IMG/VR virus record: IMGVR_UViG_3300033148_008499
Location: 1-38,607 of that record
DNA length: 38,607 nt
Source of the DNA: a virus
Strand: one strand, 5' to 3'
Shown here: piece after piece, positions 1 to 38,607 of the stretch
How positions within the stretch are numbered: the first letter of the stretch is position 1
How the letters are laid out: the number at the start of each line of letters is the position of its first letter
The notes under the pieces: generated by a model
Database searches by the model: none
What the model saw: only the letters and a program-made list of their open reading frames with translations
Told to the model about the DNA's origin: nothing
Translations under genes and position numbers: made by a program

Positions 1-42
1 AATGTCGTCTATTCCATACGGGATAAAACCTAATGTTCTCAT
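1..42 (-). CDS. Endolysin, 5' end only (duplicate of the gene at 38053-38535)
   Basis: This holds only the first 14 codons (beginning MRTLGFIPYG) of the M15 peptidase gene, repeated here because the window overlaps itself. The complete copy is at the other end of the window. It is not a separate gene. Confidence 0.9.
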   Translation of the reverse strand, partial: MRTLGFIPYGIDDI

Positions 43-114
43 GCCGACATCTCCTTATAGCCAATTTTTCACAGCATCCTCAAACAGTTTTCGCCGGGTT
101 CCTTTGAATATCCC
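1..114. repeat. Terminal direct repeat, copy 1 (circular-join overlap)
   Basis: These 114 bases are identical to the last 114 bases of the window (38494-38607). The two copies fall at the same point of the same genes (start of the endolysin, end of the helicase), so the molecule closes into a circle of about 38,493 bp. Either an assembly overlap of a circular or circularly permuted genome, or a short true terminal redundancy, would look like this. Confidence 0.97.
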
Positions 115-1500
115 GGATCTCAGTATAGACACTTTTTCGGTGGTCTGCATGGGAATCGCTTGGTTCTCGCGATTGCGGATTTCTTCTTGCTGTCTTTTGA
201 TTGATTCGCTTTTTTCGCGCAATTCTTCACAGTTGGCCTCGTTATCTTCCACGACAACAAGTCGCCCGTCTACAATCGCCGGGAATCCTCGCTTTTCTTT
301 CCCCGGAACATCCTCCGAGCCGTCCAGCGGCATATGGCAAAAATGGCATTCGGTGTTGTCGTATGCATTCATAACCCCGCAAACCGGACAAAGACGCATC
401 ATTGGTCGATCATCAATCCCGGTGATTTCTGCGTTATCCTGCGTAAGGCGCCACACAATATGGCGGTCGGGCATGCCATGAAGCACCGAATTGCCGACAA
501 AATCCGCGCAGATATAATACGTTTTCCCTGGAAGAACGCGCTCGGCCCGACCGTTGAATTGCGTCCAGATGATCGGACTCGCGGTGCGTCGCAACCAGAG
601 CACGCCCCACAAGCCGGGAATGCTCATACCTTCTATGCCTATTCCTACGGTACATATGCCGTTTGTTTTCCCCTGAGCCACGTGGCGAAGCATGCGTTTC
701 CGTTCGGCTTTTGCCAAGCCCGAATGGAGGTGATCGAAATACCATCCGGCCTTCTGGAATTCCAAACACATGGTAGATGCGTGGTCATATGTAGAGCACG
801 GGACAATGACCGGACGGCCGGCGAATGTTTGCGTATAAAAATCTACTACATCCCCGATAATTTTCGGCTTGCCGAGAATGTTTTGCTGCACTACCTGGTC
901 GTATTCTTCCCCGTTTTTCGGGATATCCCCTACGTAATCTTCCGGCGCGACGAGAAGCGGTTTTGTGATAAACCCGTCGTCGATTGCTTCGCGTTTCGAT
1001 ATTGTCTGGATCACCGTATCATACAGATGCTCGAAGCTGCGAAGGCTCCCATGGTACAACGTTGCCGTCAATCCTACTCGGAGCGCTTTTGGAAAAAACC
1101 GATAGATCGATTCCCAGGAATATGCAAGCGAATGCTGCATTTCATCGGTGATAATCTCGTCCGGGTAAAACCGTTCGGGCAACAATGGGAGCATGTTTAC
1201 CAGCGACAACGCCATGCAAACGTACACCATTCGGTTGCGTCCGCGGATTCCTTCGTCGTTCACGAATCCGGCTTCAATGTGATACTCATCAAATACGCGC
1301 ATCCATTCGTCAAATATTTCTACTTGAGGGACAATAACAAAGACTCGGCGTCCGATGCGCAAACGATCGCGAATGAGCTGCGCAGCCACGTGCGTCTTCC
1401 CGGTGCCGCACGGTGCCAGGTATACCGGGTTCCGGCTGTTATTGAGCGCGCGGTTCAGCTTGAAAACCGCCTGGCGCTGATATTCGCGGTTAGTTGCCAT
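55..1500 (-). CDS. Superfamily 2 DEAD/DEAH-type helicase with C-terminal zinc ribbon
   Basis: This 481-residue ATP-dependent nucleic-acid helicase probably unwinds DNA during phage replication or recombination. Visible motifs are Walker A APCGTGKT (residues 29-36), a DExH-like box DEMQH (119-123), motif III GLTAT (143-147) and motif VI around QFNGRAER (315-322). A four-cysteine zinc ribbon follows (CPVC 371-374, CHFC 385-388), then a charged, probably coiled tail. The layout resembles phage helicases of the YprA/RadD-like group, but I cannot name the subfamily. The start overlaps the end of the upstream zinc-ribbon gene by 11 bp, so it belongs to the minus-strand metabolism operon. The stop lies 12 bp before the endolysin start across the circular join. 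Confidence 0.9.
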   Translation of the reverse strand: MATNREYQRQAVFKLNRALNNSRNPVYLAPCGTGKTHVAAQLIRDRLRIGRRVFVIVPQVEIFDEWMRVFDEYHIEAGFVNDEGIRGRNRMVYVCMALSLVNMLPLLPERFYPDEIITDEMQHSLAYSWESIYRFFPKALRVGLTATLYHGSLRSFEHLYDTVIQTISKREAIDDGFITKPLLVAPEDYVGDIPKNGEEYDQVVQQNILGKPKIIGDVVDFYTQTFAGRPVIVPCSTYDHASTMCLEFQKAGWYFDHLHSGLAKAERKRMLRHVAQGKTNGICTVGIGIEGMSIPGLWGVLWLRRTASPIIWTQFNGRAERVLPGKTYYICADFVGNSVLHGMPDRHIVWRLTQDNAEITGIDDRPMMRLCPVCGVMNAYDNTECHFCHMPLDGSEDVPGKEKRGFPAIVDGRLVVVEDNEANCEELREKSESIKRQQEEIRNRENQAIPMQTTEKVSILRSGIFKGTRRKLFEDAVKNWL

Positions 1501-1789
1501 GGGCGCAACGCTCTGCGCGAACGTATGGAATAGGTCGCGGGTCTTTTTCGAATTTCATGACAACGTTGCCGTTATCTATGCACACATGCGCGCTGTCAAA
1601 ATGCGGGTTGCCTGAAAATGAGTTTGTCATTACGAGACAATCATACAGAGCGCCGCACATATAACAGGTCATATCGTGAATGTAAAAAGGGATTTCCGTT
1701 GTTGCCACGGAAACCTTCTGGCATGTTTTGCAATTGGGGCATAGCGTCGTTACGTATATGCCCCAATCTTGTGGTTTACGTTTTGCCAT
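1490..1789 (-). CDS. Small zinc-ribbon protein of unknown function
   Basis: This 99-residue protein has two CxxC pairs near the N-terminus (CPNC at 17-20, CYMC at 42-45) that would bind one zinc ion. The rest shows no family I recognise. It overlaps the helicase start by 11 bp and the PC4-like gene end by 14 bp, so the three genes are translationally packed. A role as an accessory DNA- or RNA-binding factor for the helicase is only an inference from position. Confidence 0.75.
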   Translation of the reverse strand: MAKRKPQDWGIYVTTLCPNCKTCQKVSVATTEIPFYIHDMTCYMCGALYDCLVMTNSFSGNPHFDSAHVCIDNGNVVMKFEKDPRPIPYVRAERCAHGN

Positions 1790-2006
1790 GCTGCTTTATT
1801 TGGTCGTTTGTGAAGGGAATATTCTCGAGGAATTGTGAGAATTGCCGGACCGTCATATTGATACTCTTCGTCGTGAAATGGCGCACGCCGGAATCGTCGG
1901 TGTATATTTTCCGAATATCTACGCGCTGTTCCCCTTTGAACGTTGCGATACCAACCACAATGTTGTCGGCAAATTTGATTACGTTCGTTCCGTCTATTTC
2001 AATCAT
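1776..2006 (-). CDS. PC4-like single-stranded DNA-binding protein
   Basis: This 76-residue protein matches the compact PC4/p15 transcriptional-coactivator fold: a beta-rich core with RVDIRKIYTDDSG, then a KSINMTV strand and an amphipathic helix QFSQFLENI. Small PC4-like proteins are known from bacteria and phages, where they bind single-stranded DNA. It lies between a lipoprotein gene and a zinc-ribbon/helicase pair, which fits a replication or recombination role. The match to the conserved signature (basic strand, aromatic-D-x-SG turn, K-x-I strand, helix) is good, but the protein is short. Confidence 0.7.
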   Translation of the reverse strand: MIEIDGTNVIKFADNIVVGIATFKGEQRVDIRKIYTDDSGVRHFTTKSINMTVRQFSQFLENIPFTNDQIKQHGKT

Positions 2007-2271
2007 GGTTCCCCCTATCGGATTCCCATAGCCTCGTTATGGCGGGTCCGCCGTTTGCAGCGCCGCCCCACAGCACCAAATATTCAATGCCTGTTTGCGT
2101 GTCTACATACACATATGCGACTAATGGCGTGTTGTTGATTCTCCCAAAGTCCTGTTTGTTTATTTGGTTGAACCGAACATTTTCGCTTCCCGAAACAGTT
2201 TCGCGCGCTTTTGGCATACATGCTGTTAAAAACACAAAACACAGAACAATGACAAATTTTATGCTTTTCAT
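1999..2271 (-). CDS. Small lipoprotein with DUF6440-like domain
   Basis: This 90-residue protein has a lipoprotein signal sequence: MKS-IK, a hydrophobic stretch and the lipobox LTAC, so Cys18 would be lipidated and the protein tethered to a membrane. The mature part has the pattern of a small phage and bacterial domain: a PLVAYVYVDTQTGIEYLV core followed by a Gly-rich stretch and a late W-x-S-D-R-G. I relate this loosely to DUF6440. It overlaps the PC4-like gene by 8 bp. Why a phage would carry a lipoprotein here is unknown; superinfection exclusion or a lysis accessory role are both possible. Confidence 0.7.
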   Translation of the reverse strand: MKSIKFVIVLCFVFLTACMPKARETVSGSENVRFNQINKQDFGRINNTPLVAYVYVDTQTGIEYLVLWGGAANGGPAITRLWESDRGNHD

Positions 2272-2761
2272 TATCCCCCCTATACCGGCATCTTACCAAC
2301 AAAAGAGACCACAAAAACCCACCACCAATTTTAGCGACTATTTGTGCCACTATAACCAATGGTAAAACTTGCCCAAATGCTATTGTTGGGAATAAAACAG
2401 AATCCGTAATAGATGCCCCGATATTTGATATGTTTATCTTTAATAGTCGTTTTCGTTTTATCAATAACTCATATATGACCGCATCAACGCTCATAGACGT
2501 AACAAAAGCTGCGCAACTGCCGATGGATATCATCAGCGCATCCTTGTTTAGCAAAAAAGTTATAACCCCACCGGCAAAAATCAAACCGCCCATTTTGGAT
2601 AGTAAACGTTTCCCGCGCCATGCTTCGTGTAATTTATCCCGCAACCCAATATTTAATCCGATGAGCAAAAAAGCATTTATCGGAGTAGCCCATGGGCCAA
2701 ACCACAATGCACACAAATTCGCCAATACAATCGATATTAAAAAAACTAAAACGATAAACAT
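2084..2761 (-). CDS. VUT-family (YhhQ/QueT-like) 7-deazaguanine precursor transporter
   Basis: This is an integral inner-membrane protein of the VUT family, whose members import queuosine/archaeosine precursors such as preQ0 or preQ1. The first ~163 residues carry the recognisable features: ANLCALWFGPWATPINAFLL in helix 1, the GLRDKLHEAWRG motif, and GGGFLWSLLL at the end of the last helix, with about five hydrophobic segments. The final ~62 residues (from about VRCRYRG on) are Cys/His/Arg-rich, unlike the family, and overlap the lipoprotein gene in another frame. A lost stop or frameshift near 2271 is likely. It overlaps the DpdA-like gene by 16 bp, pairing precursor uptake with base exchange. 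Confidence 0.82.
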   Translation of the reverse strand: MFIVLVFLISIVLANLCALWFGPWATPINAFLLIGLNIGLRDKLHEAWRGKRLLSKMGGLIFAGGVITFLLNKDALMISIGSCAAFVTSMSVDAVIYELLIKRKRLLKINISNIGASITDSVLFPTIAFGQVLPLVIVAQIVAKIGGGFLWSLLLVRCRYRGDNEKHKICHCSVFCVFNSMYAKSARNCFGKRKCSVQPNKQTGLWENQQHAISRICVCRHANRH

Positions 2762-3336
2762 TTTTGTTTTCTCCCTTCAAAATGTTCGATAAACGCAGCC
2801 AGTTGTTTCTGATCACCGCGGAAAAATCCTGTGCCGTCAACGGAATCGGCACCAATCCTCTCGGCCCAACATAATCGTCTTTCCGTATTTACTCGCCCGA
2901 TGTGGAGCCATTTTGTCACCCCTTTGAACTTGTGCGCGTTGGCCAGTTTCCACGCCGTAGATCCCCCGACAAAAACACAAAACGCCGTTTTCGGAACATC
3001 TTCCGGCCTGTGGCCATCTTGCACAGCAAACGCCAATGGAAACGGAATACGGTTATGCCACACGTGCCATCGTGCTGTTGTCGCTGTGGCGTCACCTACA
3101 ACATCAGGCACCACCACCCATAGCGGTCTGTGCATTATGGGAACGTCTCTTAATATGTCCATAAACAATACTTCGTCAAATCCCGTATATGCCCCATTAT
3201 CAAGAGCATACGGCAAATATTCTGGTACGGTGGAACGCCAGCCTTTCGGAGATATCAAAAGCCCAATTTTCCCAGGATATTTCCCAGCAAAATAATGGAC
3301 GATACCTTTGGTGTTGTTAGCTGGCATTATCATCAT
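2746..3336 (-). CDS. dpdA: DpdA-like transglycosylase (7-deazaguanine DNA modification)
   Basis: This 196-residue protein resembles the short phage DpdA enzymes, relatives of tRNA-guanine transglycosylase that swap guanine in DNA for a 7-deazaguanine base and so hide the DNA from restriction. I see LDNGAYTGF (~45-53), VVVPDVVGDA (~74-83), AFAVQDGHRPEDVP, CVFVGGSTAWKLANA and GADSVDGTGFFRG, all of the pattern of that family, with conserved Asp residues as candidate nucleophiles. Three ATGs lie close together (3336, 3333, 3327) with no clear Shine-Dalgarno. A tRNA-like sequence ends 2 bases before the first ATG. The overlapping VUT transporter supports the role. No preQ0 synthesis genes are present, so the precursor would come from the host. 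Confidence 0.8.
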   Translation of the reverse strand: MMIMPANNTKGIVHYFAGKYPGKIGLLISPKGWRSTVPEYLPYALDNGAYTGFDEVLFMDILRDVPIMHRPLWVVVPDVVGDATATTARWHVWHNRIPFPLAFAVQDGHRPEDVPKTAFCVFVGGSTAWKLANAHKFKGVTKWLHIGRVNTERRLCWAERIGADSVDGTGFFRGDQKQLAAFIEHFEGRKQKCLSF

Positions 3337-3338
3337 AT

Positions 3339-3420
3339 TACCGGCATCGGGAGTCGAACCCGATTACGATCTCTCACGTGCGGGTGAAAAGTCCGCGATG
3401 TCCATGCTTCCGTCGCGGAA
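3339..3420 (-). other. Degenerate class II tRNA-like sequence
   Basis: Reading the minus strand, I see a perfect T-arm (TCGGG-TTCGACT-CCCGA, plus coordinates 3347-3363). A 7-base acceptor 3' strand TGCCGGT (3340-3346) and an A discriminator at 3339 follow. Upstream are a variable region with an ACG/CGT mini-stem (3364-3379) and an anticodon-arm-like hairpin with loop CTTTTCA (3380-3396, one A-C mismatch). A D-arm-like stretch lies at 3397-3415. No matching 5' acceptor strand lies at the right distance. The nearest complement, ACCGGTG, is at 3472-3478, about 55 bases too far. It is probably a decayed tRNA or tRNA-like element. It ends two bases before the DpdA start codon. A second TTCGACTCC copy occurs at ~3456-3464. 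Confidence 0.4.
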
Positions 3421-3481
3421 AAGCCCCACCGTGGTTCTCTCGTTGGCTGCCCGAGGAGTCGAAACGCCCGCCACCGGTGAA

Positions 3482-3724
3482 TTATCTCAACCATTCGATG
3501 TAATCGCATATCAATAGTTTTTCCAACTCTTCGACTGCCGGGGGGCTAATGCCATACAAATCTTCGGTTACGTCCACTTTCCCGACTCGAACGCAGGTGT
3601 CATTTACATACGCGGGAATCCGTCGCGTCCCGCCTGGTACGCTCGGGTCGCCCTCCCAGTCATCCATGACAATAGTTCCGGAAACGGTGAATTGCCCAAC
3701 CTCTTTTGTCCATTCTTTGTTCAT
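3482..3724 (-). CDS. Hypothetical protein, 80 aa
   Basis: This soluble, acidic 80-residue protein begins MNKEWTKEVG. It has a beta-rich first half and a C-terminal helix rich in E and L (AVEELEKLLICDYIEWL). I do not recognise a family. The start lies 7 bases inside a near-consensus minus-strand promoter (-10 at 3731-3736), so this is the first gene of the transcript leading into the DpdA-helicase group. The message would have almost no 5' leader. Confidence 0.65.
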   Translation of the reverse strand: MNKEWTKEVGQFTVSGTIVMDDWEGDPSVPGGTRRIPAYVNDTCVRVGKVDVTEDLYGISPPAVEELEKLLICDYIEWLR

Positions 3725-3730
3725 ACTTTT

Positions 3731-3759
3731 ATGCTAATGCCATGGCATGTAATAGTCAA
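3731..3759 (-). promoter_or_regulatory. Sigma-70-type promoter with palindrome in the spacer
   Basis: On the minus strand: TTGACT (3754-3759), a 17-base spacer (3737-3753), then TAGCAT (3731-3736). The spacer contains the perfect 12-base palindrome ATGCCATGGCAT (3737-3748), which recurs near other promoters in this genome and looks like an operator. The promoter overlaps the last codons of the VRR-NUC gene. Confidence 0.65.
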
Positions 3760-4133
3760 GACAATATTTTCCAGAATCGGAGCGTTTTTTGCACGTCGCC
3801 CACGCTGCGCACAATTGCATACTTAGATCCAACGGACCGGGCGGCCGCCTTGAATAGCGTTTGCGCGGAGCTCAGTCGGCCCGTAGCCGTTTTGACTTCC
3901 AAAAAAAACGCGCGTCCTTGCCATATGATAACAAGGTCCGCGCATCCCGGCGTAAGGCCCATATTCTTCAATCGCTGCACTGTCCCGTATTCTTTGCGCT
4001 TGTAGTGAGACACTACCTCGTTCGGCACGCTAAAAAACAGCAATCCGGCCGCGCCGGCGATCATCGATAAGTATGCCGCTATTCGCGATTGAATAATCCA
4101 TTCAGGCTCTTTGAGGCTCGGCTTCCGGGTCAT
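3756..4133 (-). CDS. VRR-NUC domain nuclease
   Basis: This 125-residue protein has the PD-(D/E)XK layout of the VRR-NUC family, whose members cut branched DNA such as Holliday junctions or flaps. Features in order are E11 and IQSRIAAYL (N-terminal acidic helix), VPNEV, then RLKNMGLTPGCADLVI with the metal-binding Asp. FLEVKT (Glu and Lys) follows, then GRLSSAQ and YAIVRSVGDV. The length is normal for phage standalone members. It overlaps the ribbon-helix-helix gene upstream by 32 bp. A replication or recombination cleanup role beside the helicase, RecT and exonuclease set is likely. Confidence 0.85.
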   Translation of the reverse strand: MTRKPSLKEPEWIIQSRIAAYLSMIAGAAGLLFFSVPNEVVSHYKRKEYGTVQRLKNMGLTPGCADLVIIWQGRAFFLEVKTATGRLSSAQTLFKAAARSVGSKYAIVRSVGDVQKTLRFWKILS

Positions 4134-4287
4134 AGCCTATTTTCTCAAAGACTGCTTCTCGTATCATTTCGCTGCGCGGGATTCGGCGTTCTTCGCAATA
4201 TTTGTCGATCACTTCCAAATCGCCCATTGAAACAAGAAACACGACTTTTTCATCGAGCCGTTGCTCTTTTGACAAACGTATACCCAT
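4102..4287 (-). CDS. Ribbon-helix-helix-like DNA-binding protein
   Basis: This 61-residue protein starts MGIRLSKEQRL, with a strong ribosome site GGAGGGA just upstream; I chose the ATG at 4287 on that basis. A short basic beta strand is followed by two helices, with the turn RRIPRSEMIREAVFEKIG typical of Arc/CopG-type regulators. It sits directly behind a promoter that carries the recurrent spacer palindrome. It is therefore a candidate for the repressor of that operator set (inference only). The gene end overlaps the VRR-NUC start. Confidence 0.7.
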   Translation of the reverse strand: MGIRLSKEQRLDEKVVFLVSMGDLEVIDKYCEERRIPRSEMIREAVFEKIGYDPEAEPQRA

Positions 4288-4305
4288 AAAAATCCCTCCG
4301 AATAC

Positions 4306-4335
4306 AATATAATGACATAGCATTGTATAGGTCAA
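4306..4335 (-). promoter_or_regulatory. Sigma-70-type promoter with operator-like spacer
   Basis: On the minus strand: TTGACC (4330-4335), then an 18-base spacer to TATATT (4306-4311), or a 17-base spacer to TTATAT. The spacer holds ATGCTATGTCAT, a diverged form of the ATGCCATGGCAT palindrome. It drives the ribbon-helix-helix gene at 4287 and overlaps the 3' end of the coiled-coil gene. Confidence 0.6.
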
Positions 4336-4667
4336 TGGCCGTTTAATTCTTTGATGTCTCGGAGGCCGGATTTTATTTCAACAAGACCTTCCCGGATATA
4401 CTGAAGCTCCGTTGTCAATCGCTCGAGAACGCGGTCCTGTTCGGCGTTTTTGTCTCGGGATAAAAGAATGTAATCCTCATGGGATTCCAGCCGGTTTGTA
4501 ATGTTGACCAGCCGGTAGTTGTTGCGCTCGTTGCTGATCGCCCAGGTCGTGGTAGCAACCATGCCGCACAGCGTAATAACCAAAGCTAACGGGATGCTGA
4601 GTTTTGTTGCCTGTTCCATCTTGCCCCTTGCCTTCTGTTGTCCGTTTTTTTCCAATTGTTTGTCCAT
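4332..4667 (-). CDS. Membrane-anchored coiled-coil protein, 111 aa
   Basis: This protein has a short basic N-terminus and one transmembrane helix (about residues 23-43, LSIPLALVITLCGMVATTTW). A long helical, coiled-coil-like C-terminal half follows (NRLESHEDYILL... LQYIREGLVEIKSGLRDIKEL). Such small anchored coiled coils occur in phages as lysis or exclusion accessories, but no specific family is recognised. It is the first minus-strand gene left of the divergent region at 4668-4893. Confidence 0.6.
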   Translation of the reverse strand: MDKQLEKNGQQKARGKMEQATKLSIPLALVITLCGMVATTTWAISNERNNYRLVNITNRLESHEDYILLSRDKNAEQDRVLERLTTELQYIREGLVEIKSGLRDIKELNGH

Positions 4668-4709
4668 TGTAAAATCCCCATTTTTGGCTTCGAAAAACCT
4701 TAGATGATA

Positions 4710-4744
4710 TTAGTATAAAGAAAACCGGCTATGCGTTATACTAA
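4710..4744. promoter_or_regulatory. Inverted repeat in divergent control region
   Basis: TTAGTATA (4710-4717) and its exact complement TATACTAA (4737-4744) are separated by 19 bases, between the coiled-coil gene (minus) and the replication initiator (plus). The spacing is long for a terminator loop. A dimeric regulator site or overlapping divergent promoter elements are more likely. Confidence 0.4.
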
Positions 4745-4768
4745 ACGATGATGTATATTGTCATATGA

Positions 4769-4790
4769 TTGCATGCCCGAATCCATGCAA
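4769..4790. promoter_or_regulatory. Inverted repeat TTGCAT-N10-ATGCAA
   Basis: This is a perfect 6-base inverted repeat with a 10-base gap, about 100 bases before the replication initiator start. It lies in the likely promoter zone (followed by ATATTACAT, a weak -10). It is a candidate operator. Confidence 0.35.
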
Positions 4791-4811
4791 TATTACATGA
4801 GAGCCGTAAAT

Positions 4812-4876
4812 CGACACGTGGGTGCGCCGACTATTTGGTGCGCCGGTTCGGCACGTGTCGGTTTGCGGCTTTTTTT
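4812..4876 (+). promoter_or_regulatory. Structured leader/attenuator-like hairpin upstream of replication gene
   Basis: CGACACGTG (4812-4820) pairs perfectly with CACGTGTCG (4852-4860). Inside lie two direct copies of GGTGCGCC. The hairpin is followed by a seven-T run (4870-4876), then the start codon at 4894. It could act as a leaky terminator or attenuator controlling the replication gene. Confidence 0.45.
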
Positions 4877-4893
4877 GCGTTACAGGGGGAGCC

Positions 4894-5820
4894 ATGGCAA
4901 CGCAACGCTATATTTCTACGTCGTTTTGGGAGGACGCCTGGATCAGGACCATCGATCCGCTGGCGCGCTATCTGTATCTTTACCTGTTGACCAACCCGCT
5001 GACCAACATTGCAGGTGTATATAAAATCACACGCGATCGTATCTCTTTTGATACAGGCATAGATGAACGGTCGTTAAACCCGATGCTCGAACAATTTCGA
5101 GCAAAAAATAAAGCACATTACGTTGACGATGAATGGATCGTGATTCCCAACTGGCCGAAACACCAGAAATGGCGACAACGGTCAAAAATCAAGGAGGGAA
5201 TTGAAAATATCCTCTATGAATTGCCAAAACCTCTATTATCGAAACTTTGCGCCATAGGATATCAGTACCCTATGGATACCCTATCCATAACTTACGATAA
5301 GATATCCATACCCTATACATATGATTCGAACTATTCTGATTCTGATACTGAATTTGATACTAGAACTAGAAGTGACGGTTGGGAAGTCACAGATGAAGCG
5401 GCTGTGGATAACTCTGTGGATAACTCGGGGCCTTCTTCTGTTGTTTTGTCTGTTGTTGAATATTTGTCAAAAGAGACCGGAAAACCGTTTTCTCCCAATG
5501 ATCGCGAGACACGAGCTCTCATCGGCGCGTTGCAGTCCGGCGGGTATTCGGAAGACGATATGAAGCACGTGATTGCTATCAAAAAAGCACATTGGACGGG
5601 GAAGACCACGAGCGACGGAAAGCGACTTGAGGATTTTCTCCGCCCGGCAACGCTATTTAAGTTTGACAATTTCGATCGGTACTTATTGGAATACAATCGC
5701 AGAAAAGAAACCACGCCACCCAGCAGTCTGCCGTTCTGGATATGTGCATCGTGCGGACATAAAAATACGCACACCGGCGACCAGTGTTTGAAATGCGGGA
5801 AATTTGCCGAAAGCGCTTGA
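4894..5820 (+). CDS. Phage replication initiator/replisome organizer with C-terminal zinc ribbon
   Basis: This 308-residue protein starts MATQRYISTSFWEDAW after the ribosome site GGGGGA. The N-terminal ~110 residues (TIDPLARYLYLYLLTNPLTNIAGVYKI...) match the winged-helix domain of phage replisome organizers. The middle (about 115-190) is Ser/Asp/Thr-rich and flexible. A helical DnaD/loader-like part follows around 195-270 (VVEYLSKETGKPF...FLRPATLFK). The protein ends with a zinc ribbon (CASCGHKN...CLKCG). The flexible segment's DNA holds repeats and two perfect DnaA boxes, as in lambda-type O genes where the origin lies inside the initiator gene. The helicase loader function is inferred. Confidence 0.82.
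   Translation: MATQRYISTSFWEDAWIRTIDPLARYLYLYLLTNPLTNIAGVYKITRDRISFDTGIDERSLNPMLEQFRAKNKAHYVDDEWIVIPNWPKHQKWRQRSKIKEGIENILYELPKPLLSKLCAIGYQYPMDTLSITYDKISIPYTYDSNYSDSDTEFDTRTRSDGWEVTDEAAVDNSVDNSGPSSVVLSVVEYLSKETGKPFSPNDRETRALIGALQSGGYSEDDMKHVIAIKKAHWTGKTTSDGKRLEDFLRPATLFKFDNFDRYLLEYNRRKETTPPSSLPFWICASCGHKNTHTGDQCLKCGKFAESA
5271..5423. other. Putative replication origin inside the initiator gene
   Basis: Three copies of the 8-mer TATCCATA or its complement start at 5271 (inverted), 5282 and 5303, spaced 11 and 21 bases, i.e. one and two helical turns. An AT-rich stretch follows (~5310-5370), then two tandem perfect DnaA boxes TGTGGATAA at 5403-5411 and 5415-5423. The arrangement of iterons, AT-rich region and DnaA boxes within the initiator gene is typical of phage origins. 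Confidence 0.55.
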
Positions 5821-5866
5821 CCATGGCGTACCATGCCATCCATATTGACATGCAAGGGGATCAGTT

Positions 5867-6025
5867 GTGGAAATAAAAGCATGGATCAACTGGCAGCTTC
5901 TTTTCGGAATATCTGTGGACAAGCGATGGGATTCCAGGATCATGCTTGTCCTCGACATAGGACCGGCAACAATTCAATTTTTATTCAAAAAGCGCAAGGA
6001 GGGTTGTGGTGAAAGCACGAGTTAA
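5867..6025 (+). CDS. Small hypothetical protein, 52 aa
   Basis: A GTG start at 5867 follows a ribosome site AAGGGGA. The product (beginning MEIKAWINWQLLFGI) has a strand-rich pattern and a basic end (FLFKKRKEG), with no known family. It overlaps the next gene by 20 bp. It lies directly after the replication initiator, so it is probably part of the same transcript. Confidence 0.5.
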   Translation: MEIKAWINWQLLFGISVDKRWDSRIMLVLDIGPATIQFLFKKRKEGCGESTS

Positions 6026-6266
6026 GGACATGCCCAAGATATGGGCGGAGAAGGCAGGACTTAGTCAAGTGTATACGGTATCAGTAGGGGGCTGTTGGTG
6101 GACATCGTACCACACGGCACATGTCGGAGGGATTATTGAGGTTGTAGAGTATACCGGCAAAGCACATTACTTCCAAGATACAGACAACACACCTTGGCGC
6201 CCCGTGTCTTGGCACCCCGACTGGCTAGAAATACTACCCGAAGAGCCGGAGCACAAAGGCTGCTAG
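6006..6266 (+). CDS. Hypothetical protein, 86 aa
   Basis: Starts with tandem GTG codons after the ribosome site AAGGAGGG. The product is rich in Trp, His and Gly (GGCWWTSYHTAH, TPWRPVSWHPDW), suggesting a compact beta domain. No family is recognised. It overlaps the preceding small gene. Confidence 0.6.
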   Translation: MVKARVKDMPKIWAEKAGLSQVYTVSVGGCWWTSYHTAHVGGIIEVVEYTGKAHYFQDTDNTPWRPVSWHPDWLEILPEEPEHKGC

Positions 6267-6306
6267 GACATGGGCCATAGCAGACTCATGGCCGAGGGCT
6301 GGGGCG

Positions 6307-6378
6307 GTGAAAAGCCTCGCCGATATCGTGGACTTGCTACCGTTTGAGGTGCAAAAAAAGGACTTGCATACACACTGA
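6307..6378 (+). CDS. Possible very small ORF, 23 aa
   Basis: A GTG-started frame in the 143-base gap before the Mor-like gene encodes a short amphipathic peptide (begins MKSLADIVDLLPFEV). A second overlapping frame (6270-6347, 25 aa) is also open. Neither has a strong ribosome site, and either or both may be non-coding. Confidence 0.2.
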   Translation: MKSLADIVDLLPFEVQKKDLHTH

Positions 6379-6409
6379 ATCGCTGGCTGCCGTTGCCGGA
6401 GGTGGAGGA

Positions 6410-6655
6410 ATGACTACTGCTGAATCAATTTTGGAAACAATTGGGCGCGAAGCAATGGAGCGCCTTTGCCGGGAATTCGGCGGCACGACGCTGTATATTC
6501 CACTCCGGCCGCCGGAAGTGTTACGAAATGAAAAAATCGTAACACTTTTTTCCCATGCCCTAAAAGCCGGTGGCACGTGTATGTCGGCGTACAACGAATG
6601 CGCACAAGAATTCGGGCTTTCCGTGCGCCGGGTGCAGGAGATAATCGCCGGATGA
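6410..6655 (+). CDS. Mor/C-type transcription regulator-like protein
   Basis: This 81-residue protein starts at an ATG after GGTGGAGG. It follows the Mor activator pattern of Mu-like phages: an N-terminal helical part, the beta strand TTLYIPLRPP, a basic helix and a C-terminal helix-turn-helix ECAQEFGLSVRRVQEII. Mor proteins bind as dimers and recruit RNA polymerase to middle promoters. Here it may activate middle or late transcription, or simply bind DNA. Its stop overlaps the next start (ATGA). Confidence 0.55.
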   Translation: MTTAESILETIGREAMERLCREFGGTTLYIPLRPPEVLRNEKIVTLFSHALKAGGTCMSAYNECAQEFGLSVRRVQEIIAG

Positions 6656-6798
6656 ACATTCCGTATTTTTACTACCTGTTTACTCATGCCGGGCATACGT
6701 GGAAAACGCTTGTAAAAGTTGACGTCAAAGCGCAAGAAAACGTGATTTTTTTATCGAAAAAGACGGTGATCGGCTCGAACCCAACCAATCCGGCATGA
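6652..6798 (+). CDS. Small hypothetical protein, 48 aa
   Basis: Starts in an ATGA overlap with the Mor-like gene and begins MNIPYFYYLFTHAGHTWKTL. The end overlaps another small ORF in the same way. Tight coupling supports translation, but no function is apparent. Confidence 0.45.
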   Translation: MNIPYFYYLFTHAGHTWKTLVKVDVKAQENVIFLSKKTVIGSNPTNPA

Positions 6799-6863
6799 AA
6801 GTCGTTGCGGACTTCCACCACGCGTATTTTCAAGCGCTTTCCGTGGGCTATCCGCAAAATTGA
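6795..6863 (+). CDS. Very small ORF, 22 aa; possible remnant
   Basis: Encodes MKVVADFHHAYFQALSVG and four further residues before a stop, in an ATGA overlap with the previous gene. The opening V-x-D-x-H-H is like the N-terminus of a longer enzyme rather than a finished peptide. It may be the truncated start of a lost gene. Confidence 0.3.
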   Translation: MKVVADFHHAYFQALSVGYPQN

Positions 6864-6929
6864 AAAAAATGAACTTTCCTAGAGGACTTCGCATATATCC
6901 CTCGGGTATCCTATTGCCAGGAGGCTATT

Positions 6930-8234
6930 ATGAAGCACATTTTTGTATTTCTCATTATGGCATTTCTTTGTTTTTCGCTCTATGCAACTGGGCAGTCCGA
7001 TCCAAATGACGGACCGGAACCGATTGAGTTTTCCGTCCTCTATTCGGGCATAGGGACGTATGACAAAGGAACTGCTACCGAATGGACCAATGTCGGTTGG
7101 GCATTCGAACAGGTAAAAAAAGATTTCCCGGAAGCTGTTATGCGTGGTATGCAGGTCGATCTGTCGGACGGATCGCAACTGACAATGACGACGTTTCTTG
7201 CCGCGGGGAAAGCACCGAACGTCTACATGGACACGCTGGTTCGCAGCTCTACGTATATCACACCGGACTTTGCGTTGCCCCTTGACGAGTACGTGAGAGA
7301 CCTCGCGAAATATCCGGAGGATACCCTGGCACCATACCGGCGCAATGGTGATCTATTGGCATTGCCGCAACCGGGAAGTGCTCAAGGCATGGCTATTAAT
7401 CTGGACATGATGAAAGACATCGGCTACGAAGTTCCCGACAACTGGACGATTGCCGATTTTCTGGAAATGGCCGAGCTCGTAAAGCAAAAATACAATGGCG
7501 AGAAATGGGCCACGGGCATGTTTGCCGGCAATCAAAGCGGTGACTACTTGATCAACAACTGGTTCGCTGCCTTCGGGTGCCGGTACTATGATCCAGGAGA
7601 TTACTCGCACACAGTCATTCGGGATACCGGAGGCGCACAGGTGCACGCATTTTTCCAGACGCTTATGAAAAACGGGTACATACGCCAGGACGCAGCAACG
7701 CAGGTTGACGACGACTACGTTCTCGATTGGGCGCGGGGGAATCTCGCAGCTACGGCGTTTTTCCAATCATGGACAAAGCATTATTTCAAGGTATTGATCG
7801 ACAACGGAGAAATAAAGGAGCCGTTCGAATACAAGTTCGTGCCGTTCCCCCGTGCGGAAGGTGTCAATCGAGTTCCCACGTACTACATGAACGGCGCAAT
7901 TGTCGTGCACAAGAGCGGATCAGCGGCCGACCCGATTGCCGCGCGGTTCGCAGAATACCTGAACGGTGCAAAGATTCAGACCGCGGAGGTTTTGCTCAAT
8001 TCCGTGCTTCCCACCAGGACCGATGTGACGGCAAAGCCTGGCGACCCGTGGACCGCGCAGATTGCCGATATTGTCGCAGAGAACGGCATTTTTGATGTCG
8101 GGCTTACCAATGAAAAATTCGGCGCTACCAGACCGCAGCACTATTCAATCCTTCAAAAAGTGCTCAATCTCAAAAATACCCCCCAGGAAAGTATCGCCGA
8201 ATATGAAAAAGCGCTAAACGAAGCGCTCAAGTAA
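6930..8234 (+). CDS. ABC transporter sugar-binding protein (exported)
   Basis: This 434-residue extracellular solute-binding protein of the carbohydrate (MalE/UgpB-like) class would capture a sugar in the periplasm and deliver it to the two permeases downstream. It has an N-terminal signal peptide (MKHIFVFLIMAFLCFSLYA) ending in ATGQ, a form common in Spirochaetota binding proteins. Lobe features are AAGKAPNVYMD, LPLDEYV, LLALPQPGSAQGMAINLDMM, a Trp-rich middle and a late ILQKVLNLKNTPQESIAEYEKA-type terminal helix. The start follows an AGGAGG ribosome site. Length and motifs look intact. Finding it in a phage genome is highly unusual. The substrate cannot be told from sequence. Confidence 0.9.
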   Translation: MKHIFVFLIMAFLCFSLYATGQSDPNDGPEPIEFSVLYSGIGTYDKGTATEWTNVGWAFEQVKKDFPEAVMRGMQVDLSDGSQLTMTTFLAAGKAPNVYMDTLVRSSTYITPDFALPLDEYVRDLAKYPEDTLAPYRRNGDLLALPQPGSAQGMAINLDMMKDIGYEVPDNWTIADFLEMAELVKQKYNGEKWATGMFAGNQSGDYLINNWFAAFGCRYYDPGDYSHTVIRDTGGAQVHAFFQTLMKNGYIRQDAATQVDDDYVLDWARGNLAATAFFQSWTKHYFKVLIDNGEIKEPFEYKFVPFPRAEGVNRVPTYYMNGAIVVHKSGSAADPIAARFAEYLNGAKIQTAEVLLNSVLPTRTDVTAKPGDPWTAQIADIVAENGIFDVGLTNEKFGATRPQHYSILQKVLNLKNTPQESIAEYEKALNEALK

Positions 8235-8240
8235 TCTGTC

Positions 8241-8260
8241 GGCGGGACAGTCTTCCCGCC
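8241..8260 (+). terminator. GC-rich hairpin after the binding-protein gene
   Basis: GGCGGGA (8241-8247) and TCCCGCC (8254-8260) form a perfect stem with a six-base loop seven bases after the stop codon. No T-run follows, so it may act as an mRNA-stabilising or attenuating hairpin rather than a full terminator. Such hairpins often set a high ratio of binding protein to permeases. Confidence 0.55.
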
Positions 8261-8266
8261 ATTCCC

Positions 8267-8325
8267 GCGTCCGCTCGTGCTGCCGCAACATTCGTGGCAA
8301 CCGGGTTCAATTCCCGGTGGACGCA
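8267..8325 (+). other. tRNA-like structure lacking a D-arm
   Basis: Acceptor strands GCGTCCG (8267-8273) and TGGACGC (8318-8324) pair over 7 bases with one G-U. A perfect T-arm CCGGG-TTCAATT-CCCGG is at 8301-8317. An anticodon-like hairpin TGCCGC-AACATTC-GTGGCA (8281-8299) has a 7-base loop with CAT at the anticodon position but lacks the conserved T33. The D-arm is missing, giving 59 nt in all, so it is a decayed or deliberately reduced tRNA. It ends one base before the permease ATG. Confidence 0.45.
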
Positions 8326-8326
8326 G

Positions 8327-9157
8327 ATGAAATATCTCCTGCTTTTTCCGGCAGTTCTGGCCGTAGCGCTTTTTTTGCTATGGCCAATAGGGGAACTCGT
8401 TCGCTATTCGACGCTCAAAACGAATTTCATAACTACCTCGAGCGTGGGCCTGCTCAACTATCGCAATATGTTTCACAACACGGTATTTTTGCGTTCATGG
8501 GGAAACTCGTTTTGCTACATGGCAATCATGGTTGCTGCCAATATGGTCGTTTCAACGGGAATTGTGTTGATAGCGTTTACGCTAAAAAAACGGTGGCATG
8601 ATTTTATCAGGATATCGTTCTACGTGCCGGTCCTGGCGGCGGGAGTTATTATTGCTCAGGTCTGGCGATGGGTGTTCCATGCGCGTGGGCCGATCAACTG
8701 GATTCTGTCATTTTTCGGCGTCGATCCGATTTATTGGTTCGCGCAAGGAATCACTGCGATCCCGGCGGTCTCTCTTGTGGTCGTTGTTTCCGCATGGGGC
8801 GGAACGGTCATAATCCTACTTGCCTATGTGTTGTCTATCGACCCGGCGCTATATGATGCGGCAACGATTGACGGCGCCACGTGGGGGCAAATAAAGCGAC
8901 GGATTGTTCGTCCTCTCATGTGGCCGGCCATAGCCATGGTATCCCTTATGGCTATGATTGCAGCCGCGCAAGTCTTCGAAACGATCTATGTGCTGGCTCC
9001 ATATGAATACTCGGCAAGCGTTACGTTTCACATATACCGTGAAGCGTTTGTTTTCGGGCGGTTTGGCTATGCAAGCGCGCAAGCAATCATGCTATTGCTG
9101 GTGACGGCTGCAATGACAATCGGGAAAAAAAGGATAGAACAGGCAATAGGAGGATAG
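8327..9157 (+). CDS. ABC sugar transporter permease, MalF-like
   Basis: This 276-residue inner-membrane permease has six predicted membrane segments (KYLLLFPAVLAVALFLLWPI at the start, the last around AQAIMLLLVTAAMTI). It carries the EAA loop that docks the ATPase, LYDAATIDGATWGQIKRRIV, before the last two helices. It would pair with the second permease gene at 9371 to form the channel for the binding protein. I chose the ATG at 8327. A GTG at 8294 in the same frame would add 11 residues but lies inside the tRNA-like element. No ATPase gene is in the genome, so a host MsmK/UgpC-type shared ATPase would be needed. Confidence 0.9.
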   Translation: MKYLLLFPAVLAVALFLLWPIGELVRYSTLKTNFITTSSVGLLNYRNMFHNTVFLRSWGNSFCYMAIMVAANMVVSTGIVLIAFTLKKRWHDFIRISFYVPVLAAGVIIAQVWRWVFHARGPINWILSFFGVDPIYWFAQGITAIPAVSLVVVVSAWGGTVIILLAYVLSIDPALYDAATIDGATWGQIKRRIVRPLMWPAIAMVSLMAMIAAAQVFETIYVLAPYEYSASVTFHIYREAFVFGRFGYASAQAIMLLLVTAAMTIGKKRIEQAIGG

Positions 9158-9161
9158 CTAT

Positions 9162-9383
9162 ATGAAACTTGTAAACATAGAATTATTCGGCAATGCCGAA
9201 CAAGAAAAAATCTGGGTGAATCCGGAACAGATATGCTACATCATCGCTCGCGAGAGAAAAAATTCTTCTAGTTTTACACCGACGTGGGGAATAGAACTTA
9301 TATTTGGAGACCATACGCTTTTACTCGAAGCGCGGGGCAAAGAAGAAGTCCAGCGCCTGGTTTCTGACTTATGTCAAAAATAA
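9162..9383 (+). CDS. Small hypothetical protein between the permease genes, 73 aa
   Basis: Strong ribosome site TAGGAGGATAG upstream. The protein is short and beta-rich, with W-V-N-P-E-Q-I-x-Y-I-I and GIELIFGDHTLLLEARG, like a small SH3-type or FlbD-like fold. Its helical end includes EEVQRLVSDL. It overlaps the second permease by 13 bp, so the four transporter-region genes are one operon. Function unknown. Confidence 0.65.
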   Translation: MKLVNIELFGNAEQEKIWVNPEQICYIIARERKNSSSFTPTWGIELIFGDHTLLLEARGKEEVQRLVSDLCQK

Positions 9384-10183
9384 TTATCTTAATAGCGGCG
9401 GTGCTGCTCCTCGTCCCGCCGTATTTCATGGTTATCGGCAGCTTCCAAGACATACATGGCGTATTTATTATGCCGCCGAGGCCGCTGCCACTACACCCAA
9501 CGCTTGAGAATTACCGAAAATTGCTATCAACTGACGGCGTGGTCAGGTGGGCATTCAATAGCGTGTTCGTTGTCGCCTGCGTCGTAGTGTTGTCTGTAAT
9601 CGTGGCGGCCGGTGCCGGGTATGCGTTTTCGGCATATCGATTTCCGCTGAAGCGGGTTCTGTGGATGCTTTTGCTTATGGGCATTATGGTCCCGAGGATT
9701 TCAGCAATCGTGCCGCTGTTCGTAGTAATCAATCGCTTGAAATTGTCCGGCACCATGATTGCTGCTGTGCTTCCCGTAATCGCATCGCCAATCAATTTCT
9801 ACCTGGCCCGAACGTATTTCGAAAGCATCCCCAAGCAATACATAGAATCGGCGCGCATCGACGGTGCGAGCGAAACGCAAGTATTAGCAAACATTATCGT
9901 TCCGGTCGCCCGGCCGATCATCGCTACGATTGCGCTATTCTCGGGCATTGCAGCGCTCGGTGATTATATATGGCAAATGCTTATATTGCAGGACGAAAAA
10001 AAATATACGCTGATTGTCGGGCTCACAAAAACAATCATGAAACGCGGCGGGGCGGATATGGGAAACCTGAATCCTATCGGACAATCCATGGCCGCCGGCT
10101 GCATTCTGTTGCTGCCTATCCTGGCGATCTTTTTGGTCGCCAACAAATATTTCACGCAGACCATTCAGGGGGTAAAAGACTAA
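9371..10183 (+). CDS. ABC sugar transporter permease, MalG-like
   Basis: This 270-residue permease has six hydrophobic segments (first at residues 3-23). The loop PRPLPLHPTLENYRKLL after helix 1 is typical of MalG-type proteins, and the EAA motif YIESARIDGASETQVLANII contacts the ATPase. The gene starts inside the end of the 73-aa gene, and its stop overlaps the next start (TAATG). It appears intact and would form a heterodimeric importer with the MalF-like permease. Confidence 0.9.
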   Translation: MSKIIILIAAVLLLVPPYFMVIGSFQDIHGVFIMPPRPLPLHPTLENYRKLLSTDGVVRWAFNSVFVVACVVVLSVIVAAGAGYAFSAYRFPLKRVLWMLLLMGIMVPRISAIVPLFVVINRLKLSGTMIAAVLPVIASPINFYLARTYFESIPKQYIESARIDGASETQVLANIIVPVARPIIATIALFSGIAALGDYIWQMLILQDEKKYTLIVGLTKTIMKRGGADMGNLNPIGQSMAAGCILLLPILAIFLVANKYFTQTIQGVKD

Positions 10184-10395
10184 TGGCACGAAAAATTCAT
10201 ATCAAGGGAATGTGGCTGTGCCGCGCGTGTGGCGTGGCGAGCGATATTCACAACTGGGAAGAAACGCCGATCTATGCTCCGTTCTTCGAGTGTCCGCATT
10301 GCGGGTCAATCGTCAATGTTACGCGAGCAAATGAAAAAGCGGAATTCGACAAAACGGAAAAGTCGAAGCCGGGAAGACCGAAAAAAGAAGAATAA
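10183..10395 (+). CDS. Zinc-ribbon protein with AT-hook-like tail, 70 aa
   Basis: Two CxxC pairs (CRAC at 13-16, CPHC at 37-40) give a rubredoxin-type zinc ribbon. The tail is basic (EKSKPGRPKKEE), with the GRPKK core seen in AT-hook DNA-binding motifs. The start is fused to the permease stop (TAATG). Probably a small nucleic-acid-binding protein; its function in the operon is unknown. Confidence 0.6.
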   Translation: MARKIHIKGMWLCRACGVASDIHNWEETPIYAPFFECPHCGSIVNVTRANEKAEFDKTEKSKPGRPKKEE

Positions 10396-10442
10396 AATAG
10401 TCATTGCGGCCGTCGCCACAGCGGCAATGGGAGGACAACAAC

Positions 10443-11213
10443 ATGACAATAGCAATCATTATCGGGCGCGGAGGAAGCAAGCGGTTGCCGAGGAAAAACG
10501 TATTGCGGTTCTGCGAGCATCCGCTCATCGCCTGGTCAATCGTTCAGGCAAAGTGTTCGCATCGTATCGATTGGGTGTACGTAAGCACGGACGACGACGA
10601 AATAGCAGCCGTTTCTCGGGAATATGGAGCCGAGGTTATCCGGCGGCCCGAATGGCACGACGCCGATCTTGTTTCGGCCAATCGCCCATATCGGCATGCG
10701 ATGAAGGAACTCCTCATGGAATACGGCGAAGAGTTTAACACGGCGGTAACTATCCTTCCCACGTCACCGCTGAAGCGGCCGCAAGACATGGATCTTGGTA
10801 TAAAACTGGCTCATGATTACGGGTTGCAGGAAGTGATTCCTATCAGCAAGCGGCGGGAAACCATGATCTATCGGGTCACGCATCCGTTTACTGCGCGCAC
10901 GGTATTTTTGGACAAGGGATACCATTTTGCCGGCCCCGGCGCATCATGGAACGTGTGCAACCCGAGAGGCTATATTGCGTTCACCGAAGCGTTCAGCGAT
11001 TTAGACCATACGCTCGATGATCGAGCCATGCACCATCTGGAGGAAAGCCCGAGGCTGGATGTCTCGTACATAGAAGTCCCGTTGTGGCAACAATTCGAAG
11101 TGGACACGCAAGAGGAATGGGCTTTGGCGGAAGTGCTCATGGAGCACTACATATTAAAGGGCAAAGGCCCGGAGGTTTATTATGAGTACGCAGGAAGAAA
11201 AAATCACGAGTGA
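10443..11213 (+). CDS. CMP-nonulosonate synthetase-like cytidylyltransferase (NeuA/PseF family)
   Basis: This 256-residue enzyme starts MTIAIIIGRGGSKRLPRKN, the nucleotide-binding signature of acylneuraminate cytidylyltransferases, which activate sialic, legionaminic or pseudaminic acid as the CMP sugar. Later motifs are VYVSTDDDEIAAVS, TILPTSPLKRPQDMD and a substrate region with RRETMIYRV. A C-terminal DT-x-E-E-W follows, typical of the family. The ATG at 10443 follows the ribosome site GGGAGG; a TTG further upstream is less likely. The next gene encodes a Maf-like DUF115 protein that could use the product. The exact sugar cannot be deduced. The related CMP-KDO synthetases are a less likely alternative. 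Confidence 0.8.
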   Translation: MTIAIIIGRGGSKRLPRKNVLRFCEHPLIAWSIVQAKCSHRIDWVYVSTDDDEIAAVSREYGAEVIRRPEWHDADLVSANRPYRHAMKELLMEYGEEFNTAVTILPTSPLKRPQDMDLGIKLAHDYGLQEVIPISKRRETMIYRVTHPFTARTVFLDKGYHFAGPGASWNVCNPRGYIAFTEAFSDLDHTLDDRAMHHLEESPRLDVSYIEVPLWQQFEVDTQEEWALAEVLMEHYILKGKGPEVYYEYAGRKNHE

Positions 11214-12567
11214 CATGAAAAATGAAATCCCCATTGAATCGGCATACCGAAGCAATTCGAGTCAATTCAATTTTGGGACCATGATGAAACAGCAAATACA
11301 TGAGGAGTACAATAGCGCGTATAACCATCAGCATATTCTTGCAATGATTAACGCCGGGCGTGCATATGATATCAGCCAAGAGCCAAGGCAACACGGCCCG
11401 GTGTTCGTTATCGGGTCCGGTCCGAGCCTGGACTTAAGCATCAAGCATCTGAAAAAATGGGACGGCGGAATCGTGTGCAGCACGAGTCAAGCGCTTACGC
11501 TCATGTATCACGGGATAGAACCCGATTACATTGTTGCGCTCGATCCGTTCAGCCAATGGGACGAACTGGCCGGCGTAGATTGGTCAAAAACGAAGGCGAA
11601 ATTGGTCGCTCATCCGGGAGTATGGCCCGATCTATACGAAAATTGGCCGAATAAGGTGTTGCTGTATCGGCAAAACATCGGGAGGCCGGATAGCTTTTAC
11701 GCGACCACGCAAAAGCATATGTATTCGGTGCGCGGCGGCACGCGGGACATGACGGAATTCAAATTGCTTATTCTGACCGAGCTCACGTTGCTTGCATGCT
11801 CGCCGCCCCTCCAGGTGTTTGTCGCGGATAAGGTCGGGTATGGGACGGTGTTTCTCGCAGGCTGCGACTTCGGATTCCCACACAACAAGAGCCGATTTAC
11901 TATGTATACAGTAAAACGACCGGCAAAGGCCGCTTCTCCGGGGAATGCGCCAACGATCGACGTGCCTATCGAATGGGAAGAGCACGAATCGCTCCTAGAC
12001 ATAGAATCGCTTCGGGCTGCGGCCGAAAAAGAGCAAAACGAGGTCATAAAAAGCGACAACGGGGTGTATACGCAAAAAATCCACCTGTTTTACAAAAAAA
12101 ACTTCATTACCGGCTGGCGCCTGTCCCTGAAAACCATGTATACGACCGACAAGGGAACGATTACCGAGATTCCGTACACGAGCATCGAGAAGGTGATAAA
12201 AAATAAGGGCAAAGCAAAGCGGCAGACGCCCGAATACATCAAGCGGGTCACGGAGCAGTACCTGGCGCGGTCGGGTGCGTTTGTTATCGAAAGCGAGGAC
12301 GGCGCTATGAGCTTTGTGGAAACGCAGAACCCTATCGTCGATCTGTATTCATACATGATGAACATGCGCAAGCAGCTTTATTGTCCTAAGTGTGGGATAC
12401 ATGCGCATGCAGACGACGGGAAGGACCATTCCGGGGAACCGTGCGCCAGGTGTGGCGGCAAGCTTGAGCTCAAAAACAAAATAGGTATTGCCAAAAATAT
12501 GGAACGGATTCAAGAGCTTATGAAATACGTAGAAAAGTATGAAGCGCAAAAAAAAGCGGCCGACTAA
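11182..12567 (+). CDS. DUF115/Maf-like protein (putative nonulosonate glycosyltransferase) with C-terminal zinc ribbon
   Basis: This 461-residue protein carries the DUF115 (6-hydroxymethylpterin kinase MptE-like) fold shared by Maf motility accessory factors, which add nonulosonic acids to flagellin. The core is PVFVIGSGPSLDLSIKHL, STSQALTLMYHGIEPDYIVALDP, then TVFLAGCDFGFP. An unusual four-cysteine zinc ribbon lies near the C-terminus (C401, C404, C421, C424), followed by a helical KR-rich end. The ribosome site is GGAGG. It overlaps the cytidylyltransferase by 32 bp, so the pair is likely coupled (CMP sugar donor and transferase). The target (host surface, flagellum or virion) is unknown. 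Confidence 0.75.
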   Translation: MSTQEEKITSDMKNEIPIESAYRSNSSQFNFGTMMKQQIHEEYNSAYNHQHILAMINAGRAYDISQEPRQHGPVFVIGSGPSLDLSIKHLKKWDGGIVCSTSQALTLMYHGIEPDYIVALDPFSQWDELAGVDWSKTKAKLVAHPGVWPDLYENWPNKVLLYRQNIGRPDSFYATTQKHMYSVRGGTRDMTEFKLLILTELTLLACSPPLQVFVADKVGYGTVFLAGCDFGFPHNKSRFTMYTVKRPAKAASPGNAPTIDVPIEWEEHESLLDIESLRAAAEKEQNEVIKSDNGVYTQKIHLFYKKNFITGWRLSLKTMYTTDKGTITEIPYTSIEKVIKNKGKAKRQTPEYIKRVTEQYLARSGAFVIESEDGAMSFVETQNPIVDLYSYMMNMRKQLYCPKCGIHAHADDGKDHSGEPCARCGGKLELKNKIGIAKNMERIQELMKYVEKYEAQKKAAD

Positions 12568-12580
12568 TTGTCGGCCGCTT
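12554..12580. terminator. Bidirectional hairpin terminator between convergent genes
   Basis: AAGCGGCCGAC (12554-12564) pairs perfectly with GTCGGCCGCTT (12570-12580) around a TAATT loop that contains the stop codon of the DUF115 gene. A seven-A run on the left serves as the T-run for the minus direction. It is one of three hairpins here with the GGCCGAC-N5-GTCGGCC core. Confidence 0.8.
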
Positions 12581-12584
12581 TGGA

Positions 12585-12878
12585 TTATGCCTCCTCTATT
12601 GTGACGTCAGGAAATGCCGCAAAAAACGTAGTATGTTTTGTATTATTTTCGAAAAAATCATACATATCGATTTCCAGTTCATCGACCGTGAAAATATCGG
12701 CAGGCTTTTCACCTTGCCAAATAGATTCGCGAAGCCAAAAATATCGACCGCGTGGTGTTCGATATAGCGTCAATGCTATTCCATTGGCGAGCCGATTAGC
12801 TCCATCGCGATAGTAATTGTCGGCCAATTTCTCGGCAGTTTCGGTATTGTATCGCTTTCCGTCTCTGATTTTTTTCAT
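12585..12878 (-). CDS. Hypothetical protein, 97 aa
   Basis: Begins MKKIRDGKRYNTETAEKLAD after a GAGGAG ribosome site. The opening IRDGKRYNTETAE-x-LA and LYRTPRGRYFWL match a small family often seen in conjugative and phage elements (single-domain proteins opening with a K-x-I-D-G-x-x-Y-D-T-x-T-A pattern). It ends acidic. The gene lies two bases after the 72-aa gene and belongs to its transcript. Molecular function is unknown. Confidence 0.7.
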   Translation of the reverse strand: MKKIRDGKRYNTETAEKLADNYYRDGANRLANGIALTLYRTPRGRYFWLRESIWQGEKPADIFTVDELEIDMYDFFENNTKHTTFFAAFPDVTIEEA

Positions 12879-12880
12879 CG

Positions 12881-13099
12881 CTATTTCTCCTCTGGAATTA
12901 ATGCAACATTGGTAAAACATGAATCGCCGATCCGAATTGCCAGAACCGAACAACCGGATTGCATTTCGGCGATATCCTGAACTGATAGGACCGGAATACT
13001 TGCAAGCCGGTCCTGTACGCTATCGTACACATCGACGATAGCGAATTTTTTGCGTAAAGATTTTTCCTCTTTACTCATCATCATTTTTTGTTTTTCCAT
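12881..13099 (-). CDS. Hypothetical protein, 72 aa
   Basis: A Lys/Met-rich N-terminus (MEKQKMMMSKEEKSLRKK) precedes a compact domain (IVDVYDSVQDRLASIPVL...). The leader GAGGAGTTGAGGAAATG resembles the leaders of three other genes in this cluster. No family is recognised. It is upstream of the 97-aa gene in a two-gene unit. Confidence 0.6.
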   Translation of the reverse strand: MEKQKMMMSKEEKSLRKKFAIVDVYDSVQDRLASIPVLSVQDIAEMQSGCSVLAIRIGDSCFTNVALIPEEK

Positions 13100-13144
13100 T
13101 TCCTCAACTCCTCGAGAAAGATTTAACGACTAGGTCGTCAAGAA

Positions 13145-13169
13145 ATCGGCCGACATATAGTCGGCCGAT
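13145..13169 (-). terminator. GGCCGAC-type hairpin
   Basis: ATCGGCCGAC (13145-13154) pairs perfectly with GTCGGCCGAT (13160-13169) around ATATA. It follows the stop of the 165-aa minus-strand gene. There is no strong T-run, so it may be a weak terminator or mRNA end structure. Confidence 0.6.
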
Positions 13170-13180
13170 AATTTCACGAA

Positions 13181-13678
13181 CTAGCTTACAAGCTCGATCT
13201 TGTCTTTTTCGATTGCCGGCATTCGACCATGCCATGGCCAATCGTGCAAACGTTGTATCGTCATTTCACTGCAATAGTAATGCGTAGGATTATCGGCATA
13301 GGCGATTTCGTCGAAATATAATTCTACGCCGTTTACGAATTTTACTTCCAATGTTCGCCTATCAACGCCGTTGTTTCTATCGGCGTCCGATGCATTGCGC
13401 CAATAAACGTTAATGCTTTTGATGTCGCCTATAAGTAGAATTGACGGATTCCGCAAAACAATTCTTGCAATTTCATTGTCGGTGTCTTTGCGGAATCCAG
13501 TTATCTGGCACTCCTTGTGATACCAGACAGCAATGCGAGATCCATTGGTAGTGTACGGACTCTTTTTTTCTACGCATAGAGATATGCCGTCAGCATACAG
13601 ATATGCCGTAGTGTAATACAAATTGTCGGCGCGCATTTCGCGCTTAACAATCGCTTTTAATGATTTCGTTTCAGCCAT
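13181..13678 (-). CDS. Hypothetical protein, 165 aa
   Basis: Begins MAETKSLKAIVKREMR after a TTTTTGAGGAGTT leader. The protein is mixed alpha/beta, with many aromatic residues and the piece HYYCSEMTIQRLHDWPWHGR near the end. No domain is recognised. It is the first minus-strand gene left of the control region at 13679-14022 and a likely early gene. Confidence 0.6.
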   Translation of the reverse strand: MAETKSLKAIVKREMRADNLYYTTAYLYADGISLCVEKKSPYTTNGSRIAVWYHKECQITGFRKDTDNEIARIVLRNPSILLIGDIKSINVYWRNASDADRNNGVDRRTLEVKFVNGVELYFDEIAYADNPTHYYCSEMTIQRLHDWPWHGRMPAIEKDKIELVS

Positions 13679-14008
13679 TTCAATAACTCCTCAAAAATTG
13701 ATATCAATATTAATGCATAAAGTATGCCATGCCATGGCATTATAAATCGTTGCTATATGGCAAGTTGCGATTTCTTTGTATCTCCATTATCTCAATGTGT
13801 GTCACATTGCCATGCCATGCCATGGATCGGCAAAAAAGTGTATCAATAGCGCGCAATCCGAAAAAATCGCGCTCTGTGGTGTGTCAAAAAATATCGAGCT
13901 CTTGCGATAATGCCAATTTGTAAATCATTGCATAGCAAGTATTTACCGATTGGTATATTGTCTCCAACATGGCATGGTATATGCATATATAATAGTACAA
14001 TCTTTTTT
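13679..14008. promoter_or_regulatory. Divergent control region with repeated palindromes
   Basis: About 340 bases without a convincing gene separate divergent small-gene units. It contains a perfect ATGCCATGGCAT palindrome (13729-13740), a run of three GCCAT repeats near 13810, and an ACATGGCATGG copy near 13968. The inverted repeat CAATGTG-TGT-CACATTG (13795-13811) lies close by. A perfect -10 TATAAT (13988-13993) has only a weak -35 at 17 bases and precedes the plus-strand gene at 14023. This is most likely an operator-rich early promoter pair. Confidence 0.55.
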
Positions 14009-14022
14009 GAGGAGTTGCAGAA

Positions 14023-14255
14023 ATGGAAAAGAGTATATCGGAAATCAGGAAATCGAACGGCCATATAGGATTTTTTGCATCCTATATGGTTCGGTTTATG
14101 AAGTGTATCGCGCCAATGGAGAAATCTATATGGCGCCAACCGACAATATTTTTCCGGTTGGAAGCGATTATCGGCTTGGCAGATTCTACGGTTTCGACCG
14201 TCAAGATTCATGGCGAGTTCTTGAAAGCGTCGATTTTATAAAGGAGTCAAAATGA
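14023..14255 (+). pseudogene. Small early gene with an apparent frameshift near its start
   Basis: The ATG at 14023 has a good GAGGAG site 8 bases upstream, but its frame (72 aa) reads as improbable protein. The next frame, open to the TGA at 14253-14255 that overlaps the next ATG, gives convincing protein: ERPYRIFCILYGSVYEVYRA, GEIYMAPTDNIFPVG and DYRLGRFYGFDRQDSW. One extra A in the AAAA run at 14027-14030 would join start and body (M-E-K-E-Y-I-G). It is therefore a one-base deletion, a sequencing error or a recoding site. No known family. Confidence 0.5.
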
Positions 14256-14431
14256 ACGAACGACAATATGTCAATGAAATGTGCGCGCGCCAATCGGACG
14301 CGCGCCATTGGTTAAGCGTAGCAAGGTACATAATCGAAGAATCGGCTGAATGCCGAAAAAATCTTGAATTGCGTTTTTCCGCATTGGATGAAATCCAAAG
14401 GCTAATAAAGGAGTCTTACCAATGGAAATAG
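14252..14431 (+). CDS. Small hypothetical protein, 59 aa
   Basis: Starts MNERQYVNEMCARQSDARHW after AAGGAG, overlapping the previous stop by 4 bases and the next start by 10. It is helical throughout (ARYIIEESAECRKNLELRF). Tight translational coupling supports a real gene. Function unknown. Confidence 0.55.
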   Translation: MNERQYVNEMCARQSDARHWLSVARYIIEESAECRKNLELRFSALDEIQRLIKESYQWK

Positions 14432-14640
14432 GCGAAAAAACAGAACTAGGCTTCGAGTTTGTAGAAAGTGCCGTGCTAAGAAAAGTATATCGATACCGAG
14501 GATATACGATTACTCGGCAATACGGACCTATGCTCGAGAAATGGATAGTAAGCCGGAAAGCCGGAATTGCTATCGCAAAAACAGAACTGATGATCGATGC
14601 GAAAGGTCTCATAGACTGGATATGCATCGGAAATAGATAG
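14422..14640 (+). CDS. Hypothetical protein, 72 aa
   Basis: Starts MEIGEKTELGFEFVESAV after AAAGGAG. The pattern is a beta hairpin (YRYRGYTITRQYG) followed by a short amphipathic helix. No family is recognised. It is followed by a GGCCGAC hairpin. Confidence 0.6.
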   Translation: MEIGEKTELGFEFVESAVLRKVYRYRGYTITRQYGPMLEKWIVSRKAGIAIAKTELMIDAKGLIDWICIGNR

Positions 14641-14650
14641 CGCGCAATCG

Positions 14651-14677
14651 ATCCGGCCGACTAAATGTCGGCCGGAT
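14651..14677 (+). terminator. GGCCGAC-type hairpin
   Basis: ATCCGGCCGAC (14651-14661) pairs perfectly with GTCGGCCGGAT (14667-14677) around TAAAT, 10 bases after the stop. Like its two relatives it lacks a long T-run in this direction. Confidence 0.6.
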
Positions 14678-14722
14678 TAGTGGCATGCTATCATGCTAAT
14701 ATTTTTTGAGGAGTTAGAAGAA

Positions 14723-15004
14723 ATGGCAAGATTTTATGGTACTGTTAGCGGCTCCGGAAAAACACTATCCACAAAAACCGGATCGGCAAAAACCGGCTTA
14801 ACGGTCAAGTGCCGCGGCTGGAATGTTGGCGTATCGGCGCAAACATTTATTGACTGTACAGGTAAGGACGGAATTGACATCTATGTTGATTCCGGATCAA
14901 GTGAAGCATCGGCGCCAATACGAATCGGAACCGTGTTTGAAGCAGAAAACGGAGGAGAACCGATATTTGTACCGAATCTTGACATGCGCCGACTCCAAAA
15001 GTAA
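14723..15004 (+). CDS. Hypothetical phage protein, 93 aa
   Basis: Starts MARFYGTVSGSGKTLSTKTG after the leader TTTTTTGAGGAGTT. It has the look of a common phage accessory protein: YGTVSGS opening, KTGLTVKCRGWNVGVSA, then a beta-rich middle with GKDGIDIYVDSGSS. Such proteins recur in phage early regions with no known role. The site GGCATGCTATCATGC just upstream resembles the operator palindrome. A strong terminator follows. Confidence 0.65.
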   Translation: MARFYGTVSGSGKTLSTKTGSAKTGLTVKCRGWNVGVSAQTFIDCTGKDGIDIYVDSGSSEASAPIRIGTVFEAENGGEPIFVPNLDMRRLQK

Positions 15005-15021
15005 CGAACCAATCGCCAATT

Positions 15022-15053
15022 AATAGCGCGCTAATCGGCGCGCTATTTTTTTG
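15022..15053 (+). terminator. Rho-independent terminator
   Basis: AATAGCGCGC (15022-15031) pairs with GCGCGCTATT (15038-15047) around TAATCG, followed by seven Ts in all. It ends the small-gene unit that starts at 14023. Confidence 0.9.
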
Positions 15054-15089
15054 CTTGCCATTTATGCAATGGTTTTATATCACACACCT

Positions 15090-15497
15090 ATGGATAGCAT
15101 AAATCTTTTGAGCGTTCGGCAACCGCACGCGACACTTATTTGTAGTGCGCTAAAAACCGTAGAAAATAGAGCATGGAATACGAAATTCCGCGGCAAGATT
15201 TATATTCATGCAAGCTCTATCGACAACAACGATTTATTCGACGAAATGTATCCGTTGCCGCTTTTTCATGAATATAACAGATGCTTCGATCTTGACGGCA
15301 ATCAAATAAAAAAATCAAAAATTTTGACCGTGAAATCTGATAGACTCGTACTGAAAAACAAGGCATATATACGAGAATACCGATTGCTAAAAACGGAAAT
15401 ATCGAAGCAATTGGAAAACGATACGCTATTCTGCGCGCATTCGATTGTCGGTATGGTCGATATTGTAGACGTGATACAGAACAGCAAATCGCCGTAG
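15090..15497 (+). CDS. ASCH-domain protein, interrupted by an in-frame amber codon
   Basis: ASCH domains are PUA-like folds that bind RNA or modified bases, or act as small hydrolases. The start of the fold is clear: INLLSVRQPHATLICSALKT-VENRAWNTKFRGKIYIHAS. The frame stops at TAG (15495-15497) after IVGMVDIVDVIQNSKSP. The same frame then continues with STAGSYHFILENAVLFGKPI and HNVKGRLKIW to a stop at 15636-15638, which is just the C-terminal part the family should have. The TAG stands where related proteins have Trp (S-P-W), so it may be a TGG-to-TAG nonsense mutation. There is no Shine-Dalgarno before the ATG at 15090; TTGCTT (15051) and TTTATA suggest a leaderless transcript. Confidence 0.7.
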   Translation: MDSINLLSVRQPHATLICSALKTVENRAWNTKFRGKIYIHASSIDNNDLFDEMYPLPLFHEYNRCFDLDGNQIKKSKILTVKSDRLVLKNKAYIREYRLLKTEISKQLENDTLFCAHSIVGMVDIVDVIQNSKSP

Positions 15498-15653
15498 TCA
15501 ACGGCCGGTTCGTATCATTTCATATTGGAAAATGCCGTATTATTCGGCAAGCCGATACACAATGTTAAAGGCCGCTTGAAAATATGGACCATGCAGGCTA
15601 AACTTGACGAAACGCCCGTAAAATGGGTTTCTTCGTAGAGGAGGAGAGATATT

Positions 15654-15731
15654 ATGCCGAATGATCCTAGTGCCGGACAGCGTTTCAGAGCGAATCTTCC
15701 CCGAGCCATTGTCCGCGGCCGGTTGAGATAA
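15654..15731 (+). CDS. Tiny ORF with very strong ribosome site, 25 aa
   Basis: Begins MPNDPSAGQRFRANLPRAIV, downstream of GAGGAGGAGAG placed at ideal distance. Arg-rich, no known family. Because a terminator follows directly, it could be a leader peptide or a small accessory protein. Confidence 0.35.
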   Translation: MPNDPSAGQRFRANLPRAIVRGRLR

Positions 15732-15753
15732 AAGCGAAACGCGAAAAAACAGC

Positions 15754-15789
15754 AAGCCGCCCCGGGCATTATACGGGCGGCTTTTTTTA
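15754..15789 (+). terminator. Rho-independent terminator
   Basis: AAGCCGCCC (15754-15762) pairs with GGGCGGCTT (15775-15783), with a 12-base loop and T-run to 15788. It lies only 2 bases before the next ATG, so expression of the PAPS-like gene needs read-through or antitermination. Confidence 0.88.
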
Positions 15790-15791
15790 CG

Positions 15792-16289
15792 ATGAAGCGT
15801 TTGTATAATTCTATTTTTCAAATTGCGGAAACGTGCGTTGACGTGGCGTGTATGTTTTCGTGCGGGCGCGATTCAACGGTTATGCTGGATCTTTTTATGC
15901 AATATGCGCCGAACACCATAAAGCATGTAATTTTCCTGTATTTTTGCCCCGAGCTCTCCTATGAAGAAAAGATTTTGCGCTATTACGAGGATCGATATCG
16001 CATAAACATTATTCGACGCGCGCATCCCGATGTAGGGTACTTGCTAAATTACCGAGACAAGAAACACAAAGTAACAATGGGCCAATTTGAAAAAGCTATT
16101 CGTGCCGAGGGGTATAGCTGGATTGCATACGCTTACCGGAAAGATGAAAGCCTGCAAAGACGAGGGCAATTATCGCTTGCTCCGAACGGGATTGACGCAA
16201 AATACAGGAAATTGTTTCCCATTGCGGAATGGGCTCAACGCCATGTAAATAAGTGTCGCGGCAGAAAAAAAACTAAGAAAATCTCTTAG
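15792..16289 (+). CDS. PAPS-reductase-like PP-loop ATP pyrophosphatase, C-terminally truncated
   Basis: This 165-residue protein has the PP-loop near the N-terminus (FSCGRDSTVMLDLF) and the phage PAPS-reductase pattern that follows: FLYFCPELSYEEKIL, RRAHPDVGYLLN, YAYRKDESLQRRGQL and the FPIAEW motif. Phage relatives usually run some 50 or more residues past FPIAEW; here the frame ends soon after in a basic run. It abuts a ParB-like gene that lacks its own start, suggesting a deletion between the two. No Shine-Dalgarno precedes the ATG. Such genes usually sit next to ParB-like genes at the head of packaging modules, as here. Confidence 0.75.
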   Translation: MKRLYNSIFQIAETCVDVACMFSCGRDSTVMLDLFMQYAPNTIKHVIFLYFCPELSYEEKILRYYEDRYRINIIRRAHPDVGYLLNYRDKKHKVTMGQFEKAIRAEGYSWIAYAYRKDESLQRRGQLSLAPNGIDAKYRKLFPIAEWAQRHVNKCRGRKKTKKIS

Positions 16290-16914
16290 GGATTATGGAT
16301 CGCTGTCGCCTGTAGTATGGAACAAGCGGACCGGGAATATAGTTGCGGGACACCAGCGCCTTGAACAAATGGATTCGATATTAAAATCTACCGCATATGA
16401 GCTTACCGTTGCCGTTGTCGATTTAGAGCCGGAAACGGAAGTGAAAGCCAATGTCACGCTTAACAATCCGTCGGTTATGGGCGAGTGGGACGAAGAAAAA
16501 TTGGCTGAAATAAAGACGGAGTGGCCTGACATAAATTTTGAAAAGGATCTCGGGTTCGACAAATATGACATAGACCTGATTTTTGCAGATACTCAATTAT
16601 CAGAGGACGTGTTTACCGCGTTCGAGCAACAGCAAGACGTGAAAAACGAGGTTGATAGAATTCGGGAAATTGACAAGTTGAAAGAGGCAAAGCGCGAACA
16701 CCGCGCGGCCGTAAGCACCGAAAACGCAGAAGGCACCACTCACGAAATCGCAAAAGATGATTACATGGTGACATTTGTTTTTCCCAACAATTCCGAGAAA
16801 CATGATTTTATGCGGTTGATAAAAGAAAAGCCTGCAGAGCGTTACGTGAAACATACAAAACTCTATGATATTCAAGACGGGAAACTAAAAGCATATGGCA
16901 GCGCCGAAGAATAA
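16243..16914 (+). pseudogene. ParB-like nuclease domain gene with broken start
   Basis: The frame encodes ISVAAEKKLRKSLRDYGS, PVVWNKRTGNIVAGHQRLEQ and then NVTLNNPSVMGEWDEEKL, the phage ParB/Srx-fold signature with the nucleotide-binding GHQR motif. However, the ATG at 16243 is followed at once by TAA (16246-16248), and the next in-frame ATG is at 16369, after GHQR. A product from 16369 (181 aa) would lack the active-site motif. Either the gene is dead, the N-terminus comes by frameshift from the PAPS-like gene (an A8 run lies at 16265-16272), or the codon after ATG is an error. The end overlaps the terminase small-subunit gene by 20 bp. Confidence 0.6.
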
Positions 16915-17377
16915 AAAAAAGGAAACCCGCGGACGGCCTTCGAAATACAGCGCCATATATGCGCCCATGGTGGCCGAAATGCTTGCGAGGTCTGGAATGA
17001 TCGACAAGCAAATGGCCGAATACATGAGTGTTTCCGAATGGACAATCAATAACTGGAAAAACAAACATCCTGAATTTGCCGAAGCGATAAAACGGGGCAA
17101 GGACGAACCGGACGACAAGGTGGAGGCGTCGTTGTTGCGGTCCGCTTTGGGCTATACGGAAGACGAAGTGACGGCGGAAAAAGACGAAAACGGAAACATC
17201 GTAAAACAGCATCTGACGCGGCGATATTTTGCTCCTAACGTAACCGCTCAAATATTTTGGCTAAAAAACCGTCGGCCCGAACGCTGGCGCGACCGCCGCG
17301 AAATCGATCATGTTGTAGACGACCCGCTGGAAAAATTCGCAAAAGCCGTGGATAGATATTTTGGTAACGATCGGTGA
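16895..17377 (+). CDS. terS: Terminase small subunit
   Basis: This 160-residue protein recognises the packaging site and hands DNA to the large subunit. The N-terminus is basic (KKKETRGRPSKYS) and leads into a helix-turn-helix (DKQMAEYMSVSEWTINNWKN) with the continuing HPEFAEAIKRGKDE helix. Then come the oligomerisation helix VEASLLRSALGYTEDEV and the C-terminal part FWLKNRRPERWRDR, all typical of small terminases. It overlaps the large subunit gene by 17 bp. Confidence 0.92.
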   Translation: MAAPKNKKKETRGRPSKYSAIYAPMVAEMLARSGMIDKQMAEYMSVSEWTINNWKNKHPEFAEAIKRGKDEPDDKVEASLLRSALGYTEDEVTAEKDENGNIVKQHLTRRYFAPNVTAQIFWLKNRRPERWRDRREIDHVVDDPLEKFAKAVDRYFGNDR

Positions 17378-18620
17378 ATGGCAATTTTCAGATAAGCAAG
17401 CGGCCGTATTTCAGCATGCTATCTGCGACAATCCCTATCATTTAATCCTCGAGGGCGCGGTCCGCTCCGGGAAAACGCACCTAAACAATGTGTTGTGGCT
17501 TTATCATGTCGGGAAAATCCCCGGACCACGCAAAGACTTTATCATGACCGGCCGAAGTATCGGGAGCCTCGAACGCAACGTCATTTCGCCTCTCGAAGAC
17601 CTCCTCGGGAAAACGATACGCATGGACAATTTCAATCGGTTCGCGCTTGGCAAGCACACTATGAATTGTTTCGGGGCGGACAACGAATCATCCTACAAAG
17701 CAATGACGGGAATGACGTCTTACGGCTGGTACGCGAATGAAGTCACGAACCAGCACCCGAACACCATTGTAGAAGCGTTCAACCGATGCTCCGGAGCCGG
17801 TGCGCGCATATTTTGGGACACTAACCCAGACCATCCGTACCATTTCGTGAAAACCGACTACATAGACAAAACGGGTATTCGCAACCAGGACAATCGATTG
17901 GCGATATCCGCGCACCATTGCCGCCTTGAAGACAATCAATTTCTGACCGCCGAGTACATAGAGAACGTCAAACGCAACACTCCATCGGGAATGTGGTATG
18001 ACCGCCGCATCAAGGGATTGTGGGTCGCTGCGGAAGGCATAATCTACGAATCATTCGACCGCGGCACGCATACCTGCGAACCGTTCAAAATACCCGATGA
18101 TTGGCAACGAGTACGCGGAATCGACTTCGGGACGGTGCACCCGTTCGTTATGCTGTGGGGCGCAATTGACGGAGACGGCCGACTCTATATTTATCGAGAG
18201 TATTTCAAAACAAACACGCTGATCCGCCACCATGCCGAACGAATAAAAGATTTGTCGAAAGACGAGCACTACATATGGACCGTGAGCGACCACGACGCCC
18301 AGGAACGGCTGGAATACGAAGCACACGATATTCCGACACAGCCGGCGAACAAGGCGGTGCTCCTCGGGCTGGACAAAGTAGCACAGCGCATGGTCGATCA
18401 AATAGACGGAAGGCCCCGAGTTATGATATTTAATACATGTACCGAACTAATACGGCAATTGGGTGTATACTGTTGGCGGCCGTATGAAGAGGGAAAGTCG
18501 TACCGAGAAGAACCGTTGAAGGTTGACGACGACGGCCCGGACGTGTTGCGGTACATTGTTATGGAATTGGACTACAATACCACGCCAATCATCGAATCGG
18601 GGTTCCGCGGCCTAAACTAA
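17361..18620 (+). CDS. terL: Terminase large subunit (PBSX-like)
   Basis: This 419-residue packaging motor has an ATPase domain (Walker A GAVRSGKT at residues 32-39, the WYANEV acidic strand, coupling motif WDTNPDHP). It also has an RNase H-like nuclease domain (GIDFG, VSDHDAQE, DDDGPDVLRY) supplying the metal-binding Asp residues. The apparent start is a TTG at 17361 inside the small-subunit gene, because no ATG or GTG is available before the conserved region. The PBSX/SPP1-like type usually packages by headful, which fits a circularly permuted genome without cos ends. Confidence 0.95.
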   Translation: MVTIGEWQFSDKQAAVFQHAICDNPYHLILEGAVRSGKTHLNNVLWLYHVGKIPGPRKDFIMTGRSIGSLERNVISPLEDLLGKTIRMDNFNRFALGKHTMNCFGADNESSYKAMTGMTSYGWYANEVTNQHPNTIVEAFNRCSGAGARIFWDTNPDHPYHFVKTDYIDKTGIRNQDNRLAISAHHCRLEDNQFLTAEYIENVKRNTPSGMWYDRRIKGLWVAAEGIIYESFDRGTHTCEPFKIPDDWQRVRGIDFGTVHPFVMLWGAIDGDGRLYIYREYFKTNTLIRHHAERIKDLSKDEHYIWTVSDHDAQERLEYEAHDIPTQPANKAVLLGLDKVAQRMVDQIDGRPRVMIFNTCTELIRQLGVYCWRPYEEGKSYREEPLKVDDDGPDVLRYIVMELDYNTTPIIESGFRGLN

Positions 18621-18630
18621 GGAGGCGACA

Positions 18631-20064
18631 ATGCCCCAAAACACAGACGACATACTACGAGCGATACAGAGTGATAACCAGGTTATCGTATCGAACATGT
18701 TCCGCGATCTCATAGACGAGCACAAGCGCAACGAGGCCGGGACGCAAAAAAAATTCTGGTTACGATACAAGCAAGAGCGGTCCGGGGTTCCCATATACCA
18801 GAAGGAGTTTGCCAATTACGAGAAATGCGTGGAGCGTGTTCCCAATGATTTTTATGGTGATATCGTGGATCTCAAAACCGGATACATGGGAAACGAGATT
18901 ATCATCGAAATTGACGATCGGCGGATAGGCGAAACTGCCGCAGACGAGCAAAATGCATTTTTGACGCGATTCGCGCACAGGGAATCGACCGGTGACGCGA
19001 ATAGCGAGCTCGTAAAAATGGCGGCTATTACCGGGAAAGCCTATCGGCTGCTATATGCTGCAGCAGACGACGCGGACGCACATATCATGAATATTGACCC
19101 GTGGGAAGCAGTTGTGTATTACGATGCTCGCATGGATCGGCCGTCCTACGGAATGCGATACTGGCAAGTAGATGTTCGGGAATTCGGGATGACCCGGAAG
19201 TCGGAAATCAAAGAATCCAAGCGTTACCGCATCGAATGGTACGACGAAACGTTTGTAACATACTACATGGAGGACGACCAGGGGCTGATTGTTCTGGACG
19301 AATCAAAAGGGACGGTCGGACGGCAACCGCATTTTTTCGCCGGTGTGCCGCTCATTGAGTTCAAAAACAATGAGGAAGCGTTGTCCGAACCCAAGAAGGT
19401 CGTTGATTTGATCGACGCATACGACGCAATTACCAGCGACGCGACAAGCGAAGTAGAGCAATTGCGCATGGCGTACATGTGGGCGCGCGGCGCCGGAATG
19501 AAACTGAATGCCGAGTTCGAGAGACAGCTCGAACAGACGGGAATCTGGCCGTTGCCGCAGGACGGCGAAATCGGATTCGTGGGAAAAAATCTTGGCGGTG
19601 CCGCACCGTTCGTTATGGAAATCCTCGGGGAAATCCGGCGGAACATTTACAGCTTCGCGAAAAGCATTGACCTGTCCCAGGACAAAGGCGGGAACATGCG
19701 GGTAATCGGCTGGCAGATTGCAATGCTGCGATTGGAAATGTCGGCTCAGGTCACGGAACGAAAATTCAAAAAATCCTATAATCGGCAATACGAAATGCTT
19801 ACCGCGTTTTGGCGGGAAAATAAGCGCGTCGCGATCGATCCGTATTCGCTGCGCTACGTGTTTACGCGGAGATTCCCGAAAGACATCGATCAGGAAATCG
19901 ATACGCTGGTCAAGGGCATGTCGGTGCTGCCGCTGGAAACGATTTACGCTCTCATGTCGTTTATCGACAATCCCGCCGAGCTCGCGAAAAAGTTTAAGGA
20001 AGAGCGGCCGGAAATGCAGTCCATTATAAGCGGGCTGGAAAATGCCGAATCTGAATTGGGATAG
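18631..20064 (+). CDS. Portal protein (SPP1 gp6-like)
   Basis: This 477-residue protein forms the 12-mer ring at the capsid vertex through which DNA passes. It shows the SPP1-type opening (LRYKQERSGVPIYQKEF, ERVPNDFYGDIVDLKTGYM), the FAHRESTGDANSELVKMAAI-TGKAYRLLY region, and a helical C-terminal crown. The start follows AAGGAGG. Its end overlaps the MuF-like gene by 23 bp. Length is normal. Confidence 0.92.
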   Translation: MPQNTDDILRAIQSDNQVIVSNMFRDLIDEHKRNEAGTQKKFWLRYKQERSGVPIYQKEFANYEKCVERVPNDFYGDIVDLKTGYMGNEIIIEIDDRRIGETAADEQNAFLTRFAHRESTGDANSELVKMAAITGKAYRLLYAAADDADAHIMNIDPWEAVVYYDARMDRPSYGMRYWQVDVREFGMTRKSEIKESKRYRIEWYDETFVTYYMEDDQGLIVLDESKGTVGRQPHFFAGVPLIEFKNNEEALSEPKKVVDLIDAYDAITSDATSEVEQLRMAYMWARGAGMKLNAEFERQLEQTGIWPLPQDGEIGFVGKNLGGAAPFVMEILGEIRRNIYSFAKSIDLSQDKGGNMRVIGWQIAMLRLEMSAQVTERKFKKSYNRQYEMLTAFWRENKRVAIDPYSLRYVFTRRFPKDIDQEIDTLVKGMSVLPLETIYALMSFIDNPAELAKKFKEERPEMQSIISGLENAESELG

Positions 20065-21013
20065 CCTGGACAAGCGAGTCGCCCGAGCGCTCGCGCAAAT
20101 ACAAAGCGCCGGCGAAAAACGGCTTCTCCTCGCATATGCCCAGGCGCTGAAAGAAATCCGAACAAAGATGAGCCGATTGTACCAGAAGGTCAAAACGCCG
20201 GACGGGAAGTTGACGCTCGCCGAAATGACCAAGTATAACCGGTACGCAACCCTGGACAAAGAAATCAGCGATCTCATGCGCGACACGTACAAAATCGCCG
20301 TGGGAGATATCGATCGCATAGCCGAGGAGGTCTACGAGGCGAGCTATTTCCGGTATGCATGGGCATTCGACCAGCATGCGCAGGTATCGCTCTCGTGGGG
20401 ATTGATAAACCGTGATGCGATTGCAGCCGCTACAGGGAATCCGCTTGATCTCATTGCAAAAAACACGCTCGAGCCGGCGATGCGGAACAGAATTCGCACG
20501 GCAATAACGCAGGGACTGATCCAAGGCAAAAGCTATCCGAAAATGATGCGCGAGATCATGAACGCCATGGGAAACAATGCCTATGAAGCTATGCGGATCG
20601 CCAGGACCGAAGGTCAGCGCGCGCAATCGCTCGGGACCGAAGCGATATATGACGTGGCGCGGAAAAACGGCATTGCCGGACGCGAGATATGGGACGCGAC
20701 GCTGGACGGCAGAACGCGGCCGTCGCATCAGGCGCTGGACGGGCAGGCCCGCGGGGAAGACGGCTTGTGGCGCGTTTCGCATAACGGCGAAATGCTCGAA
20801 ACCCCAGGCCCGGTACTTTCCGGCGTGGCAAGTTTCGATATCAATTGCAGGTGCCGCCGCCGATTTGAGGTGGAAGGGTTTGCGCCGATCATTCGCCGCA
20901 CGCGCGACGGCGGGATTATTCCGTACACCACCTATGACGACTGGCGCGAGCGCCTGGACGACTCCGGAGCATACATCCCGACTCCCGAGCAAGTTGACAA
21001 AATCAGAGCGTAA
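20042..21013 (+). CDS. MuF-like minor head protein
   Basis: This 323-residue protein has the phage Mu gpF (SPP1 gp7) head morphogenesis domain in its C-terminal half: ARTEGQRAQSLG, IWDATLDGRTRPSHQALDGQ, then FDINCRCRRRFE with the conserved cysteines. The N-terminal half is helical. It is probably packaged in the capsid or assists early DNA ejection. The start lies inside the portal gene. The next gene is separated by a promoter, breaking the head operon at an unusual point. Confidence 0.9.
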   Translation: MPNLNWDSLDKRVARALAQIQSAGEKRLLLAYAQALKEIRTKMSRLYQKVKTPDGKLTLAEMTKYNRYATLDKEISDLMRDTYKIAVGDIDRIAEEVYEASYFRYAWAFDQHAQVSLSWGLINRDAIAAATGNPLDLIAKNTLEPAMRNRIRTAITQGLIQGKSYPKMMREIMNAMGNNAYEAMRIARTEGQRAQSLGTEAIYDVARKNGIAGREIWDATLDGRTRPSHQALDGQARGEDGLWRVSHNGEMLETPGPVLSGVASFDINCRCRRRFEVEGFAPIIRRTRDGGIIPYTTYDDWRERLDDSGAYIPTPEQVDKIRA

Positions 21014-21016
21014 CGG

Positions 21017-21045
21017 TTGCCTATGGCATGCTATAGCGGTATATT
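21017..21045 (+). promoter_or_regulatory. Sigma-70-type promoter of the Tas-TIGR unit
   Basis: TTGCCT (21017-21022), a 17-base spacer (21023-21039) and TATATT (21040-21045), with a GGAGG ribosome site further on (21055-21059). The spacer contains ATGGCATGCTATAG, related to the palindromes in the spacers of the RecT, exonuclease and nuclease-region promoters. The unit can thus be transcribed apart from the head operon. Confidence 0.65.
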
Positions 21046-21066
21046 GGATGGCATGGAGGCGAATAG

Positions 21067-21975
21067 ATGGGTAAAGAGGCATTAAAGATACCGTTCCTTG
21101 ACCCGGAAGACGATCCGGCAATGTTTGACACCAGCCGGCACATTCCAAAAGCCGAAAACGGCGAGTATGCGAAGTGGAATTATATCGTCGTCGATCCCGT
21201 TGAACACATGGTTTGGCATAATATCCGCCGGGAGCGACCGGAAAAACTTGACGATCTGAAGTCTGCGATTGACGAGCGCGAGCAATTGTTAAAGCTGAGA
21301 ATAAAGATTTCCAATCAGTTGCTGGCGTTCGCCCGGAGAACCGATAGCGAATACAGCAAAGAAGTCCTGGAAAAAATGTTCGAAGAGGCCACCGCGCTTG
21401 AAGCGGCTTCCCGGAAAAAGCTCGAAAAATTTGCGATTGAATACCGGGAATATGACACGCTCATGAATGCGTGCATGAGCATCCGGGGAGTCGGTCCATT
21501 GACGGCGGCATATTTGATCGTTTATGTGGATTTGACGAAAGCGCCGAATTGTTCGAGCGTATGGAAATATGTCGGGTATCACGCGGCATCATGGCAGAGA
21601 TACCAGAAGACCGTAGCGGGAGGCGGCAACAAGAAATTGCGCACGGCGCTATATCGGACGGCCTGCGCCATGATAAAACTCGGTAGTCCCTATGCGGAGG
21701 TCTATTACGCCAGGAAAGACAAAACCAGCCAAAGCGAACTGATGACCAGTTCGTACAATACGCAAGGAGTTCGCGTACAATGCGCATGGAAAGACACAAA
21801 ACCGTCGCATCGCCATGGGGATGCAATGCGCGTCATGATGAAGCATTTTCTTCGTGATTACTGGAAGGTGGGGAGGACCATTATGGGACTTCCGATCAAT
21901 GATCCATACGCAGCGGAGCACCTTGGACACGAGCACATAATCCCGCCGCAAGCGCGCGGCTGGCCTATGGAATAG
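21067..21975 (+). CDS. tasA: TasA-like TIGR-associated protein (IS110/Nop-related, no nuclease domain)
   Basis: This 302-residue protein has an N-terminal region (1-55), a long helical coiled-coil-like segment (about 60-135) and the IS116/IS110/IS902 C-terminal domain. That domain starts with the helix-hairpin-helix IRGVGPLTAAYLI (139-151), continues WKYVGYHAASW and ends with the basic GNKKLRTALYRTACAMIK (187-204). The tail runs to GHEHIIPPQARG. The IS110 N-terminal DEDD/RuvC-like catalytic domain is absent, and I see no HNH or RuvC motif. Stop TAG is 17 bases before an array of 36-bp dual-spacer units. Tas proteins of TIGR systems share this Nop/IS110 ancestry, and the nuclease-free form is called TasA. 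Role: RNA-guided DNA binding (inference). An IS110 remnant is the alternative, but no transposon ends are seen. Confidence 0.82.
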   Translation: MGKEALKIPFLDPEDDPAMFDTSRHIPKAENGEYAKWNYIVVDPVEHMVWHNIRRERPEKLDDLKSAIDEREQLLKLRIKISNQLLAFARRTDSEYSKEVLEKMFEEATALEAASRKKLEKFAIEYREYDTLMNACMSIRGVGPLTAAYLIVYVDLTKAPNCSSVWKYVGYHAASWQRYQKTVAGGGNKKLRTALYRTACAMIKLGSPYAEVYYARKDKTSQSELMTSSYNTQGVRVQCAWKDTKPSHRHGDAMRVMMKHFLRDYWKVGRTIMGLPINDPYAAEHLGHEHIIPPQARGWPME

Positions 21976-21992
21976 AGTTTTCCAAAATGATC

Positions 21993-22396
21993 AAGCGAGC
22001 CAAAGGTAGGAAGACACCCACTTCGCGGAAGCGAGCCAAAGGTAGGAAGACACCCACTTCGCGGAAGCGAGCCATTATTGCGAAGACATCCAACGCCGAG
22101 AAGCGAGCCATACTGCATAAGACACCCAGAGTGGTGAAGCGAGCCACGGTGCGCAAGACACCCACTGTATCAAAGCGAGCCACGACGAATAAGACACCCA
22201 AAACAGCGAAGCGAGCCATTATTGCGAAGACACCCAAGGCCGAAAAGCGAGCCACGAAACGGAAGACACCCACTCTGCTTAAGCGAGCCAGACGAAACAA
22301 GACACCCACTCTGCTTAAGCGAGCCAGACGAAACAAGGCACCCACTTGGCCGAAGCGAGCCAGCAAATCAAAGACACCCAGAGCGCTTAAGCGAGC
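21993..22396 (+). repeat. TIGR-type array: 11 units of 36 bp, 22 eight-base spacers
   Basis: Each unit is AAGCGAGCCA, 8 variable bases, AAGACACCCA, 8 variable bases. The first 10-mer is identical in all 11 units, and its first 8 bases recur at the end (22389-22396). The second is identical in 9 of 11 (variants AAGACATCCA and AAGGCACCCA). Since the array begins and ends with AAGCGAGC, that repeat fits the edge repeat and AAGACACCCA the loop repeat. Edge-side spacers: AAGGTAGG twice, TTATTGCG twice, TACTGCAT, CGGTGCGC, CGACGAAT, CGAAACGG, GACGAAAC twice, GCAAATCA. Loop-side spacers: CTTCGCGG twice, ACGCCGAG, GAGTGGTG, CTGTATCA, AAACAGCG, AGGCCGAA, CTCTGCTT twice, CTTGGCCG, GAGCGCTT. The 36-base period and two short spacers per unit match published tigRNA arrays. 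Confidence 0.9.
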
Positions 22397-22418
22397 ACCC
22401 TTCGGGGTGCTTTTTTTT
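22394..22418 (+). terminator. Rho-independent terminator closing the TIGR array
   Basis: AGCACCC-TTCG-GGGTGCT (22394-22411) followed by seven more Ts. The stem begins inside the last partial edge repeat, so the array transcript ends exactly with the array. This supports plus-strand transcription and an RNA product. Confidence 0.93.
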
Positions 22419-22434
22419 GCCCCTTGCTTTTTTC

Positions 22435-22463
22435 TTTCAAATAATCATACAGTGTGGTACACT
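22435..22463 (+). promoter_or_regulatory. Possible promoter/operator for scaffold-capsid genes
   Basis: TTTCAA (22435-22440), 17-base spacer, TACACT (22458-22463), overlapping the inverted repeat AGTGT-GGT-ACACT (22451-22463). It lies between the array terminator and the scaffold gene, where a restart of transcription is needed. The -35 is weak. Confidence 0.35.
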
Positions 22464-22524
22464 ATATCATACACCGTGCGGAACATAGCCAAAATCCGTT
22501 ACGTGCGGGGTTGCGAGGTACTAC

Positions 22525-23157
22525 ATGGACGAAAATGAATTGATCGGGATGGTTCCCGAGGACAATCGCGAAGCGGTACAGCAATTTATCCAATCGTTGA
22601 ACCCGCTCTCGAAGTTGGACGAAAAATCGGTCGGACGGTTTATCGAGCAAAACGATGTGCTCAAAAGCTATCGGGATCGATTTTTCAAGGACAGCCTCGA
22701 GAATTGGCAAAAAAACAACCTGGACAAAATCTACCAGGAGCGATACGCGAAGGAACACCCGGAAGAGACCGAAGAGCAGAAACGAATCAAAGAGCTCGAA
22801 ATAAAATTTGCGGAGAAGGACCGACAGCAGCAGCAGGCGGAATTGCGACTGACCGCCCTAAACATTATCACCGAGATGGAATTACCGAAAGATGCGGCCA
22901 ATTACATTTCGGGGAATGATGAGAAGGAGCTACGCAAAAGTGCCGAAGGACTCAAGGCGATATTGGACGCACACGAAGGAAAGGTGCGTGAGGGTATTAT
23001 TCGTGAACATGGCCGGACGCCGGAGAAAGCAACAGACCATGGGGACAAATACTACACGATTGACCAGATCAACGAAATGTCGGCCGCCGAGTATTCCCAG
23101 AATTCAGACAAGGTCCTTGCTTCGATAAAATATCATCAATCCCTACAATCGAGGTAA
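22525..23157 (+). CDS. Capsid scaffolding protein (DUF4355-like)
   Basis: This 210-residue, highly charged helical protein begins MDENELIGMVPEDNREAVQQ. A central coiled coil (EEQKRIKELEIKFAEKDRQQ) is followed by a region (LTALNIITEMELPKDAANYI) typical of phage scaffolds of the DUF4355 type. It sits 3 bases before the major capsid gene, the standard place for scaffold. It would guide capsid assembly and then leave or be cleaved. Confidence 0.82.
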   Translation: MDENELIGMVPEDNREAVQQFIQSLNPLSKLDEKSVGRFIEQNDVLKSYRDRFFKDSLENWQKNNLDKIYQERYAKEHPEETEEQKRIKELEIKFAEKDRQQQQAELRLTALNIITEMELPKDAANYISGNDEKELRKSAEGLKAILDAHEGKVREGIIREHGRTPEKATDHGDKYYTIDQINEMSAAEYSQNSDKVLASIKYHQSLQSR

Positions 23158-23160
23158 TCA

Positions 23161-24006
23161 ATGGCTGATTATTTGATGAACCTAAAGCCGACTGTATGGA
23201 ACAACGCCCTCATGACGGCTTTGCAGAAAAGCCTTGTCTATGGGAACCTGACCAACCAGAATTTTACCGGCCAGGCGACCATCGGTGGGTCCGTTAAGTT
23301 CAACCAGATCGGCGAAGTAGACGTCAGCGATTATACCGCATACTCGGACATGACGTTCCAGACACTTGACGACGCATCCCTGACGATGGTCATTGCGCAA
23401 AAGAAATATTTTGCGTTCCAGTTGGACGAAACCGATGAGCGGTTCATTCCCGTTGACGTTCTTGCAGCCGGAATAGAACGCGGTAGCTATCGAATCCGCG
23501 ACGGCATAGACACGTATATCGCAGGGAAATATAGCGACGCAGGCGTTACCTATAAAACGGCCGCGGCTCCGGCCGCATCGTCGTCGGGTACCATCGTGCA
23601 GCACCTTGCGGAGTTTGCCGAAACCATGACCGAGGCGAATATCCCCATGGAAAACCGCTGGTGCGTGGTTCCACCGTGGGTAATCACAAAACTGACGCTC
23701 GCCGGCGTTACCGACAAAATGCCAAACGCAGACGTGTTTGCGCAGGGGTATGTCAACATGCCCATTGTCGGATTCTCGCGTGTGTACGTGAGCAACAACG
23801 TGCAGACCAGCGGGACGGTATACACCATCCTGGCGAGTTCGGGAACCGAGGCCATAGGCTACGCAGGCGCGATAAGCGGCAATATTCGTATCCGCCCGGC
23901 TGAAAAACGCCGAGCAACGAACGTTGACGGTCTATGGGTATACGACGCAAAAGTCATTCGACCGGATATGCTCGCATGTGCGTATCTTGCCGAGACGGCG
24001 AATTAG
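23161..24006 (+). CDS. Major capsid protein
   Basis: This 281-residue protein has the order and features of an HK97-fold coat protein of the P22/SPP1-like branch. The N-arm is MADYLMNLKPTVWNNALMTA, followed by NLTNQNFTGQATIGGSVKFN and the long strand-rich body ending KVIRPDMLACAYLAE. It follows scaffold and precedes a decoration-like protein and connectors. A fold comparison would be needed to fix the subtype. Confidence 0.85.
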   Translation: MADYLMNLKPTVWNNALMTALQKSLVYGNLTNQNFTGQATIGGSVKFNQIGEVDVSDYTAYSDMTFQTLDDASLTMVIAQKKYFAFQLDETDERFIPVDVLAAGIERGSYRIRDGIDTYIAGKYSDAGVTYKTAAAPAASSSGTIVQHLAEFAETMTEANIPMENRWCVVPPWVITKLTLAGVTDKMPNADVFAQGYVNMPIVGFSRVYVSNNVQTSGTVYTILASSGTEAIGYAGAISGNIRIRPAEKRRATNVDGLWVYDAKVIRPDMLACAYLAETAN

Positions 24007-24018
24007 GGGAGGTGAATC

Positions 24019-24375
24019 ATGGCTGATACTCTTACGTCCATTACTGTAATCGGGACGGCGCCGGTCACCGCCAACAGCATTACGTCTACGGCCGAAACGT
24101 GTACCATATCGGTAACCGACCTATCCCGGACGTTCGTCCGAATGACAAACGTCAGCACTACCGCATCGGTAATCGTAAGCCTCGGAGCGAGCGACGACCC
24201 GATGGTGGCTGAGGGGATCGGAGCGTTGTCGATAACCATTGCGACGAACCAGACCGTATATGTCGGCTCCTCGTGGGATTCCGCGAGGTACAAAACGACC
24301 GGAGGCACAATCATATTTACGGTGCCGACCGCGGGAACGGTAACGTTCGAAGTCGGGTACATGACTCCGTACTAA
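24019..24375 (+). CDS. Putative capsid decoration/head fibre protein
   Basis: This 118-residue Thr/Ser/Val-rich all-beta protein (MADTLTSITVIGTAPVTANS, then TIATNQTVYVGSSWDSA) sits directly after the capsid gene. Composition and position fit a decoration protein of jelly-roll or Ig type on the capsid surface. No specific family is assigned. The start follows AGGGGAGGTG. Confidence 0.6.
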   Translation: MADTLTSITVIGTAPVTANSITSTAETCTISVTDLSRTFVRMTNVSTTASVIVSLGASDDPMVAEGIGALSITIATNQTVYVGSSWDSARYKTTGGTIIFTVPTAGTVTFEVGYMTPY

Positions 24376-24384
24376 ACGATATTG

Positions 24385-24402
24385 GCGCGCCTTCGGGCGC
24401 GC
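24385..24402 (+). terminator. Hairpin between decoration and connector genes
   Basis: GCGCGCC-TTCG-GGCGCGC, a stable seven-bp stem with a UUCG tetraloop, followed by TATTT. It probably acts as a partial terminator that makes capsid genes more abundant than connector genes. Confidence 0.7.
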
Positions 24403-24420
24403 TATTTAACGGAGCATGCT

Positions 24421-25083
24421 ATGTCGGTAATAACCCTCGCCGAAACCAAGGAATTTCTTAGAATATCCGCATCGACGTATGACAGCATAATCACTTCGCT
24501 TATTCCCACCGTTCAAGATCGTCTGCGCTATATCTGCAACAATCCATTCACCGTTCAACCGCTCATAAATCGCGTTCATAGTCGATTCGGGTACTACCGC
24601 AACGAATACGACCGCTGGTATGACCGGGACACGCAGCTTTACATCCTGGCGCAAGTAAACGCAACGTTTGACGCGAGCTCGGCAACGGTGACCTCCCGAG
24701 GTGAGAATTTCGCATCCGCGCAATTTGCATCGGGAATGGATATTCTCATAAAAGACAGCTATCGCAACGACGGGTATTTCACGATTGATTCGGTGAGTAC
24801 GTCATCGCTGACCATTGCGAGCACGTTTTCAGCATCTTTCAACGATGAGGCCACGGGAGCGACGATTTACTTCGCTGTGGTCAATTGGCCGAAGGGCATA
24901 AAGCCTCTTGTCGCCCAGTTGATACGGTATGATTACGAAGAGCGACCAAAGCTGACCGGCGTCCGGTCGGAAAGGCTTGGGCCGTATTCTGTGTCATATG
25001 GCGTCGATTACGGATACCCAAAGGCGTTGCTGGCGCCGCTCATGGAGTATACCATCCCGCATTTCGGAGCAATGACACAATGA
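24421..25083 (+). CDS. Head-tail connector/adaptor protein (gp6/gp15-like)
   Basis: This 220-residue protein begins MSVITLAETKEFLRISASTYD, the helical opening of phage connectors (TLAEAKxxLRI...D). It then has LIPTVQDRLRYICNNPF, a beta insertion and RYDYEERPKLTGVRSERLG. I chose the ATG at 24421 because this opening is conserved; an ATT/TTG-type extension upstream would lie in the hairpin. It joins the portal ring to the tail completion proteins. Confidence 0.75.
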   Translation: MSVITLAETKEFLRISASTYDSIITSLIPTVQDRLRYICNNPFTVQPLINRVHSRFGYYRNEYDRWYDRDTQLYILAQVNATFDASSATVTSRGENFASAQFASGMDILIKDSYRNDGYFTIDSVSTSSLTIASTFSASFNDEATGATIYFAVVNWPKGIKPLVAQLIRYDYEERPKLTGVRSERLGPYSVSYGVDYGYPKALLAPLMEYTIPHFGAMTQ

Positions 25084-25409
25084 GCTATGCGGGATTCCTG
25101 AACCTGGTCGAAAGCGTGCAGGTTGCGCGGGAAACGATAACCATGGACGGCATGGGAAGCTATAGTGCGGCAACGGTGTTGACTACGCTTAACAAGGCCG
25201 CAATATGGCAGATCGGAGCGGGAGACATCTATTTGAGCGAACAGCAAATGCAGGTGTCCACCCACGTGCTCGCATGCCAGGCCGACGACGACGTGTTGTT
25301 TACCGACAAAATTGTATATGACGGAAACACGTATGAAGTGACCGGGAGGCCGGACGACGTGTTTAACAAGGGGCGCGTAAAAACGCTCACGATGAAATTG
25401 ATAAACTAA
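25080..25409 (+). CDS. Head closure/stopper-like protein
   Basis: This 109-residue beta-rich protein overlaps the connector stop (ATGA) and the next gene. The pattern VARETITMDGMGSYSAATV...GDIYLSEQQMQVSTHVLACQ...YEVTGRPDDVF resembles SPP1 gp16/HK97 head-closure proteins, with a D-x-V-x-Y-x-G-x-x-Y-E-V-T-G-R turn. Assigned from pattern and position. Confidence 0.6.
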   Translation: MSYAGFLNLVESVQVARETITMDGMGSYSAATVLTTLNKAAIWQIGAGDIYLSEQQMQVSTHVLACQADDDVLFTDKIVYDGNTYEVTGRPDDVFNKGRVKTLTMKLIN

Positions 25410-25831
25410 TGGCCTATTGCATAGAAACATCGGGAAACTGGAACGGCAAAGAGGTCAAAATTGCCGCGAAAAAGGCGACGGGGAAAACGATGTTTGAGGT
25501 CGGTCTGATCGTCGAAGGGTATGCAAAAACGCTGAGTCCGGTTGATACCGGCCGATTGGCGGGAAGCATTACCACGCAGGCGAGATATACCGGCAGCAGT
25601 CCCCTCTCGCCGGCTTCCATGCTCGACGTAATTCATAGGCCGAACAGCGATTGGATTGTACTCGTGGGAACGGCGGTCGAATATGGACCGTATATCGAGT
25701 TCGGGACGTACCGAAGCCAGGCACAAGCCTTTTTGCGTCCGGCTCTCGCATTGGCAAGGGGACAGGCGATCACGGTCGCCATGCATAAAGGCCGGTTGCA
25801 ACTCAAAGAATATTTGAGGAACGCGGCATGA
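25409..25831 (+). CDS. HK97 gp10-like neck/tail completion protein
   Basis: This 140-residue protein contains the family hallmark VDTGRLAGSITTQA and, later, AVEYGPYIEFGTYRSQAQAF with LRPALALAR. It belongs to the neck and is present in almost every siphovirus tail cluster at this point. It overlaps both neighbours by one to four bases. Confidence 0.85.
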   Translation: MAYCIETSGNWNGKEVKIAAKKATGKTMFEVGLIVEGYAKTLSPVDTGRLAGSITTQARYTGSSPLSPASMLDVIHRPNSDWIVLVGTAVEYGPYIEFGTYRSQAQAFLRPALALARGQAITVAMHKGRLQLKEYLRNAA

Positions 25832-26232
25832 AGCCATACCAGGCGATAGGGTGGACGCTGAACCAGACTACGGCGATAACCGCTATCACGAGTACTCGTA
25901 TCTACCACGGGAATCGGCCGGAAAATACCGGCTTGCCGTGTATCAATTATTTTGAATCCGGGATAGGGATTCGACAAAACGGCTATGAGACGCAGGACTA
26001 TACGGTCAATTGTCGAGCTCAAGACCCGGGGGAAGCGCTTGATTTGGCGCGAGAGGTAGTTGATTTGTTTCACGGGACATCTTCAACGGGAATATATGGG
26101 ACACAAAACGGATTCGATATTATGCGAGCGTTTTTGTCCGGGATGCCGGGGGTATTACCCGAACCCGAAGATTCGATATACAATGCTCCGGTAACGATCA
26201 CGATGGTTTACCCATCGTCAACGGTGAGTTAA
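25828..26232 (+). CDS. Tail terminator protein (DUF3168-like)
   Basis: This 134-residue alpha/beta protein has an N-terminal helix, TSTRIYHGNRPENTGLPCIN, a strand pair and ALDLAREVVDLFHG. It fits the tail terminator family that ends tube growth and joins it to the head. Position between gp10-like and tube genes supports this. Family assignment is moderate. Confidence 0.65.
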   Translation: MKPYQAIGWTLNQTTAITAITSTRIYHGNRPENTGLPCINYFESGIGIRQNGYETQDYTVNCRAQDPGEALDLAREVVDLFHGTSSTGIYGTQNGFDIMRAFLSGMPGVLPEPEDSIYNAPVTITMVYPSSTVS

Positions 26233-26242
26233 GGAGGGCGCA

Positions 26243-26797
26243 ATGCCTGTTTACCAGAATACGTCAGTTGATACCGATAAACTGATTATCGGCAACTGCA
26301 AAATAGAAACGGCGGCCACCGCGGGCGGCACCTTTGTCAATCTCGGCGCTGGGATCGTCAACGATTTTCAGCACGTAATCGAGAAATACGATGTACAGGC
26401 AGGGAACGCCCCCGACCCGATAGAAGGAATTGCCGAAGAAACGTGCACGTGTTCATTCGAAATGATTGAGTACGACGCATCGGTTTTGACCGCGATCCAT
26501 TGCGGGGCAATCATTACGTCTACGACTTCGAGCGTGGCAACGATTCACGCCGGGGGACAAGACACAATGACTCCGCGAGCGTTCCGGCTGACCAACACGC
26601 GAACCATATCGGGAACGACCGTGCAAACGATTTTGACTATCTACTACGCAACGCTCGACAACGGCCCGTCGCTGCAATTCAAAAGTGACAACGATTCCGA
26701 CCCGATAGCGGTCATGCCTGCTACGCTGACCGGAAAACGCGACACAAGCCGAACGGCCGGATACCAATTGTACTGCATCACGCACGACGAAATATAA
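26243..26797 (+). CDS. Major tail tube protein
   Basis: This 184-residue, Thr-rich beta protein starts MPVYQNTSVDTDKLIIGNCK after AAGGAGGG. It has VNLGAGIVNDFQHVIEKYDV and a late GKRDTSRTAGYQLYCI, the layout of tail tube subunits (beta sandwich with N-arm). It lies between the terminator and the chaperone genes, where the tube gene is expected. Confidence 0.75.
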   Translation: MPVYQNTSVDTDKLIIGNCKIETAATAGGTFVNLGAGIVNDFQHVIEKYDVQAGNAPDPIEGIAEETCTCSFEMIEYDASVLTAIHCGAIITSTTSSVATIHAGGQDTMTPRAFRLTNTRTISGTTVQTILTIYYATLDNGPSLQFKSDNDSDPIAVMPATLTGKRDTSRTAGYQLYCITHDEI

Positions 26798-26807
26798 GGA
26801 GAACTGC

Positions 26808-27218
26808 ATGGGAAACAAGGTTTATGATCTGGACACGCTGCGACCGGCAAAAAAACTGGTTCGGCTGGGAGGCAAGGAAATTGATGTTTCCTATATTCCA
26901 ACCGCGATTACGTGGGAGGTTGATAACGTTGTCCGAGAGCTCGAAAAAATAAACCTTGAGAAAATGCAAGAAGGTGGGGATGAAACGAAAAAAGCGTTCG
27001 ACCTCACCATTGATTTGTGCGTGCTGTTTTGCGAATGGAAGTACCCCGAACTGGACCGCCAATGGTTTCTTGAGAACACGGGACCTCAGCAGATCAACGC
27101 ATTTGCGGAAATCATAAAGCAAACGCTTGAGGATGCGTATAAGGGCGCGGAGGCGTACCAAAAAAACTTGACAGCGGCCCAGGGGACGGAAACGTCCACC
27201 TCGGCCGCATCTTCGTAA
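26808..27218 (+). CDS. Tail assembly chaperone, short form (gpG-like)
   Basis: This 136-residue helical, acidic protein after AAGGAG is the unshifted product of a typical tail chaperone pair. Near its end the codons CAA-AAA-AAC contain the slippery heptamer A-AAA-AAC (27161-27167). A -1 slip there enters the frame of the next ORF, giving a fused product of about 224 residues. The chaperone coats the tape measure protein during tail assembly and is not in the virion. Confidence 0.8.
   Translation: MGNKVYDLDTLRPAKKLVRLGGKEIDVSYIPTAITWEVDNVVRELEKINLEKMQEGGDETKKAFDLTIDLCVLFCEWKYPELDRQWFLENTGPQQINAFAEIIKQTLEDAYKGAEAYQKNLTAAQGTETSTSAASS
27161..27167 (+). other. -1 programmed frameshift slippery site A-AAA-AAC
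   Basis: The heptamer is in the correct phase for tandem slippage (codons AAA then AAC). After the shift the frame is open (L-D-S-G-P-G-D-G-N-V-H-L-G-R-I-F-V-S) and runs straight into the ORF starting with ATG at 27221. This is the classic G/GT arrangement of siphovirus tails. Confidence 0.85.
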
Positions 27219-27220
27219 GC

Positions 27221-27481
27221 ATGGCGTTGCTCTATCCATGGGCAACGAAAGAATACCTGCTATGGAACATGACGATTGGTCAGATTTTGCTGTACCACAA
27301 TCTCGGCGTAGAAATGAAATACGGCAAGAAGGGCAACGGGGAAAAAAGCTCGGTGCGAAACATGAGCTATGACCAGGTAAAGCAACTCCGCGAAGAAATG
27401 CGCCAACAGGGATTGATTGACGAAAAGGCGCGAAGCGATGCGAAGAAGGAAAAATACCGCGCCAAATATGGAGACGTGTAA
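27221..27481 (+). CDS. Tail assembly chaperone, T domain (made by -1 frameshift)
   Basis: This 86-residue segment (MALLYPWATKEYLLWNMTIG, QILLYHNLGVEMKYGKKG) is the T part of the G/GT chaperone. It has an ATG but no good Shine-Dalgarno, so it is probably made mainly as a fusion from the frameshift at 27161. Its C-terminal end is charged (KKEKYRAKYGDV). It abuts the tape measure gene. Confidence 0.78.
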   Translation: MALLYPWATKEYLLWNMTIGQILLYHNLGVEMKYGKKGNGEKSSVRNMSYDQVKQLREEMRQQGLIDEKARSDAKKEKYRAKYGDV

Positions 27482-29827
27482 ATGCCCAATCTAGGCGATA
27501 TGGTCGTTCGCATTGTCGGCGACAATGTAGAATTCGACCAATCCATAGACAAATCCCAGGACAAGTTAGACCGATTCGAACAAAAAGCGCTAAAAGTCGG
27601 AAAAAACCTTACGAAGTTTGTAACGCTGCCCATTTTGGGAGCGGCCGGCGCGGCGGTGAAATTTGCCGTGGACGCAGAAGAAACGGCGGACAAATTCGCA
27701 ATTGCATTCCGCGGAATTGAAAAAAAGGCGGAAGCCACTGCTAAAAATCTTGCAGACAATTACGGGCTTGCCTATAGCGAATCTCAGCGATTGCTTTCCT
27801 CTACCGGCGACCTGCTGAAGGGATTCGGCGCGAACGCTAATCAAGCGCTCGATTTGTCGGATCGCGTTCAGCGGCTTGCCGTAGACCTTGCCAGCTACAA
27901 CAACATTCAGGGTGGTGCCGCGCGTGCCTCGGAAATTATCACGAAGGCAATGCTCGGCGAACGTGATGCGCTTGTTTCTTTGGGTACGAAAATATCTGAA
28001 GCCGACATTGAAACCCGCCGTCTTGAGACCGGCACGAAAGACCTTACCGGCCAGGCAAAACTACTGAATGACTCCATGATTACCCTGGACTTGATTGTGG
28101 AACAATCCGGGGATGCTATCGGCAATTTTGACCTCACCTCGGGTTCTACCGCGAACCAGATGCGGATCATGAAAGCACGCATCGTGGACGTGGGGGTCAG
28201 CTTTGGCAACCTTATGCTCCCGGCGGTCAATAAAATTGTTACCGGGATAAACGACCTGTTGTTAGTGATAAATGACCTAAATCCCACCGCAAAGCGATTT
28301 TTGCTAATAAGCGGCGGGATCGCTGCCGCGCTTGGTCCAGGAATAATTGTCGTGGGGCAGCTGGTAAAGGGATTCCGTACTACCGTAACGGCAATCAAGG
28401 CCGTTATCGTTTGGGTGAAGGCCCTGGACATTGCGACAAAAACGACAATTATCGGATTGGTAATTGGTGCCGTTGCCGCATTGGCCGGAACGATTGCGTT
28501 GCTGGCGAGACGGACAAGGGAGGCGCGCGAGGAACAGGAAGATCTCACAGAAGCATATGAAGACTATGCGGGTGTGGAAAAATCAGAACGTCGCATAGCG
28601 CTCGAAAAATTGAGGGCATATGAAGACGCTGTGTATTGGCACAAAGCACTTTCAGACGAACTAGAATTCGCCATAGAACTATACGGGAAGGACTTGTCTA
28701 AAGTCCAAGAAGAGGACCTAAAGGCTCGCAAACTAGAAATTCAGGCATTGAAAGAAGAGATAGACGCATTCGAACAGCAACACGTAGTTATCCAAGAGGG
28801 GTCAAAACTGCGCGCTGAAATATGGGCGGAGTCTGAAAAAGCATTAATAGCAGAATTGGCGTTGATAGATTCTCGTGCCGAACTCGCCCAATCAACAGGA
28901 GAAGACATAAACGTAGTCGAAGAGAAACGGCTGGCATTGTTGCGCGAAATAGACAACCAACTTGAGCAGGGGCAAAAAGTCGAAAACCTTCGCATATTTA
29001 TCGCCGAACACCAAGAATTGCTGGACGACTACGAGGAAGAATTGCGCTTGCTGGAAGAAAAAGAGGAGGCCCTTAAGCGGCTGGATGACGCTACTAGCGA
29101 GTCCTATGCCAACACAAAAGCCCGAATAGAAGATGAATCAAATCGGCGAGTAAATTTATTGAGACAACGACTTAACGGCGTGATTACAACACGGGAGGCC
29201 GAAGCCGAAGCTCATGCAAAAAAAATGGCCGAACTTGAGGAAGAGCGGCAACGGCAAATGTCGATTGTGAATTATGCGATTTCCGGGACAAAAGAGTTCG
29301 CGAGCGCGGCGGGTGGATTGCTCGATGCGTACTATGAAAAAAAGAAATCGCAATACGAAGAAGATACCGATGAATATAAAAAGATCGTATACAAGCAAGC
29401 AAAAGCGGCTCGGGATTTGGCTCTTTTCCAGGTAGCGATTGATACTGCTTCCGCGATCATCGGTTTTCTGGCGCGTCCAGGCGGGTGGGCCGGTTTGGCT
29501 TTGTCCGCTCTTGCGCTGATTACGGGCGGGATCCAGGCGGCTGCAATAAAGCGGCAACCCCTCCCCCAAATGGCCGAAGGCGGTATTGTTATGCCGCGGC
29601 CCGGCGGCGTGCCGTTGATTACCGCGGAAGCACACCAGCCGGAAGTCATTTTCCCGCTCGACGAACTGAATCGATTCGTTTCCATGATCCCCGACTATTC
29701 GGAATCAATCACGGAACCCCAGACCATCCACCTGCAAGTAACCATGGATTCGCGACCCATCCTTGACAAAATATTCCCGGCGACGCGCAACGGTTCCGTG
29801 TTGATTGATGCGCGAGCGGTAACATAG
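27482..29827 (+). CDS. Tail tape measure protein
   Basis: At 781 residues this is the longest gene in the window, directly after the chaperone pair. It begins MPNLGDMVVRIVGDNVEFDQ, then has the TMP core (KFVTLPILGAAGAAVKFAVD, EETADKFAIAFRG, EIITKAMLGERDALVSLGTK). Hydrophobic segments fall at ~275-335 and ~640-685, with long coiled coils between (EEQEDLTEAYEDY and later). It fixes tail length and is ejected ahead of the DNA. Tail length by the usual rule would be roughly 115-120 nm (inference). Confidence 0.92.
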   Translation: MPNLGDMVVRIVGDNVEFDQSIDKSQDKLDRFEQKALKVGKNLTKFVTLPILGAAGAAVKFAVDAEETADKFAIAFRGIEKKAEATAKNLADNYGLAYSESQRLLSSTGDLLKGFGANANQALDLSDRVQRLAVDLASYNNIQGGAARASEIITKAMLGERDALVSLGTKISEADIETRRLETGTKDLTGQAKLLNDSMITLDLIVEQSGDAIGNFDLTSGSTANQMRIMKARIVDVGVSFGNLMLPAVNKIVTGINDLLLVINDLNPTAKRFLLISGGIAAALGPGIIVVGQLVKGFRTTVTAIKAVIVWVKALDIATKTTIIGLVIGAVAALAGTIALLARRTREAREEQEDLTEAYEDYAGVEKSERRIALEKLRAYEDAVYWHKALSDELEFAIELYGKDLSKVQEEDLKARKLEIQALKEEIDAFEQQHVVIQEGSKLRAEIWAESEKALIAELALIDSRAELAQSTGEDINVVEEKRLALLREIDNQLEQGQKVENLRIFIAEHQELLDDYEEELRLLEEKEEALKRLDDATSESYANTKARIEDESNRRVNLLRQRLNGVITTREAEAEAHAKKMAELEEERQRQMSIVNYAISGTKEFASAAGGLLDAYYEKKKSQYEEDTDEYKKIVYKQAKAARDLALFQVAIDTASAIIGFLARPGGWAGLALSALALITGGIQAAAIKRQPLPQMAEGGIVMPRPGGVPLITAEAHQPEVIFPLDELNRFVSMIPDYSESITEPQTIHLQVTMDSRPILDKIFPATRNGSVLIDARAVT

Positions 29828-29837
29828 GGAGCCATAC

Positions 29838-31559
29838 ATGAGAATTGCATATGAAAATTTGATTGACGCAAATATAGCCGTCATAGAAGCGAGCAGCGAA
29901 GACACCTTATACCCGATAGAAAACGTGCAGGACCAAAGGCTATCTACTGCGTGGCATAGCAGCGATACGTCAACACAAACAATCATCGTTGACCTTGGGA
30001 AAAAATGCTCGGTAGATACGGTTATAATCATGGGTCACAACCTGGTCACGAATGCCACAATTCAGGTAAACGCTAATGATATAATTCGGTATGCCTCTAC
30101 TACGGGTGCTATGACCTGGTACGCATCTACGCAAACATCCGCTGAAACGATTACCTATAATGCGGGAATGGCGCTAAAATTTATCACCTCGGCAGCTTAC
30201 CGATACTGGCAATTCACATTACTCAATTATGCCACCCCGGCCGCACGAGAATGGACCGCAATTGTGTGGTGCCCGGAATTATCCAAGTTTGTCACGCTTT
30301 CAAGAACCTTAACGTCGAATCTCGTAGCGACTAGCGGGAACGGGATTAATTGGGAAACGAGCGAAACAGGCGAAAACAAACGCTGGACGTCGTTGGTATG
30401 GGTCGCCGAGCTTACGCTTTTTGTTGCGGTCGCATGGGGCGGTTCCGATGAACGAATAATGACTTCTCCGGACGGGACAACATGGACTGCGCGCGCAACT
30501 GACGGAAGGGATGGAAAAACATGGCTCTCGGTTGCGTGGTCCGCGAGAAAAGAATATTTCATAGCGGTGGCGGGCGATTCGTCAACGACAAGTACGGTAA
30601 TTTATTCCACAGACGGGGAAACATGGGCGAATAGAACGGCGGCCACGGCTGGAGAATGGGCAAGCGTGTGTTGGGGAGAAGAAGCCGGTGTTTTTGTTGC
30701 TGTGGGAACAGCCGCGACAACGGCAACCGTAATGACCACCTCTTCAGACAACGGGACAAGTTGGACAGCTCGAACGGCAGCCGCAGCGAACGAATGGCGT
30801 TCCGTCTGTTGGTCTTCCAAATTGCGTCTGTTTTGCGCAGTTGCGTCCTCGGGAAGCGGGAACCGAGTAATGACATCTCCAAACGGGACAACATGGACTG
30901 CGCGAACTTCGGCTGCGGATAACAACTGGCGAACGGTGATATGGGTGGACGAGCTTACGCTTTTTGTGGCCGTGGCCGATAGCGGCACGCAAGACCGCGT
31001 TATGACATCTCCGGACGGTGTTACATGGACGAGCCGAACGACCACGGATCATGAATGGGCGTGGGTCGCCTGGTCTCCGGAATTGAGCCTTTTGGTAGCA
31101 ACAAACAGGGAAGACGCATCTCCCATTGTCATGACGTCCCCTGACGGCATTACCTGGACCGACAGAACGGGAACTGATGGAAACATTGAAATAGGTCGGC
31201 TGTGGCTCGGCGAATACTTGGATATCGATCCTACGTCCCTCGATAGTTTTTCGGTAAAAAAGAAGCGCAGCGATCGCGTTATATACGGCAGAAATCGTCA
31301 AAAATGGGCGGACGAGGGAGTTGGCTGGCGCGAGTTTAGTCTGGATTTCCCCCCGTCTAACAGCACGATGGTAACGGCAATCCAGACCATGTATGATGCG
31401 GTTGGGAATCATAGCAGCATCGTATTCTGCAATTTTGACTCGATCCGTGACTATGAAATCGTTGAGCCGGTCTATTGCAGCATTGTGGGAGAATTAGAAT
31501 TTCGGCACAAGGGGCGGCAACGCTACGAATACAGCCTTACGCTTGAGGAGGACCGGTAA
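29838..31559 (+). CDS. Distal tail/receptor-binding protein with inserted beta-propeller
   Basis: This 573-residue protein has three parts. Residues 1-130 form a discoidin (F5/8 type C)-like domain (STAWHSSDTSTQTIIVDLGK, TVIIMGHNL). Residues ~135-445 hold about seven repeats of roughly 40 residues, each with TSPDGTTWT-type Asp-box turns and a W-x-S-V-x-W strand followed by LFVAVA. Residues ~450-573 resemble a distal tail domain (GWREFSLDFPPSN...YEYSLTLEED). The repeat block looks like a BNR/sialidase-type beta-propeller and is the best candidate for host-surface recognition. Catalytic sialidase residues are not evident. Confidence 0.72.
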   Translation: MRIAYENLIDANIAVIEASSEDTLYPIENVQDQRLSTAWHSSDTSTQTIIVDLGKKCSVDTVIIMGHNLVTNATIQVNANDIIRYASTTGAMTWYASTQTSAETITYNAGMALKFITSAAYRYWQFTLLNYATPAAREWTAIVWCPELSKFVTLSRTLTSNLVATSGNGINWETSETGENKRWTSLVWVAELTLFVAVAWGGSDERIMTSPDGTTWTARATDGRDGKTWLSVAWSARKEYFIAVAGDSSTTSTVIYSTDGETWANRTAATAGEWASVCWGEEAGVFVAVGTAATTATVMTTSSDNGTSWTARTAAAANEWRSVCWSSKLRLFCAVASSGSGNRVMTSPNGTTWTARTSAADNNWRTVIWVDELTLFVAVADSGTQDRVMTSPDGVTWTSRTTTDHEWAWVAWSPELSLLVATNREDASPIVMTSPDGITWTDRTGTDGNIEIGRLWLGEYLDIDPTSLDSFSVKKKRSDRVIYGRNRQKWADEGVGWREFSLDFPPSNSTMVTAIQTMYDAVGNHSSIVFCNFDSIRDYEIVEPVYCSIVGELEFRHKGRQRYEYSLTLEEDR

Positions 31560-32321
31560 ATGGCGGGTTCGCAAATATCTACCAGTGTTACGATAATCAA
31601 TAGTCTGCTCGGGTTCCAGTCTATAAGTTTTGATGCGGGGAAATTATACAGCGGATCAGTGCCCACGATTGCTGCCGGAAGCAAAGTAGAAATCGCCGGT
31701 GCGTTTTTCACGTTTTCATCGGAAGACACGCCACAAGCGTCTACGTGGACTGCCGTAGCAACGGAAAGCACTGCATATATTACGTTGACACCGAGCGGCA
31801 CCGCCGGGTCGCAAATTGTAACATCAAAATGGTCAACAACAATCCCCATGTTTTCTATATCAAAACAGGGCTATTATGCCAGCACATCATCCAATATCCG
31901 GTATATTGCTCAAGCGTACAAAATAAGCGCTACGCAGGCATACCCCACCGTGATTTACAATCACCCGTTTTATGAAATCGACACAAACACAAAAAATCTG
32001 TACACCCCGGCTCGTGTCGTTTTTAGATCAAATTTTTCTCAATCTAGCGTTTCCATTACACAAGGTTCTGTTTTTACCGTCCTCGATACATATTACCCGC
32101 GCGATCTGCCATACATTGAGCCCATGTTTCCAGTGTTCCCTTTGCGTGGCTGTGCGCAAACATCTGACGGCGATTTCGTTGTCTTTGATAGTGCATGCAG
32201 GGTCAGTTCTACACGATTTGTCATATGGGCATATGATATTACCTCTGTTGGTTCAATTTATATAGACATATATTCTGGGTTAGCCTTGGCGGTATTTAAT
32301 TCTTATTCCATGGGGTTTTGA
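31560..32321 (+). CDS. Tail-tip protein of unknown function
   Basis: This 253-residue, Ser/Thr/Tyr-rich beta protein (MAGSQISTSVTIINSLLGFQ) has a stretch FTFSSEDTPQASTWTAVATE resembling a carbohydrate-binding or fibre head segment. Its start overlaps the stop of the propeller gene and its stop overlaps the hub gene start (TGATG), so all three are coupled. Probably part of the tail tip or a fibre; no family is recognised. Confidence 0.6.
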   Translation: MAGSQISTSVTIINSLLGFQSISFDAGKLYSGSVPTIAAGSKVEIAGAFFTFSSEDTPQASTWTAVATESTAYITLTPSGTAGSQIVTSKWSTTIPMFSISKQGYYASTSSNIRYIAQAYKISATQAYPTVIYNHPFYEIDTNTKNLYTPARVVFRSNFSQSSVSITQGSVFTVLDTYYPRDLPYIEPMFPVFPLRGCAQTSDGDFVVFDSACRVSSTRFVIWAYDITSVGSIYIDIYSGLALAVFNSYSMGF

Positions 32322-33751
32322 TGCCCACATTTGCATCGCTCATAGAAAAATCCGTTTCAGATTTCCGTGTTTTGCTGCAACTCGATATCGGGCAAAAAAA
32401 CACGCAATGGGTAAACATCGGTGCCGGCATTTGGTCGGTAGCCGCGCTAAACGATTATGCATGGGTGGATAGCACGCTTCTTGTGGAAGGCTTTTCCGCT
32501 CAAGAGTTCGGTGTTATCGGGTCGGTATACGTAGACGGCGGGCTTCTTCTTTCCCGCATGGACAATTTGCTCGGCGTCACGAATGGCGCAAATTCGTTTT
32601 ACTATGATGCGGACACCAGGACACTTTACGTGCGATTGCCCAATAGCGACGAGCCGTCATTGCACACAATCTTTATTGGCGTGGTATACGGATTTTCTTT
32701 TGACGAGTTTGCGCCCGAAGGGGAGATCCACTTATACGAAGGTCGGTTGATTTCGCTTCCCAATATAAGCATCAGCCGTGATCCGTTGTTTTACGGAAAA
32801 CTGCAATACGGCGGTGGCGTTGCCGTTATCAACAATGCAGACGGCGAATTCGACACGTGGGCGAAAGACAACAATATTTTCGGCAACGAGGCGCGCATAT
32901 ATATCGGGTTCGACGGCCTGGATATCGACGATTACCAGGTTGTATACACTGGTCGCATCGGGACCGTGACAGTCAGCGAATCGCAACTGACGGTCGATAT
33001 TCAAGACAAGCGAAAAACGTTGACTCGGAATATTCTCTATTCGGAGAACCCAAAAAACGCAGTTACGGCAATCCAAGAAATACTCGTCGAATACTTCGGC
33101 GCCACATATGACTCGAATTATTTCGACACAACGGCATGGGCAACGGCGGTGGCCGACTCCATGCCGATCGGCGTAGAAATGGCCGAAGAGGACCAGGGGA
33201 TCGCGATCATTGAGCAAATATGTGCTACGGTCCCCGGCTTGTTTTTTATTACGGCGGCCGGTAAATATTCATTCAAGATTATAGACACTTCGGCAGCGGC
33301 AAGCGCGACCATATACGCAGACGATATCATGGAGGACATACAAATAACCTATGACCCGGCGGAAGTGATTTCTTCATGTAAGGTCGGATATGATCGCGAT
33401 TTTGCTACGACGGGAAATGCGTATTCTTTTTCTCTCGAAAACACCGATTACCAGTCGAGTGTGTACGCGGCATACAAAACGTACAGGATGGAAACGTTCT
33501 ATACCCTGCACCGGAATTTGACCCGCGCTACGACGCATGCCGAAACGATGATGCTGTATTACAAAGACGTGCACGGGCGGACCGAGCTCGTTTTGCCGTT
33601 GTCCTATTACTCCCTGGCAATAGGTGATATCGTAAACGCGGAATTGCTTCGGCCTAACAAAACCATGGTGGGGACAACAAAAACAGAAATTATCAGCATA
33701 GCATACAATTTCAACGAACCGCGCATGCGGGTTGGCTTGCGGTTCATATAA
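32321..33751 (+). CDS. Tail-tip hub-like protein
   Basis: This 476-residue beta-rich protein begins MPTFASLIEKSVSDFRVLLQ. Its middle has YTGRIGTVTVSESQLTVDIQDKRK-type repeats and then NAVTAIQEILVEYFGATYD, as in baseplate hub or tail-associated proteins that bridge tube and fibres. The C-terminal half (ASATIYADDIMEDIQITYDP, LSYYSLAIGDIVNAELL) fits a hub with OB-like modules. It is the last large structural gene; function is inferred from position and pattern. Confidence 0.65.
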   Translation: MPTFASLIEKSVSDFRVLLQLDIGQKNTQWVNIGAGIWSVAALNDYAWVDSTLLVEGFSAQEFGVIGSVYVDGGLLLSRMDNLLGVTNGANSFYYDADTRTLYVRLPNSDEPSLHTIFIGVVYGFSFDEFAPEGEIHLYEGRLISLPNISISRDPLFYGKLQYGGGVAVINNADGEFDTWAKDNNIFGNEARIYIGFDGLDIDDYQVVYTGRIGTVTVSESQLTVDIQDKRKTLTRNILYSENPKNAVTAIQEILVEYFGATYDSNYFDTTAWATAVADSMPIGVEMAEEDQGIAIIEQICATVPGLFFITAAGKYSFKIIDTSAAASATIYADDIMEDIQITYDPAEVISSCKVGYDRDFATTGNAYSFSLENTDYQSSVYAAYKTYRMETFYTLHRNLTRATTHAETMMLYYKDVHGRTELVLPLSYYSLAIGDIVNAELLRPNKTMVGTTKTEIISIAYNFNEPRMRVGLRFI

Positions 33752-33761
33752 GGAGCATAGC

Positions 33762-33992
33762 ATGGGAGTTATTGAAGTCCATTATTGCGATACGTGCGGG
33801 ACGGAAATGGAATCGCAGGAATATACCTATCGCCTGACCGGTCTTCCAGGCGAAGCGGTCACCGCCGGGGCCCTGTGTAAGGCATGTTACGATACAATTC
33901 GATTGTGGTTCGACGGAAAGCGGAAATCAGCGAGCGAGCAATGGATTCTCCCTGACGTAACACCAGAAGAGCCGTCCGAGCCTTCGCTATAA
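33762..33992 (+). CDS. Small zinc-finger protein, 76 aa
   Basis: Starts MGVIEVHYCDTCGTEMESQE after AAGGAG. CDTC and CKAC pairs (residues ~9-12 and ~43-46) make a treble-clef or zinc-ribbon site. A role in the late region is unknown; similar small zinc proteins are common at the ends of phage tail operons. It ends the long plus-strand late block. Confidence 0.65.
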   Translation: MGVIEVHYCDTCGTEMESQEYTYRLTGLPGEAVTAGALCKACYDTIRLWFDGKRKSASEQWILPDVTPEEPSEPSL

Positions 33993-34023
33993 ATCGCTTC
34001 GTTCGCACAGGCTGTACAGTTTT

Positions 34024-34209
34024 TCACGACTTTTGCCCAAAGGTGATATATTTCATCATTTCCGTTTCCGGAAGCGGGTAGCGGGCCACATATTGAAATG
34101 TAGCCATTTTGGCAAGCGAAGAGGCATCGAGCCCCTTCGCTTTCGCGTATGCGGAAAAAAACCGCATTTCGTTTTCGTCCAGATAGAACTGAACCCGATA
34201 TTGTCGCAC
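34024..34209 (-). CDS. Ribbon-helix-helix-like DNA-binding protein, 61 aa
   Basis: A GTG start is fused to the RecT stop (TAGTG). The protein opens with a basic strand (MRQYRVQFYLDENEMRFFSA) and continues with helix-turn-helix-like AYAKAKGLDASSLAKMATFQ, matching small ribbon-helix-helix regulators. It ends the recombination operon and could repress it. This is the second such protein in the genome. Confidence 0.6.
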   Translation of the reverse strand: MRQYRVQFYLDENEMRFFSAYAKAKGLDASSLAKMATFQYVARYPLPETEMMKYITFGQKS

Positions 34210-35438
34210 TAAAAAATCTCCATTTGCTTGTCGTCGTCAGGGTTCGCCGGCTCTTCGTATTCAACGGCCTCGTCCTCGGAATCTCCCGCCGCGGGAGCCT
34301 GTTGCTCCGGCTCATCTGCCGGTTCCTCGGGTGGCGGCGGGGAATCCTTTTTATCTTCGTATGATGCGAATGCCGCATCTATCGTTCGGTCGATCAGTTC
34401 TTCGTGCTGGTCGGGTTCTTCGGCTCGGACCTCGGCCATAGCAGCCTCGGCATTTCGGATTTTCGCGTATTTGGCGAGAAACGATTTCCCGGCCGCCTTA
34501 CGTAACATTTCCGGCTGGTCCGGCCCCTCGTATGGATTCGTTATCTCGTCATAGAAAATCTTCTTCGTCCAGGTTCCGCCCCCGCCGCGCTTCGGTATCT
34601 GTTTTTCGATATATTCGTTACCGAACTCGAACTTTACGCTTCCCTCCGCTCGTGCGCGCTCGAACGCTTCCCTGTCGCGCAAGTAATACCGATAACTGGA
34701 CGAATGAACCTTCGCTTTTTGTAAAAGCCGGGAAACGTCGTATGCTTCGCCGATCACCTTTGCCAGGCGATTGTTGAAGCCGGATACGACCACTCCTACA
34801 AGTTCGCCCCTGGGGAATCCGGTCTTTATCCATTTGCATTCAAACGTCCCGTCTTTCCGGCTGATTTCGACAATATCGTTTTCGTAAACCATGTCGATGT
34901 TCACCCATTTGAACGGTGCGTTTTCTCCGTTCGTGAGCGCGAACTCATACGCTTCTACGGCCGGGATAAACTCGACGACGCCACCGAATGGCACGAGGCT
35001 CCCCATTTTCCCGAGTTCCGCCCCAAGGGAAAGCGCCTCCTCGAGCGCATAAATGATGCTTTTCTGCCCATCTTCCGTGGACCATGCTCGTTGAAACTCA
35101 TCGCTCGTCTGGCGCATAACGTAACGAATGTTGTTTTTTATCAGCCGCGTAAGCGCCGGCTTATCCCGAGCGATAAACGGAACCGCGATTGAAGACAAGT
35201 CGGTCATTCGCGACGCGAGATATCGAGGCAAGTCGGTCGGGCGGTCCGGCAGCGCGACGGCTTTCTGCTGAGGCTTCTCATTGACCGGCTTTGCCGTGTT
35301 GAACTGCGCGATTGCCCATTCCGGCTTTTTCGCTTCTCCGGTCCGGCCGCACACCGTACACGTTACCGAGTATAGCCCGGTAGTCGGACTCATTTTTTTT
35401 ACCGCCTCTTTCCCGCAACACAGTATCTTTTCAGGCAT
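34209..35438 (-). CDS. recT: RecT-family single-strand annealing protein with N-terminal zinc finger
   Basis: This 409-residue recombinase anneals complementary single strands during recombination and replication restart. Residues 1-45 form a Lar-like zinc finger (C7, C8, C27, C30; ending AIAQFNTAK). Residues ~65-330 form the RecT core (VPFIARDKPALTRLIKNNIR, ALEEALSLGAELGKMGSLVP, ...FPRGELVGVVVSG). The tail is an acidic, Pro-rich disordered stretch ending NPDDDKQMEIF. The acidic hydrophobic tip recalls the SSB C-terminal peptide that recruits partner proteins. It is co-oriented with the YqaJ exonuclease upstream, its normal partner. Confidence 0.9.
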   Translation of the reverse strand: MPEKILCCGKEAVKKMSPTTGLYSVTCTVCGRTGEAKKPEWAIAQFNTAKPVNEKPQQKAVALPDRPTDLPRYLASRMTDLSSIAVPFIARDKPALTRLIKNNIRYVMRQTSDEFQRAWSTEDGQKSIIYALEEALSLGAELGKMGSLVPFGGVVEFIPAVEAYEFALTNGENAPFKWVNIDMVYENDIVEISRKDGTFECKWIKTGFPRGELVGVVVSGFNNRLAKVIGEAYDVSRLLQKAKVHSSSYRYYLRDREAFERARAEGSVKFEFGNEYIEKQIPKRGGGGTWTKKIFYDEITNPYEGPDQPEMLRKAAGKSFLAKYAKIRNAEAAMAEVRAEEPDQHEELIDRTIDAAFASYEDKKDSPPPPEEPADEPEQQAPAAGDSEDEAVEYEEPANPDDDKQMEIF

Positions 35439-35455
35439 AATATCCTCCTATGCGC

Positions 35456-35484
35456 AATGTAATACAATGGCATGGCATTGTCAA
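35456..35484 (-). promoter_or_regulatory. Promoter of recT with operator-like spacer
   Basis: On the minus strand: TTGACA (35479-35484), 17-base spacer ATGCCATGCCATTGTAT, TACATT (35456-35461). The spacer carries two overlapping copies of the ATGCCAT element. It overlaps the last codon of the exonuclease gene. Confidence 0.72.
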
Positions 35485-36620
35485 TCTTCGTGTGGTTGGA
35501 TTTTCACGAATCGCGACGGCGATCCCGAGTCGATCAGTTTTTTGCGTTTGAGGTATTTGTATGCGTTCGGGTCGGTCGAAATAATTTCCGACAATGCTTT
35601 TATTCGTTCGGACGCTTTGCGGCTTTGCCATTTGGCTATAATCCCTTCGCTGTCCCGCACCTCGGCGTAATCCTTGAGAATGACGGCCATGGCGTCTTTT
35701 GCGTCGTTCTTCCGCGCCTCCCATGCTTTCGCCTGGCGGTCGGCCTCAATGTATTTCTTCTGAATCTCTCGGGCTTTTTCGCGTTCCTCGTCGCGAACCA
35801 TATAGAAATCATCGCCGATGTCCGGGTATAGCGCCATGATATCGGAGACGTTCATCGCGAGTTCGCGCGGCGCCGTATCGGTCTGTATGTGCCACGCCAT
35901 TTTGCCGGCCAGGTCGATCAGTTTCCCCTGGTGTTGTCTGTTCGCCTTGATTTCCCATACGGAAAACTGATTCGTGTTGTGAATCAACGCCAGGTATGCC
36001 ATGTCGCATTCAAGGAGAGCCAGTTGAAACTGGATCTGCATGTAATGGGACAGCGGAACTCCTTGCCATGTTTTGAGCGAAAAATCGTATCCCTTTACAA
36101 TTGAGCCTTCCGGCCGTTTCGCCGACCAATAGGAAGCGCTTTTCGCTTCGACCAGAAATTCTTTCCGGGTATCTACGGTAACACCGTCAAATGATTTTCT
36201 GCCGCCTACCGTGCATGCCTCGTGAATCACGTCCGGGTGCACGATCATTCCGTCCCGGTAGTATTGCGCGTGGTGGTGATACGGCGTGTTTTGGTATGCG
36301 CCATACTTCCCCCCGGCGGCATTGGAAGAAAAGCGGTCCCATATGTGTTGATATGCGGTATGTTCTCCGTCAAAATAACGGATGAACAATTCTGCGGCTT
36401 TGTCCTCGAGATAATGCCCCATTTCGGCCGGCAGTCCCGCGGGTTCCCGTTCTTTTCTGCCGGTTTTCTCTTGCCACACGGATATCGGCGTGCGCCCATA
36501 CCCGGCCAGCGTTTCAGTCGGATTCTCAGGATTCGGAATAAGCGCCGGAATGTCGGACGCTCCGATTCTCCCGCTCCGCTCTTTGTAAAAATCGCCTTTT
36601 ATGTACCAAAAATTTACCAT
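35481..36620 (-). CDS. YqaJ-family viral recombinase/exonuclease
   Basis: This 379-residue lambda-exonuclease-fold enzyme degrades one strand of double-stranded ends to feed RecT. Features are RSGRIGASDIPALI (N-terminal motif), WQEKTGRKE, EMGHYLEDKAAELF with the conserved Glu, IVHPDVIHEA, then FLVEAKSASYW (catalytic E-x-K). SHYMQIQFQLALLECDMAYL (Q-x-x-Q-L) follows, then a long helical C-terminal half not found in the shortest relatives. It is the first gene after a near-perfect promoter. Pairing with recT makes the Red-like system complete. Confidence 0.9.
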   Translation of the reverse strand: MVNFWYIKGDFYKERSGRIGASDIPALIPNPENPTETLAGYGRTPISVWQEKTGRKEREPAGLPAEMGHYLEDKAAELFIRYFDGEHTAYQHIWDRFSSNAAGGKYGAYQNTPYHHHAQYYRDGMIVHPDVIHEACTVGGRKSFDGVTVDTRKEFLVEAKSASYWSAKRPEGSIVKGYDFSLKTWQGVPLSHYMQIQFQLALLECDMAYLALIHNTNQFSVWEIKANRQHQGKLIDLAGKMAWHIQTDTAPRELAMNVSDIMALYPDIGDDFYMVRDEEREKAREIQKKYIEADRQAKAWEARKNDAKDAMAVILKDYAEVRDSEGIIAKWQSRKASERIKALSEIISTDPNAYKYLKRKKLIDSGSPSRFVKIQPHED

Positions 36621-36626
36621 AGTGCA

Positions 36627-36655
36627 AATATAATGCTATGGCATGGCATTGTCAA
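36627..36655 (-). promoter_or_regulatory. Near-consensus promoter of the exonuclease-recT unit
   Basis: On the minus strand: TTGACA (36650-36655), a 17-base spacer ATGCCATGCCATAGCAT, TATATT (36627-36632). It is the strongest promoter match in the window and has the ATGCCAT operator pattern filling the entire spacer. It lies partly inside the methyltransferase gene's last codons. Confidence 0.82.
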
Positions 36656-37307
36656 GGGGAAGTTTTGTCTGCCGGGTGAAAGTATACACCCGCTCCTCTA
36701 TCGCCTTGAAGTAGTCGGCATCTATCTCATAACCGATGTACCGGAAGCCCATATCAAGGCACGCGATATAGCTGCTGCCGCTGCCCATGTGCGTGTCGAG
36801 GATGAGTTGGCCAGGCTCGGCGTAATTGGCAAGAAGCCATTTGTAGAGAGCTACCGGCTTTTGGGTGGGATGAATGCGCTCAATTTCTTTGCCTAATAAT
36901 CCATTCCATTCCAATACATGTTTTTTTACAGATTTCCTATTAAAACTCGTCCACGCCAATTCCCCATCCCCAAATGTAGGCATAGTATTTAGCTTATCCC
37001 AGAATATCCAATGCCCAGCAACTGGCAACTTATCCGTAAAAAAATTGCCCCCAAAAATTATTGTATGCTTTGCTATTCGCATCAATGCATCAAAATATAC
37101 TTTTTCTGGAGATTTATTATCCCAATTACCAATATATTGTTTCCTCGCAATGGGCTTCCCGAACCCTCCGAACCCTCCGAACCCTTTATCTCGTTTTATC
37201 CCATACGGCGGGTCAACTATCGCCAAGTCAACATAGTTATCCGGCATCTGCGCCATGCCTTCCATGCAGTCTATGTTGTAAATGCCCGGTTGCGTGTAGT
37301 CACTCAT
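36636..37307 (-). CDS. DNA methyltransferase (N6-adenine/N4-cytosine type)
   Basis: This 223-residue SAM-dependent enzyme carries the catalytic DPPYG at residues 32-36, followed by a GFGGFGGFG repeat, then WNGLLGKEIERIHPTQKPV and the SAM-binding LDTHMGSGSSYIA near the C-terminus. This is the order of beta-class methyltransferases (catalytic motif before the SAM motif). I start at ATG 37307, after AAGGTG; a GTG two codons upstream is the alternative. No restriction partner is seen, so an orphan enzyme protecting phage DNA is likely. It would act alongside the DpdA modification. Confidence 0.88.
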   Translation of the reverse strand: MSDYTQPGIYNIDCMEGMAQMPDNYVDLAIVDPPYGIKRDKGFGGFGGFGKPIARKQYIGNWDNKSPEKVYFDALMRIAKHTIIFGGNFFTDKLPVAGHWIFWDKLNTMPTFGDGELAWTSFNRKSVKKHVLEWNGLLGKEIERIHPTQKPVALYKWLLANYAEPGQLILDTHMGSGSSYIACLDMGFRYIGYEIDADYFKAIEERVYTFTRQTKLPLDNAMP

Positions 37308-37316
37308 GCGCACACC

Positions 37317-37817
37317 TTATTTTATGATTGCAGCAACCCCGGCGACCGCCGCGGCACCCACGCAAAAACCAACCAGCGCGCTAATTATGGTCCTCTGCCG
37401 CAGGGTTGCCTGAATAGATTCGGATAAGCTCGTCAATATCGTCCACGCTTGCCCCAATAGATCGGATGATTCCTTCAACGATTGCTCGGCTTTCCCTATT
37501 TGCTGCTTCAAGTTCGTCAATTCGGCTTGCTTGCTCGTCAACAACGTTTCTAAGTCGGTTATTCTCCGCCCGGAGGCTTCGATAATGGTTCGCTGTGATT
37601 CCGTCAATTCCCTCAATTGCTTCAATTGAGATTCCTGCATCTGCAATGATTCGTTCAAGGTCTGAATTTCGCTTTCGAGATTCACTAAGCGCGCTTTCAA
37701 GCGCAACAATCTTACGAGAATCAAGTCGGGTTCCAAGGCCGGAGACGTAGCAGAAAATAATAGTCCCGACAATGACAGCCAAAGTATACAGTATACCAGT
37801 AATGATTTTCGTGGCAT
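37317..37817 (-). CDS. Secreted/anchored coiled-coil protein, nested in another frame of its neighbour
   Basis: This 166-residue protein has an N-terminal signal-like hydrophobic segment (LVYCILWLSLSGLLFSATS) and about 90 residues of coiled coil (LESEIQTLNESLQMQESQLK and onward). It ends in a C-terminal transmembrane helix (IISALVGFCVGAAAVAGVAA). It overlaps almost all of the 147-aa gene in a different frame (offset +1). Both proteins have convincing composition, so this is a true overlapping gene pair. The two frames resemble spanin pairs, in which one gene lies inside the other, beside holin and endolysin. Confidence 0.72.
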   Translation of the reverse strand: MPRKSLLVYCILWLSLSGLLFSATSPALEPDLILVRLLRLKARLVNLESEIQTLNESLQMQESQLKQLRELTESQRTIIEASGRRITDLETLLTSKQAELTNLKQQIGKAEQSLKESSDLLGQAWTILTSLSESIQATLRQRTIISALVGFCVGAAAVAGVAAIIK

Positions 37818-37824
37818 TACTCAT
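37381..37824 (-). CDS. Membrane-anchored coiled-coil protein, i-spanin-like
   Basis: This 147-residue protein has an N-terminal transmembrane helix (IITGILYTLAVIVGTIIFCY) and a long coiled-coil periplasmic part (SRKIVALESALSESRKRNSD; LRAENNRLRNVVDEQASRID). It ends VDDIDELIRIYSGNPAAEDH. Shape and position (overlapping the holin-like gene by 4 bases) fit the inner-membrane spanin subunit, although sequence families of spanins are too diverse to prove it. The companion frame at 37317-37817 could supply the partner. Confidence 0.7.
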   Translation of the reverse strand: MSNATKIITGILYTLAVIVGTIIFCYVSGLGTRLDSRKIVALESALSESRKRNSDLERIIADAGISIEAIEGIDGITANHYRSLRAENNRLRNVVDEQASRIDELEAANRESRAIVEGIIRSIGASVDDIDELIRIYSGNPAAEDHN

Positions 37825-38051
37825 TCCCCCCCTCCGTTTTGCTCGTCGAGCTCGGCGCGATAGTATTTCGACCGCTGGAATGCGTAGAACACATTCCCGC
37901 CGATATATGTAGCGGCGTTACCGACAATCATGACGATAACGGTCGGCCCAATTGCCGGGATCGCTTCCGGGGCACATAGCGCGGTGATTACGTAAATCAC
38001 CATGAGCGCGGCAAGCGTAGTAAAAAAAGCGATTGCTTTCCGTGATTTCAC
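37821..38051 (-). CDS. Holin-like small membrane protein, 76 aa
   Basis: A GTG start at 38051 is preceded by AGGGGGT. The protein starts MKSRKAIAFFTTLAALMVIY, with two predicted membrane helices (~6-25 and ~31-53), then a short basic-acidic tail (AFQRSKYYRAELDEQNGGGE). Size, two helices and its place right behind the endolysin fit a holin. The family is not identified. Upstream extension in the same frame (to 38144) overlaps the endolysin end and is less likely. Confidence 0.62.
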   Translation of the reverse strand: MKSRKAIAFFTTLAALMVIYVITALCAPEAIPAIGPTVIVMIVGNAATYIGGNVFYAFQRSKYYRAELDEQNGGGE

Positions 38052-38052
38052 G

Positions 38053-38535
38053 TCAATACCCCCTGCATGCCTGGAAATGCATGCCGTCTTTGATCGGCCA
38101 GTCTCCGCCCCATATCCACCCGCGACGAGTAAACGCCCGGACAACGGCGTGCGGCATGGACGACGGCATGTCTATTTTCCCGTAATTCGGCGCGTAATCC
38201 ATGGCGATCAGCCATGCGTGTGTTGAAAGCTGCGTAGAATCCGTGGCTTTCGACCTATGGGAATGGACGCCGCCGGTAATGTCGAGGCCGCTCGCGTGCA
38301 AAAACTCATACCCGTAATATTTTTCAATCTCAAGAAGAGCATCATGCAATGAATCGGCCACCAATTTGTGCACGCGCAGGGTCGTGAATATCGTTTCGAT
38401 GTTCCAATGCGCGCGCATAGGAAACGGCAGCGGCATGCTTTCGGTCATGTCGTCCCAAAAGTTCTCAGAGGAAGGATCCCCATAATAATCATAAATGTCG
38501 TCTATTCCATACGGGATAAAACCTAATGTTCTCAT
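38053..38535 (-). CDS. Endolysin, M15 peptidase
   Basis: This 160-residue peptidoglycan peptidase of the VanY/D-Ala-D-Ala carboxypeptidase type carries the zinc motif H106-x6-D113 (STHAWLIAMD) and H153 (KDGMHFQA). The conserved GWIWGGDW lies in between. It cleaves the stem peptides of the cell wall at lysis. Its 5' end lies in the terminal repeat, so it continues on the circle directly upstream of the helicase stop. The TAA/GTG junction with the holin-like gene is one base wide. Confidence 0.9.
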   Translation of the reverse strand: MRTLGFIPYGIDDIYDYYGDPSSENFWDDMTESMPLPFPMRAHWNIETIFTTLRVHKLVADSLHDALLEIEKYYGYEFLHASGLDITGGVHSHRSKATDSTQLSTHAWLIAMDYAPNYGKIDMPSSMPHAVVRAFTRRGWIWGGDWPIKDGMHFQACRGY

Positions 38536-38607
38536 GCCGACATCTCCTTATAGCCAATTTTTCACAGCATCCTCAAACAGTTTTCGCCGGGTTCCTTTGA
38601 ATATCCC
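38494..38607. repeat. Terminal direct repeat, copy 2 (circular-join overlap)
   Basis: Identical over all 114 bases to positions 1-114. It contains the first 42 bases of the endolysin gene and the end of the helicase gene, proving circular continuity of the sequence. Confidence 0.97.

Follow-up and report, generated by a model that had tools for sequence, protein, structure and literature searches.

Can two complete coiled-coil membrane genes be stacked in different frames of the same phage DNA, and if so, what would the two proteins do? An earlier note on this DNA had described two such open reading frames, of 147 and 166 amino acids and overlapping by about 437 bp, and had proposed an unusual spanin pair with complementary anchors. 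The window, by which we mean the whole stretch of 38,607 bases analysed here, is the viral record IMGVR_UViG_3300033148_008499; it carries an exact terminal repeat of 114 bases and is therefore probably a complete genome. Both reading frames were indeed found, on the minus strand: gene A (147 aa) at 37381–37824 and gene B (166 aa) at 37317–37817, in the +1 frame of A. The two share a dual-coding region of 437 nt (37381–37817, minus strand), and B continues past the stop codon of A into a tail of its own (37317–37380, minus strand) that encodes a C-terminal membrane helix (TIISALVGFCVGAAAVAGVAAIIK).

The pair lies in the lysis cassette, where the order on the minus strand is M15 endolysin, holin-like gene, A, B, DNA methyltransferase, RecE-like exonuclease and RecT-like protein. 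The endolysin (160 aa, 38053–38535), which was absent from the earlier note, matches Peptidase_M15_4 (Pfam, E = 1e-14) as well as PHROG endolysin families. Directly 3' of its stop codon is the GTG start of the holin-like gene (76 aa, 37821–38051), which encodes two membrane helices and for which family searches gave no match. Downstream of A/B follows the DNA methyltransferase gene (36636–37313; PHROG_67, 9e-46), probably a flanking gene outside the lysis unit, so that both neighbours previously claimed for the pair were borne out. The start of A overlaps the stop of the holin-like gene in an ATGA (37821–37824, minus strand), an arrangement that would couple the translation of A to that of the holin-like gene, and a Shine-Dalgarno sequence, GGAGG (37831–37835, minus strand, within GGAGGGGGGGA), lies 6 nt from the ATG of A and 13 nt from the ATG of B, the two starts being 7 nt apart. 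Both of these closely spaced starts would be served by a single Shine-Dalgarno sequence coupled to the upstream stop, and A and B would in this way be made together.

Direct sequence searches of phage records and viral contigs returned no homologue of A or B, and no close relative of the window pair. Relatives were collected via the exonuclease, a gene unrelated to the pair, and three of them carry A/B, namely L028, L029 and L032 (exonuclease identity 61%, 58% and 41%, respectively). A and B are found at 1360–1713 (117 aa) and 1364–1807 (147 aa) in L028, at 3743–4156 (137 aa) and 3750–4202 (150 aa) in L029, and at 2696–3079 (127 aa) and 2694–3173 (159 aa) in L032. The start of B is thus offset from that of A by +4, +7 and −2 nt, respectively, and B is therefore in the +1 frame in these relatives, as it is in the window, with the starts 2–7 nt apart in all four phages. 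B begins at −0.005 to 0.017 of the length of A and extends beyond the A stop in each phage, the B-only tails of the three relatives being 15–31 codons. The ATGA junction at the A start recurs in L029, and A of L032 starts with GTG. Just upstream of A/B, all four phages have an endolysin or putative endolysin gene, and its type differs: M15 in the window, DUF261 in L028, M23-like in L029 and, judged by eye, C39-like in L032, where the small protein in the endolysin position had no family match. When the architecture was looked for across 1.56 Mb of retrieved phage DNA, it turned up only in these four phages, apart from three pairs that lack coils. The distant exonuclease relatives L118–L120 gave no match to B and no pair in the stretches scanned, while relatives of the endolysin and generic helicase relatives were rejected as a source of pairs, as they are unrelated phages, and were used as background.

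Are both frames coding? Inside the other genes of this phage, the +1 frame stays open over 437 nt in 6 of 4034 in-frame windows. We also permuted codons so that one protein and its codon counts were kept and the openness of the other frame was scored. The probability that A is open given B was 0.017 in the window, 0.014 in L028, 0.009 in L029 and 0.0003 in L032; for B given A the values were 0.13, 0.029, 0.003 and 0.036, the 13% of the window being weak by itself. Fisher combination over the four loci, which takes them as independent though they share ancestry, gave 1.2e-6 (A given B) and 2.6e-4 (B given A), and still 6e-6 and 2.9e-4 when the window was dropped, that locus having been selected for being open. 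Both frames are open in the three distant relatives, and the DNA of the four loci does not align beyond 11–17 nt, which indicates that openness was kept while the sequence was replaced. Synonymous codon scores were higher for both frames than for the third frame in three of the four phages, the exception being the AT-rich L032.

One could nevertheless suppose that B is the sole gene and A a chance open frame whose helix and coil come from T-rich and A-rich stretches of B. The N-terminal hydrophobicity of A was reached in 0–30% of recodings of B, and for L032, where A starts with GTG, 96% of the recodings of B yield a hydrophobicity like that of A. The signal in leave-one-out profiles was likewise weaker for A, which beats 491–500 of 500 block-shuffled decoys, than for B, which beats 500 of 500 in every phage. 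We consider this explanation unlikely, given how seldom A is open given B at each of the four loci, the ideal Shine-Dalgarno spacing of the window A start, the ATGA junction in two of the phages and the weak matches of A to i-spanin PHROGs in three of the four. The converse, that A is the sole gene, an i-spanin with its o-spanin elsewhere, and B the chance open frame, draws on the 13% openness of the window B frame and on A being the i-spanin-like protein, but is hardly credible. In all four phages the C-terminal helix of B is encoded past the A stop, outside the overlap, and thus cannot be a by-product of A; moreover, the N-terminal hydrophobicity of the B signal peptide was reached in just 0–6% of recodings of A, the profile signal is the stronger one for B, and a lipoprotein gene was not found near the lysis genes. 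The recoding test also ruled out the pair as a by-product of composition. A single gene split by a sequencing frameshift was rejected, since A and B are each a complete frame with separate ends and the layout is the same in four lineages, and an alternative genetic code is not needed. We regard B as almost certainly a real gene and A as likely one; the suggestion of two real genes is well supported, with the architecture conserved in four lineages within the lysis cassette.

The architecture that had been read from the sequence is in line with hydropathy and with AlphaFold2 models of A and B, run with four-member alignments. A has a membrane helix at its N-terminus (about residues 6–28) followed by a long helix or coil, an arrangement seen by hydropathy in all four phages; its model consists of helix 3–71, a hinge at 72–76 and helix 77–137 (mean pLDDT 74). 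B has a signal-peptide-like N-terminus, a coil of about 110 residues and a membrane helix at its C-terminus, and is modelled as helix 4–21, a low-confidence linker at 24–29 and a single helix from 30 to 165 (mean pLDDT 83). The coils of A and B are each about 110 residues and would measure some 16–17 nm if helical; that of A is presumably periplasmic. Two-component spanins are expected to have periplasmic cysteines. In the window, Cys25 of A lies at the membrane helix, the cysteines of B lie within the signal peptide and the C-terminal helix, and a periplasmic cysteine for disulfide-linked dimers is absent from both proteins; the relatives are mixed in this respect. A matches PHROG_739 (Rz-like spanin) weakly, with E = 0.0016 in the window and 0.001–0.003 across the window, L029 and L032. 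The same profile also matches an XhlA-like protein, and the match of A may thus reflect just a membrane helix plus a coil.

A relative that lacks the A/B pair, G003 (L030 and L121; exonuclease identity 45%), is informative about the position of the pair. It has a canonical spanin pair on the minus strand, with an i-spanin of 121 aa (L121, 3762–3397; PHROG_739 Rz-like spanin, 1.2e-6) directly 3' of a holin-like gene and, in the +1 frame, an o-spanin (3485–3138), a proline-rich lipoprotein with a STAC lipobox-like site. A/B resembles this pair in phage group, lysis cassette and +1 frame, but in G003 the partner is a lipoprotein and the overlap is limited to the last quarter of the i-spanin. The scan that recovers the G003 o-spanin found no such gene next to the lysis genes in the window or in the other three A/B phages (G001, G002 and G005). 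With a canonical pair in a comparable place in G003 and no lipoprotein there in the A/B phages, A/B holds a spanin-like cassette position; B matches the o-spanin in place and frame, which is not demonstrated homology, and no alignment connects the two. Lipoproteins do occur elsewhere in these genomes: the sole candidate of the scan in the window is a small one with an LTAC lipobox (1999–2271), away from the lysis genes, and the L032 phage encodes a 292-aa lipoprotein with IKEVPV-type repeats (L133, 1699–2577), far from the lysis cassette.

One of the closest known systems is the embedded Rz/Rz1 pair of lambda (PMC6139136), with which A/B shares the cassette position, an N-anchored inner-membrane coil protein and a partner encoded by the same stretch in the +1 frame. 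B differs from Rz1, however, in that it is not a lipoprotein, passes the stop of its partner, has a C-terminal membrane helix and starts at about 0 of the partner length, whereas embedded o-spanins mostly start at 0.4–0.5 of the i-spanin length (PMC6139136). That survey lists 586 spanin systems, every one with a lipoprotein, and 13% of its phages of Gram-negative hosts appeared spanin-less; it mentions type I proteins carrying a C-terminal membrane helix as a possibility that its search criteria did not cover (PMC6139136). All four B proteins lack a lipobox, the feature by which both spanin classes are defined, and we therefore do not file the pair as a spanin; it is spanin-like, outside the defined classes. 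The earlier proposal of a spanin pair accordingly holds in part: the cassette position, the i-spanin-like A and the canonical pair of G003 speak for it, while B is not an outer-membrane lipoprotein and has no obvious outer-membrane anchor, which counts against it. A search of open-licence papers did not turn up a pair of this kind.

Judging from the sequences and their comparison, we put a probability of roughly one half (0.52) on A and B being co-initiated, fully overlapping lysis genes that stand in for a spanin pair. The N-terminal helix of A would insert in the inner membrane, leaving the coil in the periplasm. B would be exported by its signal peptide and most likely be a type I protein of the inner membrane, anchored through its C-terminal helix. 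The two coils would pair within the periplasm, and after the endolysin has removed the peptidoglycan, the A/B complex would disrupt the outer membrane and so take over the role of Rz/Rz1 with no lipoprotein involved. Inner-membrane insertion is the default for Sec-exported proteins that have a hydrophobic helix at the C-terminus. With both partners anchored there, it would be the free ends of the coils that have to act on the outer membrane. The alternative of truly complementary anchors, a lipid-free spanin in which A sits by its N-terminal helix in the inner membrane, B by its C-terminal helix in the outer one and parallel coils span the periplasm, is doubtful, because hydrophobic helices are as a rule halted in the Sec translocon. 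If true, such a bridge would be an outer-membrane-breaking machine without a lipoprotein, made in a fixed ratio from one fully dual-coded gene.

In a further arrangement, A would be an accessory and B alone would link the membranes, with its N-terminus at the outer membrane and its C-terminal helix in the inner one. Apart from the lipid, B follows the layout of a u-spanin, from a secreted N-terminus through a periplasmic domain to a C-terminal helix, and like the unimolecular spanin gp11 of T1 it has features of an exported protein with a C-terminal membrane helix and is encoded in the lysis cassette. However, gp11 is a lipoprotein whose periplasmic part is beta-rich; B shares neither property, and it has the overlapping partner A. 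The missing lipobox in all four B proteins and a periplasmic part that AlphaFold2 models entirely as helix, where u-spanins are beta-rich (PMC6139136), make this arrangement very unlikely.

Lastly, A and/or B could be a holin, an antiholin or an XhlA-like holin partner in the inner membrane that sets the timing of lysis. The pair adjoins two-helix holin-like genes, as XhlA and hemolysin-type holin partners adjoin a two-helix holin, and an inner-membrane location is possible for both proteins. B shares with those partners a coil and a C-terminal membrane helix, also matched PHROG hemolysin families, and without its signal peptide would resemble XhlA. That signal sequence is nevertheless a difference, and the score of B against Pfam XhlA (PF10779), 19.6 bits, is far below the gathering score of 34.7, the match being confined to the coil. 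Moreover, the window, L029 and L032 have separate holin-like genes, L032 in addition has its own XhlA-like gene besides A/B, and the comparison with G003 places the pair in a spanin-like position. We thus regard a holin-related role as rather unlikely.

As a candidate stand-in for a spanin pair, A/B offers a concrete, conserved case of a possible spanin partner without lipid, a type that lipobox-based surveys did not search. It is also an extreme form of dual coding, in which two coil proteins overlap over nearly their full length from almost coincident starts, a layout that has persisted while DNA similarity was lost by divergence. A search rule usable on other phages follows from these four loci: a co-initiated +1 pair, one member N-anchored and the other C-anchored, after an endolysin.

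The host is likely a spirochaete, and hence two-membrane. The putative endolysin of L028 (637–1158; DUF261, Pfam 8e-18), taken to be one from its position, belongs to a family whose matches among plasmid records are all from Borrelia or Borreliella (169 of 169); its place in L028 and its occurrence otherwise on Borrelia/Borreliella plasmids suggest that DUF261 is a spirochaete phage lysis enzyme. The leader of the host-like sugar transporter genes in the window looks spirochaetal. These genes are part of a cargo region (6930–12567) that encodes the binding protein and two permeases of a sugar ABC transporter. The region also contains a pseudaminic-acid-cytidylyltransferase-like gene, whose match to the PseF model (5e-27) stays below the cut-off of that model, and encodes a 461-aa protein that had no NCBIfam match and by eye looks like a motility/glycosylation factor (DUF115). 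Among the head genes of the window, an array of units of about 36 bases (21987–22400), with two conserved 10-mers (AAGCGAGCCA and AAGACACCCA) and variable spacers, is open as a KRA...KTP repeat protein. In the relatives, the helicase gene of L027 (694–3612), on the same contig as L029, appears to carry an intein, as its helicase match contains a long insert that ends in HNC. L029 also has an exact 37-base repeat (10410–10446 and 11401–11437). One copy lies within the exonuclease gene, in a part that the proteins of the relatives lack, and the second about 1 kb downstream, just past that gene; the repeat pair is possibly a small mobile element.
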